DNA of 64,000 bases, taken from positions 1 through 64,000 of the forward strand of contig JABLXQ010000051.1 of NCBI GenBank assembly GCA_013178375.1. The letters run 5' to 3'. This document shows, one piece after another, positions 1 through 64,000 of this stretch; position 1 is the first letter of the stretch; every line of letters starts with the position of its first letter. This DNA comes from Gammaproteobacteria bacterium. Its GTDB lineage: Bacteria; Pseudomonadota; Gammaproteobacteria; Pseudomonadales; Ketobacteraceae. A model generated the notes under the pieces. It was not told the DNA's origin, searched no databases, and saw only the letters and a list, made by a program, of their open reading frames with translations. The position numbers and the translations under genes were made by a program.

Positions 1-927
1 CCATGCGGCGGCGTTCCAGGTCGAGCATTTCTTCCGAGGGCAGTGCCGAATCCAGCTTGAAGGCTTCCTTCACCTTGCGGATGCGCGGTGCCTCACCCTT
101 GCAGCGGGCGACGTAAAACAGCAGGTTTTTCAGCAGGTCGGTGGGCACTGCTTCATTGCGGTTGGCACCGGTATCGATGCTGTGTTTGAGTTGCCGGTCG
201 AGCTGGCCGAACAGCATTTTCACCGACGTACCCAGTTCGATCTCGTTGCGGGAAACGCCGTCCACCAGCGCGGCGGACACCCACCACAACTGCGCCATCG
301 CCGTATTGGAATAGAGTTGTTCCAGCTTGGTGAGGGATTTCGCCATGTAGCCCAGGTTGGTGGGCATATCCTGATGACGGATCAATCCCACCAGGGCGAA
401 CTGATACAGCTGACGGATTTTTTTCAGCAGCTCCGGCAATTGTGCCAGGGCTTCGGCGGATACTTTTTCCTTCGGCGCGGCGGCACTGCCGGCGGCCAGA
501 TCGGGTTTGAACAGCGCGGTTTCCGACAGCAGGCTTTCACCGCGGGCGGCACGCAGATCGTTCAGCAGCGGCAGCACCACCACCGGCATGTCGCGGCGGG
601 CGGTTTTGATGCCGTCCAGATACACCGGCAGTTGCAGGATTGCGCGCATCAGCACTTCCTGCGCGTCGGCCACATGGGGCGTGGTCTGGTTGAGCAGGGC
701 CTGGGCCAGCTTCTCCATTTCCTCGGCCACCAGGGCGGCGCCGTAGAACTCCACCATCTGCAGGGTGCCGTACACCTGATGCAGATGCGTGAGGCAGAAG
801 CGCATCCGGGTGGAATCATCCGGATTGTCCACAAACGCTTCCAGCGACTGCTGCGCCTGTTTCAGGGTTTCGTCGATCTCACCCTTCACCCATTCCAGCG
901 CTTGATAATCGTGGTGCTCAGCCATGT
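1..927 (-). CDS. chpA: ChpA/PilL chemotaxis histidine kinase, N-terminal part (partial)
   Basis: This reading frame is open from an ATG at 927 to the left edge, so only the first 309 residues are present. ChpA is the large hybrid CheA-like kinase of the Pil-Chp system, which phosphorylates PilG and PilH to control type IV pilus motility and surface sensing. The protein begins MAEHHDYQALEWVKGEIDET and continues as an alpha-helical domain like the first Hpt-type domain of PilL/ChpA; the kinase and receiver domains would lie outside the window. A GGAG ribosome site sits 5 bases before the ATG. It follows pilK by 16 bases and is the last visible gene of the pilG-H-I-J-K-chpA operon. The call rests on the N-terminal sequence and strongly on gene order. 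Confidence 0.88.
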
Positions 928-943
928 TCGCTCCGGGCTCTTC

Positions 944-1807
944 TCAAGAATGGTTGCGCTTGACGTAGGCAAGGGTGTCTTCGTACTGGACCCGCTCCAG
1001 GTCCGGGCGATGCCAGTCGATCACCTCGCCAACGCCCAACACCATCATGCCGCCTGGCGCCAACCGGTCCGCCAACTTGGTTACGATGTCCTGCTTGCGC
1101 CAGCGCTGAAAATAAATCAGCAGGTTCTGGCAAAATACGATGTCCACGTTCTGCACCGGCGCTTCTCCCAGCCCCAGCACATTGATCTGCGCGAAGCAGA
1201 CCCGATCCTTCAGCCGTGCCACCACGCGGGAACGCCCACGCTCCACCGGCTCGAAATAACGCTGGCGGAATTTTTCCGGAATCCGTTCCAGCTTGCGCAC
1301 ACTGAACACGCCGTCGCGGGCCTTGGCCAGCGCCGGCAGACTGATATCGGTGGCGGTGATGCCATAGTAACGCTTGCCCGGAAAATCCTTCACCAGATCG
1401 TCCATCACCATCGCCAGCGAGTAAGGTTCCTCACCGGTGGCGCAACCCACGCTCCACAGTTCGATATGTTTGCGACCCTGCTTTTCGTACAGCTTGCGGC
1501 AGTAATTGCGCACCAGATCGAACGAATGCTGATGCCGGAAGAAACTGGTTTCCTGCACCGTGAGGCGGTCCACCAGCGTGGCCCACTCCACTTCGCCCAC
1601 CAGACCCGACATCAGTTTTTCATAATAGGTGTCGTAATCGGTGCAACCGATTTCACGCATGCGGATAGTGAGGCTGGTTTCCAGAAAGGACTTGCGCTGG
1701 GTGGAAATCTGCATGCCGGTGCGGTGCTCGAGCAACGCCTGCCACAGCAGGAATTGCTCGTCGTTCATTTCCACCGTGGCTTGGTAGCTCCAGCGTTCCG
1801 CAGGCAC
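944..1807 (-). CDS. pilK: PilK, CheR-type chemoreceptor methyltransferase
   Basis: A 287-residue CheR-family enzyme expected to transfer methyl groups from S-adenosylmethionine to glutamates of the PilJ receptor. The N-terminal helical CheR domain covers about residues 15-85. The SAM-binding motif I reads LWSVGCATGEEPYSLAM at 117-133, and the QETSFFR segment typical of CheR is at 85-91. The length is close to Pseudomonas PilK (about 290). The start is GTG, chosen because AGGAG stands 8 bases upstream and because the gene then begins just after pilJ ends. It lies in the Chp operon between pilJ and chpA. In Pseudomonas, PilK is dispensable for twitching, so its role may be adaptive tuning. Confidence 0.92.
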   Translation of the reverse strand: MPAERWSYQATVEMNDEQFLLWQALLEHRTGMQISTQRKSFLETSLTIRMREIGCTDYDTYYEKLMSGLVGEVEWATLVDRLTVQETSFFRHQHSFDLVRNYCRKLYEKQGRKHIELWSVGCATGEEPYSLAMVMDDLVKDFPGKRYYGITATDISLPALAKARDGVFSVRKLERIPEKFRQRYFEPVERGRSRVVARLKDRVCFAQINVLGLGEAPVQNVDIVFCQNLLIYFQRWRKQDIVTKLADRLAPGGMMVLGVGEVIDWHRPDLERVQYEDTLAYVKRNHS

Positions 1808-1847
1808 TCACATCACTCCTGAAGACGGCGCGCGCACGCCGCCCTCA

Positions 1848-3908
1848 TCACATTTCCGGCAGTTTGAAGCCCGCGACCGAGTTCCGCATCTGTACCGCCA
1901 GTTCCGCCAGGTTACCGATCGACGTTGCTGTTGCGGTGGTACCGGCCGAAGTCTGCGAGGTGATTTCCTGGATAACGTTCATCGTGTTGGAAATATGGCC
2001 CGCCGACGCTGCCTGTTGCCGCGCTGCGTTGGAGATGTTCTGGATCAGGTCCGCCAGGTTGCTCGATACGTTCTCGATTTCTTCCAGTGCCACACCCGCG
2101 TCCTGCGCCAGGCGTGCACCGCGTACCACTTCAGACGTGGTCTGTTCCATCGAGATAACGGCTTCGTTGGTGTCGGTCTGAATGGTTTTTACCAGCGCCT
2201 CGATCTGCTTGGTTGCTGCAGAAGCCCGTTCCGCCAGACGCTGTACTTCGTCCGCTACCACCGCGAAACCGCGGCCCGCTTCACCCGCCATCGACGCCTG
2301 AATGGCAGCGTTCAAGGCGAGGATGTTGGTTTGATCCGCGATGTCGTTGATCAGCGATACGATGTCACCGATTTCCTGTGAGGATTCACCCAGACGCTTG
2401 ATCCGTTTCGACGTTTCCTGGATCTGCTCACGGATGGTATCCATACCGTGGATGGTGTTCTGCACCACTTCCGCGCCCTTGTTCGCAATCGATACCGAGC
2501 GCTCCGCTACCGCAGCCGATTCGGCGGCGTTGGCCGATACCTGGTCGATGGACACCGCCATCTCGTTGATCGCGGCCGAGGCGCCGGCAATTTCCTGCGC
2601 CTGGTGTTCGGATGCTTCGGCAAGATGCATCGCAGTCGCCTGGGTTTCCTGCGCCGCCGCCGATACCTGCACCGCAGTCTCGTTGATGGTGGATACCAGT
2701 GACCGCAGCTGGTCGATGGTGAAGTTGATGGAGTCCGCGATTGCGCCGGTGAAGTCCTCGGTTACTGTGGTCTGGATGGTCAAGTCACCGTCCGCCAGGT
2801 CGCCCAGTTCGTCGAGGAGTCGCAGGATCGCTTCCTGGTTACGCTGGTTCTGTTTCTCTTCCTCTTCCCGGCGATAGGCTTCTTCCGCCAGACGGGAACG
2901 GGTTTGGCCGATGAACGAGAAGCCGATGGCCAGCAGGAACAACAGCGCGAGTACACCGAAGATGACACCGAACACGGTGGACCAGATGCCGGTGATCGGC
3001 GTGCCTTCGAAGGATTTCACCAGGGCGCCGGTTTCGGTCAGCAGGGTTTGCGAATCGGTGAAGATGCTGTTGGCCGCGCCGCGCACCTGGAACAGTTCCG
3101 GGGCGCTTTCCAGAATCTCGTTGACGCCGTCATTCACTTCCGCGAACTGCTCGGAAATCTCGTTGAGGGATTCGATTGCAGCGGTTTCCTTCACGCGGGT
3201 AACGCCCAGGGAGCGGTCGCCCTCCAGCATGCCGGTGAGTACGCGGCCGAAGCGCTGGGTGTCCTGGCCGAAGCTGTCCGCCGCCATCACCGCGTCGTTG
3301 CCACCTTCCAGTACCTTGTTGACCGAGCGCACGATGCGTTCCGCCAGCAGTGACTGCCGTTGTGCCAGTGCCACCTGATCGCCGGGGGCTGCGGTGGTCA
3401 CCAGCGTCTGCACCACCACGTCATACTCTTCCTGCAGCACCGGGATCGAGTTGTTCAGCGACTTGGCCATGTCGTGCAGGTTGATCACGGTCTGGCGGCC
3501 TTCCAGAATCACGTCGGAGCTCTGGGATACCTGCTTCCAGATCTTCTCCACCGACGCCATTTCCTCGGGTGCGCTGGTCACGAACACCGAATCCGGTGAC
3601 ATGCCTTCGTCCGGCGCGCCGTTCTTGATCGAGTCCCACACCAGACCAAACTCTACCCGGGCCTGGTCGAGGAAGGCGAACGCGTCGGCGTTACCGGCGG
3701 CGGCTTCCAACGCGTTCTTCGCGATACGCTGCGACAGAACCCGGAGTTCGGTAGCCTTGGTCACATACTTGGCTGACTGCTCTGTGTGGTTGGCCACAAA
3801 GTAGAAGTTCAGCAGCATCAGACCTACCGTGACGATCAGTCCTATGATGTAGAACGGAATCAGATTATTGGACTTGCTGGATTCCAGCTTTCCAGTGCTC
3901 GACGACAT
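1848..3908 (-). CDS. pilJ: PilJ, methyl-accepting chemotaxis receptor of the Pil-Chp system
   Basis: A 686-residue inner-membrane receptor that feeds signals to ChpA through PilI. The first transmembrane helix is at about residues 15-36 ([20 protein letters not shown]). A long, mostly helical periplasmic PilJ domain follows, then a second membrane segment near 310-330, a HAMP-like stretch, and the signalling domain with the conserved hairpin tip ([25 protein letters not shown]). The frame is open for 35 codons upstream, but the ATG at 3908 has AGGAG 7 bases before it and gives a length almost identical to Pseudomonas PilJ (682). The 212 bp between pilI and pilJ carry a perfect inverted repeat (3961-4010). 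Confidence 0.95.
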
Positions 3909-3960
3909 AGGCGGACTCCTGGCCGTTTGGTGCACAACTATTGTGATGGTGGATTGGTTA

Positions 3961-4010
3961 AAGACATCTCTAAAAACAGGTCCGACAGCGCCGGTTTTTA
4001 GAGATGTCTT
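3961..4010. repeat. Perfect 17-bp inverted repeat between pilI and pilJ
   Basis: The left arm AAGACATCTCTAAAAAC (3961-3977) is the exact reverse complement of the right arm at 3994-4010, with a 16-base spacer. It lies in the pilI-pilJ gap, inside the Chp operon. In transcript direction no run of U follows the stem, so it is not a typical terminator. It could be an RNA processing or attenuation site, a protein-binding site, or a remnant of a small mobile repeat. The arms are AT-rich, unlike the surrounding DNA. Confidence 0.75.
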
Positions 4011-4120
4011 CAATTAAATGTAGGCACAAATGCCCTTGATGGGTAGAAATACAGATGATCCATTCCCACCCGGTTTTTCCCCGCTCCGGTAATCCGCAGC
4101 GGCAAAAAGCGTGCGACCCC

Positions 4121-4660
4121 TCAGGAGGCCACGTTGAGAAAGCGCGGATCGCGCGCCAGCTCATACAGGCTGAACACAGCCCAGAATCCTTTTTCAGTAG
4201 CAAAACCGCCCTTCAGATACGGCCGGGTTTCCGCGTATTCACCGGGCACCGTAGTAGTGAAGGTATCCTGCGGAATGTGCTGCATGCCCAGCACCTCATC
4301 CACCACCAGACCGCTGTACAGTTCGCCCCGCTCCAGCGCCAGCAGACGGCGGCGCTTCAATTGCAATGCGGAAGGGCGGTTGAGAAATCCCAGCAGATCC
4401 ATCACCGGCATCAGCCGGCCGCGCACGTTGGCAATGCCTTTCACCCAGCTCTTCACGCCAGGCACCTGCGTATAACGGGGAACGGATAGAATTTCGGACA
4501 CTTCGTCCATCGACACGACATAACGGCGGTCGTTCAGTGTGAAGCCGACGCCGCTCCAGATGGCTCGGGCCTCTTCCTGGGCGGGCAATCCCTGGGCGTA
4601 CTGACGGCTGAGTTGGGCGATTTCGGCCAGGGCGATATAGGCGCTGGAAACCTCGGACAT
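4121..4660 (-). CDS. pilI: PilI, CheW-like adaptor
   Basis: A 179-residue CheW-domain protein that couples the receptor PilJ to the kinase ChpA. The CheW fold spans about residues 35-175. Recognisable stretches are GVGFTLNDRRYVVSMDEVSEIL, the strand pair KSWVKGIANVRGRLMPVMDL, and GLVVDEVLGM, all typical of CheW beta subdomains. The length matches Pseudomonas PilI (178). Its ATG lies 8 bases after the pilH stop, so translation is probably coupled. Confidence 0.93.
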   Translation of the reverse strand: MSEVSSAYIALAEIAQLSRQYAQGLPAQEEARAIWSGVGFTLNDRRYVVSMDEVSEILSVPRYTQVPGVKSWVKGIANVRGRLMPVMDLLGFLNRPSALQLKRRRLLALERGELYSGLVVDEVLGMQHIPQDTFTTTVPGEYAETRPYLKGGFATEKGFWAVFSLYELARDPRFLNVAS

Positions 4661-4668
4661 AAGGTGGC

Positions 4669-5037
4669 TTATTTTCCGCTCATGGCGCGTTTGATGGTTT
4701 CGATCAGCACTGCTTCGTCTACCGGTTTGGTCAGATAATCAGTTGCACCCTGGCGGCGGCCCCACACCTTGTCGGTTTCCTGATCCTTGGTGGTGACGAT
4801 GATCACGGGAATATGCTTGGTTTCTTCGCCCTTGCTGAGCTGGCGGGTGGCCTGAAAACCGTTCAGGCCCGGCATCACCACATCCATCAGCACCACATCG
4901 GGCTTTTCCTGGCGGGCCACGGCCACACCATCGGCGCCGTTGTCGGCAGTGATGATCTGAAAGCCGTGCTTTTCGAGGATTTCCTTGAATTTGTACGTTT
5001 CAGTGGGCGAATCATCAACAATCAGAACGCGAGGCAT
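4669..5037 (-). CDS. pilH: PilH, single-domain response regulator
   Basis: A 122-residue CheY-like receiver without an output domain. The acidic pair is D8-D9, the phosphoacceptor is D52 in VLMDVVMPG, the conserved Thr is in IIVTTKD, and the Lys is in YLTKPVDE. In Pseudomonas, PilH acts with PilG downstream of ChpA and is linked to pilus retraction and phosphate drain. The start is well supported: GGAGGGG lies 2 bases before the ATG. It follows pilG by 69 bases. Confidence 0.95.
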   Translation of the reverse strand: MPRVLIVDDSPTETYKFKEILEKHGFQIITADNGADGVAVARQEKPDVVLMDVVMPGLNGFQATRQLSKGEETKHIPVIIVTTKDQETDKVWGRRQGATDYLTKPVDEAVLIETIKRAMSGK

Positions 5038-5106
5038 AACCCCTCCGAAATCAAATTAAAGCCGGAACATTCAGTGCGCGAACACACTCGAGCAGTCAAT
5101 CAACCC

Positions 5107-5493
5107 TCAGGCCGCCTTAACGTGCTCTCGAATCGCTCCCAGTAGTTCTTCTTTGCTGAAAGGCTTGGTCAGATATTGATCGGAGCCGACGATGCGGCCC
5201 TTGGCCTTGTCGAACAGGCCATCCTTGCTGGACAGCATGATTACCGGGGTGGATTTGAATGCGCTGTTGTTCTTGATCAGCGCGCAGGTCTGATAGCCAT
5301 CCAGACGCGGCATCATGATATCGACGAATATGATATTGGGCTGGGTATCGGCGATCTTCGACAGGGCATCGAACCCGTCTGTTGCAGTTATAACGGTGCA
5401 ACCGGCCTTTTTCAGCAACGTTTCCGCAGTACGACGAATAGTTTTGCTATCGTCGATCACCATAACTTTCAGATTTTCGAAATTCTCTTCCAT
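5107..5493 (-). CDS. pilG: PilG, single-domain response regulator
   Basis: A 128-residue CheY-like receiver, first gene of the Chp operon. It has the D14-D15 pair, phosphoacceptor D58 in FVDIMMPRLDG, and Lys in YLTKPFSKEE. In Pseudomonas, PilG promotes pilus extension and raises cAMP. The frame is open further upstream; I chose the ATG at 5493 because AAAGG lies 8-9 bases upstream and the N-terminus (MEENFENLKVMV) then has the same length as Pseudomonas PilG. An ATG two codons earlier is possible. About 285 bp of AT-rich DNA separates it from the divergent gshB and must hold both promoters. Confidence 0.94.
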   Translation of the reverse strand: MEENFENLKVMVIDDSKTIRRTAETLLKKAGCTVITATDGFDALSKIADTQPNIIFVDIMMPRLDGYQTCALIKNNSAFKSTPVIMLSSKDGLFDKAKGRIVGSDQYLTKPFSKEELLGAIREHVKAA

Positions 5494-5778
5494 CGACATT
5501 GCCTTTGATTCAGAGCGATAAGTCAGCAATCTTATATTAGTTATAATATCGTTAGTGGGAGTTCGCAAACCGAAAGGGTGATTAAATCTTGTAGTTGCGG
5601 GAAGCAGCATGATTTTTATCACAGTTTTTCAGTGCAATCCATAAGCCCCTGTTGATCAAGCGATTTTTTAATCTTTAATTAAAGCGGATATTTATAACCA
5701 GACTGGGCGATCCCGTGTAACCTATATACTGAAATCCGCCCTGCCAGCGACGTTTTGCACTGCTATCGAGCGCACCAC

Positions 5779-6732
5779 ATGACCATCAAAGTCGGGGTGG
5801 TAATGGACCCCATCCAATCCATTACGTACAAAAAAGACAGCACCCTGGCCATGCTGTGGGAGGCCGATGCGCGGGGCTGGTCGATTTTCTACATGCGGCA
5901 GCAGGATCTGACCATCGATAACGGCAGGGCGATGGCGCATATGACCCGCCTGCACCCGCGTCACGATCCCCAGCACTGGTACGAATTCGGCGAGGATGCC
6001 TACGCACCTCTGGGCAATCTCGACGTGATCCTGATGCGCAAGGATCCGCCTTTCGACATGCCGTTCATCTACACCACCTACATTCTGGACAAAGCCGAGG
6101 CCGACGGCGTGCTGGTGGTGAACCATCCGCAAAGCCTGCGCGACTGCAACGAGAAAGTGTTCGCCACATGGTTCCCGCACTGCTGTGCGCCGACGCTGGT
6201 GACCAGCCAGAAGCAGCGGCTGCGGGCCTTTGCGGAAGAGCACGGCGATGTGATTCTGAAGCCGCTGGACGGCATGGGCGGCGCGTCCATCTTTCGCACC
6301 GGATCGAAGGACGGCAATCTCAATGTCATCATCGAAACCCTGACACTGCACGGCCGTCTGCCGGCGATGGCGCAGAAATATATTCCCGAGATCAGCAAGG
6401 GTGACAAGCGCATCCTGGTGATAAACGGCGAACCGGTACCCTACTGCCTGGCCCGCATTCCCATGGTGGGTGAAGTGCGCGGCAACCTGGCGGCAGGTGG
6501 TTCCGGTGTGGTGCAGCCGTTGACTGATCGCGACCGCTGGATTTGCGGGCAGGTCCGGGATACATTGATTGCAAAGGGATTGCTGTTCGTGGGCCTCGAT
6601 GTGATCGGGGATTACCTCACCGAAATCAACGTCACCAGCCCTACCTGCATCCGCGAGATCGATGCCGGTGCCGGTACCAACATTGCCGGGCTGCTGCTGG
6701 ATGCCATCGAACCCCGTCTGACACGAAAATAA
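5779..6732 (+). CDS. gshB: Glutathione synthetase
   Basis: A 317-residue ATP-grasp enzyme that joins gamma-glutamylcysteine and glycine to make glutathione. The N-terminus (TIKVGVVMDPIQSITYKKDS) and the C-terminal EINVTSPTCIREID segment are diagnostic of GshB, as are DVILKPLDGMGG and the KGDKRILVINGEP region of the ATP-grasp fold. The start is at the ATG giving the same N-terminus and length as the Pseudomonas enzyme; eight more codons are open upstream. A candidate -10 hexamer TATACT is at 5725-5730. It is followed 10 bases later by the TonB-family gene, and sits divergent to the Chp operon as in Pseudomonas. Confidence 0.96.
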   Translation: MTIKVGVVMDPIQSITYKKDSTLAMLWEADARGWSIFYMRQQDLTIDNGRAMAHMTRLHPRHDPQHWYEFGEDAYAPLGNLDVILMRKDPPFDMPFIYTTYILDKAEADGVLVVNHPQSLRDCNEKVFATWFPHCCAPTLVTSQKQRLRAFAEEHGDVILKPLDGMGGASIFRTGSKDGNLNVIIETLTLHGRLPAMAQKYIPEISKGDKRILVINGEPVPYCLARIPMVGEVRGNLAAGGSGVVQPLTDRDRWICGQVRDTLIAKGLLFVGLDVIGDYLTEINVTSPTCIREIDAGAGTNIAGLLLDAIEPRLTRK

Positions 6733-6742
6733 TTACAACGAC

Positions 6743-7630
6743 ATGGCTGCAGTTGCCGAACGCCCCACCATTTCTGCCAGTGACCGACTGACCTTCACAC
6801 TGTTCATCGCGGCGATCTTTCACGCCATGGTGATCCTGGGTGTGGGCTTCAGCTTCAGTGAACCGAAACCGGCGCCCACCTCGCTGGAGATCGTGCTGGC
6901 ACAAAGCCGCAGCGATATTGCACCGGAGCAGGCAGATTTTCTGGCCCAGGCCAACCAGCAGGGCAGCGGTGATCTGGACAGAAGCGCGCTGCCCACCACC
7001 AATGAACTGGCGCAGTTTGAGGACAGCAGGATCCGCGAGATCCAGCCGCTGCAGCAAACCGCCACCCAGAAACAGGTGCGGCCTGATAACCGGCCCGTTG
7101 TCACCACCCAGGGCCGCAGCCAGCAGAAAGTGGCGATCGCCAGCCCCAGCCCCGACGACCAGAAGGTGGAGATCAGCAAGGAAGAGCGGTTGGCCATGAT
7201 CCAGCGCAGCCTGGAGATCGCCAGTCTGGAGGCGCAGCTGGAAGAACAGAAACAGACCCACGCCAAGCGCCCGCGCAAGCGCCAGCTCACCTCGGTCAGT
7301 ACCAAGGAATCCCGCGACGCCTATTACCTGCATGCCTGGAGCAAGAAGATCGAAACCGTGGGCAACCTGAACTACCCGGCAGAGGCGCGCCGCAACAAGA
7401 TCTACGGCAGCCTGCGCATGATGGTGGCGATCCGCGCCGACGGGTCGGTGCACGAAATGCGCATCCTGAAATCCTCCGGCTACCGGGTACTGGATCAGGC
7501 CGCGATGCAGATTGTGCGTTTGGCGGCACCCTATTCCGCCTTTCCGCCAGAAATCCGTCAGGATACCGACATCCTGGAAATCATCCGCACCTGGCAATTC
7601 GAGAAGGGCGACCGCCTGTCCAGCTTCTGA
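6743..7630 (+). CDS. tonB: TonB-family energy transducer
   Basis: A 295-residue inner-membrane-anchored protein. A single transmembrane helix lies at about residues 16-36 (FTLFIAAIFHAMVILGVGFSF). A long polar periplasmic linker follows, with a helical charged part near 150-175. The C-terminal TonB domain (about 200-290) includes NYPAEARRNKIYGSLRM and the AAMQIVRLAAPYSAFP stretch. TonB proteins pass proton-motive-force energy to outer-membrane transporters. No exbB/exbD is next to it. In Pseudomonas the gene at this place is tonB3, which affects twitching and pilus assembly; the same role here is inference from position. Confidence 0.88.
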   Translation: MAAVAERPTISASDRLTFTLFIAAIFHAMVILGVGFSFSEPKPAPTSLEIVLAQSRSDIAPEQADFLAQANQQGSGDLDRSALPTTNELAQFEDSRIREIQPLQQTATQKQVRPDNRPVVTTQGRSQQKVAIASPSPDDQKVEISKEERLAMIQRSLEIASLEAQLEEQKQTHAKRPRKRQLTSVSTKESRDAYYLHAWSKKIETVGNLNYPAEARRNKIYGSLRMMVAIRADGSVHEMRILKSSGYRVLDQAAMQIVRLAAPYSAFPPEIRQDTDILEIIRTWQFEKGDRLSSF

Positions 7631-7754
7631 AACGGCTGCAACCGGAAAACACCTTGTTTTTGCGGCCGTTTTGGCCATTTTCGCCGGGTCTGCCTGGCAG
7701 CACGGCGCGCAAAATTCACTTGAACCAGGGCGCTGAAGCCTCAATACTGTAAAC

Positions 7755-8327
7755 ATGACTGCGTTGAAAAGTTCGTCCCTCAAGAATCATTTCCTGATCG
7801 CCATGCCCGGCATGGTGGACCCGAATTTTGCCCATTCCATTACTTATATCTGCGAACACAATGACGATGGCGCGATGGGCATCGTGGTGAACCGGCCGAT
7901 GGAGCTGACGGTGGCCGATATTCTGAGCCACCTGCAGATCCGCGATTTCGACGATCAGTTTGGCGAAGTGCCGGTGCTGTGTGGTGGCCCGGTGCAGATG
8001 GAGCGCGGTTTCGTGTTGCACCGTACCCTGCCGGACAAATGGGACACGACCATGTGTGTGGAGGGCGATATCTGCCTGACCACCTCGCGCGACATCCTGG
8101 TGGCCATCGCCCATCACCAAGGCCCCGATGAAAGCGTGATTGCGCTGGGTTATGCCGGCTGGAGCGCGGGGCAACTGGACAATGAAATGGCACAGAACGC
8201 CTGGCTCAGTGTGAAGGCCAATCCCGACATTATTTTCGCCACGCCGTTTGAACAACGCTGGCAGGCGGCCGCGTCGCTGCTCGGCGTGGACATGGCGTTG
8301 CTGTCCGCACAGGCGGGGCATGCGTAA
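7755..8327 (+). CDS. yqgE: YqgE/AlgH family protein
   Basis: A 190-residue member of the UPF0301 (YqgE/AlgH) family, whose biochemical role is unknown. The N-terminal LKNHFLIAMPGMVDPNF and ITYICEHNDDGAMGIVVNRP, then VLCGGPVQMERGFVLH and YAGWSAGQLDNEM, are family signatures. The length is typical (about 187-189). In Pseudomonas, AlgH has been linked to alginate regulation, and the gene normally sits beside ruvX as here. It lies 124 bases after tonB and 60 bases before ruvX. Confidence 0.94.
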   Translation: MTALKSSSLKNHFLIAMPGMVDPNFAHSITYICEHNDDGAMGIVVNRPMELTVADILSHLQIRDFDDQFGEVPVLCGGPVQMERGFVLHRTLPDKWDTTMCVEGDICLTTSRDILVAIAHHQGPDESVIALGYAGWSAGQLDNEMAQNAWLSVKANPDIIFATPFEQRWQAAASLLGVDMALLSAQAGHA

Positions 8328-8387
8328 GCGCGTTGAATTGCACATCACCATCATTCCCTCCACCTTATCTGGCAATTCTGCATTCCA

Positions 8388-8843
8388 ATGGCTGCATTCC
8401 CTTCATCACGCGCTGTCCGCCTGATGGCCTTTGATTTTGGCACCCAGAAAATCGGCGTGGCCGTGGGCCAGACGCAAACCCTTACCACCACCGCACTGCC
8501 GGAACTGCGCGCGAAAGAAGGCCAGCCCGACTGGAACGCGGTGGCAAAACTGATCGAGGAATGGCAACCGGATGCGTTCGTGGTGGGCGTGCCGGTGAAC
8601 ATGGACGGCAGCGAATTCGACATGACGCAGCGCGCGCGCAAATTTGGCCAGCGTCTGCACGGGCGTTTCGGCAAGCCCTGGTTTGCGATGGATGAACGCC
8701 TGACGTCGTTTGACGCACGGCAACAGGCGCAAGGGCAACGCAAGGGTCTGGTTGACAGCATTGCCGCAAGCCTTATTCTGCAATCCTGGTTCTCTGAAGA
8801 GTGGCCCCGTCTGTTAAAGGATGCCGACAATGAAAATGCCTGA
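8388..8843 (+). CDS. ruvX: RuvX/YqgF, putative pre-16S rRNA nuclease
   Basis: A 151-residue RNase H-fold nuclease. Members of this family finish 16S rRNA 5' processing and were earlier called Holliday junction resolvases. The acidic site starts at D16 in [15 protein letters not shown], and the DERLTS motif follows. [14 protein letters not shown] near the C-terminus carries another conserved Asp. The chosen ATG gives an N-terminus like the Pseudomonas protein; a later ATG at 8424 would shorten it by 12 residues. Its end overlaps the start of pyrR by 14 bases, so the two are translationally linked. Confidence 0.92.
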
Positions 8844-9336
8844 AGTGGAACCACTGCTGGCCAGCATGACCCGCGCCCTGCAGGAAAAAATCCGCACACT
8901 GCCCAAAGCACCCGCCATGGTGGGCATTCATACCGGCGGCGCCTGGGTGGCGCAGGCGCTGCACACCGCGCTGGGATTGTCGCAACCGCTGGGCCTGCTG
9001 GACATCTCTTTCTACCGCGACGATTTCGAGGGCAAGGGCCTGCATCCCCGGGCGAAGCCGTCCAGCCTGCCATTCGCCGTCGACGATCAACACATCATTC
9101 TGGTGGATGAGGTGGTGATGACCGGCCGTACCATCCGCGCCGCTCTCAACGAGCTGTTCGATTATGGCCGTCCGGCGTCGGTGCTGCTGGTGACGCTGGT
9201 GGACATTCCTCTCCGCGAACTGCCAATTCAGCCCGATGTCGTGGGAATTCGCATGGATTTGCAGCCCGGTCAGCGGGTAAAATTGGCCGGCCCCACGCCC
9301 CTCACTCTCAAATTGATCGACCGTCCGAGTCTATGA
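8830..9336 (+). CDS. pyrR: PyrR, pyrimidine regulatory protein / uracil phosphoribosyltransferase homologue
   Basis: A 168-residue type I phosphoribosyltransferase-fold protein. The PRPP-binding loop reads [41 protein letters not shown] and [11 protein letters not shown] are PyrR signatures. In Pseudomonas, PyrR regulates pyrimidine biosynthesis genes. The ATG at 8830 is preferred because AAAGG stands 9 bases before it; an ATG three codons earlier lacks a ribosome site. Its stop overlaps the pyrB start in an ATGA arrangement, so pyrR-pyrB-pyrC' form one tightly coupled operon. Confidence 0.95.
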
Positions 9337-10337
9337 CAGCCAAAACAGCGCCGCACCAGCTGCAGTTGAACGAAAAGGGTCAACTGCGTCATTTCCTCAC
9401 GACCGAAGGATTGAGCCGGGAACTGCTCACCGAAATTCTCGACACGGCGGAATCGTTCGTCAGCGTCGGCAAACAGGCGGTCAAGAAAGTGCCGCTGCTG
9501 CGCGGCAAGACGGTGGTGAACCTGTTTTTCGAAAACAGCACCCGCACCCGTACCACCTTTGAGCTGGCAGCGAAGCGGCTGTCGGCGGACGTGCTGAATA
9601 TCAACATCAGCGCCTCGTCCACTTCCAAGGGCGAATCCCTGATGGACATGCTGTGGAACCTGGAATACATGGACAGCGACATGTTCATCGTGCGCCACGG
9701 CGACAGCGGCGCACCGCATTTCATCGCCGAATTCGTCTGCCCCCATGTGGCGGTTATCAATGCTGGCGACGGCCGCCATGCCCATCCCACGCAAGCCATG
9801 CTCGACATGTACACCATCCGCCGCCACAAGGGCGCGTTTGAAAATCTCACGGTGGCGATTGTCGGCGATGTGCTGCATTCGCGGGTGGCGCGCTCACAGA
9901 TTCATGCGCTGAATGCGCTGGGCGCGCGGGAAATCCGCGTCATCGCCCCGAAAACGCTGGTGCCGAAAGACATCGAAGCCATGGGTGTGAAAGTGCACTA
10001 CAACATGGCGCAGGGGCTGCAGGATGTGGATGTGATTTCCATGCTGCGGCTACAGAAAGAACGCATGGAATCTGCGTTGCTGCCGAGCGAATCCGAATTT
10101 TACCGTCTGTATGGTCTCAACATGGAAAAACTGGCGTTTGCCAAACCGGATGCGATCGTGATGCATCCCGGCCCCATCAATCGCGGCGTGGAAATCGAAT
10201 CCGCCGTGGCCGACGGCGCGCAGTCGGTGATTCTGCAACAAGTGAATTACGGCATTGCAGTGCGCATGGCGGTGCTGTCGATGGCCATGAGCGGCCAGAA
10301 CGCTGAACAGGCTGCACAAGCGGAAGGGGGTGAATGA
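9333..10337 (+). CDS. pyrB: Aspartate carbamoyltransferase catalytic subunit
   Basis: A 334-residue enzyme condensing carbamoyl phosphate and aspartate, the first committed step of pyrimidine synthesis. The carbamoyl-phosphate loop STRTRTT is at 69-75; HPTQAMLDM and the [11 protein letters not shown] aspartate-binding segment are present. The N-terminal extension before the catalytic core is typical of Pseudomonas-type ATCase, which forms a dodecamer with inactive dihydroorotase-like PyrC'. There is no pyrI; the next gene is that pyrC', overlapping by 4 bases (ATGA). Confidence 0.97.
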
Positions 10338-11638
10338 TGGATTTTTCGCGCCCCGCGTTCAACCAGCGCATCCGCATCAGCAATGGCCGCGTGATCGATC
10401 CGCGCAATAATCTGGATAAAACCACCGATCTGTTTGTGGCGGACGGCCTGATCGTCGGCATCGGCAGTGCGCCGGTGGGCTTCAAACCCGATCTGGAATT
10501 TGACGCCGGCGGCATGTTGGTGATTCCCGGCGCGGTGGACCTGTGCGCCCGCGTGCGCGAGCCGGGCCAGACGCAGAAAGGCAACATTCACAGTGAAACC
10601 CGTGCGGCGGCGGCCGGCGGCATCACGCACCTTTGCTGCCCGCCAGATACCAAACCGGTGATCGACACCCGCGCGGTAGCCGCGCTGATCCAGGAGCGCG
10701 CCTATCAATCCGGTTACGCCCACGTGTTGCCGATTGGCGCGCTGACCAAGGGTTTGCAGGGCCAACATCTGGCAGAAATGCATGCGCTGAAGGAAGCGGG
10801 TTGTATTGGCGTGTCACAGTTGCGCCAGCCGGTGAAGGACAGCCAGACATTGCTACGCTGTCTGGAATACGCCAGCACCTTCGACCTGATCGTGTTTTTC
10901 CAGAGTGAGGACAGTTCGCTGAGCGTGAAGGGCGGCGTGCATGCGGGCTCCACTGCCAGCCGGCTGGGATTGCACGGCATTCCCGATGCAGCCGAGACGG
11001 TGGCACTGAGTCGCGATTTATTGCTGGTGCAACAAGCCGGCGTGCGTGCCCATTTCGGTCAGCTGTCCTGCGCCCGCAGTGTGGAGCTGATCGCGGCGGC
11101 ACAGCGGGAAGGTCTGCAGGTGACGGCGGATGTGGCCGTGCACCAGTTATTCCTTACCGATGAAATGATCGACGGCTTCAACAGCCAGTATCACACCCGC
11201 CCGCCCCTGCGCAGCGAGCGCGACCGGCTGGGATTGATCGAGGGTGTGAAATCCGGCGTGATCTCGGTGCTCAGTTCTGATCACCAGCCGCACGAAGCAG
11301 CGGCGAAATCCGAACCGTTTCCGTCCACCGAGTCCGGTATTTCCGCGTTCGCGACCTTCCTGCCGCTGAGTTACCGGCTGGTGCGGGATGGCGTGCTGAG
11401 CGAAGTGGAGTGGGTGCGGCGAATTGCCACCAACCCGGCCGCGCTGACCGGGCTGGATGCGGGCCATTTGGGCACCGGCAGCAATGCCAACCTGTGCGTG
11501 TTCGATCCGGGCAAGCGCTGGAAGCTGACGGAGCATTCCATGCTGTCGCAGGGCAAGAATTCCCCCTTCCTGGGTCAGCAGATGCAGGGCCAGGTGCGCC
11601 TGACCCTGAAAGACGGTGCCATCAGTTTTCGCAATTGA
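10334..11638 (+). CDS. pyrC': PyrC', dihydroorotase-like subunit of ATCase, probably inactive
   Basis: A 434-residue amidohydrolase-fold protein. It keeps the dihydroorotase frame ([16 protein letters not shown] near residue 57-72, then [13 protein letters not shown]), but the metal-binding HxH expected after the first beta strand (as in DLHVHLREPG) reads C-A-R. Two zinc ligands are therefore missing and catalysis is unlikely. In Pseudomonas such PyrC' chains are needed structurally for PyrB assembly. The coding position directly after pyrB, with ATG overlap, supports that role. Its last 17 bases overlap the 3' end of the opposite-strand membrane protein gene. A true dihydroorotase should be encoded elsewhere. 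Confidence 0.92.
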
Positions 11639-13553
11639 CGCAGAGTTTCACTGCTGATTTCACTTTGCTATCGAAAGGTCCGGCGAAGCGCAGGGTTTCG
11701 CCGATCGCGGGAATGGTCAGCGAGCGGTATTCGCGACGGCTCCAGTCATACCATTGCCAGGCCATGTCGTCTGGCTGTTCCCGGCCGATGAACTGAATCC
11801 GCAGCCGCGACGGCCGGCCATCCACCAGAGCCTTCACCGTCACCCGCATTTCACCACCGGTACGCTGAAATCCTTCATGCATCCGGGTTTGCGGTGAGGT
11901 GAACAAGCCTTGCAACAATTGCAGCGAATAGGCTGACGACAGCATGGGATGATCCCCGTCCAGGCTTTGCAATGGCTGGGTATGATTCAGCGGCAAGCCC
12001 ATCGGCGCCACCAGCTCGAATTCCCGCGCGGACAGGCGGGTTAGATCGAACGTCACCAGCCCGGGAGCCAGCAGATTCATTGACTGGGGTGTCACACCAT
12101 TTTGGAAGCTCCACTCGAACGGCAGGTAAAACGCAGTGTTGGGAGCATGGGAGTTGACGATCACCAGGCTTCTTCGCTCGCCGCCGGGCTGGAAGGATTT
12201 GGCAACACTGGAGAACTGCCCATTGCTGGCGTAGGCCACCGGCAGTAGCTTGGACGTCAACAGAAAGCCGGACAGTGCGGGCAGGAACAGGTGCAGGCAG
12301 AGAATGGCGCCCAGCAACCCCCGGTTGAAACGGCTCCGTCGGGGAGGTGCCACCAGCCAGTGCAGCCACATGGCCAGAATCCAGAAAAAACCGATCGAGA
12401 CGAACAACCCGCCCCGGGGTCCAGCGGAAATCAGCGCCGCCGCCGGAATGGCCGCCATGACCGAACCCGCCAGCATGAACTGCATGCGCGGACGGGCCTT
12501 GATCACGGGCCAGATCAGTGTCGCACAACCCAGCGCCAGCAGTCCGCAGCCCGCCACCAGCCAGGGCTGCAGTTCCGGGGATGCGCCGGTAAGCGCGCCG
12601 TCTGCGGTGGTGATGCAGGACGCCAGCAGTACCGGTACAACTTCCAGTGCCGATAACAGGAAATCTTTCAGTGAGTGGCCCGGGTCCACATAGAGCCCGA
12701 TGTCATCCGCGCCGAAACCGCCCAGGTTATAGGCCAGTCGCCAGGTCAGCACGATCAGGGCATAGGGCAGCAGTGCCAGGGCAGTCGCACGCAGGCCGCG
12801 CCGTTCCACCAGTAACAGGTAGGCCAGCAGATAGGCTCCCAATGCGATGGAGGATTCCGCCGATACCAATCCCACCACAAACAGGGCCAGCGACAGTGCC
12901 AGTGCCTGGCGTGACCGCTCTTCCCGCCATGCCAGGAATTGTTCCAGCGCAGCACAGCCCAGGGCGCCGGCAATAAAGACGTTGCGCGCCGCTATCCAGT
13001 TGAAGTTCAACAGGTGGCTGAAATCCACTACCAGCATCAGGCTGGCCAGAATCGCCACGGAGGGGCTGGGGGAGATGCGCCAGAACAGGCGGTAACCGCT
13101 CCAGGCAAACAGCAGTATGTAGAGCAGCGTGTGCAGGACCTGCCATTCAAATACGCCCGGCGCGATGCGGTTGTCGAGCCAGTGCGTGAATGCGCTGACC
13201 GGACGGAGGGGATTCATGGTGGCGTTGTCGGCAGTCCACCAGGGCAGGTTGCCGTAGTCCCGGTAGAACGGCAGGCTGCCGGCCTCGGGTGAAAAGAAAT
13301 GAAAGCCGTCGATCAGTGCGACCCAGAAGGATTTGTCGGGATCTGCCTTGGCAAAGCCCAGTTGATGCAGGGCCGGGTCGCCCGCCGTCATGGCGCGGAT
13401 CAGGAAGTCATCGGTGGAAAAATCGCCGAATGATGTGGGCAAATGGGTGAACAAAGCGACCAGTAGAACCAGCAGTGCTCCGGCACGGTATGACAGGGTT
13501 ATGCGCCGCAGGATGCCAGTCGCAATTCCCGGATTCTGTAGTTGAGTTTCCAT
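11622..13553 (-). CDS. Polytopic membrane protein, GT-C glycosyltransferase-like
   Basis: A 643-residue protein of unrecognised family. I see about ten to twelve hydrophobic segments (for example LSYRAGALLVLLVALFTHL, ALALSLALFVVGLVSAESS) between residues 20 and 440, then a soluble C-terminal part of about 190 residues ending near a cysteine pair. An early acidic motif FSTDDFLIRA after the first helix resembles the first-loop acidic site of lipid-linked GT-C glycosyltransferases; this is inference. No sugar operon surrounds it. The gene converges on pyrC' with a 17-base overlap. The upstream 290 bp contain the pilU terminator and presumably its own promoter. Confidence 0.75.
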   Translation of the reverse strand: METQLQNPGIATGILRRITLSYRAGALLVLLVALFTHLPTSFGDFSTDDFLIRAMTAGDPALHQLGFAKADPDKSFWVALIDGFHFFSPEAGSLPFYRDYGNLPWWTADNATMNPLRPVSAFTHWLDNRIAPGVFEWQVLHTLLYILLFAWSGYRLFWRISPSPSVAILASLMLVVDFSHLLNFNWIAARNVFIAGALGCAALEQFLAWREERSRQALALSLALFVVGLVSAESSIALGAYLLAYLLLVERRGLRATALALLPYALIVLTWRLAYNLGGFGADDIGLYVDPGHSLKDFLLSALEVVPVLLASCITTADGALTGASPELQPWLVAGCGLLALGCATLIWPVIKARPRMQFMLAGSVMAAIPAAALISAGPRGGLFVSIGFFWILAMWLHWLVAPPRRSRFNRGLLGAILCLHLFLPALSGFLLTSKLLPVAYASNGQFSSVAKSFQPGGERRSLVIVNSHAPNTAFYLPFEWSFQNGVTPQSMNLLAPGLVTFDLTRLSAREFELVAPMGLPLNHTQPLQSLDGDHPMLSSAYSLQLLQGLFTSPQTRMHEGFQRTGGEMRVTVKALVDGRPSRLRIQFIGREQPDDMAWQWYDWSRREYRSLTIPAIGETLRFAGPFDSKVKSAVKLCVNCEN

Positions 13554-13796
13554 TGTTCTTCCTTGACTGTGGTCTGCAACACGTTGGCATCGACCCCAGT
13601 CCCCCTGCTGTGGCGCTGCGATGAGGGGAACGATGCTACCCCCCTAATTGGGACAAAAGTACTGTCCTGGGAGGCCATTCTGCAGACTCTGTGACGCCAT
13701 TCAACCCGTTTTCACAATCTGACAACAATGTAATTCGAAATTACCCTGATCCAGTTAGGGCTATGGTGCGGGGAGCGGATGATTTCCGGCCAGAAA

Positions 13797-13822
13797 ACGC
13801 AAAACCCGCCGAAGCGGGTCTG
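13797..13822 (-). terminator. Rho-independent terminator of pilU
   Basis: On the minus strand the stem ACCCGC / GCGGGT (13804-13819) closes a stable TTCG tetraloop and is followed by TTTTGCG. It lies 21 bases downstream of the pilU stop codon. The rest of the 13554-13843 gap shows no gene; it should hold the promoter of the downstream membrane protein gene. Confidence 0.85.
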
Positions 13823-13843
13823 GTTTCCGGGCGGGGAACGGGC

Positions 13844-14983
13844 TTACCAGCGCGAGCGCAGTGAATCGTCGTCCTGCAGGGTGAGGCCCTTGGTGGCATC
13901 GGTCAGGGAGTCCGGCGTGGATTCCGAGCCCAGTTTGATCATCAGGCGCAGGTCGTTGGGCGAATCCGCGTGGGCCAGGGCGTCCTCGTAGGTGATCTCG
14001 CCCTTGCTGTAGAGGTCGTACAGGGCCTGGTCGAAGGTCTGCATGCCCAGTTCGCGGGATTTGGCCATCAGCGGTTTCAGCAGGTGCACTTCGCCCTTGC
14101 GGATCAGGTCGGCCATCAGCGGGGTGTTGAGCAGCACTTCGATAACGGCGCGGCGGCTCTTGCCATCCGGGGTAGGAATCAGTTGCTGCGCCACAATTGC
14201 ACGCAGGTTGAGGGACAGATCCATCCACAGCTGGCCGTGGCGGTCCGCCGGGAAGAAGTGAATGATGCGGTCCAGCGCCTGGTTGGCGTTGTTGGCGTGC
14301 AGGGTGGCCAGCACCAGGTGACCGGTTTCCGAAAACGCCACGGCATATTCCATGGTTTCGCGGGTGCGGATCTCGCCGATCATGATTACGTCGGGTGCTT
14401 GCCGCAGGGTGTTTTTCAGGGCGATGTCGAAACTTTCGGTATCCAGCCCCACTTCGCGCTGGGTGACGATGCAGCCCTTGTGCTGGTGGATGTATTCGAT
14501 CGGGTCTTCGATGCTGATGATGTGGCCTTTGGAGTTGATGTTGCGGTGGCCGATCATCGAGGCGAGTGAGGTGGATTTACCGGTACCGGTGGCGCCCACG
14601 AAAATGACGATGCCGCGTTTGGTCATGGCGAGGTCTTTCACCACGGACGGCAGGCCCAGTTCGTCGATGGTGGGAATGCGGGTTTCGATACGGCGCAGCA
14701 CCATGCCGACGAGGTTGCGCTGGTAAAACGCGCTGACCCGGAACCGGCCGATGCCGCGGGCGCTGATGGCGAAGTTGCATTCGTGCGTTTCGATGAACTG
14801 TTTGCGCTGGCCTTCGTTCATCACCGCCAATACGGTTTCGCGGGTTTGCTCCGGACTGAGGGAGGTTTTGGTGACCGGAATGATCCGGCCATTGACCTTC
14901 ATCGAGGGCGGCACGCCCGCCGTGATGAACAGGTCGGAGCCCCCTTTTTCGACCATCAGTTTTAAAAGGTCTTCAAATTCCAT
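13844..14983 (-). CDS. pilU: PilU, type IV pilus retraction ATPase
   Basis: A 379-residue PilT-like secretion ATPase. Walker A is GATGTGKST at 130-138, the Asp box is HIISIEDPIE, Walker B lies in APDVIMIGEIRTRE, and the His box is ETGHLVLATLHAN. The C-terminal extension past the ATPase core and the overall length match Pseudomonas PilU (382). PilU works with PilT in high-force retraction. Unlike the close pilT-pilU spacing in Pseudomonas, here 447 bp with two repeat elements separate them, so PilU may be expressed at a different level. Confidence 0.95.
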   Translation of the reverse strand: MEFEDLLKLMVEKGGSDLFITAGVPPSMKVNGRIIPVTKTSLSPEQTRETVLAVMNEGQRKQFIETHECNFAISARGIGRFRVSAFYQRNLVGMVLRRIETRIPTIDELGLPSVVKDLAMTKRGIVIFVGATGTGKSTSLASMIGHRNINSKGHIISIEDPIEYIHQHKGCIVTQREVGLDTESFDIALKNTLRQAPDVIMIGEIRTRETMEYAVAFSETGHLVLATLHANNANQALDRIIHFFPADRHGQLWMDLSLNLRAIVAQQLIPTPDGKSRRAVIEVLLNTPLMADLIRKGEVHLLKPLMAKSRELGMQTFDQALYDLYSKGEITYEDALAHADSPNDLRLMIKLGSESTPDSLTDATKGLTLQDDDSLRSRW

Positions 14984-15050
14984 CGTGCACCTCGAAGCTT
15001 GTCACTGTGCCGTTGCGTATTTCTATGCTGCATTCTATGAACTAGGTGGC

Positions 15051-15158
15051 GCGAGGTCTGGTGCTTTGATTCCAGACACGCCACGAGTACGTCCCTGTAG
15101 TCTCGTTCGCGGCCATCCATGGCCGCAAACGGTCTGGAATCAAAGCACCAGACCTCGC
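15051..15158. repeat. Nested inverted-repeat element, copy 1 (between pilT and pilU)
   Basis: Two 27-bp arms, 15051-15077 and 15132-15158, are perfect reverse complements; the left arm starts GCGAGGTCTGGTGCTTTGAT. The 54-base interior begins ACGCC and holds two small hairpins: ACGAG...CTCGT with GTCCCT in its loop, and GCGGCCAT-CC-ATGGCCGC (15109-15126). It shares architecture and partial sequence with copies at 15216-15400 and 25631-25734. No coding potential is apparent. It could act as terminator, mRNA stabiliser, processing site or a mobile repeat. Confidence 0.9.
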
Positions 15159-15215
15159 TTGAATTTGTCCGTCGGAGTGTTTTATCAGATTCGGAGTGCT
15201 GTGGTCAGACTCGAA

Positions 15216-15400
15216 GTGGAGTCCGTTACGGCGATTCCGGAACGTCAGCGGCCAAGGGTGAGCAGCCTTTCAGGAAAAGTATACTTTTCCGGTTGCGAAC
15301 GCCGTGAGCATATTCGCGAATGGCTGGACCCGAAGGGGCCGCTGTCGAGCGCACATGGATGTGCTTGTAGCGTGTCCGGAATCGCCGTAACGGACTCCAC
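15216..15400. repeat. Nested inverted-repeat element, copy 2, with expanded loop
   Basis: Arms of 26 bp at 15216-15241 and 15375-15400 are perfect reverse complements (left starts GTGGAGTCCGTTACGGCGAT). It is oriented opposite to copy 1. Next to the right arm is the hairpin GCACAT-GG-ATGTGC (15351-15364), matching the first small hairpin of the family. The second hairpin has stem AGCGGCC (15247-15253) / GGCCGCT (15337-15343), but its loop is about 83 bases instead of a few and contains the perfect 18-bp palindrome GGAAAAGTATACTTTTCC (15273-15290). The element ends 31 bp from the pilT stop codon. Confidence 0.88.
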
Positions 15401-15430
15401 GCCACGCCAGCCGATAAAAACACTTTAACC

Positions 15431-16468
15431 TTACCGGATCGCATCCGGATTTTTCGCCTTCTCGCGCGCCAGCTCCACATTCACCAGACCCTTGCGCACC
15501 AGATCGCCCAGACACTGGTCCAGCGTCTGCATGCCCAGTGAGGCGCCGGTCTGGATCGCGGAATACATCTGCGCGACTTTATCTTCGCGGATCAGGTTGC
15601 GGATCGCCGGGGTGCCGATCATGATTTCGTGCGCCGCCACCCGGCCGCCACCGTTTTTCTTGAGCAGCGTTTGCGACACTACAGCCTGCAACGATTCCGA
15701 CAGCATCGACCTCACCATGGATTTTTCTGCGGCGGGGAACACGTCCACCACCCGGTCGATGGTTTTCGCGGCGCTGGTGGTGTGCAGGGTGCCGAACACC
15801 AGGTGACCGGTTTCGGCGGCGGTCAGCGCGAGGCGGATGGTTTCCAAATCCCGCATCTCGCCCACCAGAATGATGTCAGGGTCTTCCCGCAGGGCTGAGC
15901 GCAGCGCTTCGGCAAACCCCAGGGTGTCCCGGTGCACTTCGCGCTGGTTCACCAGGCATTTCTTGGCTTCGTGCACGAATTCGATCGGGTCCTCGATGGT
16001 GAGGATGTGTTCGTAGCGGGTTTCATTCACGTAGTCGATCATGGCCGCCAGGGTGGTGGACTTGCCCGAACCGGTGGGCCCGGTCACCAGCACCAGACCG
16101 CGGGGAAATTCGCAGATGTTGCGGAATACCTGACCCTGCCCCAGATCTTCCATCGACAATACTTTGGACGGAATGGTCCGGAATACCGCGCCGGCGCCCC
16201 GGTTCTGGTTGAAGGCGTTGACCCGGAAACGGGCCACGCCCGGCACTTCGAACGAGAAGTCGGTTTCGAGGAATTCCTCGTAATCCTTGCGCTGCTTGTC
16301 GTTCATGATGTCGTAGATCAGTCCGTGCACCTGCTTGTGGTCCATCGCCGGCAGATTGATGCGGCGCACATCGCCATCGACCCGGATCATGGGGGGCAGG
16401 CCGGAGGACAGGTGCAAGTCGGACGCGCCGTTTTTCACGCCAAAAGCCAGCAATTCGGTAATGTCCAT
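15431..16468 (-). CDS. pilT: PilT, type IV pilus retraction ATPase
   Basis: A 345-residue hexameric ATPase that depolymerises the pilus for twitching. Walker A GPTGSGKST is at 130-138, the Asp box HILTIEDPIE at 154-163, Walker B around DPDIILVGEMRD (196-207), and the His box TGHLVFGTLHT at 220-230. The C-terminal AIRNLIRE motif needed for retraction in PilT is present. GGAAGG lies 6 bases before the ATG. It is divergent from yggS, as in Pseudomonas. Transcription towards pilU must cross two long inverted repeats. Confidence 0.97.
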   Translation of the reverse strand: MDITELLAFGVKNGASDLHLSSGLPPMIRVDGDVRRINLPAMDHKQVHGLIYDIMNDKQRKDYEEFLETDFSFEVPGVARFRVNAFNQNRGAGAVFRTIPSKVLSMEDLGQGQVFRNICEFPRGLVLVTGPTGSGKSTTLAAMIDYVNETRYEHILTIEDPIEFVHEAKKCLVNQREVHRDTLGFAEALRSALREDPDIILVGEMRDLETIRLALTAAETGHLVFGTLHTTSAAKTIDRVVDVFPAAEKSMVRSMLSESLQAVVSQTLLKKNGGGRVAAHEIMIGTPAIRNLIREDKVAQMYSAIQTGASLGMQTLDQCLGDLVRKGLVNVELAREKAKNPDAIR

Positions 16469-16692
16469 GGGAAACCTTCCGTCGAACTTTCGGGATTGGA
16501 TCAGAGTTGGGTGGTACGTCTTTCAAGCGTAGCAGGAAAACGCCGGGCTTCTGGCCGCCAACATCACCTAATTCATTTCTGTGATTAAATACCATACTTT
16601 CAGGCAGAATGCCTTTTTCGTGTGGATGACGTTGCTTATATACGTGTCTGCGCGCGCCCTGTACCCAACCCGCTGACTGACGACTGCCTGCC

Positions 16693-17376
16693 ATGGACGA
16701 CCCGCTAGCCCTCCACTTTCAACAGACCCTTGCCCGCATCGAGGCCGCCGCCGCGCATTGTCAGCGCCCCGCGCCGCTACTGCTGGCGGTCAGCAAAACC
16801 CAGCCGGCCGCCGCGATCCGTGCCCTGTTTGCGCTGGGGCAGCGGGCGTTCGGCGAGAGTTACTGGCAGGAGGCGCAGGGAAAGCTGGCGCAGCTGGCGG
16901 ACCTGCCCATCGACTGGCATTTCATCGGTCCGCTGCAGGCCAACAAGACGCGGCCCGTGGCGGAACATTTTGCCTGGGCGCATGGCGTGGAGCGTGAGAA
17001 AATCGCCCGCCGCCTGAGTGAGCAGCGCCCGCCGCAGTTGCCGCCGCTGAACATCTGCCTGCAGGTGAATCTGGACGGCGAGGCATCCAAGGCCGGTGTG
17101 GCGCCGGAGGATGTGCTGCCACTGGCGCTGGCGGTAAAGGATCTGCCCAACCTGAAACTGCGGGGGCTGATGTGCATTCCGGCGCCGCGTGCGGATGCGG
17201 CCGAACAGCGTGCCGCGTTCCGGCGCATGGCGGAGCTGCTGGAACAGCTGCGGGCCGCTGGCATCGAGGGGCTGGATACCCTGTCGATGGGCATGTCGGA
17301 TGATCTGGAGGCGGCCATCGCCGAGGGCAGCACGCTGGTGCGGGTGGGCACGGCGATTTTTGGGGAGCGGGGCTAG
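16693..17376 (+). CDS. yggS: YggS-family pyridoxal phosphate homeostasis protein
   Basis: A 227-residue PLP-binding protein with an alanine-racemase-like barrel and no known catalytic activity; the family keeps vitamin B6 pools and amino-acid metabolism in balance. The PLP lysine is K35 in LLAVSKTQ, followed by GQRAFGESYWQE. IDWHFIGPLQANK and the C-terminal LSMGMSDDLEAAI...VRVGTAIFG phosphate-binding part are family signatures. It is divergent from pilT and followed 47 bases later by a membrane protein gene; proC and yggT, its usual partners, lie further on. Confidence 0.95.
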   Translation: MDDPLALHFQQTLARIEAAAAHCQRPAPLLLAVSKTQPAAAIRALFALGQRAFGESYWQEAQGKLAQLADLPIDWHFIGPLQANKTRPVAEHFAWAHGVEREKIARRLSEQRPPQLPPLNICLQVNLDGEASKAGVAPEDVLPLALAVKDLPNLKLRGLMCIPAPRADAAEQRAAFRRMAELLEQLRAAGIEGLDTLSMGMSDDLEAAIAEGSTLVRVGTAIFGERG

Positions 17377-17423
17377 CAGCCGGTCAGTCCCGCTGATTAT
17401 TTTCCTTTCGGATAACAACATCG

Positions 17424-18935
17424 ATGACAGCGAATTTCAGACTGTGGGCCGTGCTGGTCCTGGTGGTGGCGTGCGGATTTGCGTTGCGCACCCACAAGGC
17501 CCTGCAGATCGAGAACTATCCCCACGATGACCAGATCAGCTATCTGGCGGCCAGCGGCAAGCTGGATGATTACGTGCGTTTCATGCCGGTGGACGGCCAG
17601 TTGCGCGTCGCGCCGGCGGCGGAGTGGCAGGCGTTCGCCCGTGCCGACAACGGCCTGGGCCCGGTGCAGTCAGTGCGTGAAATCAGCCAGTCGCTGCAGC
17701 AGCAGGATATTCACCCGCCGCTGTATTTTGTCTGGCTGCGGGGCGTGGTCAGTGTGCTGCCGGATCTCAGCCCGGTTACCGGCTGGTTCAGCAACGCGCT
17801 GTTTTATCTTGCCACGGCTTTCCTGCTGTTTCTGGTGGCGCGCCGTTTGTTGCGCAATCCGCTGGCGGCGGTGCTGGCCACCGGCATCTGGTGCAGTGGT
17901 GTGGCGGCAATCGAAACCAGCATTGTGGCGCGGCATTATGAAATCCTGGCGTTCTTTACCCTGGCCAGCACGCTTTACCTGCTGAGGTTGCTGGACACCG
18001 GCAAAGCCGGGCTGCTGGCGCTGCTGGGATATGGCGTCATTGCCATGCTGGGTTTTCTGGCCAACTACCAGTTTCTCTATCACCTGGGCGCGCTGTCGCT
18101 GGTGATTCTGCTGGCGGAATACCGCCGGCCGGCGCGGGTGCTGCTGTTTGCCGCTGTCACGTTGCTGGCGCTGGGTGCTGCGCTGGCGCTGTACCCAGCA
18201 CTGTTGCAGCAGTCGACAGAAGTGGCAGGCTGGTCACCTGCCGTAACCTGGCCCGACCTGCAGTTCCGCATCAAGAACACGCTGGAGGAAGTGCTGAAAT
18301 TTTGTGTGATCGGTTCGCTGCTGCTGATCTTCGTTGTGGCCAAACGCCGTGATGCATTGCGGCAACTGGATCAGCGCCTGTGGACATTGCTGGTCATCAA
18401 TCTGCTGGGGGTGGCGGGTGTCTATCTCGCCTTCATCGCGCCGCGGCACGCCATGGGTGACCGCTATCTGGCCGCCTTCTGGCCCTTTCTCAGCATGGCG
18501 CTGGCGGCGGCGCTGTTCACGGTCTGGCAAAACAAGTGGTGGCGGGTGGTGGTGATCCTGCTGATCCTGGCGCCTGCCCTGGCCTATCTGAAAAAACCAT
18601 TCAAGCATCCGGCGCCGCCAGAAGAGATTCAGGCAGCACCCGTGGTGATCGCCGATTTCGCCGACCGTGGTGTGTGGCCCTCGATCTTCCTGCATCTGAA
18701 ACCGGAACAGGCCACCGTGGCGGGCAGTCAGGCGGCCCTGCTGGCACAGCCGGCGTGGATCGACACACTGGCAGCGGCTGGCGGTGGCATGTACTGCAGC
18801 GCGGCGGGCCTGAACGGCAACAGCCAGGCGCAGCAGCAACAGGTGCTGGATCTGCTTGGTGAAACATTCACCGTGGAGCCGGTCCGTTCGAAGAACCGGG
18901 GCATCCGGTTTTTCCGCCTGCGCAGCAAAAGCTGA
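17424..18935 (+). CDS. Polytopic membrane protein, GT-C/ArnT-like
   Basis: A 503-residue inner-membrane protein with about ten hydrophobic helices between residues 5 and 390 and a soluble C-terminus. After the first helix comes NYPHDDQISYLAASG, an acidic first-loop motif, and later DIHPPLYFVWLRG, which resembles the HPPLY motif of the PMT/ArnT dolichyl- or undecaprenyl-phosphate-sugar glycosyltransferases. A sugar-transfer role is inferred from this alone; the acceptor cannot be told. It converges on nnrS with only a 9-base gap and is probably co-transcribed with yggS. Confidence 0.78.
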   Translation: MTANFRLWAVLVLVVACGFALRTHKALQIENYPHDDQISYLAASGKLDDYVRFMPVDGQLRVAPAAEWQAFARADNGLGPVQSVREISQSLQQQDIHPPLYFVWLRGVVSVLPDLSPVTGWFSNALFYLATAFLLFLVARRLLRNPLAAVLATGIWCSGVAAIETSIVARHYEILAFFTLASTLYLLRLLDTGKAGLLALLGYGVIAMLGFLANYQFLYHLGALSLVILLAEYRRPARVLLFAAVTLLALGAALALYPALLQQSTEVAGWSPAVTWPDLQFRIKNTLEEVLKFCVIGSLLLIFVVAKRRDALRQLDQRLWTLLVINLLGVAGVYLAFIAPRHAMGDRYLAAFWPFLSMALAAALFTVWQNKWWRVVVILLILAPALAYLKKPFKHPAPPEEIQAAPVVIADFADRGVWPSIFLHLKPEQATVAGSQAALLAQPAWIDTLAAAGGGMYCSAAGLNGNSQAQQQQVLDLLGETFTVEPVRSKNRGIRFFRLRSKS

Positions 18936-18944
18936 AACCGGGGT

Positions 18945-20153
18945 TCAGTGGATGCGGCCATCGACGCGAGCCTGCCACAGGTACGGAATGAGCCGCATGG
19001 CTGGCAGCAAAAAACACAGGCTCCAGCACAGCGCCGCCAGCCCGATCCACAGCGCATATTGGTCAGGCCAGAGGCGAATGGCCAGCAGGCGGAAAAAGGC
19101 GCCCACGCCCATGCTGGCAATGGCCACGCGATCGAGCCTGGTGAACAGGATCTTGCGCCCGGTGTGACCCTGGCTGATGCGGATCAGCATGGCGGGAATG
19201 ATAATGCCCATGCACAGGAACGTGAACGTGTGCGTGGCGGCCATGCCCAGCGCCGGCATCAGTCCGCTGACCCGCGCCGCTTCGAACGCGAGATGCAACA
19301 CCAGCCCCAGATAGCCCGCGTACATGGTGCCGGTGTCGAAGCGGCTCCATCCGGCCAGCGGTTGCCACAGACAATACCGCAACAGCAGCAGGGCCGACGC
19401 CGCGAGCAGCAACCCGGCGGCCAGCGGCGCCGGCAAAAAGGCTTCGAACGCCGCCAGCAGCACCAGCGCCTTGATGGAAAAATCCAGCGCCGGCTGACGC
19501 AGCAGCACAAGCCCCTGACTGTTCTTCATGAATTGCGTGATGGTGCGCTCGAACATCACCACAAATGCAACGCGGAACAACCCCAGCGCCAGCGCACTGC
19601 CTTCACTCCAGGTGGACGGGTTCAACAGCAACAGTTTAGCCAGCAGAAACAGCGGCAGTGCGAGCAGGAAAAAATAATTGTCGCGGAAGCTGTCCTGCCG
19701 GCGATAGCGCACCAGTGTCCACATCAGGTACCCGGCCACATACAGCAGGAACAGGCTGGCGAGCAGATAGCTGCCAACCCGCAGTGCAAGGGACGCATCG
19801 GCGGACAGCACCGGAAAAAACAGGATGACCACGCGCTCCGCCAGCCAGAACAGCACCGCAACGCAGAGGCCGGCGCCGTGCAGCCCGCGCACGTTGACCC
19901 AGTTCTTGCTCGCCGTCAGCAGGAAGCCGCCCAGTACGGCCCAGCCAAACCCAAACAGCATTTCGTGGGCATGCCACTGCACCGGACTCAATCCACTGGC
20001 AGGGCGCGGCAGCCAGCCGCCGAAGAACGCCGCCCACATCAGCGGCAGCAAAATGCCTGCAATGAACGCCAGGGTGAAGAAGGGACGAAACCCCACCAGC
20101 CAGATCGGAGCCTGAAAAAATGATGCGGGTCGAGTGGTGACGGGATTGGACAT
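18945..20153 (-). CDS. nnrS: NnrS family protein
   Basis: A 402-residue membrane protein with about twelve hydrophobic helices. The opening QAPIWLVGFRPFFTLAFIAG, then SPVQWHAHEMLFGFGWAVLGGFLLTA, are typical of NnrS, a heme- and copper-containing protein involved in relief of nitric-oxide stress. MGIIIPAMLIRISQGHTGR is also conserved. No nitric oxide reductase or regulator gene is adjacent, and I see no clear FNR/Dnr box in the 159 bp upstream. The gene is divergent from proC. Confidence 0.9.
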   Translation of the reverse strand: MSNPVTTRPASFFQAPIWLVGFRPFFTLAFIAGILLPLMWAAFFGGWLPRPASGLSPVQWHAHEMLFGFGWAVLGGFLLTASKNWVNVRGLHGAGLCVAVLFWLAERVVILFFPVLSADASLALRVGSYLLASLFLLYVAGYLMWTLVRYRRQDSFRDNYFFLLALPLFLLAKLLLLNPSTWSEGSALALGLFRVAFVVMFERTITQFMKNSQGLVLLRQPALDFSIKALVLLAAFEAFLPAPLAAGLLLAASALLLLRYCLWQPLAGWSRFDTGTMYAGYLGLVLHLAFEAARVSGLMPALGMAATHTFTFLCMGIIIPAMLIRISQGHTGRKILFTRLDRVAIASMGVGAFFRLLAIRLWPDQYALWIGLAALCWSLCFLLPAMRLIPYLWQARVDGRIH

Positions 20154-20312
20154 GGAAGTGCTCCGCAGAAGGAGGGCGCAGGTTGATCGCGCCGTCCATT
20201 CTCGCCCACCCCAGCCCCTGTCACAAATTCATCTCGAAATCGCCACGCTTTTGGCGGACACTTATCACCCGGCTGAAACACAAAACTCCTATAAGCAGGA
20301 ACCTCCTTTCCC

Positions 20313-21122
20313 ATGACCACCAAGATCACCTTCATCGGGGCTGGCAACATGGCCAGCAGTCTCGCCGGCGGCATCATCGCCAAGGGCTACGACCCGCTCC
20401 ACATCACCCTCACCGACGTCAACGACTCCCAACTGGCCCAGGCGCGCAGCAGCCTGCAGGTGAATACCTGCCGCGATAACCTGTCCGCCTGCCAGAAGGC
20501 TGACGTGATCGTGCTGGCGGTGAAGCCGCAGGTGATGGGGGATGTGATCGCGCCGCTGAAAGCCATCGTCAGCCTGCGCAAGCCGCTGATCATAAGCATC
20601 GCCGCCGGCATCACGCTGGCGAAGCTGGAAGGCTGGCTGGGAGCCGATGCCGCCGTCGTACGCTGCATGCCCAACACGCCCGCGCTGGTGGAAGCCGGTG
20701 CCACCGGGCTTTACGCTAATGCCAATGTCAGCCCGTCGCAGCGGGAACAGGCCCGCGCCATCATGGCGTCGGTGGGCCTGGCGCTGTGGGTGGAAAACGA
20801 GGACCAGATCGACGCGGTGACGGCCCTGTCCGGCAGCGGCCCCGCCTATTATTTCCTGGTGATGGAAGCCATGATTGCTGCCGGCAAGGCCATGGGCCTG
20901 TCGGAGCAGGTGGCGCGGCAGCTGACCCTGCAAACCGCGCTGGGATCGGCGCAGATGGCCATTACCGGCAGCGTGGAGCCGGCGGAACTGCGCCGTCGTG
21001 TCACCTCCCCGGGCGGCACCACCGAGCGGGCGATTTCGATCATGGAACAGCAGGGTCTGCGCGACACCTTCCTGCAGGCGCTGAAAGGGGCCTATGACCG
21101 TTCCAAGGAACTGGCGGGTTAA
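20313..21122 (+). CDS. proC: Pyrroline-5-carboxylate reductase
   Basis: A 269-residue NAD(P)H-dependent enzyme making proline from pyrroline-5-carboxylate. The N-terminal Rossmann motif is ITFIGAGNMASSLAGGI. VVRCMPNTPALVEAGATG and the C-terminal signature SGSGPAYYFLVMEAM and VTSPGGTTERAI are diagnostic. The length is normal. It starts an apparent operon with yggT and the DUF167 gene, the same order as in many gammaproteobacteria. Confidence 0.97.
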   Translation: MTTKITFIGAGNMASSLAGGIIAKGYDPLHITLTDVNDSQLAQARSSLQVNTCRDNLSACQKADVIVLAVKPQVMGDVIAPLKAIVSLRKPLIISIAAGITLAKLEGWLGADAAVVRCMPNTPALVEAGATGLYANANVSPSQREQARAIMASVGLALWVENEDQIDAVTALSGSGPAYYFLVMEAMIAAGKAMGLSEQVARQLTLQTALGSAQMAITGSVEPAELRRRVTSPGGTTERAISIMEQQGLRDTFLQALKGAYDRSKELAG

Positions 21123-21182
21123 CATCGCTGCCATTAGTCTTTATGATCTGACCCACCCTGACTGGCCAAGGAACCCTGCCCG

Positions 21183-21758
21183 ATGAATGTAAGCGGCGCT
21201 CTGAACTTCATTCTGATCTACCTTTTTGACGCTTACATCATGGTGGTGTTCACCCGCTTCCTGCTGCAGCTGCTGCGGGCGGATTTCTACAACCCGGTAT
21301 CGCAGTTCGTGGTGAAGGCCACCACGCCGGTGCTGAAACCCCTGCGTCGCGTCATTCCCGGTGTGGGCGGGCTCGACAATGCGTCCCTGGTGCTGATCTT
21401 CACCCTGATCGTGGCCAAGCTGCTGCTGTGGAGTTTCATCAACTTCGGTGCCCTGGCGCCGCTGCCGGATCTGGCGATTCTGCTGCTGAAAACCACGGCT
21501 CTGCTGCTGATCAACTATTTCTTCATAATCCTGCTGGTCAGCGCGGTGATGAGCTGGGTGGCGCAGGGCTATCACCCGGTGGCCGCCGTCCTGTTCCAGC
21601 TGTCCGATCCCATCGTCGCGCCGGTGCGGCGCCTGCTGCCGGCCATGGGTGGCATCGATTTCTCCCCCATGGTGGTCATGCTCGGGCTGTATGTCGTGCG
21701 CATCCTGTTCCAGCTGGACATGGCGTTCGTGGCCGGCATCCCGGTACAAGTGCCCTGA
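21183..21758 (+). CDS. yggT: YggT family membrane protein
   Basis: A 191-residue protein with two YggT repeats, each a pair of hydrophobic helices followed by the signature around NPVSQFVVKATTPVLKPLRRVIP (first) and QLSDPIVAPVRRLLPAMGGIDFSPMV (second). The family has been linked to osmotic stress and to cell-division membrane proteins, but its molecular job is not settled. AAGGA lies 9 bases before the ATG. It follows proC by 60 bases and precedes the DUF167 gene by 15. Confidence 0.93.
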   Translation: MNVSGALNFILIYLFDAYIMVVFTRFLLQLLRADFYNPVSQFVVKATTPVLKPLRRVIPGVGGLDNASLVLIFTLIVAKLLLWSFINFGALAPLPDLAILLLKTTALLLINYFFIILLVSAVMSWVAQGYHPVAAVLFQLSDPIVAPVRRLLPAMGGIDFSPMVVMLGLYVVRILFQLDMAFVAGIPVQVP

Positions 21759-21773
21759 GGGGCGACGTCCGCC

Positions 21774-22067
21774 ATGAGCTGGTACCGCTGGGACGGCGAT
21801 GACCTGATCCTGGACTGCCGCCTGCAACCCAAAGCGTCCGCCGATGAACTGGTGGGCGACCTGGGCGACGAACTGAAGATCCGCATCACCGCCCCGCCGG
21901 TGGACGGCAAGGCCAATGCCCACCTGGTACAGTTTCTGGCCAAGGCCTTTGGCGTCAGCAAAAGCCGGGTGACCATCGAAAAAGGTGAATTGGGGCGCAG
22001 CAAACGGGTGCGCATTCAGGCACCTGGCAAATTTCCTGCTAATCTGAACATAATCAAGCCCTGTTAG
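21774..22067 (+). CDS. yggU: DUF167 (YggU) family protein
   Basis: A 97-residue small protein of the UPF0235/DUF167 family, function unknown. The stretches [51 protein letters not shown] and SKRVRI are the family signature. It ends the proC-yggT-yggU cluster. A stem GCCCTG/CAGGGC surrounds its stop codon (22058-22087) without a T run. Confidence 0.93.
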
Positions 22068-22155
22068 CTCAACCGGTTAGTCAGGGCGGGGGCTGTGCTT
22101 TCCAGCAAAGCATGGCGTTCGTGAGCAGCATTGGGGTTTGAGCGGGCTTCGGGCA

Positions 22156-23361
22156 ATGGATTCGGCGCGTCTTTCCAGTCAGATGGATGCCTATCTTCAG
22201 TGGCGGCAGGAAATCTTCCGCGAACTGACCCGTTACCGTGCCTGGCTGAACGAGCATCATGTGCAGAGTCCGGATCTGGAGAACAAACTCCAGCAGGCCA
22301 TGCAGACGCTCAGGGACGACCGCATCACCATCGCCTTCGTCGGCGAATTCTCCCGCGGCAAAACCGAACTGATCAACGCCCTCTTCTTCGCCCATTACGG
22401 CACCCGTATTTTGCCGTCCGGTGCGGGCCGCACCACCATGTGTCCCACCGAACTTTTCTTCGACCAGCGTGCCCAGGACAGCTATATCCGCCTGCTGCCC
22501 ATCGAAACCCGCATGGTCGGCTCCAGCATCGCCAGCTTTCGCAAGATTCCCGAAAAATGGGTTTTGGTGCCGCTCAACGCCAAAGATCCCAAGATGATGA
22601 AAAAGGCGTTTGCGGAAGTGGCCAACAGCAAGGCCGTCAGCGCCAATGAAGCGGCCGCCATGGGTTTTCAGGTGGAATTGCTGGAACCGGCACCGGACAA
22701 GCCCGACAAGGTGCTGATCCCGGCCTGGCGTCACGCCATGATCAGTTTCGATCACCCGCTGCTGCGGCAGGGGCTCACCATCATCGACACGCCGGGGTTG
22801 AATGCGCTGGGCTGCGAGCCGGAACTGACCTTCAGCCTGCTGCCGGAAGCGCAATCGATTCTGTTGCTGCTGTCGGCGTCCACTGGTGTCAGCGCCACCG
22901 ATCTGGATATCTGGAACCGTCATATCCGCGATCTGGCGTTGCGCGAATCCACCGGCGTGTATGCGGTGCTGAATAAGATCGATGCCGTGTGGGATGAACT
23001 GGAAAGTGACGCCTACAACCAGAAGGCGCTCGGTACCATCCGTGCCCAGTGTGCGCGCCAGCTGTCGATCGCGCCGGACGAAATTCTTACCGTGTCAGCG
23101 AAAGAAGGACTGCTGGCCCAGGTGAGCGGCAATCAGGCGCGATTGCAGAAGAGCCAGTTGCCGGCGCTGGAGGAATTGCTGTCCAACGACATGATGCGGC
23201 GCAAGGAATTGCTGATCCAGAAAAGTGTGATCCGCGACATTCATGCCTTGCTGCACGGCAGCAAGAAAACCCTGTTGCGCCGGCGCGAAAATGCGCTGGA
23301 AGAACTCAAGGTAATGAAGTCCGACGAGTCCAATCGCAAGGAGCAGCTGGACAACCGGTGA
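22156..23361 (+). CDS. Dynamin-family GTPase, N-terminal GTPase half (frameshifted)
   Basis: A 401-residue GTPase segment. The P-loop is GEFSRGKTELINAL, switch regions include GAGRTTMCPTEL, G3 is IIDTPGLNALG, and G4 is VLNKIDAVWDE. Bacterial dynamin-like proteins remodel or stabilise membranes. The frame stops at TGA 23359-23361 inside a coiled-coil region; the expected continuation lies in the -1 frame from 23358. Together they give about 660 residues, the usual size of this family in related bacteria. Adding one G to the GG at 23357-23358 would restore a single frame. I chose ATG 22156; a TTG six codons earlier is possible. No ribosome site is strong. Confidence 0.8.
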   Translation: MDSARLSSQMDAYLQWRQEIFRELTRYRAWLNEHHVQSPDLENKLQQAMQTLRDDRITIAFVGEFSRGKTELINALFFAHYGTRILPSGAGRTTMCPTELFFDQRAQDSYIRLLPIETRMVGSSIASFRKIPEKWVLVPLNAKDPKMMKKAFAEVANSKAVSANEAAAMGFQVELLEPAPDKPDKVLIPAWRHAMISFDHPLLRQGLTIIDTPGLNALGCEPELTFSLLPEAQSILLLLSASTGVSATDLDIWNRHIRDLALRESTGVYAVLNKIDAVWDELESDAYNQKALGTIRAQCARQLSIAPDEILTVSAKEGLLAQVSGNQARLQKSQLPALEELLSNDMMRRKELLIQKSVIRDIHALLHGSKKTLLRRRENALEELKVMKSDESNRKEQLDNR

Positions 23362-24143
23362 CCCATGCCAAGGCCGAACAGGGTTTCTATCACAAGAAAC
23401 TGATCCTGCTGAAAACCAGCCGCAAGATGATCGAGCGCGAGGGCACGCTGATGCTGGAGCCGGTGAGCCAGGTGCGGCTGGATACCTATCTGAAGGAAGC
23501 CGGCAAGGCGCTGACATCGAGCTGGACCATCGTCGGCATGAACAACGCCATCGACACTTTTTTTGACCGGCTGAAAGCGGACATGAGCGCACTGGCGCAG
23601 AAACAGGAACAGATCCAGATCATGGTGGCCGATATCTATGCCCGCTACGAGGCAGAACAGGGGCTGGCGCCGCTGGATTATCCCCGTTTCAGTCCGAAGG
23701 AATATCTGACGCGCCTGGATGACCTGCGCGCCAAATCCGGCAGTTTCCGTCGCAACCTGCGCAAGCTGCTGACTGAGCAGAAATCCACGTCAAAGCGGTT
23801 TCTGGCGACGGTGGTCAACGAGGGTTCCAGCATTTACCGTTTGTATGAGCGCAGCGGCCGCGACTGGCTCAACAATGTGCTGATGCCGCTGTTCCAGAAT
23901 GCCCAGGAACAAAAACACCTGCTGGACGAGCATGTGCAGAAGCTGCGGCTGATGGCCAGTGTCGACGGCAATGCCGCCGAGCGTGTCGAGCAGATGGAAG
24001 TGATGCTGAAGGATGTCGAAACCCAGATCGCGGAAGTGGAGGACATGATCAAGGGCCTGCGCAAGCCGGCCCCGATCCATCAGCAACGCAAGGTGATTCC
24101 GCTGATCACCTCGCAGTTCTCGCCGGCGCCGCTGAAAAAATAG
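23358..24143 (+). CDS. Dynamin-family GTPase, C-terminal coiled-coil half (frameshifted or coupled)
   Basis: This 261-residue segment is the natural continuation of the GTPase half in the -1 frame: helical stalk (KLILLKTSRKMIEREG), then RLDTYLKEAGKALTSSWTIVG and a C-terminal coiled coil (HLLDEHVQKLRLMAS...VEQMEVMLKDVETQIAEVEDMI). It has no GTPase motifs of its own. A GTG at 23358 overlaps the upstream TGA in a GTGA arrangement, so separate coupled translation is formally possible, but the nearest AAGGAG is about 14 bases away. A single-base deletion, real or a sequence error, is the simpler reading. It ends 22 bases from the convergent aldehyde dehydrogenase gene. Confidence 0.7.
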   Translation: MTHAKAEQGFYHKKLILLKTSRKMIEREGTLMLEPVSQVRLDTYLKEAGKALTSSWTIVGMNNAIDTFFDRLKADMSALAQKQEQIQIMVADIYARYEAEQGLAPLDYPRFSPKEYLTRLDDLRAKSGSFRRNLRKLLTEQKSTSKRFLATVVNEGSSIYRLYERSGRDWLNNVLMPLFQNAQEQKHLLDEHVQKLRLMASVDGNAAERVEQMEVMLKDVETQIAEVEDMIKGLRKPAPIHQQRKVIPLITSQFSPAPLKK

Positions 24144-24165
24144 CGGCGCCATTCTACTACTGCTG

Positions 24166-25596
24166 CTACTGCGGCGTGCGCATTACCATCAGCCGCAATT
24201 CCGTCATGTCGTGCATGGCCCAGCGAATGCCTTCGCGGCCCAGCCCGCTGTCCTTCACGCCGCCGTACGGCATGTGATCCACCCGCCACGACGGCACATC
24301 ACCAATCACCACGCCACCCACTTCCAGTTCGTCCCAGGCTTTGTGCGCCTTGTACAGATCGCGGGTGAAAATGCCGGCCTGCAAACCGAAGCGGCTGTTG
24401 TTCACGTCTTTCAACACCTGATCGAAATCGGTGAATTTCGACAGGATCGCCAACGGACCGAACGCTTCCTCGGCGCAGGCATTTTGTTGCGAGTCGACAT
24501 TTTCCAGCAGCGTCGCTTCCAGCATGTTGCCCTGGCGCTGGCCACCGCACAGCAGCGTGGCGCCGGACTCAATGGCTTCGTTGATCCAGCCGTGCAGACG
24601 TTTGGCTTCGCCTTCGCTGATCATGGGGCCGATGAAAGTGTCGGGATTTTTCGGGTCGCCGCTTTTCAGTTGTTTTGCTGCGGCAACCAGTTTCGATTTG
24701 AGTTGTTCGTAAATGTCGGCGTGGGCATAAATGCGCTGCACGCTGATGCAGCTCTGCCCCGACTGGTAGAAAGCGCCGATGATGATGCGCTTCACTGCGT
24801 CGTCGATGTCCCAGTCTTTGTCCACCACACAGGCGGCGTTGCCACCCAGTTCCAGTATCACGGGTTTTTTACCGGCGCGGGCTTTCAGATTCCAGCCCAC
24901 ATCCGGCGAGCCGGTGAAGCTGAGCAGTTTCAGGCGCGGATCTTCGGTGAGCAGATCCGCGCTGTCGCGGCGACAGGGCAGAATCGAAAACGCGCCTTTG
25001 GGCAGATTGGTTTCCGCCAGGATTTCACCGATGAGAATGGCACCGATGGGCGTGAGGCTGGCGGGCTTCAGCACGAACGGGCAACCCACCGCAATCGCCG
25101 GCGCCACTTTGTGTGCAGCGAGATTCAATGGAAAGTTGAACGGGCTGATGAAAGCGCAGGGGCCGATGGGCACGCGCTTGGTCATGCCGTAATAACCTTT
25201 GGCGCGGGCGCTGATATCGAGTGGAATGGTTTCACCGTACAGGCGCGACACTTCTTCCGCTGCAATCTTGAAGGTGTCGATCAGGCGCGTCACTTCACCC
25301 TTGGCGTCATTGATGGGTTTGCCGGCTTCAACGCAAAGCGCATAGGCCAGTTCGTCGAAGCGTTCGCGGAAACGTTTCACGCAATGTTCCAGCACGGCCT
25401 GCTTTTCGAAGACGGGCATTTTGCGCATTGCTTCTGCGGCGTCGCAGGCGGCGGCAATGGCTTTGTCGAGGGTGGCCGGGTCGGCCTGCGCCACTTCGCA
25501 TGCCAGTTCTCCGCTGAACTTGTCATGCACTTTCAGATCGCGGTTGGCGTAAACGGCTTCGTTGGCGAGGTAGTAGGGGTAGTGATTGTTCAACAT
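24166..25596 (-). CDS. NAD(P)-dependent aldehyde dehydrogenase
   Basis: A 476-residue ALDH-superfamily enzyme oxidising an aldehyde to the acid. Catalytic Cys283 is in GQSCISVQR, Glu249 in ILELGG, Asn154 in SPFNFPL, and the nucleotide-binding turn is SFTGSPDVG. The GQxCIxVQR form resembles lactaldehyde/phosphonoacetaldehyde-type ALDHs; the substrate cannot be set from sequence. An ATG at 25596 with AGGA 6 bases upstream is used; 25 further open codons would run into the repeat element. It lies downstream of an iron alcohol dehydrogenase and a thioesterase on the same strand, which suggests an alcohol-to-acid route. Confidence 0.92.
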   Translation of the reverse strand: MLNNHYPYYLANEAVYANRDLKVHDKFSGELACEVAQADPATLDKAIAAACDAAEAMRKMPVFEKQAVLEHCVKRFRERFDELAYALCVEAGKPINDAKGEVTRLIDTFKIAAEEVSRLYGETIPLDISARAKGYYGMTKRVPIGPCAFISPFNFPLNLAAHKVAPAIAVGCPFVLKPASLTPIGAILIGEILAETNLPKGAFSILPCRRDSADLLTEDPRLKLLSFTGSPDVGWNLKARAGKKPVILELGGNAACVVDKDWDIDDAVKRIIIGAFYQSGQSCISVQRIYAHADIYEQLKSKLVAAAKQLKSGDPKNPDTFIGPMISEGEAKRLHGWINEAIESGATLLCGGQRQGNMLEATLLENVDSQQNACAEEAFGPLAILSKFTDFDQVLKDVNNSRFGLQAGIFTRDLYKAHKAWDELEVGGVVIGDVPSWRVDHMPYGGVKDSGLGREGIRWAMHDMTELRLMVMRTPQ

Positions 25597-25630
25597 GTTG
25601 AATCCTGTGATGCGAATGTCCGGTGCCTGC

Positions 25631-25734
25631 GCCGGGGAGGTTACGCCTTCCTGGACACGCCGTAAACCCATCCCTGGGGGCTGCGCAGCGGCATCCCTGC
25701 CGCTGAGCGTCCAGGAAGGCGTAACCTCCCCGGC
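25631..25734. repeat. Nested inverted-repeat element, copy 3 (between thioesterase and aldehyde dehydrogenase genes)
   Basis: Perfectly complementary 26-bp arms at 25631-25656 and 25709-25734 (left starts GCCGGGGAGGTTACGCCTTC) enclose 52 bases. The interior begins ACGCC, then has a CCCATCCCTGGG hairpin and GCGGCA-TCCC-TGCCGC, the same order as copy 1. The right arm ends only 8 bases from the stop codon of the thioesterase gene, so the structure forms the 3' end of that message and the leader of the aldehyde dehydrogenase gene. Confidence 0.9.
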
Positions 25735-25742
25735 TCACGAGC

Positions 25743-26180
25743 CTACGTGCCGGCGATCTGTAATTTTTCCAGCGCATTGCGAATCTGCTCCGGAATCGGC
25801 ACCGACTTGTTTTCCGCCCGGTTCACAAACACATGCACGAAGTCGCCGAACGCGCAGGCCTCGGTTTCCCCTTCGCGAAAAATACCCACGCCATAAGTGA
25901 CCGAACTGTTGCCCAGTTTGTTCACCCGCAATCCGGCTTCGATCTTGTCTGGATAGGCAATGGGCTTGCGATAACTGCAGCCGGAATTCACCACGAATCC
26001 CACGATGGGTGCGTCGTGAATATTCAGGCCGCCCTCTTCGATCAGATAGCGATTAACGGCGGAATCAAAATAGGAATAGTAGGTGACATTGTTGACGTGA
26101 CCGTAGATGTCGTTGTCCATCCAGCGCGTGGTGATGGGATAGAACAGCGCGTAGTCACTGCGGTTGATCGGCTGGCTCAT
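25743..26180 (-). CDS. Acyl-CoA thioesterase, 4HBT (YbgC/FadM-like) family
   Basis: A 145-residue hot-dog-fold protein. The signature TTRWMDNDIYGHVNNVTYYSYFDSA carries the Asp and the HVNN helix of the 4-hydroxybenzoyl-CoA thioesterase family; GCSYRKPIAYPDKIEAGLRV is the following strand pair. It likely hydrolyses an acyl-CoA thioester, substrate unknown. Its ATG overlaps the TGA of the alcohol dehydrogenase gene by one base (TGATG), so the two are co-translated. Copy 3 of the inverted-repeat element follows its stop. Confidence 0.92.
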   Translation of the reverse strand: MSQPINRSDYALFYPITTRWMDNDIYGHVNNVTYYSYFDSAVNRYLIEEGGLNIHDAPIVGFVVNSGCSYRKPIAYPDKIEAGLRVNKLGNSSVTYGVGIFREGETEACAFGDFVHVFVNRAENKSVPIPEQIRNALEKLQIAGT

Positions 26181-27343
26181 CAGAAGGCGGCCCGGTAAAT
26201 GTCGAGGGCGTCTTTTTCAGTGACGTCGCGCGGATTGTTCACCAGCAGACGCTGTTGCAGCATGGCATCGGCGGCGAGCTTGCCGAGGAAATTCTCCGGC
26301 ACCTTGCAATCGCGCAGGCGCGCCGGCAGTTCCACTTCCATCACCAGATCCTCGATCCAGTCGATCAGATGTTCTGCCTGTTTGGCCGCCGTGCCCGGCT
26401 TGCATTCGCGGCCCATGATGATGGGCGCCAGTTCCGCATATTCACGGGCGGCATTGGGTGCGTTGAAGCGCATGACGTGGGGCAGTACCAGGGAATTGCT
26501 GAGGCCATGGGGAATATGGAAATGGCCGCCCAGCGGATAGGCCAGCGCATGCACCGCAGCCACCGGTGCATTGGCAAAGGCCTGCCCTGCCAGCAGCGCG
26601 CCCAGCAGCATTTTGCTGCGCGCTTCCACGTGGCCGCCTTCTTTCACAGCGGTGATGATATTGGCCGACAGCAGTTTCAGCGCTTCCCGCGCCAGCATGT
26701 CCGACACGGGATTTTTCTTGTGCCTGCTGGTGTAAGCCTCGATGGCGTGCACCATGGCGTCGATGCCGGTGGCGGCGGTGACCTGGGGCGGCAAACCCAG
26801 CGTGAGCTCCGCGTCCAGCAGCGCGATATCCGGTTGCAGTATCGAGGACACTACGCCGGATTTTGTGGTGGCGCCGGTGGTGACAATGGCAATGGGGGTG
26901 ACTTCGGAACCGGTGCCGGCGGTAGTGGGCACCTGGATCAGCGGCAGGCGTGCGCCTTTCGCATTATTGACGCCGTACATATCGGGCAATGACTGGCTGC
27001 ATTTGGGCGCTGCCAGAAATGCCACCAGCTTGGCCACATCCATGGAGCTGCCGCCGCCGAAGCCAACCACCAGATCCACCTTGTGTGCCTTGCCCAGGTC
27101 CACCGCCTTCAATACGGTGACATCGGACGGGTCGGCCTCGGTTTCATCGAACACCGCCACCTTCACGCCAGCGCTGGCAAAGCCCGGCAGCACCTTGTCC
27201 AGCAGGCCGACCTTGCGGATGCCGGGATCAGTTACAATCAGGACCGAACGTGCGCCCTGGTCCTTGCACAATTCGCCCAGCCGCGTTGCGCTGCCGGCTT
27301 CATTCAAAATGGTTTTGGTGGTGGTAAAAGTGAAAGCCTGCAT
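26180..27343 (-). CDS. Iron-containing alcohol dehydrogenase
   Basis: A 387-residue group III (Fe-ADH) enzyme. The NAD-binding GGGSSMDVAK segment, PTTAGTGSEVTPIAIVT, ATGIDAMVHAIEAY and the metal-binding HALAYPLGGHFHIPHGLSNSLVLPHVM region (three His after the Asp) are intact. Alcohol or aldehyde substrate cannot be fixed from sequence. It is the first gene of a minus-strand set with a thioesterase and an aldehyde dehydrogenase; a promoter should lie in 27344-27492, where I see no clear operator. Confidence 0.94.
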   Translation of the reverse strand: MQAFTFTTTKTILNEAGSATRLGELCKDQGARSVLIVTDPGIRKVGLLDKVLPGFASAGVKVAVFDETEADPSDVTVLKAVDLGKAHKVDLVVGFGGGSSMDVAKLVAFLAAPKCSQSLPDMYGVNNAKGARLPLIQVPTTAGTGSEVTPIAIVTTGATTKSGVVSSILQPDIALLDAELTLGLPPQVTAATGIDAMVHAIEAYTSRHKKNPVSDMLAREALKLLSANIITAVKEGGHVEARSKMLLGALLAGQAFANAPVAAVHALAYPLGGHFHIPHGLSNSLVLPHVMRFNAPNAAREYAELAPIIMGRECKPGTAAKQAEHLIDWIEDLVMEVELPARLRDCKVPENFLGKLAADAMLQQRLLVNNPRDVTEKDALDIYRAAF

Positions 27344-27492
27344 GATGTTTCCACCTCGCGTGGTTCTGTCCTGCGGTTGAATTCCATTGCAACCATTCTG
27401 CCCGTAACCGTGGGAAACGCAAGGCAGCGCACCATAGCATGGACGGCTGCGGCATAAAGGCCAAGGGAAACGATCTAAACGGCCAGGAAGGG

Positions 27493-29328
27493 CTAATTTT
27501 GGTGGGACAGCACGCGGTTACGGCCCGCTTCCTTGGCCCTGTATAAAGCCTGATCGGCATTTTTCAGTAATTCATTGATCGATGTGCCCGAATCCGGTAC
27601 CAGCGCACAAACACCGGCGCTGACCGTGATGCGCAGCGGCCCGGTAGCGGTATCCACAGGCAGATCCTCGATCAGCTGGCGGATACGTTCAGCCACGGTG
27701 ACGGCGCCTTCCAGGGCGGTTTCCGGCAACACGATGCAAAATTCTTCGCCGCCATAACGGGCAGCCTGATCCGCCGGCCAGCGCAGTCCCTGCTGGACCC
27801 GTTGCGCTACCTCGAACAGACACTCGTCGCCGGACTGGTGGCCGTGCAGGTCGTTCACCTGCTTGAAATGATCGATGTCCAGCAGGATGACTGCCAGGCA
27901 GCGCTTGTAGCGCCGGCAGCGTTCCCATTCCTCCCGCAGCTGATTGTCGAGGAAGCGGCGGTTGTGCAGGCCGGTCAGCGCGTCGGTGTTGCTCAGTTCG
28001 CGCAGACGCAGGGTCAGCGCTTCCAGTTCGCGGGTGCGCTCCTGCACGCGGCCTTCCAGTTCCTCGTTCATGCGCTGCGTGGTTTTCAGCGCCTGGGCCT
28101 GGGCCTCGAAGCGCAGCCGGCGCTCGGCGTTGATGCGTTCCGCCAGTGCGAACGACAGCAGCACCACTTCCAGCGACGACCCTATGTGTGTGGCGTACTC
28201 GGTGAAAATGTTGGCCGGAATCAGATCGTATTTGTTCAGCGCCAGGATCAGCCCGCCCGACAGCATGCAGCCCCAGGCGATGGTGTAGTACTTGGCGGTT
28301 TCCTGGTGCCGGTACCAGCAGTAGATGCCGGCGAAGAAACAGATGATGCAGCCCGCGGCAGCCAACGGAATCAGGGTGCGGATGTTATAGCGGTAGGGCA
28401 ATACGAACGCTGTCAGCACCATCACACCGCCAGCCACGGCAGTGATGATCAGGGCAATGTCCAGCCCCCGGTTGAAGCTGCGCAAATCCAGAAAACGGCG
28501 CGTGAATGTTGCGGCGAAAATCACTACCCCCGCCAGGAACACGATGATCGACTCATCGTTCCATTCCGTCAGCGTGGGCCAGAAATAGCGGAAGGTATGC
28601 CCGCCGAGACTGGCCAGAAATGCCGGCATGCACAGCACGTAACCCACATACAGAATGTAGGTGCGTTCCCCCAGCACAAAATAGATCAGCAGGTTGTACA
28701 CCGCGATCACCAGCATGGTGCCGAAGAAAATGCCCTGCAGAATGGTGCGGGTGGTATCGAAGCCGAAGAACTCGTCGTCCTGCCACAGGGTCAGTGGTAC
28801 CTGCACCGAACTGCTGGTGCGCACGCGCAGGTAAACATCCAGCGTCTGCCGGGGTTGCCAGTCCAGGGGAATCACGAAAAAGCGGTGATCGAACAGACGC
28901 TCGCGGTAGGGCAGCTTGTCGCCCATCTGGTACTGGTGCACTACTTCATCGCCGCTCACCACGTACAGGTCGATGTAATCCAGTACGGCGTAACTGATTT
29001 CGATCAGGCGCGACTGCTCGTCCGGCAGCGGATTGACAATGCGCAGATGCACCCACCAGGCTGAGTCGCTGTAACTCTTGTTGAGTACATCGCTGCCGTT
29101 GTCGGCCCACTGGCGGTCCGGCGCGCGTATCTGCTCCAGGGTCAGCTGCAAGGTGGGGTCTTCCAGATAGGCCACATGGCTGTCGAGGCTGACACGCCCG
29201 ACATTCGCATCCAGCGCGAGGGGCTCTGCCGCAAAGGCGCCGCCGCACACCAGCAGGAGCAGACAGGACAAGCAGTACCGCAGCACGATCACGGGAACGG
29301 AATTCGCCTTTATAGAGTGGGGAAACAT
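27493..29328 (-). CDS. Membrane diguanylate cyclase, 7TMR-DISM plus GGDEF
   Basis: A 611-residue inner-membrane protein. A signal-like hydrophobic N-terminus (YCLSCLLLLVCGGAFAAE) leads to a periplasmic 7TMR-DISM extracellular domain (to about residue 185). Seven membrane helices follow, then a short coiled coil (about 405-440) and a GGDEF domain whose active site reads GGEEF. The domain makes cyclic di-GMP. The inhibitory RxxD five residues before GGEEF is not kept: the sequence there is WPAD, so product inhibition through that site is unlikely. The ATG at 29328 is used; upstream codons are open. It is divergent from an exported-protein gene. Confidence 0.92.
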   Translation of the reverse strand: MFPHSIKANSVPVIVLRYCLSCLLLLVCGGAFAAEPLALDANVGRVSLDSHVAYLEDPTLQLTLEQIRAPDRQWADNGSDVLNKSYSDSAWWVHLRIVNPLPDEQSRLIEISYAVLDYIDLYVVSGDEVVHQYQMGDKLPYRERLFDHRFFVIPLDWQPRQTLDVYLRVRTSSSVQVPLTLWQDDEFFGFDTTRTILQGIFFGTMLVIAVYNLLIYFVLGERTYILYVGYVLCMPAFLASLGGHTFRYFWPTLTEWNDESIIVFLAGVVIFAATFTRRFLDLRSFNRGLDIALIITAVAGGVMVLTAFVLPYRYNIRTLIPLAAAGCIICFFAGIYCWYRHQETAKYYTIAWGCMLSGGLILALNKYDLIPANIFTEYATHIGSSLEVVLLSFALAERINAERRLRFEAQAQALKTTQRMNEELEGRVQERTRELEALTLRLRELSNTDALTGLHNRRFLDNQLREEWERCRRYKRCLAVILLDIDHFKQVNDLHGHQSGDECLFEVAQRVQQGLRWPADQAARYGGEEFCIVLPETALEGAVTVAERIRQLIEDLPVDTATGPLRITVSAGVCALVPDSGTSINELLKNADQALYRAKEAGRNRVLSHQN

Positions 29329-29481
29329 TTTCAGCTTAGCAGTAAAGTGACGACCAGCCAGGAATTGTGCGACTGCCGGGACAGATCGCAACGCCTGTTC
29401 CGGGCCCCGCGCAGGGGGTTATCTTTGCAGCAACTCGGTGTAGAATCCGTGGGCAGAACAAAAACTACAAAGGAAAAGCTC

Positions 29482-30762
29482 ATGTCGTTCAGTCGCCTCA
29501 CGGCATTGTTGTTCGGCCTGTCGCTGGCCGGCAGCGCCTTCGCACTCACCCCTCCGCTCAGCTCCATTGACGCCTACAAGGTCATCACCATCGAAGGTGA
29601 GGACATGCCGGTTGCCCTCGGCCAGAACATCGACGACCTGTCCCTGGCCGCCATCCAGGACAACGTGATGGAGCCGGTGCCCTTTCAGATCGACCAGTAC
29701 AACACCGGCGGCGCCATTTATTTCGACGGCTGGGAAGTTCCCATGGCCGGTGACGCCAAGAAAATGGACCCCACCGACAAGCTGCTGTTCCTGTTCAAGG
29801 ATGCCGGCGTCCGTCGCAAATCCACCGATCCCTACGATGGCGAGGTACTGGCGGAAATCAAATTGAAGGACACGGCAGGCATCGAGCGCTTCGTGTACCT
29901 GGTGCGGGGCTCACGTCTGCGTTCCGAGGAACAGTACGTGCGTTACAGCGCGGAAATGGGCGTGGTGGAAACCGATTTTTATTCCCTGCGCTACAACAAG
30001 GACAACCACCTGAAGTGGGACGATTTCCAGTACCTGAACTACGTGGGCGAGCGGCCGCTGGACTCCATGAAGCTGCGCCTGAAAACCGGACTGGTGTCAT
30101 CCATTGCCCCCACCGAACTCAATAACGACGATCTGGTGGCCCTGCCCACCGGCGAGAAGATCGGTCCTATCCGTACCACTACCCAGCTCGATTTCACCCT
30201 GTATCTGGTCAAGCTGCCGATCCTGCAGCTGAGTTTGCAGATCCACCATTATCCGAAGGCGGTCATGTACGACGTGCGCGGCATCATTCCTGAAGTCCGC
30301 CGTTACCTGCTGAAAGATCCCAGCATCGCCATGACGCTGGATGCCAACCGTCTGCTGGGTTCCACCATCCGCATGGCAAATGGCCCCAAGGAACCGGGAG
30401 TGGTGGACGGCAAGATCGATGCGCTGGAAACACAGATGCGTCAGGTCCACTTCACGCCGCAACAGAACTGGTACTGGGTCAGCACCAAGCGCAACCTCGA
30501 CATCGTGGCTTACCTGGATTATCTGGGCGATTTCAACGAGCCGATCTCGCCGGTAATCGATGACGACCTGACCCGGGAAGATCCACCGGAAGTATTCCCC
30601 GGCCAGCTGCCAAATGTGGGCTATCGTATCGACAGCTTCCCGATGAAGGGCTTCCTCGGCTTTGTGGTGAGCATCTATGTCAGTGATGGTCTGGAAGGCG
30701 ATCCGGAGGTGTTCACGCAGCAGTTGCGTACCATTCCCGAACTGCAAGTGCGGCCGTTGTGA
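29482..30762 (+). CDS. Exported protein of unknown function
   Basis: A 426-residue protein with a signal peptide (residues 1-21, cleavage after SAFA). I do not recognise the family. The mature part is rich in beta strands, with segments such as VPFQIDQYNTGGAIYFDGWEV, DPTDKLLFLFKDAG and ERFVYLVRG; many hydrophobic/polar alternations suggest a periplasmic or outer-membrane beta protein. There are no cysteines in the mature chain that I can see. AAAGGA lies 7 bases before the ATG. The gene stands alone on its strand, divergent from a diguanylate cyclase and facing two other exported-protein genes. Confidence 0.8.
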   Translation: MSFSRLTALLFGLSLAGSAFALTPPLSSIDAYKVITIEGEDMPVALGQNIDDLSLAAIQDNVMEPVPFQIDQYNTGGAIYFDGWEVPMAGDAKKMDPTDKLLFLFKDAGVRRKSTDPYDGEVLAEIKLKDTAGIERFVYLVRGSRLRSEEQYVRYSAEMGVVETDFYSLRYNKDNHLKWDDFQYLNYVGERPLDSMKLRLKTGLVSSIAPTELNNDDLVALPTGEKIGPIRTTTQLDFTLYLVKLPILQLSLQIHHYPKAVMYDVRGIIPEVRRYLLKDPSIAMTLDANRLLGSTIRMANGPKEPGVVDGKIDALETQMRQVHFTPQQNWYWVSTKRNLDIVAYLDYLGDFNEPISPVIDDDLTREDPPEVFPGQLPNVGYRIDSFPMKGFLGFVVSIYVSDGLEGDPEVFTQQLRTIPELQVRPL

Positions 30763-30836
30763 TGCAGGGTTGCCGGGGCGCTGCCGTGCAAGGCGCTCCG
30801 GTAACCATCAGGTAATTGATCAGCGAATGATGGGCA

Positions 30837-30878
30837 ACAAAAAACCGGCGAGGAGTGTTCGCGTCACCCCACGCCGGT
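30837..30878 (-). terminator. Rho-independent terminator downstream of the 30921-31430 gene
   Basis: On the minus strand the stem ACCGGCG (30872-30878) / CGCCGGT (30844-30850) is followed by a run of six T. The loop is 21 bases. It ends the transcript of the two exported-protein genes between 30921 and 33047. No gene is visible in the rest of 30763-30920. Confidence 0.85.
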
Positions 30879-30920
30879 CGGAGAAAAATATCAGTATCCC
30901 TTTTGTTTATTCCCTTCTGC

Positions 30921-31430
30921 TTATTCGGTTTCACCTTCGTGCAGCATGGCCTGGGCCAGCGAGAATTCGCAGGCCGGGCTTTGACCCTGGCCGGTCTTGC
31001 TGGTGAGGGTCAGGGTCTTGCCATCGGTCACGATGGAATAGCCGCCGTCACGCTCAACCACTTTCAGCTCCACGCTCTCGTCGCTCATGATCAGGTTCTG
31101 GAACAGGATCTGCTTGAACGACTGGTGCGGGTGATCGATGTAGAACTCGGTGTAATACTTGCCGCCGTTCACATCCAGCGTGACGAAGGTGGTTTCATTG
31201 GTGGTGTAGAAATTGGCGGCGCACATTTCCTTGCCTGCACCACCTTTCATTTCGATGCGGCCGATGCCGGAGCGGAACTTGCTGATGGTGTCATTCAGCA
31301 GGTTCTTGAATTCCTGGTGCACTGCGCCGTTCTCGCGCGGCACTTTCACGATGGTATTGTCCGCCAGCGCTACGCTGACACCGGACACGGCCACCAGCAG
31401 GGAGAAACCTATCATTTTTGTAGTTTTCAT
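30921..31430 (-). CDS. Small exported protein of unknown function
   Basis: A 169-residue protein with a signal peptide (residues 1-23, ending SVALA). The mature chain of about 146 residues has two cysteines, one in GKEMCAANF and one in SPACEFS, that could form a disulfide. No domain is recognised. It starts 12 bases after the stop of the upstream exported coiled-coil protein, so the pair form an operon ended by the terminator at 30837-30878. The pair may act together in the periplasm; this is inference from position. Confidence 0.82.
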   Translation of the reverse strand: MKTTKMIGFSLLVAVSGVSVALADNTIVKVPRENGAVHQEFKNLLNDTISKFRSGIGRIEMKGGAGKEMCAANFYTTNETTFVTLDVNGGKYYTEFYIDHPHQSFKQILFQNLIMSDESVELKVVERDGGYSIVTDGKTLTLTSKTGQGQSPACEFSLAQAMLHEGETE

Positions 31431-31442
31431 AACGCTCTCCTG

Positions 31443-33047
31443 TCAACGCAAGTGCTGAACCAGTAACTTGGGCAGTTGCTTGGCTTCTTCCGCCAGCAAC
31501 AACTTGTGCGCATTCTTGTCGCCGGCAAAATACAGCCGCTTCTGATCGGAATCGATACTGTCTGCAATCTCGAACCGACCGGTGGCGGTGGGCACACTCA
31601 CCACCTTGCCGTTCATGTCCAGGCTGGGAATCTGGCGCTGGAAATCCAGCGGGCCGTTGGCATCTTTCTGCCAGCGGTTGTAGAAATGCTTGATGTTGGC
31701 GGTGATCAGGCGCTTCTTGGCGGACTTGATGCACTCCACATAATCGGAGTTGGTCATTTCATCCTTGGGATCCGGACGGGTGCAACTGCCGCTGGTGTCA
31801 TACACAATGTTCGCCCGCAGGTTCTGCTCGCCGATGGGGTCCAGTACCGCCAGGAAATCGATGGTGCGGGCTTCGGAAAAAGCCACCCGGGTAGCGGCTT
31901 CAATGGCGGCGCCGCCGCCCAGGCCGTGTCCGATCAGCACCAGCTTGGCTTCTTTTGGAATCTGGCGGATGTAGCCGCGGAAGGCTTCCTGGAAACCGGC
32001 GGTGCTTTGCGGTCCGCCGTTACTGTTGAATCCGTTCCAGCGCGCTTCAATGTATTTTGCGCCATAGGATTCCACCCAGTTTTTCAGGTGCAGTGTCTGC
32101 TCGATGTCCGGTTCCTGGTCACCGGAGATCACAAAGACATACGAGGTGTAGTCGGTACGGTCGAGCACCGGCCTGGCTGCTGCTGCGGCAGGCGCCGATG
32201 CTACGGGTGGCGGGGTGACAATGGTCTGGGCTGCCGGCACTGCCGATGTCACGCGGGATTGCTGGGCGCTGGCCTGTTCACGCTTGAACTGGGCGGCCAG
32301 CTTCTGGTAACTGCCCTGCTGCTGGGCAAGACGGTTGCGATCATTGCGGATCTGGTTGTTCAGGGCACCGATTTCGGCACTGGTGCGGTCACGCTTCTGT
32401 ACCAGACCGGCAATGCGGGGATCCTTGTCCAGCGAGGAGTCGTCGTTGCCGCCATCCACTGCGTCCAGCTCGCTCTGCATGGCGGCCAGCTCGGACTTGG
32501 CCTGCTCCAGGTTCTGTGCCATCGGTCGCTTCTTTTCCGCCAGTTGATCCAGCTGGCGCTGGTATTCCGCCTGGCGCTTCTTGAACTCGCCTTCTTCCAT
32601 GCTTTGCTTCAGCACGTTCAGTTCGGCGTAACGCAACTTGTCCCGCTCGATGTCGCGGCGGACCACGTCGATATCGAAATCCACCAGCCCGATGTCTTTC
32701 TCCAGGCTTTCGATGGCGAAGGTTTGTTTCTTGAGATCGCGGCGCGCATCAAACACCTGCTTGCGGCCTGCATTGCGCTCGTCGCGGACCAGCTTGCGCT
32801 TGTCCTGAATCTGCCGGTCCAGTGCCCGCAGATCACGATCCAGCGTGGCGACGCGGCTTTCAGCAGCGGCAATGCTCTTGTTGAGGCTCTGTACCTGGGC
32901 TGCGCTGGTGTCCAGCTGGGCCTTGGTGACGGCATTGACCGGTGTGGCCAGCAGGGCCGCCAGTGCCAGTACCAGCGCCACGACAGCATTGTTCCCTGAA
33001 GCCGCCCGTACGTTCCCTGAGGATCTGAAGGATGTCAATCTAACCAT
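31443..33047 (-). CDS. Exported coiled-coil protein with a lipase-like domain lacking the nucleophile
   Basis: A 534-residue protein. The N-terminus has a signal peptide or anchor (about residues 20-39, ending TPVNA). Residues 41-265 form a long coiled coil with heptad-like charged repeats. A proline/alanine-rich linker (about 270-293) joins a C-terminal alpha/beta-hydrolase-like domain. There the nucleophile elbow reads IGHGLGGGAAIEA (GHGLGG at 373-378), so the Ser of GHSLGG is Gly375 (codon GGC). FLAVLDPIGE and DKNAHKLL could carry the acid and His. It is probably a binding pseudo-enzyme or a diverged esterase. ATG 33047 is used; a TTG 14 codons earlier is open. Confidence 0.8.
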   Translation of the reverse strand: MVRLTSFRSSGNVRAASGNNAVVALVLALAALLATPVNAVTKAQLDTSAAQVQSLNKSIAAAESRVATLDRDLRALDRQIQDKRKLVRDERNAGRKQVFDARRDLKKQTFAIESLEKDIGLVDFDIDVVRRDIERDKLRYAELNVLKQSMEEGEFKKRQAEYQRQLDQLAEKKRPMAQNLEQAKSELAAMQSELDAVDGGNDDSSLDKDPRIAGLVQKRDRTSAEIGALNNQIRNDRNRLAQQQGSYQKLAAQFKREQASAQQSRVTSAVPAAQTIVTPPPVASAPAAAAARPVLDRTDYTSYVFVISGDQEPDIEQTLHLKNWVESYGAKYIEARWNGFNSNGGPQSTAGFQEAFRGYIRQIPKEAKLVLIGHGLGGGAAIEAATRVAFSEARTIDFLAVLDPIGEQNLRANIVYDTSGSCTRPDPKDEMTNSDYVECIKSAKKRLITANIKHFYNRWQKDANGPLDFQRQIPSLDMNGKVVSVPTATGRFEIADSIDSDQKRLYFAGDKNAHKLLLAEEAKQLPKLLVQHLR

Positions 33048-33325
33048 GATGACTCGATACTTCTTCTGGTTTTTAGTTATTGTTTTCAATGTTCTGTGGC
33101 TACTGACCGTCGGCGCCTAACTGAATTCAGGGTCGCCTGTGGCAGTAACCAGCGCTCTCAAATTTGTGAGGTGCGTCACGCGCCCCAGAATAAATCTCAC
33201 CTCCGGACAGCGCAAGCGCCGTAACGCCGGGGTGTTTCTCCATTGACTGATAGTGCCATGAAGATGTGTTACAGACTGTTTTATCGATGTTTAAGTTTGG
33301 TCACGAAACGACCATAAAAAGCCCA

Positions 33326-33351
33326 ATAAAAAGGGGTGCCGAAGCACCCCC
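33326..33351 (-). terminator. Rho-independent terminator of the DUF1302-DUF1329 operon
   Basis: On the minus strand the stem GGGGTGC/GCACCCC (33333-33350) closes a TTCG tetraloop and is followed by TTTTTATT. It lies 23 bases after the stop codon of the DUF1329 gene. The remaining 33048-33325 contains nothing else I recognise; it must include the promoter of the gene starting at 33047. Confidence 0.9.
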
Positions 33352-33373
33352 AGTATATCGCGTTGCGCAGGGA

Positions 33374-34750
33374 TTAACGCACACCTTCCTGACGGAGGGC
33401 GTTGGGCTTGAACTCCACCTTCGAGAACTTCACGTCCCAGTTGGCGCCTTTGGCTTCCTCGTTCTCGAAGCCCAGGGCCAGATAGCGGCCGGCGTTCAGG
33501 TCGTACAGGGTTTCAACCGCATAACCGGCTACGCCGCCATTGTAGTAATACATATTGTGGGACTCGGCCACCCGCCACAGGTTGCCACGTCCATCGTAAT
33601 GATCGATTTCCGAGGCTACCCAGGTGTCTTCGTCGATGAAGAAGTTGCGCTGACCATAGATGTGGCGCGTACCTGGCTTCAGCTTGGCTTCCACCACCCA
33701 CACCCGGTGCAGTTCATAGCGAGCGTAATCCTGGTTGATGTGGCCGGACTTGATCATGTCGTCGTATTTCAGGCCTTTCTCGTCCAGTTTGTAGGAGTTG
33801 TACGGAATGTAGATCTCCTTCTTGCCCACCAGGGTCCAGTCGTAGCGATCCGGAGCACCGTTGTACAGGTCGAAGTTGTCGGAGGTTCGCATGCCATCGG
33901 CTGCAGTACCCGGGCCGTCATAGGCCACCTGCGGTGCGCGCCGTACCCGGCGCTGACCGGCGTTGTAGATCCAGGCAAGGCGGGGTTCCTTCACCTGGTC
34001 GATGGTTTCGTGCACCAGCAGCACGTTACCGGCCAGACGGGCGGGGGCTACTACCTGCTGCTTGAAGTAGAACATCACGTTCTCATCTTCACCCGGCTGG
34101 ATGTCGGTGAGCTTGCTGCGCACGGCCAGTTGGTCCTTGAACATGACCATGTTGTACGCGCCATTGGCCTGCGGGGTGGCCTGGCCGATGGTGCGCTCCA
34201 GGGAATCACCCCGGTAACGACCGATGTGGTTCCAGATTACCTCCAGGCCATTCTTGGGAATCGGGAACGGATAGCCCTGCAGGTTCAGCCCCTTCAGACC
34301 GGTGGCGCCTACGGTTTCGGTTTCCACCGCGTTCTTCTTGGTCAGCTCGATGATATGGTCTGGCCAGGTAGCGGTGCGGCGGGTTTGATAGACCGGCAGT
34401 TTGTAGGTCTGCGGATACTTTTGCATCATCGCGATCTGGCCGGGCGTCAGATTGGCTTTGTACTGCTCAAAATTCTGCGCGGTAATCACAAATTGCGGTT
34501 TGTCATCTGCGTAGGGGTTGCAGAGGAACTCGCCGCCCTTGTAGCAGGCCGGAGCCGTTTTCATGCCACCATCCCAGGCGGGAATGGTGCCGGCAGCGTT
34601 GCCGGCCTTTTCCGCGCCCACGGGGGTGAGCTCAGTGCCCAGTTTCGCCACTTCGGACGGATCCACCTTCGCCATTGCCGGTGAAGCCACCAGAGCGGCA
34701 GTTATCATCGCCGCAAGTACTTTCTTATTGAACATCATTTTCATATCCAT
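33374..34750 (-). CDS. DUF1329 outer-membrane-associated lipoprotein-sorting-like protein
   Basis: A 458-residue exported protein, signal peptide 1-27 (ending SPAMA). DUF1329 proteins have a LolA/LolB-like beta fold and almost always pair with a DUF1302 protein. Signatures here include KLGTELTPVGAEKAGNAAGTIPAWDGG near the mature start, PKNGLEVIWNHIGRYRGDS and the C-terminal YGQRNFFIDEDTWVASEIDHYDGRGNLWR. The pair is often seen with RND-type transporters and lipid or hydrophobic-substrate genes, but no RND gene is in this window. It follows the DUF1302 gene by 19 bases and ends at a strong terminator. Confidence 0.92.
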   Translation of the reverse strand: MDMKMMFNKKVLAAMITAALVASPAMAKVDPSEVAKLGTELTPVGAEKAGNAAGTIPAWDGGMKTAPACYKGGEFLCNPYADDKPQFVITAQNFEQYKANLTPGQIAMMQKYPQTYKLPVYQTRRTATWPDHIIELTKKNAVETETVGATGLKGLNLQGYPFPIPKNGLEVIWNHIGRYRGDSLERTIGQATPQANGAYNMVMFKDQLAVRSKLTDIQPGEDENVMFYFKQQVVAPARLAGNVLLVHETIDQVKEPRLAWIYNAGQRRVRRAPQVAYDGPGTAADGMRTSDNFDLYNGAPDRYDWTLVGKKEIYIPYNSYKLDEKGLKYDDMIKSGHINQDYARYELHRVWVVEAKLKPGTRHIYGQRNFFIDEDTWVASEIDHYDGRGNLWRVAESHNMYYYNGGVAGYAVETLYDLNAGRYLALGFENEEAKGANWDVKFSKVEFKPNALRQEGVR

Positions 34751-34769
34751 AATTTAATTCCCCCTCAAC

Positions 34770-36812
34770 TTAGAATGACGCGGATGCACTGAGGGAGTAG
34801 AAATCCCGGTCAGCCAGTTGGTTGTATGGTTCTGCGCCGTAGAAGTCGGTGTAGCCGACACTGACGGTGTAGGTGTTCTGGTATTCCGCATCCAGTGACA
34901 GCCCAAGCGCCTTGCGGTCCTTGATGAAGTTGGTGATGGGGCCTGGGGTCACACCGTCAACGTCATGGCTGAAGCTGATGGTGGGGCGCAGGTTGATACC
35001 GGCAAACACGTTGGAGTAATCGCCAGAGAAACGCATTTTGTAACCCCAGGCGCCGCTGGTGGGGTAGTAGTCGGAGTCTTCGGGGTAGGCAGAACTCGAA
35101 CCCGCAGCGTTAGCACCCGCGAGCCAAGCGGTGTAGGGTGCGAAGATATCATCCGCAGTAGTAAATTGGCTGGCACCGCGGTTCACAAACACCAATGCGT
35201 CAACGGGAACCCAGGGATGGTTCAGCGAGGCGTTGTAGCCGCTATTGAGGATGGCTTCGTCTTTGTCAGGCAGATTCAGGTAAGAACCGGCAATGTCCAG
35301 CAAAACGGTCCAGCGGGATGCGCCCAGGACTTGATCAAAGAAGTGTATGAAGGCAACTTCGGCCTGGAAGTAATCTTCAGTGATATAGCCTGGGGCATAT
35401 TCTCCGGCTTCATACTTGGCATAGCAGTCATAGGGTATTGGCGAATCGTGGCAACTGATCGATGGAAGGCCAATCGCACCACCCAGTGTATCCCCATCCT
35501 CCAGTTGGAAAGGCTGATCCTTGCGCATGCTGATTTCACCCGAAACAGAGGTGGCGCCGCCAGGCAGGCCCATCTCCATAGTGGTGTTGAAGCTTGCTCC
35601 GAACAGCTGAATGTCTTCCGGGTATTCAAGGAAAAAATCAGCCGAAGGCAGAAGGCGCGCAGCGACATTGGTGCTTGCGGCCAAATTTTGTGCCCATTGC
35701 CTTATTTCCACCAGTGACATCTGATCCAGCGGAACGCCAGTTACGAGCGGGATGGAGTTGAATGGTGGTGTTGATATTTCCGACGGAACTGGCATATGGC
35801 CTGAAATAATGGGCGCCTGGGAATGATAGTTGATGTAATAGGCGCCAAATTCCGTTTCGATTGACTCTGCGAAGTAGCGTGCTGCCAAACCAAACTGGCC
35901 GCCGTCATCGGCATCCTGGTCGTCGCCACGGGGCAGTACGGCCAGATCTGCGCCGGGGCTCGTCGCTTCTGCTCCGCCGGCATAGAATCCTCCCCAACAA
36001 TTGGGTCCGGCCAAGTCGGTGGTGGAGAAGTACGTGCCGCACGCAGGCAGTTCAGTATTTTTCCATTCCAACAGCACGAAACCTTCCACAGAGAAGTTTT
36101 CGGTAAGTCCGAGAGATGCGTAGGCCGCTGCCAGCGGAAGCAGGGCATCTTTCACTTCCGATCCCGGGGTCAGGATAGCGTTGACGTCGATGGGATTGAT
36201 GGTGTTGATACCGTTGGCAAAAAGAACGCTTTCGCCCCAGCTGATAACTTGTCGGCCGAGTCGCACGTTGAGCGGCATGTTGCCCAGGTCGAAATCGCCC
36301 CATACGAAGGCATCCAGAATATCGCCACCGCTACCCTGGCTTTGTGAGGGTTCCAGTGGGTCGCCATTGGCGTCCTGACGATAGTAGGCGGGCAGATCGG
36401 TAACGCCATCACCATTTACGATACGATTGTCGTAATAGGCTTTGCCGCGCACGAAGGCGCCGAAATTTTTGTAGTTGAGCTCAACGTCAGCACTGATTTT
36501 TACAACTTCGGAATAGGTGGAGCCCTTCTGCCACAGCAGATTGCTGTTGTCCTGGGAGCTGGTGCCGTGCAGGTGGTGCAGTCCGCCAGGGTTGTCACCT
36601 GCTGCTGCGGCTGCCGCGGCGTTGGTGTCACCCACGCCGCGATAATCCCGATCACTTGCCCGCCAGGCTGCACCGATTGAAACGGTCGTATCCGCCTGGA
36701 CCTTGAATTCACCTTCTTCGTAATCGAACAATGCATAAGCCGGAGTCACCGCACCAGTCGCTGCAATCGCTGCAGCCAGGGCGGTAACCTTGAAGGGGTT
36801 ATGATTTGCCAT
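34770..36812 (-). CDS. DUF1302 outer-membrane beta-barrel-like protein
   Basis: A 680-residue exported protein with signal peptide 1-27 (ending TPAYA). The mature start FDYEEGEFKVQADTTVSIGAAWRASDRD, the NVRLGRQVISWGESVLFANGINTINPIDV block and a C-terminus ending in an aromatic residue (SLSASASF) are typical of DUF1302 proteins, which are predicted outer-membrane barrels possibly handling hydrophobic compounds. An Ala run (NAAAAAAAGDN) is near residue 65. GGAG lies about 10 bases before the ATG. The long AT-rich leader (to about 37030) carries a TGGTTCAC direct repeat. Confidence 0.92.
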   Translation of the reverse strand: MANHNPFKVTALAAAIAATGAVTPAYALFDYEEGEFKVQADTTVSIGAAWRASDRDYRGVGDTNAAAAAAAGDNPGGLHHLHGTSSQDNSNLLWQKGSTYSEVVKISADVELNYKNFGAFVRGKAYYDNRIVNGDGVTDLPAYYRQDANGDPLEPSQSQGSGGDILDAFVWGDFDLGNMPLNVRLGRQVISWGESVLFANGINTINPIDVNAILTPGSEVKDALLPLAAAYASLGLTENFSVEGFVLLEWKNTELPACGTYFSTTDLAGPNCWGGFYAGGAEATSPGADLAVLPRGDDQDADDGGQFGLAARYFAESIETEFGAYYINYHSQAPIISGHMPVPSEISTPPFNSIPLVTGVPLDQMSLVEIRQWAQNLAASTNVAARLLPSADFFLEYPEDIQLFGASFNTTMEMGLPGGATSVSGEISMRKDQPFQLEDGDTLGGAIGLPSISCHDSPIPYDCYAKYEAGEYAPGYITEDYFQAEVAFIHFFDQVLGASRWTVLLDIAGSYLNLPDKDEAILNSGYNASLNHPWVPVDALVFVNRGASQFTTADDIFAPYTAWLAGANAAGSSSAYPEDSDYYPTSGAWGYKMRFSGDYSNVFAGINLRPTISFSHDVDGVTPGPITNFIKDRKALGLSLDAEYQNTYTVSVGYTDFYGAEPYNQLADRDFYSLSASASF

Positions 36813-36846
36813 CAGAGTCGAACTCCATCTAGTTTGTTTTTATCGA

Positions 36847-36870
36847 GTGAACCAAAACGTGCGTGAACCA
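36847..36870. repeat. 8-bp direct repeat in the DUF1302 gene leader
   Basis: On the minus strand TGGTTCAC occurs twice with a start-to-start distance of 16 bases, at 36863-36870 and 36847-36854, between the AT-rich presumed promoter (36960-37040) and the DUF1302 start. It could be an operator, but no regulator gene is adjacent. The 347-bp divergent gap otherwise holds no gene; it also contains the uvrD promoter region. Confidence 0.4.
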
Positions 36871-37159
36871 GAGGGGGGAGACGACAAGAAGGAAAAGAGG
36901 AGAGAGGCAGCAATCCAGGTACTTTCTTCTTGTTATCCCAGCATTTACCCGACCAATAGACGCACCTTCGCACTTTGGTTAGCAAAAAATATATACGTTT
37001 ATTTACAGAACGTGAAACTTTCTTAATACATTTTTTCAACTTGGCCTCGAATCGCCTGATTTTTGGCAGATCCGCCCGGCTTTAGAGGTAAAGCAGTTAA
37101 AAATGGTGGGTTTTTATTATCTTTAGCGCTTTTTGTCCTGCACTTGTACAATGCGGGCC

Positions 37160-39376
37160 ATGTCTGTAGATCCGATAGTCAATTCACTTAATGAAGCCCA
37201 GCGTCGAGCGGTGACGTCCGACGCAGATCGCCTGCTGGTGCTGGCCGGCGCCGGCAGCGGCAAGACTCGCGTGCTGGTGCATCGCATTGCCTGGCTGATC
37301 CAGGCCTGCCATCTCGCGCCGCACAATATTCTGGCGGTGACCTTCACCAACAAGGCCGCAGCGGAAATGCGTCACCGCATCGAATCCCTCTTGCGGGCAC
37401 CCTTGGGAGCAATGTGGGTAGGCACCTTCCACGGTATCGCCCACCGCTTTCTGCGCCTGCACTGGCAGGAGGCCAAACTGCCGCAGAATTTCCAGATCCT
37501 CGACAGCGACGACCAGTTGCGACTGGTGAAGCGCGTCATGCGCGGCATGGAGCTGGATGAAACCCGCTGGCCGCCGAAGCAGGCGCAGGGCTTCATCAAT
37601 TCCAACAAGGATGAAGGGCTGCGGCCCGAGCACATCGATGATTACGGCGATATTCACCAGAAAACGCTGGTGAATATTTACCAGCAGTACCAGGATGCCT
37701 GTCAAACCGGTGGCATGGTGGATTTCGCCGAACTGCTGTTGCGCAGCCACGAACTCTGGTTGAAGCAGCCGGCGTTGCTGCAGCACTACCGCCAGCGCTT
37801 CCGTCATGTGCTGGTGGACGAATTCCAGGACACCAACCGCATCCAGTACGCCTGGTTGCGCATGCTGGTGGGCAATGACAACGCGATCACGATTGTCGGT
37901 GACGATGACCAGTCCATTTACGGCTGGCGCGGCGCGCGAGTGGAGAACATCCGCCAGTTCGGCGACGATTTCGGCCGCGCCGAGGTGGTGCGGCTGGAAC
38001 AGAATTACCGCTCCACATCCATCATCCTGAATGCGGCCAACGGCGTGATTACCCACAACAGCGACCGCCTCGGCAAAAATCTGTGGACCAGCGGTGCCGA
38101 GGGTGACCCGATCTCGGTCTACGCCGGTTTCAACGAAGTGGACGAAGCGCGCTTTATTGCCGAACGCATTCAGCACGCGCTGCAGCAGGGTCATCGTCGA
38201 GACGATATTGCAATTTTATATCGGTCGAACGCGCAGTCGCGGGTGTTGGAAGAAGCGCTGTTGCGCGCTGCCATTCCTTATCGCATTTACGGTGGCCACC
38301 GTTTTTTCGAGCGCGCCGAAATCAAGAATGCGCTGGCCTATCTGCGTCTGATCTGTCACCGCGACGACGACGCTGCTTTCGAGCGGGTGGTGAACACGCC
38401 CACGCGCGGTCTGGGTGACAAATCCCTGGAGCGCATCCGGGCGCTGGCGCGGGAACTGAAAATTCCGCTGTGGCAGGCGAGCCTGCAGGTGCTGCAACAT
38501 CGCGAGCTGGCCACCAAGGCCGGCAATGCACTGAAAGGTTTTCTGGCGCTGATCGAACAGCTGGATCAGGAGACACGCGGCACCGGTTTGTCGGAACAGG
38601 CCGAGCGGGTGATCGGGGCTTCCGGCCTGATCGCGTTCCACAAGAATGAAAAGGACGATCGCGGCGAAGCGCGGGTGGAGAACCTGAAGGAACTGATCAG
38701 CGCCACGCGGGAATTCGAAATCTCGCTGCAGCAGGAAAGCGCCACGCTGGCGGCGTTCCTGGATCACGCGGCACTGGAGGCGGGTGAGACCCAGGCCGGC
38801 GAGAATGAGGATTCCGTGCAGATGATGACGCTGCACGCGGCGAAGGGGCTGGAATTCCCCATCGTGTTCATGGCGGGAGTGGAGGAAGGCCTGTTCCCGT
38901 CCATGCAGTCGGCGGACGATCCGCATCGCATGGAGGAGGAGCGCCGCCTGTGTTATGTCGGCATCACCCGCGCCATGAAAAATCTCTACATCACCTACGC
39001 GGAAAGCCGGCGCATTTATGGTTCGGAAGCATTGCATGCGCCGTCCCGTTTCATCCGCGAGATTCCCATTCACCTGTTGCAGGAAGTGCGGGCGTCGGCG
39101 CGGCTGACCCGGCCCATGTCGACGTTCGACTCCGGTTTTGGTGGCGTGCGCGAACGCTCGGCGGCATATCGTGGTAACAACGGTTATGGTGGTGCACGTA
39201 TCCAGGCTGACGATTCGCCGTATCAACTGGGTCGCTCCGTGCGCCATCCCAAGTTCGGTGACGGCGTGATCATGGGGTGCGAAGGCCAGGGCCCCAACGC
39301 CCGTGTGCGGGTGAATTTTCGCGGCGAGGGTGAGAAATGGCTGGTAGCCCAGTACGCGCGACTGGAGTTTGTCTGA
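37160..39376 (+). CDS. uvrD: DNA helicase II, UvrD
   Basis: A 738-residue SF1A helicase acting in nucleotide excision and mismatch repair. Walker A is LAGAGSGKT (28-36), motif Ia FTNKAAAEMRHRI, motif II VDEFQDTNRIQ, motif III GDDDQSIYGWRGA, motif IV QNYRST, motif V MTLHAAKGLEFPIVF, and motif VI EERRLCYVGITRAM. The C-terminal Tudor-like tail (SVRHPKFGDGVIMGCEGQG) that binds RNA polymerase in UvrD/PcrA is present. The ATG at 37160 gives the same N-terminal length as E. coli UvrD; earlier ATG 37151 and TTG 37133 are also open. Confidence 0.97.
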   Translation: MSVDPIVNSLNEAQRRAVTSDADRLLVLAGAGSGKTRVLVHRIAWLIQACHLAPHNILAVTFTNKAAAEMRHRIESLLRAPLGAMWVGTFHGIAHRFLRLHWQEAKLPQNFQILDSDDQLRLVKRVMRGMELDETRWPPKQAQGFINSNKDEGLRPEHIDDYGDIHQKTLVNIYQQYQDACQTGGMVDFAELLLRSHELWLKQPALLQHYRQRFRHVLVDEFQDTNRIQYAWLRMLVGNDNAITIVGDDDQSIYGWRGARVENIRQFGDDFGRAEVVRLEQNYRSTSIILNAANGVITHNSDRLGKNLWTSGAEGDPISVYAGFNEVDEARFIAERIQHALQQGHRRDDIAILYRSNAQSRVLEEALLRAAIPYRIYGGHRFFERAEIKNALAYLRLICHRDDDAAFERVVNTPTRGLGDKSLERIRALARELKIPLWQASLQVLQHRELATKAGNALKGFLALIEQLDQETRGTGLSEQAERVIGASGLIAFHKNEKDDRGEARVENLKELISATREFEISLQQESATLAAFLDHAALEAGETQAGENEDSVQMMTLHAAKGLEFPIVFMAGVEEGLFPSMQSADDPHRMEEERRLCYVGITRAMKNLYITYAESRRIYGSEALHAPSRFIREIPIHLLQEVRASARLTRPMSTFDSGFGGVRERSAAYRGNNGYGGARIQADDSPYQLGRSVRHPKFGDGVIMGCEGQGPNARVRVNFRGEGEKWLVAQYARLEFV

Positions 39377-39385
39377 GGCGCTGTC

Positions 39386-39436
39386 CGACCCTGTAATTGT
39401 CGCGCGCACCGGTTACAGTGCGCGCGCTGAGGGTCG
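39386..39436. terminator. Long two-part hairpin between convergent uvrD and thioesterase genes
   Basis: The inner stem CGCGCGCAC/GTGCGCGCG (39401-39426) is perfect with an 8-base loop; the outer stem CGACCCT/AGGGTCG (39386-39392, 39430-39436) lies beyond a bulge. It fills nearly all of the 60-bp convergent gap, so it probably ends transcription from both sides. There is no T run on either side, hence moderate confidence. Confidence 0.6.
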
Positions 39437-39853
39437 TCAGGCGGTGCGGGGTACCACGCGGGTGCGACGGTTCTCGTCAATCGCCACGAAGGTGAACTGG
39501 CCTTCGGTAACCTTGCGGCATTCCGTGTCGGAATGATGCTGCGCCCAGACTTCCACCCGGATGGTAATGGAGCTGCGGCCGATGTTCAGCACCTCGGTAT
39601 GGCAGCTCACCACCGATCCCACTGCCACCGGCCGCAGGAACACCATCGAATCGATTGCCACGGTTGCCACCCGGCCCCGGGCCAGGCGGTTGGCGGTCAC
39701 GGCGCCAGCCAGGTCCATCTGCGACACCAGCCAGCCCCCGAAGATGTCGCCATCGGCATTGGCATCCGCCGGCATGGCAATGGTTTGCAGTGCCAGTTCC
39801 CCCACCGGGGTGGGGATGTCATCAATCTGTTGTTCGTCCATTTTTTTATCCAT
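39437..39853 (-). CDS. Acyl-CoA thioesterase, YciA/BACH-like hot-dog family
   Basis: A 138-residue single hot-dog-domain protein. LALQTIAMPADANADGDIFGGWLVSQMDLAGA, with the conserved Asp and the GG-W turn, and ATVAIDSMVFLRPVAVGSVV are the acyl-CoA thioester hydrolase (YciA) signatures. It would cleave acyl-CoAs, freeing CoA. A second in-frame Met at residue 5 is an alternative start. It is transcribed alone, converging on uvrD. The 390 bp upstream to pstS hold no gene that I can see; the PhoB-controlled pstS promoter lies at its far end. Confidence 0.93.
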   Translation of the reverse strand: MDKKMDEQQIDDIPTPVGELALQTIAMPADANADGDIFGGWLVSQMDLAGAVTANRLARGRVATVAIDSMVFLRPVAVGSVVSCHTEVLNIGRSSITIRVEVWAQHHSDTECRKVTEGQFTFVAIDENRRTRVVPRTA

Positions 39854-40140
39854 GCTTTGTACTACCTAGAGTTATAGACCAAATCCGGCAACCAGGCGGC
39901 CTGCGTCGGCCTCCGGGCAATGATGCCCAAACGGTAACACGCCCCGGCGGATTGTCGAAGTGGAAATGGGGTCAGGTGTGCGCCCCGTCCCCAGCAGGCG
40001 GCCGCGGGCTTCGGTCAGACCTATTTTTGTCACCATGGGGGGATAGTCTTGCCTGGGAGGGGTGGCGATTATAACGGCAGCCATGCGGGCCTCGCAAAAA
40101 CGGTTTGTGTCCATTTGCAAGGCAGCGGGCGGCAACAGAT

Positions 40141-40174
40141 CTGTAATATAATTGTCACGAAGCCGTCCTATAGT
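40141..40174 (+). promoter_or_regulatory. Pho box and -10 element of the pst operon
   Basis: CTGTAATATAATTGTCAC (40141-40158) fits the PhoB site (two CTGTCAT-like repeats separated by four A/T bases) at about 15 of 18 positions. A -10-like TATAGT (40169-40174) follows 10 bases later, the spacing usual for PhoB-activated promoters in which the Pho box replaces the -35. It lies about 70 bases before the pstS start codon. Confidence 0.82.
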
Positions 40175-40243
40175 TCCGAGCCCAGAAGGGAGAGCCCGAT
40201 CCCGCATGCTCCCTTGGGAACACCCACCATCTCGGAGAAGATC

Positions 40244-41227
40244 ATGAATTTCAAGAAACTGATTGCAGCTGTGAGCATGACTGCCAGCGCAGCTATTGTG
40301 GTGTCCGCTGCCCACGCAGAAACCAGTGTCGATTCCAAACTGCCTGCCTACGCCAAGGTCGGCGGCATTTCCGGCAACCTGTCCAGCGTTGGTTCTGACA
40401 CCCTGGCTAACCTGATGACGTTCTGGGCGGAAGATTTCAAGAAGGCTTACCCCAACGTGGCGGTCCAGATCCAGGCGGCCGGCTCCTCCACTGCGCCGCC
40501 GGCACTGACCGAAGGCACCGCCAACTTCGGCCCCATGAGCCGCCCCATGAAGGATCAGGAAATCGAAGCCTTCGAAAAGAAATTCGGCTACAAGCCTACT
40601 GCCGTGCCGGTCGCGATCGATGCCCTGGCGGTGTTCGTCCACAAGGACAACCCGATCACCGGCATGACCATGGAACAGGTTGACGCCGTGTTCTCCAACA
40701 CCCGCACCTGCGGTGCCGCCAAGGACGTGTCGAAGTGGGGCGATCTGGGCCTGACCGGCGCCTGGGCTGCACGCGACCTGCAGATGTACGGCCGCAACTC
40801 GGTATCTGGCACCTACGGTTACTTCAAGGAACACGCGCTGTGCAAGGGCGACTTCAAGACCAACGTCAATGAGCAGCCCGGTTCTGCGTCCGTTGTGCAG
40901 TCGGTGGCCGGTTCGGTCAACAGCATCGGTTACTCCGGTATCGGTTACACCACGTCTAGCGTGAAAGCAGTGCCCCTGGCCAAGAAAGCCGGCGCCGATT
41001 TCGTGGCCGCCACCGCTGACAAGGCCCTGACTGGGGAGTACCCGCTGTCCCGCGCCCTGTACATCTATGTGAACAAGGCCCCGAGCAAGGAACTGAGCCC
41101 TCTGGAGCGTGAGTTCATCAAGATGGTGCTGTCCAAACAGGGCCAGGAAACCGTGGTGAAGGATGGCTACATCCCGATGCCGGCGGACATGGCAGCCAAG
41201 GCGCTGGCCAAGCTGGGCATCAAGTAA
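40244..41227 (+). CDS. pstS: PstS, periplasmic phosphate-binding protein
   Basis: A 327-residue protein with signal peptide 1-25 (ending SAAHA). It binds phosphate in the periplasm for the PstCAB importer. [49 protein letters not shown] and the [16 protein letters not shown] segment carry the Ser/Thr/Arg phosphate ligands. This is the Pseudomonas-like PstS type rather than the E. coli type. GGAG stands 6 bases before the ATG. A Pho box lies upstream and a terminator-like hairpin separates it from pstC, which would allow more PstS than permease. Confidence 0.96.
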
Positions 41228-41271
41228 GATTCCAGCCCCGGTGCCGGACTGCCGGGCTTGAGTCTGCATGT

Positions 41272-41305
41272 GGGGCTGCATTACAGTGCGGCCCCCGTTT
41301 TTTTG
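41272..41305 (+). terminator. Intercistronic terminator after pstS
   Basis: The stem GGGGCTGC (41272-41279) / GCGGCCCC (41288-41295), eight pairs with one G-U, is followed by CGTTTTTTTG. It lies 45 bases after pstS and about 90 before pstC. Readthrough would supply the downstream genes; no second Pho box was seen before pstC. Confidence 0.85.
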
Positions 41306-41393
41306 TTAAAAGAGCGGTTTTTTGATAGAAAGCCGTTTTGGTAGAGCACGCCGCCAGCCGGTGTTCGTCACAACAGAGTGAGTGTCACAGCTT

Positions 41394-43655
41394 ATGGAAA
41401 CGACCAGCGAATCGATGTTCGGGCTATCGGCCCAGCGGATGGCTCGGCTTCGCTACCTGCGCAAGCTCAAGGACCGGATCGCCACGGCCACCATCACGCT
41501 GGGTGGCATCAGTATCATCTTCGCGATCTGCCTGATCTTCTTCTATCTGCTGTATGAAATCCTGCCGCTGTTCATGCCGGCGTCGATCGATGAACGCAGC
41601 ACCCTGAACAGCCTGCAGGTGAGTGATCCCTACGACGTGATGCTGGAAGAGCAGACCATGCTGGGTCTGGTCATTGACCGTCAGCAGGGGCCACTGTTCT
41701 TTGATGCCCGCACCGGTGCCGCCGTGGCCCATGGTGCCACTCTGCCGGCATCACCCATCACTGCCTTTTCCAAGGATGCGCCTTCGTCCCGCGCCTTTGC
41801 ACTGGGCTTTGCCGATGGGGGCGTTCTGCTGCTGCAGCACGATTACGACGCCCACTACGAGGGCGACACCAAGGTGCTCGACCCGAAACTGAAATTTCCC
41901 ATGGGCGAAACCCCGCTGCCCGTGCTGCAGGGTTCGCCGGTTAAACAGCTGGCGGTGCGCGATGCCGGCGATGTGTTGAAAATCGCCGCTCTTGACGACC
42001 AGAACCGCATTTTCCTGAAGGTGTTCGAGAAGGTCGAAAGCTTCATGTCCGACGAGGTGACCCTGGAGGAGCTGGACACTATCCAGCTTCCCACCGCATC
42101 GGCACCGGTGGACCAGATCCTGATGAGCCTGGACCAGCGCTGGCTGTTCCTGCTGGAAAACCGCAACCAGATCGAGATCTTTGACCTGCGCAAGGCGCCG
42201 GACCAGATGCGGGTGGGCCTGGTGCACGTCACTGAAGGTGAGGCCCGTATCACCCGCGCTGAATTCCTGCTGGGTGGCTTTTCGTTGCTGCTGGCGGATG
42301 ACCAGGGCCGCATCGCGCAGTGGTTCATGGCGCGGGACACGCACGGCGCTGACTATATGGCCCGTGTGCGCACGCTGGAACTGGAGCCGGGCGTTGCCAT
42401 TACCAGCCTGCAGTCGGAGCACCGCCGCAAGGGCTTTGTGGCCGGCGATGCCAATGGCAACGTGGGCATTTTCAACACCACGGCCGAACGTCTGGCGCTG
42501 GATGAAAAGGTCACCACCGGCGCGCTGGAGTGGATCGCCATGGCACCCCGGGGCGATGTGATGCTGCTCAAGGGCGTGGGCCAGCAGGCGCTGAATTTCG
42601 AAGTGGACAACGAGCACCCGGAAGTGTCGTGGTCGTCGCTGTGGGGGGAAGTCTGGTACGAGCGCTATGAGGAACCGGACTATATCTGGCAAAGCTCCTC
42701 TGCCAACAACGACAACGAGCCCAAGTTCAGTCTGATGCCCGTGACGTTCGGCACACTGAAGGCGGCGTTCTACGCGATGCTGGTGGCAATTCCGCTGTCG
42801 ATCTGCGGCGCAATCTATACCGCCTATTTCATGGCGCCGCGGCTACGCACCAAGGTCAAACCTGCCATCGAATTGATGGGCGCGGTGCCCACGGTGATTC
42901 TGGGTTTTCTCGCCGGTCTTTGGCTGGCGCCGCTGGTGGAAGCCAATCTGCCGGGCATGCTCTCGATCCTGATATTGACGCCGATCCTGTGCCTGGTGAC
43001 TGCCCTGGTCTGGTCCCAGTTGCCGCTGGGTGCGCGCACCTTTATTCCCGATGGCTGGGTGCCACTGATCCTGGCACCGGTGGTGGTGCTGTCCGGCTGG
43101 ATTTCCATGGAGATCAGCGAACCGCTGGAGCACATGTTCTTCGGCGGCAACATGCGTCAGTGGCTGACCCATGATCTGGGCATCGATTTTGACCAGCGCA
43201 ATTCCATGATCGTCGGCATTGCCATGGGCTTCGCGGTGATCCCCAGTATTTTCTCCATCGCCGAGGACGCGATTTTCGCGGTGCCGAAAAGTTTGACCCA
43301 GGGTTCGCTGGCCCTGGGTGCCACGCCCTGGCAGACCCTGGTGCGGGTGATCCTGCCCACCGCCAGCCCCGGTATTTTCTCGGCGCTGATGATCGGCCTG
43401 GGCCGCGCCGTGGGTGAAACCATGATCGTGCTGATGGCCACCGGTAACACGCCGATCATGGACATGAACATTTTCGAGGGCCTGCGCACCTTGTCCGCCA
43501 ACATTGCGGTGGAAATGCCGGAGGCCGAGGTGGACAGCAGCCACTTCCGCATCCTGTTCCTGTCCGGCCTGGTGCTGTTTGTGTTCACCTTTATCGTGAA
43601 TACGTCGGCAGAAATCGTGCGCCAGCGCTTGCGCACGAAATACGGCTCACTGTGA
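41394..43655 (+). CDS. pstC: PstC, phosphate ABC transporter permease (long form)
   Basis: A 753-residue inner-membrane permease, far longer than the roughly 320 residues of E. coli PstC but like the Pseudomonas type. One helix (about residues 37-60) is followed by a 370-residue periplasmic domain with repeated beta strands, and only then the permease domain with about six helices from near residue 450. The EAA loop is GSLALGATPWQTLVRVILPTASPG. The periplasmic domain may help dock PstS; this is inference. A GTG four codons earlier is an alternative start. It is 28 bases ahead of pstA. Confidence 0.94.
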   Translation: METTSESMFGLSAQRMARLRYLRKLKDRIATATITLGGISIIFAICLIFFYLLYEILPLFMPASIDERSTLNSLQVSDPYDVMLEEQTMLGLVIDRQQGPLFFDARTGAAVAHGATLPASPITAFSKDAPSSRAFALGFADGGVLLLQHDYDAHYEGDTKVLDPKLKFPMGETPLPVLQGSPVKQLAVRDAGDVLKIAALDDQNRIFLKVFEKVESFMSDEVTLEELDTIQLPTASAPVDQILMSLDQRWLFLLENRNQIEIFDLRKAPDQMRVGLVHVTEGEARITRAEFLLGGFSLLLADDQGRIAQWFMARDTHGADYMARVRTLELEPGVAITSLQSEHRRKGFVAGDANGNVGIFNTTAERLALDEKVTTGALEWIAMAPRGDVMLLKGVGQQALNFEVDNEHPEVSWSSLWGEVWYERYEEPDYIWQSSSANNDNEPKFSLMPVTFGTLKAAFYAMLVAIPLSICGAIYTAYFMAPRLRTKVKPAIELMGAVPTVILGFLAGLWLAPLVEANLPGMLSILILTPILCLVTALVWSQLPLGARTFIPDGWVPLILAPVVVLSGWISMEISEPLEHMFFGGNMRQWLTHDLGIDFDQRNSMIVGIAMGFAVIPSIFSIAEDAIFAVPKSLTQGSLALGATPWQTLVRVILPTASPGIFSALMIGLGRAVGETMIVLMATGNTPIMDMNIFEGLRTLSANIAVEMPEAEVDSSHFRILFLSGLVLFVFTFIVNTSAEIVRQRLRTKYGSL

Positions 43656-43683
43656 TGAATTCTCTGCATAGGGTGTTGGGGCA

Positions 43684-45345
43684 ATGAATAATTTGCGTGA
43701 CTGGTACAGGAAAGGTGAGCCCTGGGTTTGGCTGAATGCCGGCGCCGTGGCCATCAACATCGTCATGGTGGTAGGCCTGCTGGGCCTGATTGCCGTGCGT
43801 GGGCTGGGCCACTACTGGCCTCATGCGGTGGTCGATGGCATTTACACCCATCCGGATGGCAGCGAGCAGCGCATCGTCGGCGAGATTTCTGATGAGGAAT
43901 GGGTGCCCGCCAGCCGCCTGCGGGAATCCGGCGCCGAGGTGCCCGAAGGGCAGGACGTGGTGCAGCGCATCCTGGTGAAAACCGGCAACCGCGATCTGAC
44001 CGGCCAGGATTTCCGCTGGCTGATCGCCGACGAGCTGCGCAATGCGAGCGAGCCGGAGGCCGTCATGGTGATCGAACGGCGCGAGTGGGGCAATTACTAC
44101 GGCTACCTGAAACAGGTGAAGGAGCAGGGCACTGTGGTGGCCAGTGGCGATACCGCGCTGACGGAACTGCAGACCCGCCTGGAGCGCGCCCTGGCGTTGC
44201 ATGAACAGATTCGCGGCATTGAAACCGGCGCGATCGGCACCATCAATTACGAGCTGGAAGAGCTGCGTCTGCGCGAACGCAGCCTGAGCCTGAAAGGTGC
44301 GCTGGACGCCAACGCCCAGCGCGAACTGGCGGAGGAGCGTGCCGGCCTGGATGCCCGCTACAACGCCCTGCACGCGCAGCTCAACGAACTGTACGCCCAG
44401 ATCAAGCGTGACAGCCTGGTGGCGGAAAATATGGCCGGCGTCGAAACCGACATTCCGCTGGAGCGCGTGGTGCAGTTCTACCAGCCCAACGCCATGTCGC
44501 TGCCGGTCAAGATCGGTTTCTACTTCCACCAGTTCTGGGGCTTCCTCAGCGATGAACCGCGCGAAGCCAACACCGAAGGCGGTGTGTTCCCCGCCATCTT
44601 CGGTACCGTGCTGATGGTGCTGCTGATGTCGATCATTGTCACACCCTTTGGCGTGGTGGCCGCCGTTTACCTGCGCGAATACGCCAAGCAGGGCGCGATG
44701 ACCCGCATCATCCGCATTGCGGTGAACAACCTGGCGGGAGTACCGTCCATTGTGTACGGTGTGTTCGGCCTGGGCTTTTTCGTGTATTTCATGGGCGGCA
44801 GTATCGACAGCCTGTTTTATCCGGAAGCCTCGCCGGCGCCGGTCTTCGGCACACCGGGACTGATGTGGGCGTCGATCACGCTGTCGTTGCTGACGCTGCC
44901 GGTAGTGATCGTGGCCACCGAAGAGGGCCTGACACGGATTCCCAAGTCCATCCGCGAAGGTTCGCTGGCCCTGGGCGCCACCAAGTTCGAAACGCTCTGG
45001 AAAGTCATCCTGCCGATGTCGAGCCCGGCGATGATGACCGGACTGATTCTTGCCATTGCCCGTGCCGCGGGCGAAGTGGCACCTCTGATGCTGGTGGGCG
45101 TGGTAAAGCTGGCGCCCACCCTGCCACTGGACGGCAACTTCCCGTTCCTGCACCTGGAGCGCAAATTCATGCACCTGGGCTTCCATATCTATGACGTGGG
45201 CTTCCAGAGCCCCAACGTCGAAGCGGCCCGCCCGCTGGTGTATGCAACCGCATTCCTGCTGGTGGCGGTGATCGTGGTGCTGAACCTCAGCGCCATCCTG
45301 ATCCGCAACCGTCTGCGGGAGAGATACCGCGAGCTGGAAAACTGA
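43684..45345 (+). CDS. pstA: PstA, phosphate ABC transporter permease (long form)
   Basis: A 553-residue permease pairing with PstC. After the first helix (about 18-38) comes a periplasmic segment of roughly 220 residues with a predicted coiled coil (ALALHEQIRGIETGAIG, LRERSLSLKGALDANAQREL). The six-helix permease core starts near 305, with GTVLMVLLMSIIVTPFGVVAAVYLREYAK, GVPSIVYGVFGLGFF and the EAA loop SLALGATKFETLWKVILPMSSP. It lies between pstC and pstB in the usual order. Confidence 0.95.
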   Translation: MNNLRDWYRKGEPWVWLNAGAVAINIVMVVGLLGLIAVRGLGHYWPHAVVDGIYTHPDGSEQRIVGEISDEEWVPASRLRESGAEVPEGQDVVQRILVKTGNRDLTGQDFRWLIADELRNASEPEAVMVIERREWGNYYGYLKQVKEQGTVVASGDTALTELQTRLERALALHEQIRGIETGAIGTINYELEELRLRERSLSLKGALDANAQRELAEERAGLDARYNALHAQLNELYAQIKRDSLVAENMAGVETDIPLERVVQFYQPNAMSLPVKIGFYFHQFWGFLSDEPREANTEGGVFPAIFGTVLMVLLMSIIVTPFGVVAAVYLREYAKQGAMTRIIRIAVNNLAGVPSIVYGVFGLGFFVYFMGGSIDSLFYPEASPAPVFGTPGLMWASITLSLLTLPVVIVATEEGLTRIPKSIREGSLALGATKFETLWKVILPMSSPAMMTGLILAIARAAGEVAPLMLVGVVKLAPTLPLDGNFPFLHLERKFMHLGFHIYDVGFQSPNVEAARPLVYATAFLLVAVIVVLNLSAILIRNRLRERYRELEN

Positions 45346-45368
45346 TCCGGCGCGAGTGGAGATAACCA

Positions 45369-46250
45369 ATGACAGAACCAACGATGAAACTCGGACAAGG
45401 TGAAACCATGACCGCCGCAGAAAATCCCACGCGCACCCATGCCATGACCAAGGCGGTGAAGCCGGCCGGTGGTGGCACCCGCTCCCTGGCCAACGAGGAA
45501 ATCTGCATCGACGTGCAGGATTTCAAACTCTTCTACGGCGAAAAACGCGCGCTGCACGGCATCAACATGAAGATTCCGAAGAAGCGCGTCACGTCTTTCA
45601 TCGGGCCCAGCGGCTGTGGCAAATCCACCCTGCTGCGTTCCTTCAACCGCATGAACGATCTGGTGGACATCTGCCGGGTCGAGGGCACCATCCTGTTCGA
45701 GAAGGCCAATATCTTCGATCGCGGTGTGGATGTCACCGACCTGCGCCGGCGCGTTGGCATGGTGTTCCAGAAACCCAATCCGTTTCCGAAAACCATTTAT
45801 GAAAACGTGGCCTACGGCCTGCGCATCCAGGGCATCAACAAGAAGCGCGTGCTGGACGAGCGGGTGGAATGGGCACTGAAAGGCGCAGCGATCTGGGAAG
45901 AAGTGAAGGACCGCCTCAACGACAACGCGCTGGGCCTGTCCGGCGGTCAGCAGCAGCGTCTGGTGATTGCGCGCACCATCGCGGTGGAACCGGAAGTGCT
46001 GCTGCTGGACGAACCCTGTTCCGCGCTGGACCCGATTTCCACATTGAAAGTGGAAGAGCTGATCAACGAGCTGAAAGAGCGCTACACCATCGTGATCGTT
46101 ACCCACAACATGCAGCAGGCGGCGCGAGTGTCGGACTATACTGCATTCATGTACCTGGGCGACCTGATCGAGTACAAGGACACCGACACGCTGTTCACCA
46201 ATCCCAGCGAGAAGAAAACCGAAGACTACATTACCGGCCGTTACGGCTGA
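45369..46250 (+). CDS. pstB: PstB, phosphate ABC transporter ATPase
   Basis: A 293-residue ABC ATPase that powers phosphate import. Walker A is GPSGCGKST, the Q-loop is VFQKPNPFP, the signature is LSGGQQQRL, Walker B is [13 protein letters not shown] and the switch His is in VTHNMQQA. These are exact PstB hallmarks. An N-terminal extension of about 45 residues precedes the usual start; ATGs at residues 6, 14 and 26 are alternatives, but the first has GGAG 8 bases upstream. It is followed by phoU 62 bases later. Confidence 0.97.
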
Positions 46251-46312
46251 GCCCTGACCCAAAGCGGTATTGATACCAGGACAACTCTGGCGCGAACCAA
46301 GCGAGAATCGAC

Positions 46313-47047
46313 ATGACCAGCGAAGAATACACACACCACATTTCCCGCCAGTTCAACGCGGATCTGGAAGAAGTGCGCAGTCACATCCTGGCGATGGGCG
46401 GCATGGTGGAAAAACAGGTGAGCGATGCGGTGCAGGCGCTCGTGGAAGGTGACAGCGGGCTGGCGTCCGAAGTCATCAGTAATGAAAAACAGGTGAACGG
46501 CATGGAGCTGCGCATCGACGAGGAATGCACCCGCATCATCGCCCTGCGCCAGCCCGCCGCCAGCGACCTGCGCCTGCTGGTGGCCGCCACCAAGGCCAAC
46601 ACCGACCTGGAACGGGTAGGCGACGAGGCCAGCAAGATTGCCAAGATGGCGATCCGGCTGTCGGAGGAAGGTGCGATTCCGCGCGGCTACATCGAAGTGC
46701 GCCATATCGGCACCCACGTTTGTTCGATGCTGCGCAACGCGCTGGATGCCTTCGCCCGTTTCGATGTGGAAATGGCGCTGTCGGTGGTGCGTGAAGACAA
46801 GGCGGTGGATATGGAGTATGAATCCGCCATGCGCCTGATGGTGACCTTCATGATGGAAGATCCCCGTTTCATCAAGCGCGTGCTGAACGTGATGTGGAGT
46901 CTGCGCGCACTGGAGCGGATCGGTGATCACGCCCGCAATATCGCCGAGCAGGTGATCTACCTGGTGAAGGGCAAGGACATCCGCCACATTCCGCTGAAGA
47001 CGCTGGATGAGGAAGGCATCATCGGCAAGCCGACCACCAAGTCTTGA
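46313..47047 (+). CDS. phoU: PhoU, phosphate signalling regulator
   Basis: A 244-residue all-helical protein with two PhoU repeats. It links the Pst transporter to PhoR and keeps the Pho response off when phosphate is plentiful. The metal-binding-type motifs DLERVGDEASKIAKMA and ALERIGDHARNIAEQ occur once in each half. It is the last gene of the pst operon; a 9-bp GC-rich hairpin follows at once. Confidence 0.96.
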   Translation: MTSEEYTHHISRQFNADLEEVRSHILAMGGMVEKQVSDAVQALVEGDSGLASEVISNEKQVNGMELRIDEECTRIIALRQPAASDLRLLVAATKANTDLERVGDEASKIAKMAIRLSEEGAIPRGYIEVRHIGTHVCSMLRNALDAFARFDVEMALSVVREDKAVDMEYESAMRLMVTFMMEDPRFIKRVLNVMWSLRALERIGDHARNIAEQVIYLVKGKDIRHIPLKTLDEEGIIGKPTTKS

Positions 47048-47055
47048 CGCACGTC

Positions 47056-47079
47056 GGAGCCGGCCCCTGCGCCGGCTCC
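47056..47079. terminator. Hairpin between convergent phoU and DUF4124 gene
   Basis: A perfect 9-bp stem GGAGCCGGC/GCCGGCTCC with a 6-base loop occupies the 34-bp convergent gap. No T run follows on either strand, so it may be a bidirectional 3'-end structure rather than a full intrinsic terminator. Confidence 0.6.
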
Positions 47080-47081
47080 AT

Positions 47082-47714
47082 TCAGCGGGTCTGCTGGTCT
47101 ATCTGCTGCACCCGCTGGTCCAATATTTTCTGCACGTCCTTGGCCTGGTCCAGCAATTTGGGAATTTCTGTCACTGGTACCGTAGTGGGAATCGGTAGCA
47201 GGCTGCCTTCCAGTCCCTTGCCACTGGCCAGAGGATTGTTCTTGGTGATGCTGTTTTCCTGGGTATTGGCACTTTGCCGGCCGAAGGCGCGGTCAATTTC
47301 TTCCTGATTCATGCTCTGCAGCACATTGGCATTGGGGTCGGTGCGTACCACGAGATTGAGTGTGTTGCGATTGGGCAGCGTACTGAACTGCCACACGCCG
47401 TTGGCATCCTGCCAGCGGTAAAAGATGTTGTCCTGGGCTTTGATGTCCAGCAGCGCCAGTTGCTCCCGGGTCAGCCGGTCCGGGTTGAACGCGGTGCTGA
47501 CGGTGCGATCGCTCCACTGGATCCACTGCTGGGGATCGGCGGCGGGCGTGTCGCCGGCGGGTGCGGCATCCTGCAATTTTGGCAGGTCGAATTTGGGCAA
47601 TTTCAGATCCGCCAGTGTCAGCAGCGGCCGTCCGTCCGGCCCGTGCAGGAAGAACGGCCCCGCCAGTGCCAGCACCACCACCAGCATCATCAGTTTCACG
47701 AACAGTTTGAACAT
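47082..47714 (-). CDS. DUF4124 domain-containing membrane-anchored protein
   Basis: A 210-residue protein with an N-terminal hydrophobic anchor or signal (KLMMLVVVLALAGPFFL, about residues 7-23). The DUF4124 motif IFYRWQDANGVWQFSTLPN is near residue 97-115. The C-terminal third is helical. The function of DUF4124 proteins is unknown; many are periplasmic. It stands alone, converging on phoU and divergent from yajQ, with about 93 bp in between. Confidence 0.85.
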   Translation of the reverse strand: MFKLFVKLMMLVVVLALAGPFFLHGPDGRPLLTLADLKLPKFDLPKLQDAAPAGDTPAADPQQWIQWSDRTVSTAFNPDRLTREQLALLDIKAQDNIFYRWQDANGVWQFSTLPNRNTLNLVVRTDPNANVLQSMNQEEIDRAFGRQSANTQENSITKNNPLASGKGLEGSLLPIPTTVPVTEIPKLLDQAKDVQKILDQRVQQIDQQTR

Positions 47715-47807
47715 GTTTGCACCCCTCGCTTTCGGCTCAGTATAGCCGCTACCCAGCCCGCGGGGGATCGTTTACCATGGCCGGAAAAACCAGACAGGAT
47801 CTGCCCC

Positions 47808-48290
47808 ATGCCTTCCTTCGATATCGTCTCTGAACTGAATCTGCACGAAGTCACCAACGCCGTCGACCAGGCCAACCGCGAAATCGAAAACCGCTTCGAT
47901 TTCAAGGGCACCAAGGCCAAGTTCGAACTGGACAAAAATGTGGTCACCGTCGTTGGCGACGCCGACTTTCACCTGCGCCAGCTGCTCGACATCCTGGAGG
48001 GCAAGCTTATCAAGCGCGGCATCGACATCCGCTGCCTGGACAAGGCCGATCCCGAAATCAATCTGGCGGAAGCGCGCCAGAAGGTGACGCTGCGACAGGG
48101 GCTGGAATCCGATCAGGCAAAAAAACTGGTGAAACTGATCAAGGACAGCAAGATGAAAGTGCAGCCGTCGATCCAGGGCGACAAGGTGCGTGTCACCGGC
48201 AAGAAAAAGGACGATCTGCAGGAAGCCATCGCGCTGCTGCGCAAATCCGAATTTGAAATGCCGCTGCAGTATGAGAATTTCCGCGACTGA
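47808..48290 (+). CDS. yajQ: YajQ family nucleotide-binding protein
   Basis: A 160-residue protein of the YajQ/UPF0234 family. MPSFDIVSELNLHEVTNAVD, IENRFDFKGTKAKFEL, QRGIDIR-like KRGIDIRCLD and KVQPSIQGDKVRVTGKKKDDLQ are the family signature. Members bind nucleotides or RNA, and one in Xanthomonas responds to cyclic di-GMP. A long open frame upstream is not used: the ATG here gives the exact usual length. It converges on phoR. Confidence 0.96.
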   Translation: MPSFDIVSELNLHEVTNAVDQANREIENRFDFKGTKAKFELDKNVVTVVGDADFHLRQLLDILEGKLIKRGIDIRCLDKADPEINLAEARQKVTLRQGLESDQAKKLVKLIKDSKMKVQPSIQGDKVRVTGKKKDDLQEAIALLRKSEFEMPLQYENFRD

Positions 48291-48315
48291 GAAGGTGTTG
48301 CCCGCAGGCGGTGTT

Positions 48316-49638
<1,323 letters not shown>

Positions 49639-49716
49639 GCAACACTCACCTGTGAAGGGCGGAGTTCAATCATAGCCTAGCCGCCGTTCCAGTACATTGA
49701 GTGACAGCAATGCCAA

Positions 49717-50406
49717 TCAGATCTTGGTGGAAAACCGGTAGCCGGTGCCGCGCACGGTTTGCACCAGATGATCGTACTTGTACGGCGCCAGCGCCTTGCG
49801 CAGACGGCGGATGTGCACGTCGACGGTGCGATCCTCCACATAGACATTGCCGCCCCACACCTGATCCAGCAATTGGGCGCGGGAATAGGCGCGGTCCTGG
49901 TGGGTCATGAAGAATTCCAGCAGGCGGTATTCGGTGGGGCCCATCTCCACCGGACGCTCATCGGCGGTAATGCGGTGGCTGATCGGGTCCAGCGCCAGAC
50001 CGCTGACGAGGATGGACTTGCTGCGGTCGCCCTGGGCGCGCCGCAATACGGCGTTGATGCGGGAAATCAGTTCGCGGGTGGAGAAGGGCTTGGTGATGTA
50101 ATCGTCGGCGCCGGCGTCGAGGCCCTGGATCTTGTTGTCCTCTTCGCTCTTGGCGGTGAGCATGATGATGGGAATTTCGCCGGTGGCTTCGTCGCGTTTC
50201 AGGCGACGGGCCAGTTCGATACCGCTCACACCCGGCAGCATCCAGTCGAGCAGGATCAGGTCGGGACGCTCGTCCACGATCCGGCTGTGGGCCACCTGGG
50301 CGTTTTCGGCTTCAATCCATTGAAAGCCCGCCAGCTCCAGGGCCACCGAGATCATCTCGCGGATGGCTTCCTCATCGTCAACGATCAAAACTTTGGTATC
50401 AGGCAT
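49717..50406 (-). CDS. phoB: PhoB, phosphate response regulator
   Basis: A 229-residue OmpR-type regulator. Receiver residues are D10-D11, phosphoacceptor D54 in LILLDWMLPG, Thr in IIMLTAKSEE and Lys in YITKPFSTREL. The winged-helix domain includes GPTEYRLLEFFMTHQDRAYSRAQLLDQVWG and VDVHIRRLRKAL. The ATG at 50406 gives the usual length (229); eight upstream codons are open. A Pho-box-like sequence with a correctly spaced -10 lies upstream, indicating autoregulation. Confidence 0.97.
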   Translation of the reverse strand: MPDTKVLIVDDEEAIREMISVALELAGFQWIEAENAQVAHSRIVDERPDLILLDWMLPGVSGIELARRLKRDEATGEIPIIMLTAKSEEDNKIQGLDAGADDYITKPFSTRELISRINAVLRRAQGDRSKSILVSGLALDPISHRITADERPVEMGPTEYRLLEFFMTHQDRAYSRAQLLDQVWGGNVYVEDRTVDVHIRRLRKALAPYKYDHLVQTVRGTGYRFSTKI

Positions 50407-50443
50407 GGCAAAAAGGTTCCGGTTCCCCAAATCAGCGTGCCCT

Positions 50444-50477
50444 ATTAAATGCCGTTAATGTTACAGCAATATGACGA
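50444..50477 (-). promoter_or_regulatory. Putative Pho box and -10 of phoB-phoR
   Basis: The plus-strand sequence GTTACAGCAATATGACGA (50460-50477) reads on the minus strand as a Pho box whose second half, CTGTAAC, is perfect and whose first half is weaker (about 14 of 18). TTTAAT (50444-50449 on the minus strand) follows after 10 bases, the same spacing as at pstS. It lies about 54 bases before the phoB start. Confidence 0.65.
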
Positions 50478-50578
50478 AAATGGGTCAACAGCGCCGGAAA
50501 CGGGCGGGATTTGGGCGGAAACAGGTCATTTGTGTGCCGGCTGAAACAGCGTCGGTCCTGCCTGCCAGTTGAGGGAAG

Positions 50579-51472
50579 CTAGTTGAGGGAATAGTGCAGG
50601 AACAATCCGGCAAAGATTGCAGCGCCCACCCAGTGGTTGTGCAGGAATGCCTTGAAGCAGGCGTCGCGGTCGCGGGTGCGGGCCTGCCACAACTGCCATG
50701 TCCACAACGCCACCGCTGCCAGCAGACCGGCGTAGTACCAGACGCTGAATTGCAGCTGGTTGCCCACCAGCCAGAGCGCAAACAGGGCCAGGCCGTTGAG
50801 GATGCCCACCATCATCAGGTCGGCGTCGCCGAACAGGATGGCGGTGGATTTGATGCCGGCCTGGATATCGTCGTCCCGGTCCACCATCGCATAAAGGGTG
50901 TCATACGCCATGGTCCAGGACAGGGTGGCCATGTAAATCAGCCAGGCATACAGGGGCACGCTTTCTCCCACTGCCGCGAACGCCATGGGAATCGACCAGG
51001 CGAACGCTGCCCCCAGCACGACCTGCGGCAGGTAGGTGTGGCGCTTCATATAGGGATAGGTGCAGGCCAACAGCAGCCCGCCTACCGACAGAATGATGGT
51101 GAACAGGTTGGTGAACAGCACCAGCACAAAGGCCAGCAAACCAATCAGTGCCGCAACCGCGAGCGCTTCCTTGCCGCTGATGCGCCCGGTGGCCAGGGGA
51201 CGGTTGGCGGTGCGCTGCACCTGGCCGTCGAAGTCGCGGTCGGCATAGTCGTTGATGACGCAGCCACCGGTGCGCGTGAGGATCACCCCCATCACGAAAA
51301 TGAAGATCAGCTTGAACGAGGGTTTGCCTTCCGCCGCGATCCACAACGCCCACAGGGCGGGCCACAGCAGCAGATAGATGCCGATGGGCCGGTCCAGTCG
51401 TCCCAGCTGGATGAAATCCGGCAGCCGGCGCAGGGGCGAGTTGGACAGTTGCAGTTCCTTCAATGTGGCCAC
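50579..51472 (-). CDS. ubiA: 4-hydroxybenzoate octaprenyltransferase
   Basis: A 297-residue membrane prenyltransferase attaching the isoprenoid tail in ubiquinone synthesis. The first Asp-rich motif is NDYADRDFD and the second is DRDDDIQAG, both needed for prenyl diphosphate binding. RLDRPIGIYLLLWPALWALW and LATGRISGKEAL are conserved, and about eight helices are visible. The start is GTG. ubiC precedes it by 65 bases on the same strand, as in E. coli and Pseudomonas. Confidence 0.96.
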   Translation of the reverse strand: MATLKELQLSNSPLRRLPDFIQLGRLDRPIGIYLLLWPALWALWIAAEGKPSFKLIFIFVMGVILTRTGGCVINDYADRDFDGQVQRTANRPLATGRISGKEALAVAALIGLLAFVLVLFTNLFTIILSVGGLLLACTYPYMKRHTYLPQVVLGAAFAWSIPMAFAAVGESVPLYAWLIYMATLSWTMAYDTLYAMVDRDDDIQAGIKSTAILFGDADLMMVGILNGLALFALWLVGNQLQFSVWYYAGLLAAVALWTWQLWQARTRDRDACFKAFLHNHWVGAAIFAGLFLHYSLN

Positions 51473-51537
51473 GGCGGGCTCCTGGGTTGGACGTGGAACG
51501 GGTCAGGGCTGGGTGAAACGGGCTTGGCGGATTATCG

Positions 51538-52134
51538 TCATTCCCGCCCTTCGGGTACATCCCCGGGTACAGACGGAGCGTACATCGGGCAGGCCTCCAG
51601 GAAGTACTCACTCACCAGCAGGGGCAGGCCTGCCAAGTAGAAGCAGGAACGCCGGCCCCAGATTTCACCTTCCGTCGCCCATGAGCGCCCCAGCTGCGCC
51701 CCGCTCAGACGCGTCACCGAGATGGGCCCGCGCCGTACCCGGGGATCGTTGAATAGCACGGCGCCCAGGGGTTTGGTGCCCAGATGGGTCAGCGCCCGGG
51801 CCGGACCTTGCAGCGTAGCGCCGGGGATCAGGGTGCGGGCAAACACCCAGGGCGTGTCGTGACAGCGCAGGGCCACTTCCCGCACGAAGGGCCATTCGCG
51901 CTGCTCCAGCCCCAGCTCGCGGCGCTCTTCCGGGTAGGCGGGCAGGAAGCCCTGCCGCAATACCTGCACGCGAAAATGGCCGCCGGATTCGCGAATCAGC
52001 CGGCGGGTAAGGGAGCCCGGGTCCAGCAGCCAGTCGCGAAAGGCGCGCGGCACCCTATAAGGCGGTTCGCTGCCACGACCACCCCGGTACAGGGCACGGT
52101 CATGCAGGATGGAAGGCAGAAACGGATGGGTCAC
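51538..52134 (-). CDS. ubiC: Chorismate lyase
   Basis: A 198-residue protein of the UbiC family, which removes pyruvate from chorismate to give 4-hydroxybenzoate, the ubiquinone ring precursor. The region REVALRCHDTPWVFARTLIP holds the conserved Arg, and LAGLPLLVSEYFLEACPMY carries the C-terminal Glu. The sequence is more diverged than ubiA, but the pairing with ubiA supports the call. The start is GTG with AGG close by. It is divergent from the rubredoxin gene; the 210-bp gap holds no other gene. Confidence 0.92.
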   Translation of the reverse strand: MTHPFLPSILHDRALYRGGRGSEPPYRVPRAFRDWLLDPGSLTRRLIRESGGHFRVQVLRQGFLPAYPEERRELGLEQREWPFVREVALRCHDTPWVFARTLIPGATLQGPARALTHLGTKPLGAVLFNDPRVRRGPISVTRLSGAQLGRSWATEGEIWGRRSCFYLAGLPLLVSEYFLEACPMYAPSVPGDVPEGRE

Positions 52135-52344
52135 GGATACCTGCTTAAGCTAAACGATTGAAACCATTCAGGACGGCAGTCGCTGATTCTATCCAAAATG
52201 CGGACGTTTGCCTTTTCCTGTTCGCTGTCCGGGCCCGGCTTTGCGCTTTTCCTGCTTGCTTTTTGAGGGGAGGGAACGTAATTTGCCGTTTCCCAAAATC
52301 CGCACTGTCCAAAAAGAGCTGTAAACGCAGGGGGTAATACCAAC

Positions 52345-52509
52345 ATGAGAAAGTACGAATGCATCGTATGTGGCTACATTTACGACGAAGCACTGGGATG
52401 GCCGGATGACGGTATTCCGGCTGGAACCAAATGGGAAGACGTGCCGGCCGACTGGGTGTGCCCGGATTGCGGCGTGAGCAAGGAAGACTTCGAACTGATT
52501 CAGGATTAA
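52345..52509 (+). CDS. rubA: Rubredoxin
   Basis: A 54-residue one-iron electron carrier. The two iron-binding motifs are C6-IV-C9-G and C39-PD-C42-G, with the usual [14 protein letters not shown] and [16 protein letters not shown] frame. The size and the motifs match the AlkG2/RubA type that passes electrons to alkane hydroxylases; other oxygen- or peroxide-linked roles are also known. GGGGT lies upstream of the ATG. The rubredoxin reductase gene starts 58 bases on. Confidence 0.97.
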
Positions 52510-52567
52510 GTCTCGCGCTACCAGCAGTATTGCCTCGCTCTTTATCAAAGACTACGGAGACCGCGCA

Positions 52568-53716
52568 GTGGACCCCATCATCATCGTGGGTACCGGATTG
52601 GCCGGCTACAACCTGGCCAAGGAGTACCGAAAATTGAATCAGGCGCGCCCCCTGATCCTGCTCACCGCAGATGACGGCCGCAACTATTCAAAACCCATGC
52701 TGTCCACCGGCTTCACCAAACAAAAAAGTGCCGACGAACTGGCGCTGGCGGATGCCGCGACCATGGCACAACAACTCAACGCCGATGTGAAAACCTTCGT
52801 GCAGGTGACGGCGATTGACACAGCTGCCCGCACGCTCACCCTTTCCGATAATGAACAACTGACCTACGGCGAACTGGTGCTGGCCTGGGGCGCGGATGTG
52901 TTTCGTCCGCCGCTGGCTGGCGACGGCGTCGAGCAGGTGTATTCCGTCAACGATCTGCTGGATTACGCCCGCTTCCGCGCCGCTGTTGAAGGCAAAAAGA
53001 AAGTCGTCATCATCGGTGGTGGTCTGATCGGCTGCGAGTTTGCCAACGATCTGGCCAACGGCGGTTTCAATGTCGACGTGGTGGAGCCCCTGGGTCGTCC
53101 GCTGCCGACGCTGCTGCCGGAACAGGCATCCCGCGCGGTGCAGGCCGGGCTGGAAAGTCTGGGCGTGCAATTCCATTTCGGCCCCCATGTGAAAGCGGTT
53201 AATCGCAACGGCGAGCGCCTGGGTGTGGTGCTGTCTGACGACACAATGCTGGAGGCGGACATCGTGATTTCCGCCATCGGTCTGCGCCCCCGCATCAAGC
53301 TGGCGCAGGACGCCGGCATTGCGGTGAATCGCGGCATCAAGGTGGACCGCCACCTGCGCACCAGCGCGTCGAATGTGTATGCGCTGGGCGACTGCTCGGA
53401 AGTGGAAGGCAACGTCATGCTGTATGTGCTGCCGCTGATGGCGGGGGCACGGGCACTGGCGAAAACGTTGGCGGGTGAAGCAACCGCAGTGGATTACGGC
53501 CCGATGCCGGTGGCGATCAAAACCCCGGTGTGCCCGGTGGTGGTGGCGCCAGTGCCGGTGGGCGCGGCAGGCGACTGGCAGATCCAGGCGGAAGGCGCCA
53601 ACGTCAACGCGCAATTCATTGACGCTGCCGGCGTGCTGCGCGGTTTCGCCCTGACCGGCGACGCCACTGGCGAGAAAAACAAACTGGCGAAGCTGTTGCC
53701 GCCGTTGCTGGGGTAA
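52568..53716 (+). CDS. rubB: Rubredoxin-NAD(+) reductase
   Basis: A 382-residue FAD- and NAD-binding oxidoreductase. The FAD motif is IIIVGTGLAGYNLAKEYRK at the N-terminus; the NAD motif is KVVIIGGGLIGCEFANDLA near 140-158; NVYALGDCSEV closes the FAD site. KPMLSTGFTKQK is typical of RubB/AlkT. It reduces rubredoxin with NADH. The start is GTG. Directly downstream of rubredoxin and ended by a terminator, the two form a compact operon. No alkane monooxygenase is in the window. Confidence 0.95.
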   Translation: MDPIIIVGTGLAGYNLAKEYRKLNQARPLILLTADDGRNYSKPMLSTGFTKQKSADELALADAATMAQQLNADVKTFVQVTAIDTAARTLTLSDNEQLTYGELVLAWGADVFRPPLAGDGVEQVYSVNDLLDYARFRAAVEGKKKVVIIGGGLIGCEFANDLANGGFNVDVVEPLGRPLPTLLPEQASRAVQAGLESLGVQFHFGPHVKAVNRNGERLGVVLSDDTMLEADIVISAIGLRPRIKLAQDAGIAVNRGIKVDRHLRTSASNVYALGDCSEVEGNVMLYVLPLMAGARALAKTLAGEATAVDYGPMPVAIKTPVCPVVVAPVPVGAAGDWQIQAEGANVNAQFIDAAGVLRGFALTGDATGEKNKLAKLLPPLLG

Positions 53717-53741
53717 GCTCAGCCACTGCCGTCAATGCGAA

Positions 53742-53776
53742 GTCCCCGTCATCGCAAGGTGGCGGGGATTTTCGTT
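53742..53776 (+). terminator. Rho-independent terminator of the rubredoxin operon
   Basis: The stem TCCCCGTC (53742-53749) / GGCGGGGA (53760-53767), eight pairs with one G-U, is followed by TTTTCGTTTT. It lies 26 bases after the rubredoxin reductase stop codon. Confidence 0.88.
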
Positions 53777-53870
53777 TTGGTACTGACATTTTCGTAACGC
53801 CATTTTTGCTCCACCGATTTTTTTACATCGCTCTTTTTTTACATTGATCTTTATTTACAGGACCTGCACC

Positions 53871-55259
53871 GTGAGCCAGACCGATTTTGCTTCCCTTGGA
53901 TTGTCCCCTGAACTGCTCACCAATCTGGCGTCGATGGGCTATGCCGAAATGACACCGATCCAGGCCCAGAGCCTGCCGCCGATTCTGGCGGGCAAGGATG
54001 TGATCGCCCAGGGCAAAACCGGCTCGGGCAAAACCGCCGCGTTCGGATTGGGTCTGCTGTCGAAGCTGGACATCAAACGGTTTTGCATTCAGGTGCTGGT
54101 GCTGTGTCCCACCCGCGAACTGGCCGATCAGGTGGCGAAGGAAATCCGCAAACTGGCGCGCACCACCCACAACCTGAAAGTGCTGACCCTGTGCGGCGGC
54201 ATGCCGTTCGGTCCGCAGCTGGGTTCGCTGGAGCACGGCGCGCACATCATCGTCGGCACGCCGGGGCGGGTGGAGGAACATCTGCGCAAGGGCAGTCTGG
54301 TGCTGGAAAACCTGCACACGCTGGTGCTGGACGAAGCCGACCGCATGCTGGAAATGGGCTTTCAGGCGGCACTGGATGCCATCATTGAAAAAGCGCCGAA
54401 GCAGCGCCAGACCCTGCTGTTCAGCGCCACCTTCCCCGACCAGATCCAGCGCATCGCCAAACGCATCATGCAGCAGCCGGTGCTGGTGAAAGTGGAATCC
54501 ACTCACGACAGCGCCAGCATCGTCCAGCATTTCTACAAGGTGGAAAACGATGAGCAGCGTCTGCCGGCGTTGCGCTTGTTGCTGCTGCAGTTCGCGCCGG
54601 AATCCGCGGTTGTGTTCTGCAATACCAAAAAGGAAACCCAGGAAATTGCCGACGCGTTGCACAAGGATGGTTTCAGCGTGCTGGCACTGCACGGCGATCT
54701 GGAACAGCGCGAGCGCGACGAAACCCTGGTGCGGTTCGCCAACAAAAGCGCCTGCATTCTGGTGGCCACCGACGTGGCGGCGCGGGGGCTGGATATCGAC
54801 AACATCGAAGCGGTGATCAACTATCAGCTGGCGCACGATTCCGAAGTGCACGTGCACCGCATCGGTCGCAGCGGACGCGCCGGCAGCAAGGGTTTCGCCT
54901 GCTCGCTGTTCACCGACAAGGATCACTACAAGGTGGCGCTGATCCAGGATTATCTGGGCCAGATCATCACCGGCGAACCGTTGCCGCCACGCAGTGTGCT
55001 GAACAATTCCCCGCTGCAGGCGTCCATGGCCACGTTGCAGATCGACAGCGGCAAGAAACAGAAAATCCGTCCCGGCGATATTCTGGGCGCGCTCACCGGC
55101 GAGAACGGCATTGCCGGTAATCAGGTAGGCAAGATCCATCTGTTCGACAACTGGGCCTATGTGGCGGTGAGTCGTGATGCCGTCAAACCTGCCCTGAAGA
55201 AACTGGCCGAGGATAAATTGAAGGGGCGGTCGGTGAAGGTGCGGTGGATTCGGGATTAA
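53871..55259 (+). CDS. dbpA: ATP-dependent RNA helicase DbpA
   Basis: A 462-residue DEAD-box helicase. The Q motif is near EMTPIQAQSLPP, Walker A is AQGKTGSGKTAAF, motif II is VLDEADRMLEMGF, motif III is FSATFP, and motif VI is HRIGRSGRAG. The C-terminal 75 residues (GDILGALTGENGIAGNQVGKIHLFDNWAYVAVS) form the DbpA RNA-binding domain that recognises hairpin 92 of 23S rRNA, so it acts in 50S assembly. The start GTG is chosen because AGGA stands about 8 bases upstream and the length then matches E. coli DbpA. Confidence 0.96.
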   Translation: MSQTDFASLGLSPELLTNLASMGYAEMTPIQAQSLPPILAGKDVIAQGKTGSGKTAAFGLGLLSKLDIKRFCIQVLVLCPTRELADQVAKEIRKLARTTHNLKVLTLCGGMPFGPQLGSLEHGAHIIVGTPGRVEEHLRKGSLVLENLHTLVLDEADRMLEMGFQAALDAIIEKAPKQRQTLLFSATFPDQIQRIAKRIMQQPVLVKVESTHDSASIVQHFYKVENDEQRLPALRLLLLQFAPESAVVFCNTKKETQEIADALHKDGFSVLALHGDLEQRERDETLVRFANKSACILVATDVAARGLDIDNIEAVINYQLAHDSEVHVHRIGRSGRAGSKGFACSLFTDKDHYKVALIQDYLGQIITGEPLPPRSVLNNSPLQASMATLQIDSGKKQKIRPGDILGALTGENGIAGNQVGKIHLFDNWAYVAVSRDAVKPALKKLAEDKLKGRSVKVRWIRD

Positions 55260-55357
55260 GCGGCGTGTCCGTTTTATAGAGCTATCGATTCCTTCGGATT
55301 CCCCCTTGCTCCCAACCGGTATACAATCGCCCCCTTTCTCGCTACCGGGCCGATCCC

Positions 55358-55630
55358 ATGCAAAAAACCGAAGTGGAAGCCGCGCTGGCGGAGCAACTGG
55401 GCATCAGCAAAACCGCTGCCCGCGACCTGCTCAACGTGATTCTGGACGAGGTCACCCTGGCCATGAGCCGTGGCCAGCGCCTTGCATTACCTGGATTTGG
55501 CGTGTTCGAAGTGCGGGCCTATGGTCCCCGCAAGGGACGCAACCCGCAAACCGGCGAGCCGCTGGAGATTCCGGCCGGCCATGCCGTTCACTTCAAGCCG
55601 GGCAAGGCGCTGAAATCCGGCATTGTTTGA
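55358..55630 (+). CDS. hupA: HU-family DNA-binding protein
   Basis: A 90-residue nucleoid protein. The helical dimer part is followed by LALPGFGVFEVRAYGPRKGRNPQTGEPLEIPAGHAVHFKPGKALK, in which GFG, the R-x-GRNP-TGE arm and the KPGK end are HU signatures. It bends DNA as a dimer. An HU gene lies near the rubredoxin genes in Pseudomonas as well; hupA versus hupB is not certain. A -10-like TACAAT is at 55322-55327. The next gene starts 27 bases after. Confidence 0.94.
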   Translation: MQKTEVEAALAEQLGISKTAARDLLNVILDEVTLAMSRGQRLALPGFGVFEVRAYGPRKGRNPQTGEPLEIPAGHAVHFKPGKALKSGIV

Positions 55631-55657
55631 TTTTTTACTGCTAACGGGAATGGTGTT

Positions 55658-56035
55658 ATGAGGTTCTGGATTTTGCTGTTGATCCTGGGCTGGCGCATGA
55701 GCTGGCTGGCGAAGCACAACGAAAAGTTTCGCGAAAAGCTGGAAAACAAGGACATTGTGCTGCAGTTCCGCACCGCCGGCGGCCAGGTGGCGCGCTATTA
55801 TGTGGTGCAGAACCAGACCGTGACGCCCCACGCCGGCATCCATCCCAAGCCCAGCATGTGCATGAGCTTCCGCGATGCCAAGTACGCCTTCGAGACCATC
55901 ATGAAAGCCGGCAAGGACCAGATGGTGTTCATGAAAGGCATGGGCAGCAAGGACATCATTGTCACCGGCGAAGCAGCCGAGATGATGTGGTTCATGAGCC
56001 TGATCAAATTCCTGCCGCCGAAGAAAAACGGCTGA
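55658..56035 (+). CDS. Small protein, possibly SCP2-like
   Basis: A 125-residue protein. A short hydrophobic N-terminus (FWILLLILGW) is followed by a mixed alpha/beta chain, with FRTAGGQVARYYVVQNQTVTPHAG, PSMCMSFRDAKYAFETIMKAGK and GMGSKDIIVTGEAAEMMWFMSL. The pattern resembles SCP2 sterol-carrier-like domains, which bind hydrophobic ligands; this is a weak resemblance. It is probably co-transcribed with the HU gene. Confidence 0.65.
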   Translation: MRFWILLLILGWRMSWLAKHNEKFREKLENKDIVLQFRTAGGQVARYYVVQNQTVTPHAGIHPKPSMCMSFRDAKYAFETIMKAGKDQMVFMKGMGSKDIIVTGEAAEMMWFMSLIKFLPPKKNG

Positions 56036-56214
56036 GATCCTTTTCACAACGGTTCAATTCATTCGGACGCAGGTTACAAAACCGGGAATAGTTACTTGTT
56101 TTGTAGCGTTTGTGTGACGAAACTTCTGCCCGCAGTAGCGCGGGTGCTGGCAGGTTGCTAAGCTGGCACCCAGGCAAGTTTGAATGTCTTTTGAACAGTT
56201 TGTGGGGACCAGGG

Positions 56215-57174
56215 GTGAGGGACGCCAACCGGGAACAACAGGGAAACCGCTTTTTTTCAGGCCGTCGGCAACGTCTGCCGCTGAGTGTCCTGCTATGGCT
56301 GGGACTGGTGGCTGGAGCCGACGCGCGCTCCGCCGCCGATCCGGCCCAGACCGCACTTTATTCCTCCAGCCTGGCACCCGCCGTCGCCCATCCAGCCTCC
56401 CGCACCACGATAACCGCTCCGGACGCCTCCGCCATCGACTGGTTCGCCCTGCTCGATGGTACCGGCGTCAGTGAAATCCTGGACCAGGCCAACAGCCTGA
56501 TCGGACAGGAAGTGGCGAACCTGGAGAAGGCGCCACTGGGTTTTACGGCGGAGGAACTGGCGGCACTGCAGATGAACTTCCGCTTTCGCCTGGGCAGCGA
56601 GCGACTGAAGCAGAATCTGGTGGCGCAACTGCAGCAGAAGCTGTCTGCTGAGCAGGCCCAACATCTGCAAAAGCTGCTGCAATCCCCCCGCATGCAATTC
56701 CTGCAAACCCTGCAGGCGCAACTGGATGACGACCTGGTGCGCGAAGCCATGCGGTCGTACCGGGTGCAGGTGCAGGAATCCGCGCCCAGTGCGAACCGGG
56801 TTGAGCTGCTGTCCACCCTCGACCAGACCCTGCGCCAGTCGGCACTGGAAACCGATCTGAAAGTGGAATTGCGCAAGCAACTGCTGGTGACAGTGAGCCA
56901 GCTGAAATCCCACGAAACGATTCCCGAATCCATGCTGGATGAGCAGTTGCGTCCCTACCGTCAGGATGTGGAGCAGCAGATCAGCAAAAACGCACTGCAT
57001 GCCTATCTCTACCTGTTCAAACGCACACCCAGTCCGCAGCTGCAGGATCTGATCAGTTCGCTGGATCAACCTGCCTTCGACAGCTTCATGTCCATCTGCC
57101 AGTCCACGCTGCTGGATTCCTTCCGCGCCGCCCGCGCGCAGTTGCAGCAGGACATGCGCCTGGCCAAACACTAA
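56215..57174 (+). CDS. Exported helical protein of unknown function
   Basis: A protein of about 319 residues. A basic stretch and hydrophobic core (RRQRLPLSVLLWLGLVAGADA) form a signal peptide within the first 40 residues. The rest is mostly alpha-helical and Gln/Leu-rich, with no cofactor motif that I recognise; repeated helical pairs (FLQTLQAQLDDDLVREAM, QLRPYRQDVEQQISKNALHAYL) recall DUF2059-like proteins, but this is weak. The start is uncertain: GTG 56215 is used, and the frame is open back to 56110. It is 21 bases ahead of a response regulator gene, likely in the same transcript. Confidence 0.7.
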   Translation: MRDANREQQGNRFFSGRRQRLPLSVLLWLGLVAGADARSAADPAQTALYSSSLAPAVAHPASRTTITAPDASAIDWFALLDGTGVSEILDQANSLIGQEVANLEKAPLGFTAEELAALQMNFRFRLGSERLKQNLVAQLQQKLSAEQAQHLQKLLQSPRMQFLQTLQAQLDDDLVREAMRSYRVQVQESAPSANRVELLSTLDQTLRQSALETDLKVELRKQLLVTVSQLKSHETIPESMLDEQLRPYRQDVEQQISKNALHAYLYLFKRTPSPQLQDLISSLDQPAFDSFMSICQSTLLDSFRAARAQLQQDMRLAKH

Positions 57175-57195
57175 CGCGGCTGCAAAGGGTGCTTC

Positions 57196-57897
57196 ATGGT
57201 CATGAGTCTCACCGTCAGGAATGCCCGGGTGCTGCTGGTGGAAGATCACCGCGCGCTGGCGGAAACCATTCTCGATTTTCTGCAGACCGTAGGCTTCGAA
57301 ACTGATTATGCGGCGGACGGACTGACCGGCCTGCACCTGGCCTGCCATCATCATTACGACCTGATCGTGCTCGATGTGATGTTGCCCGGTCTCAACGGAT
57401 TCGAATTGTGCGCGCGTCTGCGCAATGAGAAGGCGATCACCACGCCGGTACTGATGCTGACTGCCCGCGATCAATTGCAGGACAAGCTGGAAGGTTTCCA
57501 GCATGGCGCCGACGATTATCTGGTAAAGCCGTTCGATCTGCCGGAGCTGGTGGCGCGGCTGGTAGCATTACTGCGGCGAGCGCGTGGTGAAGTGGCGCAG
57601 GATATTCTGCAGGTGGCCGATCTTACCTTTCATACCGGTACGCTGGAAGTCAAGCGTGCCGGGCAGACGCTGCACCTGTCGCCCACCTGTTTGCGCATTC
57701 TGAAAATCCTGATGCGGGAATCCCCCAGGGTGGTGACGCGGGAGGCGCTGGAGCAGGAATTGTGGGGCGACCTGTTGCCGGACAGCGACACGCTGCGCAG
57801 CCATCTCTACAAATTGCGGCGTGCGGTGGACAAACCGTTTGCACAACCGCTGCTGCACACGCTGGCAGGGCAGGGTTTCAAACTGGCGCCGGAGTGA
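57196..57897 (+). CDS. OmpR-family response regulator
   Basis: A 233-residue two-component regulator. Phosphoacceptor D60 is in LIVLDVMLPGLNGFELC, the partner acidic residues are E16-D17, Thr is in LMLTARDQ and Lys in DYLVKPFDLPEL. The C-terminal winged-helix domain includes LSPTCLRILKILMRESPRVVTREALEQELWG and LRSHLYKLRRAV. Its stop codon overlaps by 20 bases the end of a histidine kinase gene on the other strand, surely its partner. An ATG two codons on is an alternative start. Confidence 0.93.
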   Translation: MVMSLTVRNARVLLVEDHRALAETILDFLQTVGFETDYAADGLTGLHLACHHHYDLIVLDVMLPGLNGFELCARLRNEKAITTPVLMLTARDQLQDKLEGFQHGADDYLVKPFDLPELVARLVALLRRARGEVAQDILQVADLTFHTGTLEVKRAGQTLHLSPTCLRILKILMRESPRVVTREALEQELWGDLLPDSDTLRSHLYKLRRAVDKPFAQPLLHTLAGQGFKLAPE

Positions 57898-59218
57898 TGC
57901 GCAGGTCAAACCGGGTGCCGCTGCCTACCGTACTTTTCACTGCAATTGTCCAGCCCAGCTGGTCGCAGATTTTCTGCACGATGGCCAGTCCCAGGCCAAA
58001 GCCTTTTTCCTGATTGCCGGTGCTGCGGAAAAACGGATCGAAGATGCTGGCCAGTTCGTGGGCCGGTATTCCGATGCCGGTGTCTTCCACGCTGAATCCT
58101 TCCTCGCCGATTGTCAGTGTCACCTGGCCTGCCTGTGTGTAGGTGAGCGCATTGCGCAGCAGGTTGGAGAGTACGATGCTCACCAGCCGTTGCGGTGCAC
58201 GTGTGCTCAGGAAACCGGTGTGCTGCAATTCAATACTCACCTGCGGCCGCGTATTCTGCTGGCGTAGCTGCTCCACCAGCAAGGCCGCGATATCGTTCAC
58301 CAGAATGGTGTCGCCGCTGCCGTACTGTTCGTCTTCCCGCGCCAGCAGCAACAGGGTTTCCAGTAGCGCTTCCATGTCTTTCACGGTGGTATCCATGCGC
58401 TGCAGCTGGCGCTGCATTTTTTCAGCACCGATGGTGTGCGTGTGTGCAGAGCCATGGTCTGCCGGGCTATTTTCATCCTGTTCCGACAGCGCCTGCAGGT
58501 TTGCCAGTGAACCCTTGATCACCGCCAGCGGCGTGCGCAGTTCGTGGCTGGCGTAGCGGGTGAAGTTGCGCTCGCGGGTCACGAATTTGCGCATGCGCGC
58601 GAGAAAGGCGTCGATGGCGTCCACCAGCGCGGCGGTTTCGGCGTCGGCCGTGCTGCGCACGGATGTCCAGTCCGGCTGCGGCAACTCGGTGCGGTTGATA
58701 TCGAAATGCGCCATCTGTGCCGCCACCTGCACAATCGGCGAAATCGCGCGCTTGGCCTGCAGGTAGGTGAGATAGGAAAGCGCGTACAGCACCAGCAGCA
58801 CCACCGCCAGTGGTACGATGCCGAAGTAAAACGACAACCGCGATACCTGCTCCTCGTCGAACACCAGATACAGCGTGCGTCCGGCATTTTCCGATACGTG
58901 CACAATGGGTTGCTGCCCTTCGTGTTGGGCCCGCTGCATGCCGGCGGGCAGGTTTCGCAGCCAGTCCGGCGCGCTGTGACCGGCGACGGGATCGTGCAGG
59001 TAGCCCAGCAGGTTGAGCGTGTTCGGCAGGCTGGCGCTGGAATCCTGCTGGTAGCGCTGCCAGAAATAGTCGGCCTCGCCGGCGAGCGCTTCGTTCACCA
59101 GCAGATCCTCGGCCACCAGTGCGGCGGAATAGATTCCGATGCTGGCAGCGGCGCTGATCAGGATCACCTGGAACAGAAAGATCTTCAGCAGTTTGGTGTT
59201 GACGCGTGGACGTTGCAC
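57878..59218 (-). CDS. Sensor histidine kinase
   Basis: A 446-residue inner-membrane kinase. There are two helices (about 11-32 and 131-153) around a periplasmic sensor of about 100 residues, then a HAMP-like part, the His box NFTRYASHELRTPLAVIKGS, the N box RLVSIVLSNLLRNALTYT, and G boxes VEDTGIGIP and GFGLGLAIVQKI. Inserted between the His and N boxes is a stretch with HGSAHTHTIGAEK. It lies tail to tail with the response regulator, so the pair are not in one operon. The signal is unknown. Confidence 0.93.
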   Translation of the reverse strand: MQRPRVNTKLLKIFLFQVILISAAASIGIYSAALVAEDLLVNEALAGEADYFWQRYQQDSSASLPNTLNLLGYLHDPVAGHSAPDWLRNLPAGMQRAQHEGQQPIVHVSENAGRTLYLVFDEEQVSRLSFYFGIVPLAVVLLVLYALSYLTYLQAKRAISPIVQVAAQMAHFDINRTELPQPDWTSVRSTADAETAALVDAIDAFLARMRKFVTRERNFTRYASHELRTPLAVIKGSLANLQALSEQDENSPADHGSAHTHTIGAEKMQRQLQRMDTTVKDMEALLETLLLLAREDEQYGSGDTILVNDIAALLVEQLRQQNTRPQVSIELQHTGFLSTRAPQRLVSIVLSNLLRNALTYTQAGQVTLTIGEEGFSVEDTGIGIPAHELASIFDPFFRSTGNQEKGFGLGLAIVQKICDQLGWTIAVKSTVGSGTRFDLRITPAPV

Positions 59219-59375
59219 AGCACGACTTCCCGGCAGGAGTGGAATACCGATCCTATCAGGCTAGACAAACGGCTGTGAACGTTGCGTGAACGTCCGCCCC
59301 GAAACGTTCACCGCATGCTCACGGCGCGAACGCTAGAGTGGCGTTTCCAACAACAACAGGAACCAGGAGACGTTT

Positions 59376-60815
59376 ATGAGCAGGCCCATCTTCAAGGCAA
59401 CCATTTCCGGGGTAGTGCTGCTGTCGGCTTTCATGCTGGGCGGCTGTAATGACGATGACAACAACACCCGTTCCGGTGGGGAGCGCACCGTGTCGCCGGC
59501 AGCAGATGGCGTGGCCCGGTTGCGGGTCTTTCACGCGGTGGCAGATGCACCCAACGTGAATGTGCTGGCCAACGGCAACGCGATTCTGACCAACGTGCCC
59601 TACGGCGCAGCCAGTGCGCTGCTCGGCGTGAATCCGGCGACCTACAACGTTCAGGTGGACGGAATTCTGCCGGGCGGCACGACCACGGTGATTGGCCCGG
59701 CGGGCATTCCCCTGGGTGATGCTGACATCACCAACGTGCTGGCGGTGAATACACTGGCGGCCATCGAACCGCTGGTTGTCACCGTGCCGGATGCAACCAT
59801 TGGTGCCAACAGTGTGCGTCTGACGGTTGTGCACGGTGCCGTTGCGGCGCCTGCTGTGGATGTGCATGTGACGGCGCCCGCCGATTTGCTGGGTGAACCG
59901 GTGGGTTCGTTTGTGTTCAGGGAAACCCTGGGTCCGGTTACTGTGCCGACCGGATCGTATCGCGTGCGCGTGACGCTGGCAGGTACTGAAAACGTCGTAT
60001 TCGACACCGGTGCTGGCGGCCTGACGTTGTCCGGTGGCAGTGACCTGTTCCTTGCGGCGATCGCCAACACCGGACCCGGTGCTTCGCCGATCCAGCTGCT
60101 GGTGGCAGACGGCGAGGGATCAGCCATCCTGCGTGATGCCGCCACTCCCGCTGCACTGAAAGTTGTGCATGCGGCGCCCACGGTCGGAGATGCCGAAGTG
60201 TTTGTCAGCAGTGCGAGTCTCGGCCTCAACGATGTCGAACTGGTCGACACCATCGAATATCTGCAGATCATTCCGTCCGCCAGCAGTTCCGTGAACGTCG
60301 ATGCCGCCCATGATTACCGCGTGAAGGTGGCGCAGGCGGGAACCGGTGCCGATGCGGCCCTGATTGATGTTGCCGGTGTGGCCTTGAATGCGGGTACTGC
60401 CTACACCGTCGTCGCCACAGGCGGCAGTAATGGCGCAGCGGCGCAATTGCTGCTGACTGCTGACGACAATCGTGCGATTGCCACGGAAGCGCGGGTAAAA
60501 GTAGTGCATGCAGCGCCGGATGCAGGCGTGGTGGATGTGTATGTGAACGCAGCGGGCACCGTATCACCAGCGGAAATCCTCAACGGTGATGTCGCTCCTG
60601 CGCTGGACAATTTTGCCTTCAGTGACATCACGCCCTACCTGTCTCTGGCAGCCGGTGATTACGACATCCGCGTAGTGGCCGGTGACGGCACGCTGCTGGC
60701 GATCGATACCAGCGTCACGCTCAGCAATGGTCTGGTTGCGACTGCGATCGCCCACGGTCCCGATGCGGTGGACAACACGCCCGCCGGTTTCGGCCTGCTG
60801 CTCACCACCAACTGA
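59376..60815 (+). CDS. DUF4397 lipoprotein with repeated domains
   Basis: A 479-residue lipoprotein. Lipobox LGGC puts the lipidated Cys at 24. The mature chain contains about four beta-sandwich repeats of the DUF4397 type; recurring phrases are LRVFHAVADAPNVNV, LTVVHGAVAAPAVDV, LKVVHAAPTVGDAEV and VKVVHAAPDAGVVDV, spaced roughly every 110 residues. Function is unknown. It is divergent from the kinase gene (157 bp apart) and 26 bases ahead of a lipocalin gene, so the two lipoproteins probably form an operon. Confidence 0.88.
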   Translation: MSRPIFKATISGVVLLSAFMLGGCNDDDNNTRSGGERTVSPAADGVARLRVFHAVADAPNVNVLANGNAILTNVPYGAASALLGVNPATYNVQVDGILPGGTTTVIGPAGIPLGDADITNVLAVNTLAAIEPLVVTVPDATIGANSVRLTVVHGAVAAPAVDVHVTAPADLLGEPVGSFVFRETLGPVTVPTGSYRVRVTLAGTENVVFDTGAGGLTLSGGSDLFLAAIANTGPGASPIQLLVADGEGSAILRDAATPAALKVVHAAPTVGDAEVFVSSASLGLNDVELVDTIEYLQIIPSASSSVNVDAAHDYRVKVAQAGTGADAALIDVAGVALNAGTAYTVVATGGSNGAAAQLLLTADDNRAIATEARVKVVHAAPDAGVVDVYVNAAGTVSPAEILNGDVAPALDNFAFSDITPYLSLAAGDYDIRVVAGDGTLLAIDTSVTLSNGLVATAIAHGPDAVDNTPAGFGLLLTTN

Positions 60816-60841
60816 AATCACCTACTCAAAAGGATTTTTTC

Positions 60842-61381
60842 ATGAAAGCCAAATTCTCAATCAGATTGCTGCTGGGCGCGCTGCTGGCACTTCTGCTCTC
60901 CGGCTGCAAGAGTGTGCAGACCGTTCCCTATGTCGACATCGAACGTTACATGGGCGTCTGGTACCAGATATCCGCGTACGAAACCTCGTTCAACAAAGGG
61001 CTGCTGGGTGTGACGGCGGAATATACGTTGCTGGCGGATGGCAGCGTGCAGGTTTACAACAAGGGTAATCTGAATACGTTGGACGGGCCGCTGGATGAAA
61101 TCCTGGGCAACGCGGTGGTGGTGGACTCGCAGACCAATTCACGCCTGAAAGTCAGTTTCCCCGGGGTGCCGAATTTTCCGTGGGCGAATTATCTGGTCGT
61201 GATTCTGGATGCGGAGAATTACCAGTATGCGGTGGTGAGCGATCCGTTGCGTTACACGCTGTTCGTGCTCAGTCGCACGCCGCAGCTGGATGCGTCCACC
61301 TATGCAGACATTCTGCAGCAGCTGGAGCAGCAGGGTTTCAACACCGGCAAGCTGATCGACACTTTGCAGCCGACGCTGTGA
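60842..61381 (+). CDS. blc: Lipocalin lipoprotein (Blc-like)
   Basis: A 179-residue protein with lipobox LLLSGC (Cys22). The lipocalin signature GVWYQISAYE begins at G38, followed by the barrel strands VTAEYTLLADGSVQVYNKG and NYLVVILDAENYQYAVVSDP with the conserved late motif RYTLFVLSRTPQLD. Bacterial lipocalins of this type bind lysophospholipids or fatty acids in the outer membrane. The length is normal. It is followed by a hairpin that probably ends transcription. Confidence 0.92.
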   Translation: MKAKFSIRLLLGALLALLLSGCKSVQTVPYVDIERYMGVWYQISAYETSFNKGLLGVTAEYTLLADGSVQVYNKGNLNTLDGPLDEILGNAVVVDSQTNSRLKVSFPGVPNFPWANYLVVILDAENYQYAVVSDPLRYTLFVLSRTPQLDASTYADILQQLEQQGFNTGKLIDTLQPTL

Positions 61382-61389
61382 CACAAAAG

Positions 61390-61429
61390 GGAGCGGCGAA
61401 GTTTGGCAGGATTATTTGCCGTTCCTTTT
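61390..61429. terminator. Bidirectional terminator between lipocalin and HDOD genes
   Basis: GGAGCGGC (61390-61397) pairs with GCCGTTCC (61418-61425), one G-U in the plus-strand transcript, and TTTT follows. On the minus strand CTTTTG follows the stem, so it may serve both. It overlaps the last codons of the HDOD gene. Confidence 0.65.
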
Positions 61430-62851
61430 CCCATTTGATTTGCCGTTGCCATTGGCGTGGCCGTTGCCACCCAGCCCGCGCGCGATTTTGATCAGTTCAT
61501 CCTTCTGCGCGACCATGTGGTTGAGCACGCTGGCCACGTCCTCGCGGCTCAGGTGCAGCTCGTCAAACAGGGTGTCGTCCAGGGCATGACGGGGGCCCGG
61601 CACCAGTTCGACACTGCGCAGCAGCTGGTTGGCCAGATGCAGCAGGCGTGCATACACCGCCATGTTGCCGTTGAAGCCTGGGTGATGCTGCCAGCGCAGT
61701 CCTACCACGATTTCATCCGGCATGGACCAGCAGTCCATCAACTGGCTGCTGATGGTTTCCCGCGTCACGCTCAGCAGATGTTGTTCCACATAGAAGCCCT
61801 CGATGTGCGGGTTGGCCTCGATGCAGCGGTTGATGACTGAAAAATAGGGCGGAAAGATGTGCGCTAGCACCAGATAACCGTAATTCGACAGCAGGCCGCA
61901 TAGATAGGCGAGGCCAATGGACGGGCGGTAATCCGACGGCATGGCCTTCACCAGACCTTCCATCAGGCTGGCGGTGAACACGGCCTGTTGCCAGAAGGGC
62001 TGCACGCCGTTGGGGCCGTCTTTGGGCAGTTCGATGGATTTGCCCAGGGCCAGGCCCAGCGCCAGGTTGATCACCAGATCGAAACCCAGCACCCGCACCA
62101 CCGCGTCGTGCACCGAACGGATCGCGCCCGGTGCCGCGTAATAGGGTGAACTGGCCCAACTCACCACTTGCGCGGCCAGACTGGGATCTTTTTCCACGAT
62201 AGCAACCAGCTCTTTCACGCTGGCGTTGGGATCGATACGCAGTTTGATGATGCGCTCGGCGGTGTCCGGCAGGGGCGGCATTTCCAGGGTCTGTTCCAGC
62301 CGCTGGCGGATGCGCAGGTTGGTAAAGTTCTGCACCGCCTGATGCACGGCGGCGCGGTCGTTCGGGTCCTGGCTCAGGCGGGTCAGGGGTACGCTGAAAT
62401 CACCGCTTTGGGCATTGGCCACCAGCTTGGCGAACTCCGCCTGGGGCAGCGTCAGGTACTGGCCGCTCTGGCTCACTTCCAGATACAGGGTGGTGGGTTT
62501 GAGCAGGGCGCGGTCGATGATCAGGGGCAGGTTGTCGTTGAGCGGAATCGCCGGCAGGGTTTCCATGCCCAGCGAACTGGCCATCTGGCGGCTGGTATCC
62601 CGGCTGATGGCGGTGAGGTTGCGGCCCTTGTCCTCGCACAGTTTCTGCAGGTCCAGCAGCCGGTCGGCGGGCACCAGTACCTGGACCCGGCCGAGGGAAT
62701 CCTCCAGCACCACCTGCTGCACGATCTGGCCGCGGGGGATCTGGTCGCCGCTGAGCAACGGGTGCAGGGGCGAAATGCTTTCCTCTTCGACAACCTGGTA
62801 GGTAATACCGCGCGCGTTCAGGCGATCCACGATTTTCTGCGGAATGGACAT
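61412..62851 (-). CDS. HDOD-domain protein with an N-terminal YbaK-like domain
   Basis: A 479-residue cytoplasmic protein. The first 155 residues (ITYQVVEEESIS..., GQIVQQVVLEDSLGRVQVLVPADRLLDLQKL) resemble the YbaK/ProX aminoacyl-tRNA-editing fold. The HDOD domain starts near 190 (LEMPPLPDTAERIIKLRIDPNAS, VSWASSPYYAAPGAIRSVHDAVVRVLGFDLV) and lacks the catalytic HD pair, as usual. The last 25 residues are Gly/Asn/Lys-rich (GGNGHANGNGKSNGKRNGK). HDOD proteins take part in signalling; the exact role is unknown. It is transcribed in the same direction as rsmD. Confidence 0.9.
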   Translation of the reverse strand: MSIPQKIVDRLNARGITYQVVEEESISPLHPLLSGDQIPRGQIVQQVVLEDSLGRVQVLVPADRLLDLQKLCEDKGRNLTAISRDTSRQMASSLGMETLPAIPLNDNLPLIIDRALLKPTTLYLEVSQSGQYLTLPQAEFAKLVANAQSGDFSVPLTRLSQDPNDRAAVHQAVQNFTNLRIRQRLEQTLEMPPLPDTAERIIKLRIDPNASVKELVAIVEKDPSLAAQVVSWASSPYYAAPGAIRSVHDAVVRVLGFDLVINLALGLALGKSIELPKDGPNGVQPFWQQAVFTASLMEGLVKAMPSDYRPSIGLAYLCGLLSNYGYLVLAHIFPPYFSVINRCIEANPHIEGFYVEQHLLSVTRETISSQLMDCWSMPDEIVVGLRWQHHPGFNGNMAVYARLLHLANQLLRSVELVPGPRHALDDTLFDELHLSREDVASVLNHMVAQKDELIKIARGLGGNGHANGNGKSNGKRNGK

Positions 62852-62956
62852 ACTGCCGATCCTCGGGTGTGATTCCAGTAAGCATAGTGACCGGCCGGGG
62901 ATGCTGCAAAGACGCGCTCCTCAGGCGGTTTCGGCAAAGCGGCCGCAGGTGGTTGA

Positions 62957-63604
62957 TCAGGTTGGGGCGAGGGGGTGATCTGGCTGGCGGATAAGCAGTA
63001 AAAAAATCTTGTTGCCGCCGTCTTTCTCCTTGTGGACGCGCCAGTGGTAGGGCAGTTTGCTGCGGTCGAAGCTGTTTTCCGCCTCCAGGTAGATCTTGGC
63101 GTTGTCCGCCAGCCAGCCGCCGGTTTCCAGAAGATGGATGCAGGCTTGCAGAAGATCCTGGTGAAAGGGCGGGTCGAGGAAGATCAGGTCGTAGGGGGCG
63201 ATGGTGCCGCTGGCGAGGTCGTTGCGGCGGGCCCGCAGCCAGGCTTCGGCGGCGCTGTGCCAGACCCGGCCTTTCTCGCTGCCCAGTTTGCCCAGGTTGG
63301 CGCGGATGTCGCTGCAGACGCGGGGATTGGCATCGACGAAATCCACTTCCCGCGCGCCCCGGGACAGCGCCTCCAGGCCGAGGGCGCCGCTGCCGGCGAA
63401 CAGATCCAGGCAGCGGGCGCCTTCCACATCGAACATCAGCCAGTTGAACAGGGTTTCCCGGTAACGGTCGAGGGTGGGGCGCAAACCGTCGTGGGCGCTG
63501 AACTGCAGGCGGCGCCCACGCCACTGGCCGCCGATGATGCGGACTTCACCGGGGCCTTTCGGGCCGGCGCCGGATTTACCGGCGGGTTTGGTGGACTTTT
63601 TCAT
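62957..63604 (-). CDS. rsmD: 16S rRNA (guanine-966-N2)-methyltransferase RsmD
   Basis: A 215-residue methyltransferase that modifies G966 of 16S rRNA. VRIIGGQWRGRRLQFS near the N-terminus, the SAM motif CLDLFAGSGALGLEALSRGA and the catalytic DLIFLDPPFHQ (D/N-PP-F/Y) are hallmarks. The ATG at 63604 gives a usual length; 18 more codons are open upstream but overlap the preceding gene. It follows the M16 peptidase gene by 7 bases, as in Pseudomonas. Confidence 0.95.
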   Translation of the reverse strand: MKKSTKPAGKSGAGPKGPGEVRIIGGQWRGRRLQFSAHDGLRPTLDRYRETLFNWLMFDVEGARCLDLFAGSGALGLEALSRGAREVDFVDANPRVCSDIRANLGKLGSEKGRVWHSAAEAWLRARRNDLASGTIAPYDLIFLDPPFHQDLLQACIHLLETGGWLADNAKIYLEAENSFDRSKLPYHWRVHKEKDGGNKIFLLLIRQPDHPLAPT

Positions 63605-63611
63605 CGCGCGC

Positions 63612-64000
63612 TCAGGGCGTAGCGGTGGCAGTGGCGGGCGGCGCAGCCTGGGTTGCACCTACCGTCACCGTCAGCAGCTTGTCGGCCTGCACGATGCGGG
63701 CGAAGGCCTCGCGGATATCGTCTGCCGTCACTTTTTCCACCTGCTCCGGGTAGCGTTCCAGGTAATCCAGCGGCAGTTTGTAGAAGCCGATCATGCCCAG
63801 ATAATCCACGATGTTGCCGTTGCTGGCGGTCTGTAGCGGGAAGCTGTTGAGCAGGTTGCGCTTGGCGTCGGCCAGATCCTTGTCGCTGGGGCCTTTTTCG
63901 ATGAACTCGCGCACTGTCTTGTCCAGCAGTTGCAGGGCCTGGCTGGCCTGCTCGTTGCGGGTTTGCAGGCCCATCATGAAGGGGCCGGCCACCGCCATGG
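63612..64000 (-). CDS. M16-family peptidase, C-terminal part (partial)
   Basis: Only the last about 129 residues are in the window; the gene continues beyond the right edge. NLLNSFPLQTASNGNIVDYLGMIGFYKLPLDYLERYPEQVEKVTADDIREAFARIV is typical of the C-terminal, inactive-domain half of insulinase-like M16 proteins. It ends in a Pro/Ala/Thr-rich tail. In Pseudomonas two M16 genes precede rsmD and follow ftsY; that context is likely here. The zinc motif HxxEH is outside the window. Confidence 0.88.
   Translation of the reverse strand, partial: MAVAGPFMMGLQTRNEQASQALQLLDKTVREFIEKGPSDKDLADAKRNLLNSFPLQTASNGNIVDYLGMIGFYKLPLDYLERYPEQVEKVTADDIREAFARIVQADKLLTVTVGATQAAPPATATATP

Follow-up and report, generated by a model that had tools for sequence, protein, structure and literature searches.

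The TwoAYGGAY RNA element (RF01731), two AYGGAY-loop hairpins on a long stem, is recorded for human gut, γ-Proteobacteria and Clostridiales (PMC2864571), and one account describes its outer stem as "not well conserved" (PMC4333381). Ysr224 (Yersinia sRNA 224; RF02770) appears in a list of the 20 sRNAs of highest prevalence (PMC9029176) and is reported from Y. ruckeri as multi-copy, with differing expression (PMC12112432). Hairpins with GGA loops are also the targets of CsrA, for which SELEX gave the consensus RUACARGGAUGU and an ANGGAN hexaloop with variable N, mostly on hairpins of four or fewer pairs, with dual sites spaced 10–63 nt apart and an optimum above 18 (PMC7652899). CsrA sponges include CsrB and RsmZ, and we also considered as a comparison the Xanthomonas RsmU, a 3′-UTR sponge of RsmA (PMC7694677). 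At the DNA level, reverse-complement copying between arms is described as keeping stems paired (PMC8794818), and arm homogenisation with spacer inversion is described as well (PMC8604942).

We analyzed a window of 64,000 nucleotides from a Ketobacteraceae genome (contig JABLXQ010000051.1, positions 1 to 64,000). Judged by resemblance in sequence and structure, the three long hairpins it contains are copies of the known, little-studied TwoAYGGAY/Ysr224 RNA element, with the following features:

15051–15158, predicted RNA strand minus: copy 1, perfect 27-bp arms at 15051–15077 and 15132–15158 (100%)
15090–15097, minus: hairpin-1 loop of copy 1, reads CAGGGACG (from the sequence)
15114–15121, minus: hairpin-2 loop of copy 1, reads CATGGATG (from the sequence)
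15216–15400, predicted RNA strand plus: copy 2, long form, perfect 26-bp arms at 15216–15241 and 15375–15400 (100%)
15354–15361, plus: hairpin-1 loop of copy 2, reads CATGGATG (from the sequence and the loose pattern)
25631–25734, predicted RNA strand minus: copy 3, perfect 26-bp arms at 25631–25656 and 25709–25734 (100%)
25669–25676, minus: hairpin-1 loop of copy 3, reads CAGGGATG (from the sequence)
25692–25699, minus: hairpin-2 loop of copy 3, reads CAGGGATG (from the sequence)

The three inverted repeats with perfect arms of 26–27 bp reported in an earlier note on this DNA are thus confirmed. When the window was letter-shuffled 20 times, an inverted repeat of ≥13 bp with a spacer of up to 400 turned up once in each of four shuffles and never in the other 16; RNA folding z-scores of the copies were −9.3 to −11.4 on either strand. 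The same note saw one shared, "nested" plan. The copies do form one family, but copy 2 lies on the strand opposite to copies 1 and 3, with its core on the minus strand (where the loose pattern matches it at 15347–15373), and its second hairpin is enlarged by ~77 nt and lacks its GGA loop, leaving a single one; nesting applies only in the sense that two small hairpins sit within each long stem. In copies 1 and 3 each of the two hairpins ends in a CANGGANG loop, in keeping with the AYGGAY-type two-hairpin plan, although both copy 3 loops and one copy 1 loop are AGGGAY, not strict AYGGAY.

The earlier note knew of no named family, but a name exists. RF01731 matched copy 1 over its full length (15046–15163, minus; 37.8 bits, E = 2e-4; gathering threshold 43 bits), and left copies 2 (E up to 10) and 3 (E up to 1) unmatched. 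RF02770 matches the same core on the other strand, in the window at copy 3 (25609–25712, plus; 21.3 bits, E = 0.014). All of these matches in the window fall below gathering. RF01731 exceeded gathering for one copy elsewhere in this genome (G000), four in G001 and one in Marinobacter G018, and in none of 14 control genomes. It matched none of nine loci from other genera, three of which match RF02770 below gathering, and at E 0.001 found nothing in G017, G020, G025 and G026 despite 17–66 strict-pattern copies in each, a range from 12 genomes chosen for having a match. The element here resembles TwoAYGGAY in its two AYGGAY-loop hairpins on a long stem, on the same strand, with a full-length model match for copy 1 and some others; it departs from TwoAYGGAY as described in the accounts cited above in that its stem has few or no mismatches but differs from locus to locus, tens of copies occur per genome, and the model misses many. 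With Ysr224 it shares an identical core and the multi-copy habit, but the catalogue entry of Ysr224 is for the opposite strand, and because no RF02770 score reached the gathering threshold of 70 bits (best 44.7, L123) we did not file the element there although the core agrees. We suggest that the two Rfam entries are the two strands of one element.

The strict pattern occurs at 41 places in this genome, at 34 in its congener and at none in the reversed control. Across the class at least one match was found in 45 of 274 genomes, several of the single matches (e.g., G141, G314, G347) being unlike the element, and at least two in 19 of 274. Of the three window copies, the loose pattern picks up copy 2 alone and the strict pattern copy 3 alone, so both undercount; at least one of the 55 elements gathered from this genome is false (L015). 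The dispersed family proposed in the earlier note therefore stands, since further copies were searched for and found in plenty. Its guess of marine γ-proteobacteria holds for Marinobacter, Microbulbifer, Glaciecola and Shewanella, in which elements with arms occur, but is too narrow, as Stenotrophomonas also carries the element, arms included.

Read on the TwoAYGGAY strand, the loops give CANGGANG, which is the CsrA/RsmE code. At an orthologous Stenotrophomonas site, where no loop pattern was imposed, CANGGANG stands in hairpin 1 at 40 and in hairpin 2 at 38 of 41 element-keeping loci (eight scar or empty loci and the unplaced L392 being left out). Both motifs, 23–24 nt apart, occur in 49 of 54 elements of this genome, a tally in which hairpin 1, but not hairpin 2, belonged to the search pattern. 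The element extractor demanded CANGGA in hairpin 1, which biases for hairpin 1 a loop tally that the pattern-free count above repeats, and the Stenotrophomonas alignment used below. Among 24 young BLAST-found copies in G182, the four free N positions account for 19 of 29 core differences and the remaining 36 positions outside the loop motifs for 10, and the 12 fixed loop positions show none; as distinct changes the three classes number four, four and none. In sequence, then, the elements have what is looked for in a CsrA/RsmA RNA: ANGGAN hexaloops, closed by C-G and spaced within 10–63 nt. Against this, hairpin 2 has a longer stem than most of the SELEX hairpins cited. A csrA gene was present in 25 of 25 genomes queried, and since these include element-free genomes its presence does not discriminate. 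The predicted CsrA-binding GGA hairpins would work like those of CsrB and RsmZ, but those, as generally described, are sRNAs with numerous CsrA sites each, whereas in this family the sites are spread over many two-loop loci.

The arms had been said to differ between copies yet align. In elements of this genome with cores at least 90% alike, they agree over the nine bases beside the core (identity 0.46–1.0), but beyond base 9 identity is mostly 0.25–0.41, composition alone giving 0.27, with exceptions of 0.54 and 0.50 at bases 17 and 18; overall arm identity is ~0.4–0.5 whatever the core identity. Paired change without loss of pairing is borne out at the orthologous Stenotrophomonas site, where 18 of 18 variable arm pairs changed on both sides. 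The covariation score there was 0.463, against 0.142 when shuffled (reached in 0 of 500 shuffles) and 0.03–0.09 when slid, in an alignment of 25 of 50 loci, restricted to orthologues whose core spans 52 bases and whose arms reach 26 bp or more; a second measure at this site, taking in further pair types, did not exceed the shuffles (237/500). One-sided stem changes in 171 elements were asymmetric between strands: G-U pairs arose 79 times on the strand opposite the core and 14 times on the core strand (60 and 8 without the partly orthologous Stenotrophomonas loci of six genomes), and G-A or G-G pairs 48 and 13 times. Viral loci and the orthologous site did not enter this tally, nor did mismatches at most three bases from the outer arm end; strand-biased mutation could partly mimic the wobble asymmetry. 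Covariation and asymmetry support selection on structure, one of the two causes put forward in the earlier note.

The other, a copying mechanism that rewrites both arms, finds support in G182. Its 34 copies (four of 38, with indels, were left out) contain 10 one-sided and five two-sided changed pairs, all five re-paired, where independence predicts ~0.02 two-sided changes. Relative to its flanks the arm-core-arm block is flipped in six of 33 copies, unflipped in 26 and undetermined in one, after copies with an identical 70-base junction were dropped. The two-sided excess and the flipped blocks are as template switching between arms predicts. Ordinary compensatory evolution through G-U intermediates could instead act without arm copying: most one-sided changes of wobble type are on the RNA strand, and the nearest Stenotrophomonas pairs show 17 one-sided differences (some counted repeatedly) to 14 two-sided, which compensation would allow. 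We consider compensation by itself rather unlikely, as, with arms diverged by <1%, 5 of 15 changed pairs in G182 are two-sided, no wobble path exists for four of these five, and cores flip in the same family. Template switching, presumably at replication, would resemble the published maintenance of RNA hairpins in that inter-arm copying preserves pairing; the published cases cited concern RNA genes and yeast genes, unlike the dispersed bacterial repeat considered here. Loci L385–L390 have hairpin deletions at one site with differing end points, read by eye as deletion scars.

The most probable reading is that these RNA elements bind CsrA and that selection and arm copying together keep their stems paired. 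The strand opposite the 'ACGCC' core would fold into a long stem that opens, at a three-way junction, into the two CANGGANG-loop hairpins; upon intergenic transcription, one CsrA/RsmA dimer could clamp both loops of an element, and dozens of copies together would form scattered CsrA sites, acting as a sponge or in 3′-end control. The long stem would present the loops and be needed merely as a stem, so that its letters could vary as long as the two arms change together. Two processes would keep it paired: broken stems would be selected against, G-U pairs on the RNA strand serving as intermediates, and template switching at the DNA level would recopy one inverted arm from its partner. Such switching may also flip the core and sometimes delete a hairpin, and occasional recopying of this kind is probably part of the reason why the stem stays paired while its letters change. 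More tentatively, and in our view less likely than not, the elements may constitute a genome-wide CsrA titration array, tens of two-site RNAs whose stems are rewritten and cores flipped by template switching, toggling the GGA-loop strand; if so, a mutational process, and not selection alone, preserves RNA structure. Binding of a CsrA dimer is a concrete prediction for a widespread, hardly characterized repeat, which also provides a young-to-old natural series for asking whether compensatory changes in RNA stems are two selected mutations or one templated event.

REP/REPIN systems combine short hairpins, marked by a conserved tetranucleotide at the foot, with a RAYT transposase, and folded single-stranded DNA, too, accommodates G-T and G-A pairs. 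The strand asymmetry would thus fit a selfish DNA repeat, REP/REPIN-like or folded as single strand, whose hairpins are recognized by a one-strand transposase; the copies in G182 disperse as whole units, and the arms in G364 are similar between copies. We regard such a repeat as improbable: a hand count in G087, with the origin assumed at base 1, showed no replication-strand preference (9 plus and 8 minus, then 11 plus and 5 minus), none of the 120 first-listed viral pattern matches has arms, on which ground phage carriage was also rejected, and loop variation falls on the positions not fixed by the CsrA code. As to the origin of the arms, inverted duplication of the target was rejected: the element-free G001 site of the L006/L116 pair has no arm, so the arms arrived with the element or the whole element was deleted. 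That arms are always unique to their locus is true in this genome but false in G182, where nine retrieved copies have nearly identical 31-bp arms; arms can thus spread with the element and diverge later.

Very unlikely, finally, are bidirectional intrinsic terminators, long G+C-rich hairpins after genes with an incidental core, since, although a gene 3′ end adjoins 50 of 53 elements in this genome (three are divergent) and some arms have A/T-rich outer ends (e.g., L023, L024), no T run follows the element (T at 0.13–0.24 per position in the RNA direction; in the other direction 0.57 at the first base, then 0.24–0.37), two conserved CANGGANG loops would be unnecessary, and in Stenotrophomonas gene calling placed 14 of 42 elements between divergent genes. 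The last figure also removes 3′-end placement as a general rule, strong as it is in this genome. For the CsrA-binding elements that we favor, gene orientation was co-directional with the RNA strand in 49 cases and opposed in 31, a weak bias (p ~ 0.06), doublets being counted twice in these gene-context tallies.

The three inverted repeats of the window are real: their arms pair perfectly over 27, 26 and 26 bp, and all three fold far better than shuffled sequence. In each, two arms enclose a core of two small hairpins; the core strand reads ACGCC, and its complement, the anti-core strand, is taken as the RNA strand. Copies 1 and 2 share the intergenic stretch between a pilT-type and a pilU-type gene, and copy 3 is flanked by an aldehyde-dehydrogenase-type and a thioesterase-type gene (all names read from translations); the core of copy 2 lies on the strand opposite to those of copies 1 and 3.

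Genes and elements of the window
13844-14983, minus strand, pilU-type gene
15051-15158, element copy 1
15216-15400, element copy 2
15431-16468, minus strand, pilT-type gene
25631-25734, element copy 3

The earlier note knew of no named family, but a name exists. On the minus strand, copy 1 matched the full length of the Rfam model RF01731 TwoAYGGAY (37.8 bits against a gathering score of 43, E=2e-4); the model matched neither copy 2, in the stretch shared with copy 1, nor copy 3. Copy 3 matched RF02770 Ysr224 at 21.3 bits, below the gathering score. Ysr224 describes the opposite strand of the same core and was found, below gathering, in 3 of 9 loci, none of which RF01731 matched. In genome searches at E 0.001, RF01731 returned 4 copies in the genome of the window (G000; 1 over gathering), 9 in its congener G001 (4 over gathering) and 8 in Marinobacter G018 (1 over gathering), and none in G008, G017, G020, G025, G026 or 14 control genomes. 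Passages of earlier papers predict TwoAYGGAY to be a CsrA-binding sRNA (PMC4333381), call it relatively unexplored (PMC11661157), report Ysr224 in multiple copies (PMC12112432) and rank it among the most prevalent sRNAs (PMC9029176). We found no publication on TwoAYGGAY stem evolution in the literature searched, and more may be in print. With the family itself already named, the main interest lies in the mode of stem evolution and in how strongly CsrA binding is predicted.

That the copies form one family, with more than three members, held: the same core with arms recurs at many further loci of G000. In this genome (6.32 Mb, 95 contigs) a loose core pattern found 66 places (15 for the reversed control), and a strict two-hairpin pattern found 41, with 34 in G001, the sole congener compared, and 0 for the control. 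Both undercount, since of the window copies the loose pattern finds only copy 2 and the strict only copy 3. A first extraction script gave 47 distinct arm-bearing sequences and a later one 55 elements in G000, at least one of them false (L015). The core, mostly 52-56 bp, is near-identical among many loci; the arms, 20-38 bp, differ at each locus.

A scan of named genomes matched at least 118 stretches. Among the matches listed, a script that overlooked some elements whose arms pair imperfectly found perfect or near-perfect arms around the same core in Marinobacter, Microbulbifer, Stenotrophomonas, Glaciecola, Shewanella and others, and no arms in distant-phylum matches such as L117, L120 and L124. 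In 12 genomes picked for already having a match, the strict count was lowest in Alteromonas halophila (2) and highest in an Oceanisphaera (66); the control gave 0. Class-wide, by hand tally, 45 of 274 genomes had at least one strict match, several of the single ones unlike the element in appearance, and 19 had at least two; the control matched once, in one genome. A Legionellaceae MAG contig (L163) carries a similar core within 68-bp arms with a single mismatch, the longest seen, and an ordinary cobalamin riboswitch (L123:5438-5667) shares a contig with one element.

The arms covary with pairing kept, as the earlier note proposed. We traced one intergenic site across 91 Stenotrophomonas genomes, placing 49 of 50 loci. 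In a 25-sequence alignment 93.8% of pairing cells were paired (77.4 when shuffled), the covariation score was 0.463 (shuffled 0.142, 0/500; slid 0.03-0.09), and all 18 variable arm-helix pairs had changed on both sides; the count of further pair types was not above shuffles (237/500). As we read the loci of this site, L385-L390 show deletion scars with differing end points, L373 is a recombinant with arms that have ceased to match, and L391 bears an insertion within one arm. The L391 insert exceeds 1 kb, and the query parts overlap by 3 bases, as expected of a 3-bp target duplication. On the same reading, the second hairpin has been swapped as a block across different arm backgrounds (L360, L366, L379, L384).

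Arm copying is indicated in G182, a genome with a young element family: the element block stands at 40 places, at 32 of which (hand tally) a 201-base query aligns over 162-201 bases with 92-100% identity, and the unit is enclosed by a further outer inverted repeat. At L463-L490 this repeat measures about 30 bp and stands in both orientations relative to the flanks. Against a reference copy, 34 equal-length copies showed 15 changed arm pairs, 10 one-sided and 5 two-sided, where independent mutation would give an estimated 0.02 or so two-sided changes. All five re-paired, four with no possible wobble intermediate, as in C-G to G-C or G-C to T-A, and in L486 a one-base deletion is matched in both arms. 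Relative to its flanks, the arm-core-arm block was flipped in 6 of 33 copies, unflipped in 26 and ambiguous in 1. Two papers describe such marks as left by template switching between inverted repeats (PMC8794818, PMC8604942), and we conclude that the two-sided changes and flips of G182 are marks of that process. Ordinary compensation also has room, given the nearest Stenotrophomonas pairs, which differ by 14 two-sided and 17 one-sided changes, some of the latter counted repeatedly (that of L374 four times). Copies within one genome tend to share their second-hairpin stem, which is uniform in G182 (14/14 copies among the matches listed, 38 counted) and common to 9 of 11 copies of another genome, G364; this suggests common descent or homogenisation.

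The arms also indicate the RNA strand. Across 171 elements, one-sided changes left a G-U pair on the anti-core strand in 79 cases and on the core strand in 14 (p about 4e-12, assuming independent changes); with the Stenotrophomonas loci removed, which are partly orthologous, the figures are 60 and 8. Mismatches of the G-A and G-G types favour the same strand (48 vs 13), and the anti-core fold is the more stable in 3/3 window copies. Loops on this strand read CANGGANG. The initial tally used elements extracted by a pattern demanding CANGGA in hairpin 1, and we recounted pattern-free: among 41 element-keeping Stenotrophomonas loci, CANGGANG stands in hairpin 1 in 40 (exception L395) and in hairpin 2 in 38 (exceptions L398, L399 and the recombinant L373, from which hairpin 2 is lost). 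Among 24 young G182 copies, retrieved by BLAST with the whole unit, there were 29 core differences: 19 at the four N positions, 0 at the twelve fixed positions of the loops and 10 among the remaining 36 positions, or 4, 0 and 4 as distinct changes because many are shared between copies. The four N positions are exactly those at which the CsrA/RsmE consensus, as given in a passage of PMC7652899, does not fix the base, and both motifs occur in 49 of 54 G000 elements, 23-24 nt apart. Loop conservation, free-position variation and motif spacing make CsrA binding to the element loops likely, as a prediction from sequence.

Relative to the RNA strand, and with a second gene caller, 148 elements lay ++ 49, -- 31, convergent 46 and divergent 22 times, counted at element sites alone, leaving out 22 locus-edge elements and one overlap and counting doublets twice. 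No T run was found after the element. The elements are therefore intergenic, often after genes, weakly oriented and not standard terminators; occasional block flipping may account for the weak orientation. Between G000 and G001, three loci (L006, L027, L055) face a counterpart site without element, which in two genomes fits insertion or deletion, and two (L001, L037) face an element in opposite orientation, that of L001 being of another core class. At the pilU-pilT site G001 holds an element in the same orientation, whose arms by hand count agree with those of copy 2 at 19 of 29 positions. The arms of copy 2 form 26 unbroken pairs; those of the G001 element have a single mismatch in 27.

At L002, L025, L033 and window 15216-15400 the element is a long form: hairpin 2 carries a 75-80 nt insert, and the second GGA loop is altered. 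Several genomes repeatedly show doublets of inverted orientation about 160-360 bases apart, usually with the plus-strand core first and the minus-strand core second, the order found at window 15051-15400. Apart from these elements, window 3961-4010 holds a perfect inverted repeat (17-bp arms, 16-base spacer) that lacks the TwoAYGGAY/Ysr224 core.
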